Source of the DNA: Promethearchaeota archaeon
Lineage (GTDB): Archaea > Asgardarchaeota > Lokiarchaeia > Sigynarchaeales > SOKP01
DNA: 6,071 nt
NCBI GenBank assembly: GCA_019894655.1
Contig: JAGXNZ010000196.1
Location: 1-6,071 of the forward strand
Direction of reading: 5' to 3'
Every line of letters starts with the position of its first letter. Position 1 is the stretch's first letter. Below are positions 1 to 6,071 of the stretch, one piece after another. Made by a program: the position numbers and the translations under genes. The notes under the pieces were generated by a model. The model ran no database searches. It was not told the origin of the DNA and saw nothing but the letters and a program-made list of their open reading frames with translations.

Positions 1-899
1 CCACTGCCCATCCATCGTATATCGTTTGCCATTTTTAAAAGCGATAATGCTAATAGTCTTAAACTACTGCTAGCGTAAGCTATGGTGTTATGTGAGGATA
101 TTCCCTCTGCTTTTACTGGATTGATTTTAAAGGATAGCGAAGTTATTTTTGAGAGATGGGAAACGGTGAGTTTGTCAAAATCTTTATGAGCATTTAATCC
201 AGTTCCTAATGCAGTACCACCTATTGGAATGTAGAATAACTCATCCAATACCTTATTTAATCGCTCAATATTAATTTCAATTTGTTTTTTATAGACTTTA
301 AACTCCAACGATAGTGGTATTGGGACAGCATCTTGTAAATGAGTTCTTCCTACTTTGACAATATCTTCGAATTCTTCAATTTTGGTGGCGAGAACTTCTT
401 TTAAACTGTTTAATACTGGTATTAATTTTTGGATCATATGCACAGTTGATATGTGCATCGTGCTTGGGATGACATCGTTAGAAGATTGGCTTTTATTTAC
501 ATGATCATTAGGATGGACGGGATATTTTTTGCCCATAGGAAATCCTAGAATTTGAGATGCCCTGTTAGCTAATACCTCATTTATATTCATGTTTGTTTGA
601 GTTCCGCTTCCAGTTTGATAGATATCAATCGGAAATTGATCCGAGTGTTTACTTTCATTTAAAATCTCGTTAACGGCCTGTAGGATAGCATTACCATTTT
701 CTTTATCGATTAATCCCAATTCCATATTTGCTAATAAACACGCTTTTTTGACCTGTGCTAACGAGGTAATAAATATTGTTGGGAACTTTTTTCCACTTAT
801 TTGGAAGTTTTGCACTGCTCTTTGAGTATTAATGCCCCAATATACATCGCTAGGGACTTCTAATTTGCCCAAAACATCTTTTTCTACGCGGTAATTCAA
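1..899 (-). CDS. fumC: Class II fumarate hydratase (fumarase C), N-terminal part, cut by window edge
   Basis: Catalyses the reversible hydration of fumarate to L-malate in the cytoplasm, a TCA cycle step usable in either direction. About 299 codons are visible and the rest (about 160 residues in the family) lies beyond the left edge. Motifs seen: TGSGTQTNMN near residues 96-105, the B-site HPND at 129-132 followed by VNKSQSSND, GRTHLQD at 184-190 with the catalytic His at 187 (E. coli FumC His188), and GGTALGTGLN at 227-236. The GSGTQ form separates it from aspartase, which has GAGTS. The signature loop with GSSxMPxKxN is not in the window, so integrity of the active site cannot be confirmed. 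The start is TTG at 899: an in-frame TAA lies two codons upstream, and the resulting MNYRVEKD aligns with the E. coli N-terminus (MNTVRSEKD). No clear Shine-Dalgarno is seen. It is transcribed away from the acl genes. Family call is secure; the start is likely. Confidence 0.95.
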   Translation of the reverse strand, partial: MNYRVEKDVLGKLEVPSDVYWGINTQRAVQNFQISGKKFPTIFITSLAQVKKACLLANMELGLIDKENGNAILQAVNEILNESKHSDQFPIDIYQTGSGTQTNMNINEVLANRASQILGFPMGKKYPVHPNDHVNKSQSSNDVIPSTMHISTVHMIQKLIPVLNSLKEVLATKIEEFEDIVKVGRTHLQDAVPIPLSLEFKVYKKQIEINIERLNKVLDELFYIPIGGTALGTGLNAHKDFDKLTVSHLSKITSLSFKINPVKAEGISSHNTIAYASSSLRLLALSLLKMANDIRWMGS

Positions 900-972
900 A
901 ATTTAAAACAACCATAATTTGTTTATTACTAAGGATATTAGAAATAGGGTAATAAAAAAAGTTTATAATAAT

Positions 973-990
973 AGTCAATAAATTTTTCTT
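973..990 (-). promoter_or_regulatory. Putative archaeal BRE/TATA promoter of fumC
   Basis: Read on the minus strand, a purine-rich AAGAAAAA (990-983) runs into TTTATT (982-977), matching the archaeal BRE plus TATA pattern. A start of transcription about 25 bases downstream, near 955, would leave a leader of roughly 55 bases before the TTG at 899. The 11-mer GAAAAATTTAT is shared exactly with the acl promoter. A second AT-rich candidate (TTATAAAC at 968-961) is possible. The assignment rests on motif and position only. Confidence 0.45.
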
Positions 991-1004
991 ACTGAAGTTA
1001 GTAA
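989..1004. promoter_or_regulatory. Imperfect dyad abutting the fumC promoter
   Basis: TTACT (989-993) and AGTAA (1000-1004) form an inverted repeat around GAAGTT. It directly touches the upstream side of the proposed fumC BRE/TATA element, a place where archaeal regulators often bind. Five-base arms in AT-rich DNA can arise by chance. Confidence 0.25.
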
Positions 1005-1054
1005 AACTAAATAAATCTACTTCTATCTATGAAGTGTCAGAAATTTAATGATAT

Positions 1055-1070
1055 AAAAAAAAATAGAAAA
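1055..1070 (-). terminator. Poly-T terminator after the 99-residue membrane protein gene
   Basis: On the minus strand the sequence just beyond the TAA at 1080-1078 reads TTTTCTA followed by nine T (1063-1055). There is no stem-loop, as is usual for archaeal intrinsic termination. It separates this gene from fumC downstream on the same strand, which has its own promoter. Confidence 0.5.
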
Positions 1071-1077
1071 TGAGAAA

Positions 1078-1377
1078 TTAAATCCCAAGTTCTTTTAATT
1101 CTGTTTTTATTTTTTCTAATTTTTCAGTAGTAAGAGTGTAATACTTCCAAAATATCACGACGAACACTATGAAAATGATTGCTGCTATTACCGTCATATG
1201 AAGCCGGACTCCCATTTGAGCTGCAGGGCTAAACGGATTGTCGTCGAATCCTGTTAAAGAGTGGACTATTGCAAAAATTAACACTTGGATAGCACGTGGA
1301 AATCGAGCAATAAATTCTCTTACACCTAAGGTCGCACCTTTTTGATCACTTTTTAAGTTGACAGATTCAATTTCCAA
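1078..1377 (-). CDS. Truncated GPH/MFS-family symporter, C-terminal two helices only; probable remnant
   Basis: The 99-residue product has two hydrophobic segments, about residues 28-43 and 59-77. They are joined by a loop with TGFDDN and PAAQMGVRL, and followed by a basic tail beginning YYTLTTEKLEKIK. This arrangement matches the end of glycoside-pentoside-hexuronide type sodium/sugar symporters: the loop before helix 11, then TGF...Q..A..GIRL, a last helix, and Y.LT.EK...I...L. Those proteins are about 450 residues long, so roughly the first three quarters are missing. The match begins almost at the first residue. The frame opens with TTG at 1377, just after an in-frame TAG at 1383-1381, with no good Shine-Dalgarno. 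I found no transporter-like coding in the same frame back to the next stop at 1443-1441, and saw none in the other frames I skimmed. I infer a decayed transporter remnant, though a small two-helix protein cannot be excluded. The family call is from memory of the C-terminal pattern. Confidence 0.55.
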   Translation of the reverse strand: MEIESVNLKSDQKGATLGVREFIARFPRAIQVLIFAIVHSLTGFDDNPFSPAAQMGVRLHMTVIAAIIFIVFVVIFWKYYTLTTEKLEKIKTELKELGI

Positions 1378-1431
1378 TAACTAGAATTGAATGAAAATAT
1401 CCTCAAGTTGCGAATTAAGTATTATTAGCGT

Positions 1432-1451
1432 AAAAAAAAATCAATTTTTTT
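1432..1451. repeat. A-tract/T-tract palindrome
   Basis: Nine A (1432-1440), TCAA, then seven T (1445-1451) make an A/T inverted repeat with T tracts on both strands. It lies between two divergent genes, where no terminator would be expected. It could be a bidirectional terminator left from a lost gene, a bent DNA element, or chance in AT-rich DNA. Confidence 0.3.
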
Positions 1452-1532
1452 ATTCCAAATTACATTAAAACTAACTTACTGGCTATAATATCTCTATACA
1501 ATCTCACATTTACATCTACATTGACTTAAAAA

Positions 1533-1546
1533 GGGAAGATATTCCC
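1533..1546. promoter_or_regulatory. GGGAA-GATA-TTCCC dyad upstream of the acl promoter
   Basis: Perfect five-base arms GGGAA (1533-1537) and TTCCC (1542-1546) flank GATA, giving a G/C-containing dyad in otherwise very AT-rich DNA. It ends 22 bases before the proposed acl TATA box, a position typical of an activator or repressor site. No regulator gene is visible nearby, so the ligand is unknown. Confidence 0.4.
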
Positions 1547-1560
1547 ATCTGATTAAAGTG

Positions 1561-1578
1561 GGAAAAATTTATATTAAA
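1561..1578 (+). promoter_or_regulatory. Putative archaeal BRE/TATA promoter of the acl operon
   Basis: GGAAAAA (1561-1567, BRE-like) is followed by TTTATATT (1568-1575), close to the archaeal TATA consensus. Transcription would begin near 1597-1600, leaving a leader of about 47 bases before the TTG start at 1647. It shares GAAAAATTTAT with the fumC promoter. This is the best-looking promoter in the window. Confidence 0.55.
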
Positions 1579-1646
1579 AAAGAAGCTACAATAATTACTA
1601 GTCTATATCGTAATATATCAAATTAAAGTAAGAGATAGAAAGAGAA

Positions 1647-2942
1647 TTGGCTCAAAAAAATATTTATGAGTATGATGCTAAAAAGCTCATAGCCAGCGAA
1701 TTACCAAAATATTATCCAGATTTTAAATATCATAACAAATTAACGGTAATTGATTGCGATACAGATTTAGAAAAAGCAATCTCAGATAATTCGTGGATAA
1801 ATACAGAAAAAGTTGTCGTTAAACCTGACCAACTTTTTGGAAAAAGAGGAAAGGCAAATTTACTCTTACTCGATGCAAATTGTGATGAAATGAAAGATTT
1901 CTGCTATGAGAATTTGGATAGAGTCTGCGAGATTGGGAATGTGAGGGGTGCTTTAAAACGCTTACTTGTAGAACCTTTTGTACCTCACGAGAAAGAGTAT
2001 TATGTTTCAATAACAACCCAAAGAGACGGTGATGTCATCCATTTCAGTTTTGAAGGTGGCATTTTCGTAGAAGAGAATTGGGATAAGGTTATTCACATAC
2101 ATATACCTATAGGAACGGATATTACTTCGTTTGATTTAGAGAGTAAAATGCCAGATTTAGGAGATTCTAAAAATATCTTAATTCCGTTTATTAAGGGGCT
2201 TTATCAAGTGTTTGCTAATCAGGATTTTACTTTTCTTGAAATCAATCCATTCGCGATTACTGAAGATAATAAAGTAGTTCCCTTAGATGTTAAAGCCAGA
2301 CTAGACGATACTGCGATGTTTCTTCACGCAGATACATGGGGAAATCCTAACAACCCAATTGAATTTCCAGCCGGCTTTGGACAAACTATGTCTGAAAAAG
2401 AAGCATACATAAGGGAATTAGACGAGAAAACGGGAGCTTCCCTGAAATTAAAGGTTTTAAATCCTGTCGGTCGAGTGTGGATCATGATTGCTGGAGGGGG
2501 CGCTTCAGTTATCTATACAGACACCATTGTCGACTTAGGATATGGAAACGAATTAGGGAACTATGGAGAATACTCTGGGAACCCATCAAGAGAACACACC
2601 GAAATTTATGCTCAAACAATAATTGATCTCATGACAGAAACGCCCGATCCTGCTGGGAGATCAAAGTATCTCATAATTGGCGGAGGAATTGCTAATTTTA
2701 CAGATGTAAAAGCTACTTTTACTGGAATTGTTAGTGCCATCAGGAATTCGGTTGAAAAATTGATAAAAGCCAAAGTTAAAATTTATGTGCGAAGAGGAGG
2801 ACCTAACGAAAAAGAAGGTCTGGAACTCATGAAACAAGTAGGAACAGAGACCGGAATTCCTTTAGAAGTATACGATAGATATACTCATATGACGAGGGTT
2901 GTCGATTTAATAAAACAAGCAGAAGAATCAGGAGGGGCTTAA
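1647..2942 (+). CDS. aclB: ATP-citrate lyase, small subunit (ATP-grasp and citrate-binding)
   Basis: With the next gene it forms ATP-citrate lyase: citrate + CoA + ATP to acetyl-CoA + oxaloacetate + ADP + Pi. This 431-residue subunit corresponds to the N-terminal part of animal ACLY and to plant ACLA; bacterial usage calls it AclB. Residues 1 to about 240 form the ATP-grasp, with VVKPDQL at 57-63, KRGK at 66-69, LLVEPFVPH at 106-114, FEGG at 135-138 and metal-site LEINP at 197-201. The rest is the citrate domain, with AGGGASV, NYGEYSG, IANFTDV (N350 and T352 equal human N346 and T348) and RRGGP at 382-386. Length is near plant ACLA (about 423). The start is TTG at 1647: an in-frame TAA lies 18 bases upstream, the next in-frame ATG is some 80 codons inside, and the N-terminus then aligns with the family. 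The ribosome site is weak (AAAGAGAA). It is the first gene of a two-gene operon. Confidence 0.96.
   Translation: MAQKNIYEYDAKKLIASELPKYYPDFKYHNKLTVIDCDTDLEKAISDNSWINTEKVVVKPDQLFGKRGKANLLLLDANCDEMKDFCYENLDRVCEIGNVRGALKRLLVEPFVPHEKEYYVSITTQRDGDVIHFSFEGGIFVEENWDKVIHIHIPIGTDITSFDLESKMPDLGDSKNILIPFIKGLYQVFANQDFTFLEINPFAITEDNKVVPLDVKARLDDTAMFLHADTWGNPNNPIEFPAGFGQTMSEKEAYIRELDEKTGASLKLKVLNPVGRVWIMIAGGGASVIYTDTIVDLGYGNELGNYGEYSGNPSREHTEIYAQTIIDLMTETPDPAGRSKYLIIGGGIANFTDVKATFTGIVSAIRNSVEKLIKAKVKIYVRRGGPNEKEGLELMKQVGTETGIPLEVYDRYTHMTRVVDLIKQAEESGGA
2931..2937 (+). promoter_or_regulatory. Shine-Dalgarno of aclA inside the end of aclB
   Basis: GGAGGGG is encoded by the last codons of aclB and lies six bases before the ATG at 2944. 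The aclB stop (2940-2942) is one base from that ATG. This is a classic layout for translational coupling, which would help make the two subunits in equal amounts. Confidence 0.8.
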
Positions 2943-2943
2943 A

Positions 2944-4779
2944 ATGGAAGATTACGAACTATTTAACAGAAATACTCAAGCAATTATTTACGGATTTCAA
3001 AGGAACCCAATTCAAAGAATGCTTGATTTCGATTTTGTTAGTAAGAGAGAAAAACAGTCGGTAGCAGCAATAATTAATCCTACTCAGACTGCCGCGATCA
3101 GTTATCATAAAGTTTTTTACGGTAGTTCTGAAATAGTAATACCGATTTATAAAACGCTTGATTTAGCAATGAAAAAACATCCGAATGCTGATGTGATGAT
3201 AAATTTTGCTTCTTTTAGATCTTCGTACGAGACTAGTAAAGAAGCTTTGGAATCTGACACAATTAGAACTGTTGTTATTATAGCTGAAGGGATTCCTGAA
3301 AGACTGAGTCGAGATTTAATCAAAATCGCAAAAGAGAAAAATAAGATTATTATTGGGCCTGCTACTGTGGGAGGAATTGTAGCAGGAGCTTTTAAAATAG
3401 GCAATACTGCCGGAACCCTTGAAAACATTAGACTTTCAAAATTATATCGTCCAGGATCAGTTGGGTTCGTCTCAAAATCGGGCGGCTTAAGCAATGAAAT
3501 GAATTTTATGATAAGTCAAACAACAGATGGCGTGTACGAAGGCATTGCTATTGGTGGCGATCGTTATCCTGGTTCTAGATTGATAGATCATCTCATGCGA
3601 TACGAAGCAAATCCTAGAATAAAAATGTTAGTAGTGCTAGGTGAAATTGGTGGTACGGATGAATATGCGATAGTTGATGCTTTAAAAACCGGAAAAATAA
3701 CTAAACCTATAGTTGGGTGGGTGACCGGAACAGCAGCAAAGATATTGCCTAAAGGATTACAGTTTGGTCACGCAGGGGCTATGGCAGATAGCTCTAAAGA
3801 AACAGCTGACGCTAAGAACCGCGCGTTAAGAGAGGCGGGTGCTATCGTTCCAGAATCATACGAAGATTTAGACAAAGAAATTAGAAAAACATTCGATAAA
3901 CTAAAACAGGAAGGAAAAATACAACCAGTTGAAGATTTTGAACCTCCAGCAGTTCCGTTAGATTATAGTGCTGCTGTAAGGGAAGGAAAAGTAAGAAGAC
4001 CTACTGATGTTGTAGTTACCATCTCTGATGATAGAGGAGATGTTCCTACCTTTGCTGGTATTGGATTAGATACCATTATTAAAAATAATAAATCGATTGG
4101 ATATGTAATCGGTTTATTGTGGTTTAAGAGAGAATTACCAGAATTTGCCCAAGAGTTTATTGAAATAGTCATCAAATTAACGGCCGACCATGGCCCAGCA
4201 GTTTCGGGTGCTCATAACGCAATAATAACAGCTCGGGCAGGAAAAGATTTAATGTCCTCTCTTGCGTCAGGAATTCTGACAATCGGTCCAAGGTTCGGTG
4301 GAGCAATATCAGATGCAGCTAAATACTTCAGAGAAGCTCTACAAAAAGAAATGTCTCCGTTAGATTTTATGGGATATATGAAGAATGTGGTTCAAATTAA
4401 TATCCCAGGTATTGGACATAGAATAAAATCAGTTCAAAATCCCGATGTTCGGGTCCTGTTATTAAAAGAATTCGTATTTAAACACTTTGAAAAGCATCCC
4501 CACCTCGATTACGCTTTAGAAGTTGAGAAACTTACAACCTCTAAAAGAAACAATCTTATCCTCAATGTAGATGGTTGTATTGGCATTACATTTCTAGATT
4601 TACTCGAAAATTTAGATTTTACTAAAGAAGAAATTGAAGATGTTATACATAGTGAAGCATTAAACGGTCTTTTTGTACTTGGACGTTCGATTGGAATGAT
4701 GGGGCATGTGTTCGATCAGAAACGCCAAAGAGCTGGATTATTCAGGCAACCTTGGGACGAGATCTTATTTTCAGAATAG
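2944..4779 (+). CDS. aclA: ATP-citrate lyase, large subunit (CoA-ligase plus citryl-CoA lyase domains)
   Basis: This catalytic subunit forms citryl-phosphate and citryl-CoA and then cleaves citryl-CoA to acetyl-CoA and oxaloacetate. It corresponds to the C-terminal part of animal ACLY and to plant ACLB; bacterial usage is AclA. At 611 residues it is full length (about 608-610 in the family). Order: CoA-binding fold from residue 12 (IIYGFQRNPIQRMLDFDF), IIGPATVGG, SVGFVSKSGG, GVYEGIAIGGDRYPGS, then FGHAGA with phospho-His H276 (human H760). A linker near 318-345 leads to the citrate synthase-like lyase domain: TADHGPAVSGAHN (H424), RAGKDLMSS, GIGHR (H492), LDYALEVEK, NVDG and FDQKR with catalytic D591. 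Every catalytic landmark I know is present, so it should be active. Because the lyase domain is attached, this is ATP-citrate lyase and not the separate citryl-CoA synthetase/lyase pair of Hydrogenobacter. Human-type motifs are matched almost residue for residue. Confidence 0.97.
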   Translation: MEDYELFNRNTQAIIYGFQRNPIQRMLDFDFVSKREKQSVAAIINPTQTAAISYHKVFYGSSEIVIPIYKTLDLAMKKHPNADVMINFASFRSSYETSKEALESDTIRTVVIIAEGIPERLSRDLIKIAKEKNKIIIGPATVGGIVAGAFKIGNTAGTLENIRLSKLYRPGSVGFVSKSGGLSNEMNFMISQTTDGVYEGIAIGGDRYPGSRLIDHLMRYEANPRIKMLVVLGEIGGTDEYAIVDALKTGKITKPIVGWVTGTAAKILPKGLQFGHAGAMADSSKETADAKNRALREAGAIVPESYEDLDKEIRKTFDKLKQEGKIQPVEDFEPPAVPLDYSAAVREGKVRRPTDVVVTISDDRGDVPTFAGIGLDTIIKNNKSIGYVIGLLWFKRELPEFAQEFIEIVIKLTADHGPAVSGAHNAIITARAGKDLMSSLASGILTIGPRFGGAISDAAKYFREALQKEMSPLDFMGYMKNVVQINIPGIGHRIKSVQNPDVRVLLLKEFVFKHFEKHPHLDYALEVEKLTTSKRNNLILNVDGCIGITFLDLLENLDFTKEEIEDVIHSEALNGLFVLGRSIGMMGHVFDQKRQRAGLFRQPWDEILFSE

Positions 4780-4786
4780 TGAATTA

Positions 4787-4807
4787 TTTTTTTTTAATTT
4801 TTTTCTT
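4787..4807 (+). terminator. Poly-T terminator of the acl operon
   Basis: Eight bases after the aclA stop comes T9-AA-T7-C-TT with no stem-loop, matching archaeal intrinsic termination. It lies in the 57-base gap between the convergent aclA and membrane-protein genes. The opposite strand has no T tract, so the minus-strand gene shows no equivalent signal here. Confidence 0.6.
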
Positions 4808-4836
4808 AATTAAATGTAGTATTTTGGAATTTGTAT

Positions 4837-5610
4837 CTAATTATCCTTTTTTTCTAAATATCCTGAACCATAGGGTAACCCAAATATTCCTGGCTTGACC
4901 ATAGGAGCGTGAAAGATACCTTTAGCCCATGGAGCAGGAAACTTCTGGGCAATAGCTGATGAGACTAATGCTATTATAAAAATGAATATGAATATAGCAT
5001 AATTACCCCAAATTGTAAGAAATCCCAAACTAATTGTTACATTGGGCAAATGACAGGCAAAAGTTTTAATTACTATCGATCTAGGTGTGTCATGCTCAGG
5101 ACTCACATAAATATCCCAGAAATAAGCTTGTATGAAAAATTGCCATACACCAATGCAGATATAGCTTAAAATATAGATAAGCCATGGAGAAATACCTGTT
5201 AAACTCCAAAGGTGATAAATTGAAAGAATCAGCCCCCCAGTACTAAAACCCCAGATAAGACCAAATACAATTTCCGAACTGAGATAAAATTTTCTGTCAA
5301 AAGTAAGAGTACTGCGAGGCCATATTATCACATAGGCAATAAATACAAATATAAAACAGACAATTATATACAATATCCAAAATGGGCTTGAGATTTGTTC
5401 CGTAGTGAATAAGGGTCTTGTAAATATCTGCTCGAGCGTCCCTGAGGCAGCTATAAATATATTACAGAAGGAAAAATATATAAGAGCCCGAGTCCATGCA
5501 GCAACCGGTTTCCAAACATCAATAGGGAGTTTTCTACATTTTATTATATATAATCCAATCATAAAACCGCCAAAAATGGCAATAGATGCAATAAAGATAG
5601 GTATTAACAA
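4837..5610 (-). CDS. Integral membrane protein of unknown function, about seven helices
   Basis: I do not recognise this 257-residue protein. Hydrophobic segments lie near residues 2-22, 41-58, 76-97, 112-133, 142-162, 189-201 and 204-222, giving six or seven membrane spans. There is no signal peptide-like cleavage region and no transporter or enzyme motif known to me. The stretch FWDIYVSPEHDTPRSI at 164-179, followed by CHLPN at 186-190, is rich in polar, acidic and His residues between two helices and looks like the functional core. A Pro/Gly-rich tail (APWAKGIFHAP, then KPGIFGLPYG) follows the last helix. The start is TTG at 5610, fixed by AAGGAGA (5624-5618) seven bases upstream; no ATG is better placed. 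It is convergent with aclA and divergent from the isocitrate dehydrogenase gene, so co-function with either is not implied. Coding is convincing; the function is open. Confidence 0.85.
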   Translation of the reverse strand: MLIPIFIASIAIFGGFMIGLYIIKCRKLPIDVWKPVAAWTRALIYFSFCNIFIAASGTLEQIFTRPLFTTEQISSPFWILYIIVCFIFVFIAYVIIWPRSTLTFDRKFYLSSEIVFGLIWGFSTGGLILSIYHLWSLTGISPWLIYILSYICIGVWQFFIQAYFWDIYVSPEHDTPRSIVIKTFACHLPNVTISLGFLTIWGNYAIFIFIFIIALVSSAIAQKFPAPWAKGIFHAPMVKPGIFGLPYGSGYLEKKDN

Positions 5611-5617
5611 GTTAAAT

Positions 5618-5624
5618 TCTCCTT
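5618..5624 (-). promoter_or_regulatory. Shine-Dalgarno that fixes a TTG start
   Basis: On the minus strand AAGGAGA (5624-5618) is followed by the seven-base spacer ATTTAAC and then TTG at 5610. It is the strongest ribosome site for a TTG start in the window, and shows that TTG is really used as an initiator here. Confidence 0.75.
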
Positions 5625-5629
5625 ATGAA

Positions 5630-5646
5630 AGATGTCATCTAAGATG
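5630..5646. promoter_or_regulatory. Nested AGATG/CATCT palindromes in the membrane-protein leader
   Basis: The plus strand reads AGATG-T-CATCT-A-AGATG, so two overlapping 11-base palindromes (5630-5640 and 5636-5646) share the middle CATCT. It lies between the proposed TATA box (about 5688-5681) and the Shine-Dalgarno of the minus-strand membrane gene. It could be an operator, or form alternative hairpins in the leader RNA. Confidence 0.35.
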
Positions 5647-5678
5647 TTTTTATTGTACAAGTTATTAAAAGAATTCTT

Positions 5679-5693
5679 AAATTTTAAACCTCG
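5679..5693 (-). promoter_or_regulatory. Putative TATA promoter of the membrane-protein gene
   Basis: On the minus strand CGAGG precedes TTTAAAAT (5688-5681), an acceptable archaeal TATA box. A start about 25 bases downstream, near 5658, gives a leader of about 48 bases that contains the nested repeat and the Shine-Dalgarno. The upstream BRE match is poor. Confidence 0.4.
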
Positions 5694-5849
5694 GGAATCA
5701 TCGAAAGATGTAATTCTCAGCACTTTTTAATTACCTAAATAAAAAATGCCTAGAATTGACCCTTCTTCAATAAGGGGATATTTGTGGGAGAATTTTAGTC
5801 AAATCTTAATTAAATACAAATTTTTAAGAGATTAGAAATTCAATTATCT

Positions 5850-5866
5850 AGAAAACTATATTTTAT
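5850..5866 (+). promoter_or_regulatory. Putative BRE/TATA promoter of the isocitrate dehydrogenase gene
   Basis: AGAAAAC (5850-5856) followed by TATATTTT (5857-5864) fits the archaeal pattern. Transcription would start about 25 bases downstream, around 5885, leaving a leader of only about 8-10 bases. That fits the absence of a Shine-Dalgarno before the ATG at 5894. Confidence 0.5.
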
Positions 5867-5893
5867 TGCAATTAAAAAACGAGAAATATAAAA

Positions 5894-6071
5894 ATGGAAG
5901 AAGTAATACAAAAAGCAAAAGACCATTTTGAAGGATTGGTAAGGGCTCAATTAAAAAGAATTGAGGATTTAAAGAAAGGAGCAGATTGGATTGATTATTC
6001 GGCATTAAAACCACTCATCATAGGAATAACTGGCGGAGATTATATTGGTCCAGAAATTACAAAACACGCCG
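5894..6071 (+). CDS. icd: Isocitrate/isopropylmalate dehydrogenase family, probably isocitrate dehydrogenase; N-terminus only
   Basis: Fifty-nine codons are visible before the window ends. After a charged, helix-like extension of about 37 residues (MEEVIQKAKDHFEGL onward), a beta strand LIIGIT leads into GGDYIGPEIT at 47-56. This is the nucleotide-binding start of beta-decarboxylating dehydrogenases, usually GDGIGPE. The family oxidises isocitrate, 3-isopropylmalate, homoisocitrate or tartrate; the substrate-binding residues lie outside the window. I choose isocitrate dehydrogenase because the neighbours are ATP-citrate lyase and fumarase, and because the long N-terminal extension resembles one I recall in some anaerobes' isocitrate dehydrogenases. 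In a reductive cycle it would carboxylate 2-oxoglutarate. Tyr replacing the second Gly of the motif is unusual. The ATG at 5894 has no Shine-Dalgarno and sits just below the promoter. Family call firm, substrate inferred. Confidence 0.72.
   Translation, partial: MEEVIQKAKDHFEGLVRAQLKRIEDLKKGADWIDYSALKPLIIGITGGDYIGPEITKHA

Follow-up and report, generated by a model that had tools for sequence, protein, structure and literature searches.

The closest structurally described counterpart of the gene pair analysed here is the two-subunit ATP-citrate lyase (ACL) of Methanothrix (Methanosaeta concilii), ACLY-A/ACLY-B (PDB 6hxi and 6znw), which resembles it in its two subunits, its domains and its catalytic residues and provides the best PDB match for both chains. 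The Methanothrix enzyme shares 50% (small subunit) and 58% (large subunit) identity with our pair and forms a separate branch in the large-subunit and joined-subunit trees. Proteins of Candidatus Lokiarchaeota annotated as ‘ATP citrate synthase’ (e.g., P0024, P0029 and P0031) represent the same large subunit at 84–86% identity, with no difference in kind. Human and animal ACLY (PDB 6hxh and 6poe) shares the mechanism residues but is fused into a single chain; it is 47% (small) and 55% (large) identical to our pair, and it branches with bacterial rather than Asgard sequences in the large-subunit and joined trees. The AclA/AclB enzyme of Chlorobium limicola (PDB 6hxj) is likewise a two-subunit ACL, but is much more distant. 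The chemistry of ACL can also be split over two enzymes, citryl-CoA synthetase and citryl-CoA lyase. In what we take to be the Hydrogenobacter representatives of this system (PDB 6hxq and 6hxp), three polypeptides are used, whereas the large subunit of our locus includes the lyase as a fused domain.

Several published studies bear on the reductive TCA (rTCA) cycle in these organisms. An rTCA gene was described in two Lokiarchaeota (PMC6646929), the cycle was reported in Heimdallarchaeia (PMC11193907), and a partial version was found in two other Asgard lineages (PMC9723677). A survey of archaea placed the ACL-based rTCA cycle in Thermoplasmatota and gave Lokiarchaeia another cycle (PMC9802188), ACL was recorded in some Methanosarcinales (PMC11237513), and rTCA genes were assigned to four phyla, none of them Asgard (PMC12400630). 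The fusion that produced eukaryotic ACL has been treated as well (PMC5851275), and PMC12806544, PMC9088280 and PMC8130349 contributed nothing further on Asgard ACL. To this literature, the present analysis adds the count of ACL across the phylum, its link to an isocitrate dehydrogenase (IDH)-like gene and the tree tests reported below.

The window, that is, the whole 6,071-nucleotide stretch of DNA that was analysed, carries both ACL genes on the forward strand. The small subunit (positions 1647–2942, 431 aa) comprises ATP-grasp and citrate-binding domains, and its first start is TTG, as in the Loki relatives L002, L005, L008 and L012. The large subunit (positions 2944–4779, 611 aa) joins a citryl-CoA-synthetase alpha part to a citryl-CoA lyase part. 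Both open reading frames run uninterrupted from start to stop and lie 1 nt apart, so the two subunits are probably translated together. A ribosome-binding site of the large subunit, GGAGGGG, was read by eye at positions 2931–2937 of the same strand, 6 nt before the second ATG, which opens the large subunit. Also by eye, a TATA-like TTTATATTAAAA is seen at ~1568–1579, 5’ of the small subunit, and a T-run follows position 4781, 3’ of the large subunit.

The domain content of the two proteins is that of ACL. PF24948 and PF16114 (ATP-grasp and citrate-binding) score above cut-off in the small subunit (Citrate_bind, E = 8e-77; Citrate_synth_N, E = 8e-67), and PF00549 and PF00285 (the CoA-ligase part and a C-terminal citrate-synthase-like lyase) do so in the large subunit (Ligase_CoA, E = 3e-22; Citrate_synt, E = 5e-19). 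In the comparison with solved structures, the small subunit matches Methanothrix 6hxi_A at E = 6e-134, human ACLY at ~1e-100 and the Chlorobium enzyme at 6e-58; the corresponding values for the large subunit are 2e-235 (6hxi_B), 2e-219 and 3e-126. The small subunit is presumably the chain named ‘ACLY-A’ in Methanothrix, ACLA in plants and AclB in Chlorobium. With both frames at full length and these matches in hand, the complete two-subunit lyase announced in the preliminary description is borne out.

Alignment to human ACLY places H760 at H276 of the large subunit, H900, H975 and D1026 at H416, H492 and D543 of the same chain, and N346, T348 and R379 at N350, T352 and R383 of the small subunit; we take these to be the phospho-His, the lyase triad and the citrate site, respectively. 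H276, N350, T352 and H492 had been named in the preliminary description and stand, whereas D591, proposed there as a lyase residue, does not: human D1026 aligns to D543 instead, giving the triad H416/H492/D543, and D591, itself kept in 47 of the 48 non-tandem large-subunit rows, lies within a conserved DQKR motif. The mapped residues are conserved. H276 is kept in all 48 non-tandem rows, and H416, H492 and D543 are each found in 47, all three being missing only from L151, which is truncated where its contig ends; in the small subunit, all 55 rows have N350 and R383, and 54 have T352. At the position aligned to D543, 6hxi has D, while the variant Methanothrix chain 6znw_B has A, as would be expected of a catalytic-acid mutant. 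By the mechanism of the ACL family, the small subunit would bind ATP and citrate, the phosphorylated H276 of the large subunit would deliver phosphate to citrate on the way to citryl-CoA, and H416, H492 and D543 would split citryl-CoA into acetyl-CoA and oxaloacetate.

The host was judged archaeal and possibly Asgard in the preliminary description, and our comparisons agree. Among the loci returned by the large-subunit search, 14 (L001–L014) have large subunits 90–93% identical to ours, and every one of these bears Lokiarchaeota or Lokiarchaeia in its title; the public protein P0001 is 100% identical. At the DNA level, identity to Lokiarchaeota is 81–85% over 3.6–4.6 kb, including 85% to L003 over 4,086 bp (window positions 1530–5615) and 81% to L005 over 4,577 bp; L006 matches at 90% over 982 bp on the fumarase side (positions 1–982), and the membrane ORF of the window is 80% identical in L005. 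The matches to L003, L005 and L006 thus tie the window to Lokiarchaeota on its fumarase side as well as on its ACL side. No ribosomal protein marker occurs among the ORFs of the 6-kb window. Judged by these matches, the host is a Lokiarchaeia (Asgard) archaeon.

ACL is already common in this group. The citrate-binding domain PF16114 is found in 59 of the 227 genomes of the Asgard phylum (58 strong matches and a weak one in G045, E = 2e-26), in 42 of the 83 genomes of the class Lokiarchaeia and in none of 14 control genomes. This count, together with the solved archaeal structures 6hxi and 6znw, does not bear out the earlier statement that archaeal examples are few. Since 17 of the 59 carriers are not members of the class and the family is absent from 168 of the 227 genomes, its distribution calls for repeated loss or a degree of transfer. 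In other phyla, PF16114 occurs in 2 of 115 genomes (the phylum of a Methanomicrobia locus), in 9 of 282 (the phylum of G009; 5 strong among those above cut-off) and in 35 of 198 (the phylum of G010; 8 strong among those above cut-off). Eight weaker matches (L147–L149, L154–L157 and L159) were read as distant relatives and excluded. A contig search with the large subunit gave 55 loci, none of them from Chlorobi, Campylobacterota or Aquificota. Besides Asgard sequences, they comprise one from Methanomicrobia, four from Deltaproteobacteria, a fragment of proteobacterial origin and a weak match from Aquabacterium.

At one end of the window lies a class II fumarase gene (FumC-like; positions 3–899, reverse strand, 299 aa), which is cut by the window edge and therefore scores below the TIGR00979 cut-off (E = 5e-107). 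A fumarase gene is also placed upstream of ACL in seven other distinct Loki loci (eight matches, two of which are one place), for example in L006 at 92%. At the other end, an IDH-like gene begins (positions 5894–6071, forward strand); its 59 aa run off the window and have no Pfam match by themselves, and a tblastn search with them matched 46 loci, among which certain places occur in duplicate. The full-length relative in L005 (positions 8960–10147) belongs to PF00180 and is closest to the IDH and archaeal LEU3 models, and because it does not reach the cut-off of any listed NCBIfam model, isocitrate is only its putative substrate. With distances taken between domain starts, 33 of the 42 Lokiarchaeia carriers have an IDH-like gene of the PF00180 type (~400 aa) no more than 6 kb from ACL. 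At least 18 of the 42 encode an aconitase no more than 30 kb from ACL on the contig that carries it, and at least six of these do so within 3 kb; in two of the 18, the aconitase is of the longer AcnA form. Ten loci were examined for gene order. L018, L047 and the Thorarchaeal locus L035 have the order aconitase–aclS–aclL–IDH, L035 with a longer IDH (446 aa), and sucC–sucD-like genes precede aclS–aclL–IDH in four (L002, L005, L008 and L012), where some neighbouring genes are separated by ORFs that are short or on the opposite strand. The link to IDH is not universal, since the chromosome-level record G003 has ACL and aconitase and no PF00180 match.

Trees of both subunits, proposed in the preliminary description, mostly unite the Asgard enzymes. 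In the large-subunit tree (53 rows, unrooted), the 22 Asgard rows group together as a single clade (100/100), and nine animal rows join five tandem proteins (100/99) and then the bacterial rows L043, L150 and L151 (95/86). L043 is labelled Myxococcota, and L046, with the same label, stands elsewhere in this tree. The joined-subunit tree (43 rows, of which 7 are animal and 22 Asgard; unrooted) also recovers the 22 Asgard rows as one clade (100/100), which is joined by three archaeal rows and a bacterial one (88/84). For the small subunit, the same rows form one clade (100/100) without an outgroup, whereas in the tree rooted on the Chlorobium small subunit, the only outgroup used, they stay unresolved next to the other rows (2 changes) and do not form one clade. 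The Asgard clade contains Thor-, Hod/Heimdall- and Loki-labelled subclades, and one genome of the phylum, G058, carries a different ACL (L139) that falls outside it. Plants were included for the small subunit only and fungi and protists in none of the trees, and all trees contain long branches. A three-gene set of G045 was considered as an outgroup and set aside.

A succinyl-CoA synthetase (SCS) or citryl-CoA synthetase paralogue mistaken for ACL would have homologous domains, and NCBIfam SCS models are indeed listed for the pair, all far below cut-off; against such a mistake, the large subunit has a fused lyase domain, both subunits match ACL structures far better than SCS and are also closer to ACL than to citryl-CoA synthetase (for the large subunit, 786–425 bits for full-length ACL chains against 116 bits for the best SCS), and sucC/sucD-like genes separate from ACL lie upstream in the four relatives mentioned above. 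This reading is refuted at the sequence level, and its probability is next to nil. The pair is very probably a genuine heteromeric ACL of the Methanothrix/eukaryote type, passed down among Asgard archaea and not a recent acquisition of this Lokiarchaeia host. A bearing on the eukaryotic enzyme had also been suggested, in that eukaryotic ACL would descend from an Asgard enzyme and the window pair would be of the archaeal ancestor type. The identity of the large subunit to its human counterpart fits such a descent, the small subunit rejects neither eukaryotes with Asgard (p = 0.235) nor animals with Asgard (p = 0.271), and plants together with the long bacterial row L152 adjoin the Asgard clade in the small-subunit tree without outgroup (84/94). 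However, forcing animals with Asgard costs 110 log units for the large subunit (p-AU = 3.3e-6), is rejected there also when the tandem rows are removed (AU p = 0.0057), and is rejected by the joined subunits (p = 0.004). Moreover, human ACLY is nearer to the bacterial rows L140–L146 (57–61% in the large and 52–56% in the small subunit) than to Asgard-clade rows (51–57% and 43–48%). Derivation of the animal enzyme from Asgard is thus disfavoured, contradicted by the large-subunit and joined trees, with the small subunit compatible with either outcome; most of the suggested bearing falls away, and Asgard descent of eukaryotic ACL appears highly improbable.

The direction of the reaction admits two readings. 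Together with the aconitase and the IDH-like protein encoded nearby in many relatives, ACL would join 2-oxoglutarate to acetyl-CoA and oxaloacetate, and it is likelier to serve as a citrate splitter drawing on 2-oxoglutarate than as a citrate maker. Net citrate cleavage, rather than a full reductive TCA cycle, is most likely, by a modest preference. G003 and G004, the two most complete of the 42 carriers, have no strong PF00890 match for an SDH/FRD flavoprotein and only an L-aspartate oxidase, and the full reductive cycle is therefore unsupported in them; in a check for 2-oxoglutarate:ferredoxin oxidoreductase, G003 gave five PF01855 matches, and three PorA-like proteins among these were classified, none above a model’s cut-off. 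The ACL reaction is near equilibrium, and the enzyme could instead run in reverse as an ADP-forming, ATP-yielding citrate synthase (CS) that feeds aconitase and IDH towards 2-oxoglutarate and glutamate. In line with this, 35 of the 42 ACL-bearing Lokiarchaeia show no separate CS (PF00285 at E < 1e-30), nine of these 35, including G003, are also without an HMGL-like protein and hence without a candidate Re-citrate synthase, and IDH-like and aconitase genes are neighbours of ACL. On the other hand, the mutual exclusion of ACL and CS in Lokiarchaeia, which looked likely at first, is not significant (Fisher p = 0.20; CS is absent from 29 and present in 12 of the 41 non-carriers), seven of the 42 carriers have both enzymes, most carriers are multi-contig drafts in which genes may be missed, and the chromosome-level G003 is without any PF00180 protein; the two carriers lacking SDH/FRD are uninformative on direction. 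We regard reversal in these archaea as possible but rather unlikely. Its narrower form, in which ACL would be the ATP-yielding citrate synthase of those Lokiarchaeia without a Si-citrate synthase or a candidate for the Re type, and 2-oxoglutarate would be reached through aconitase and the IDH encoded next to ACL, is a shade more doubtful still.

ACL is widely distributed among Asgard archaea and, in Lokiarchaeia, is usually linked to an IDH-like gene. Most tree evidence speaks against tracing the animal enzyme for cytosolic acetyl-CoA back to the Asgard lineage of the host. Should ACL be the only enzyme that makes citrate in some Lokiarchaeia, the direction in which this central step of their metabolism runs could be put to the test.

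Several ATP-citrate lyase (ACL) large subunits from public protein collections (P0121–P0131, P0135, P0162 and P0180) are 866–1040 aa in length and share 55–64% identity with the human enzyme. A domain scan of P0121, P0124, P0162 and P0180 revealed two citrate-synthase-like domains in each of these four proteins, and the CoA-ligase domains are likewise doubled in P0121 and P0124. By visual inspection, the inner lyase copy no longer contains some motifs of the active site, for example ADHGP and GIGHR. In the large-subunit tree, five of these proteins, represented by residues 1–370, form the sister group of the animal sequences.

Two further open reading frames of the window lie on the reverse strand. 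The ORF at 1078–1377 (99 aa) resembles the C-terminus of GPH/MFS_2 transporters by sequence likeness and is perhaps a transporter remnant; full-length transporters of this family are located upstream of sucCD and ACL in the Lokiarchaeia locus L008, but share only ~31% identity with it. The membrane-like ORF at 4837–5610 (257 aa), which has no Pfam or NCBIfam match, shows 78–81% identity to counterparts directly downstream of ACL in the Lokiarchaeota loci L002–L005.

The chromosome-level Lokiarchaeia record G003 (locus L019) contains ACL and aconitase, and no citrate synthase, HMGL-like or PF00180 match was found in this record, some stretches of which are masked.

In the Asgard-phylum genome G045, three genes at L138:853–3735 comprise two resembling citryl-CoA synthetase and a third encoding a citrate-synthase-like lyase; this set is possibly a binning error, because its contig is only 4.6 kb. 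In G058 (1.4 Mb), another Asgard-phylum genome, the partly masked stretch L139:4080–7057 carries a distinct ACL placed outside the Asgard clade.

Divergent small subunits of 414–466 aa, at ~23–30% identity, occur in the phyla of genomes G009 and G010 (loci L147–L149, L154–L157 and L159). In the seven of these eight loci for which the following region was covered, a reading frame of ~700–950 aa comes after the small subunit, and these sets perhaps represent another citrate-cleaving type.
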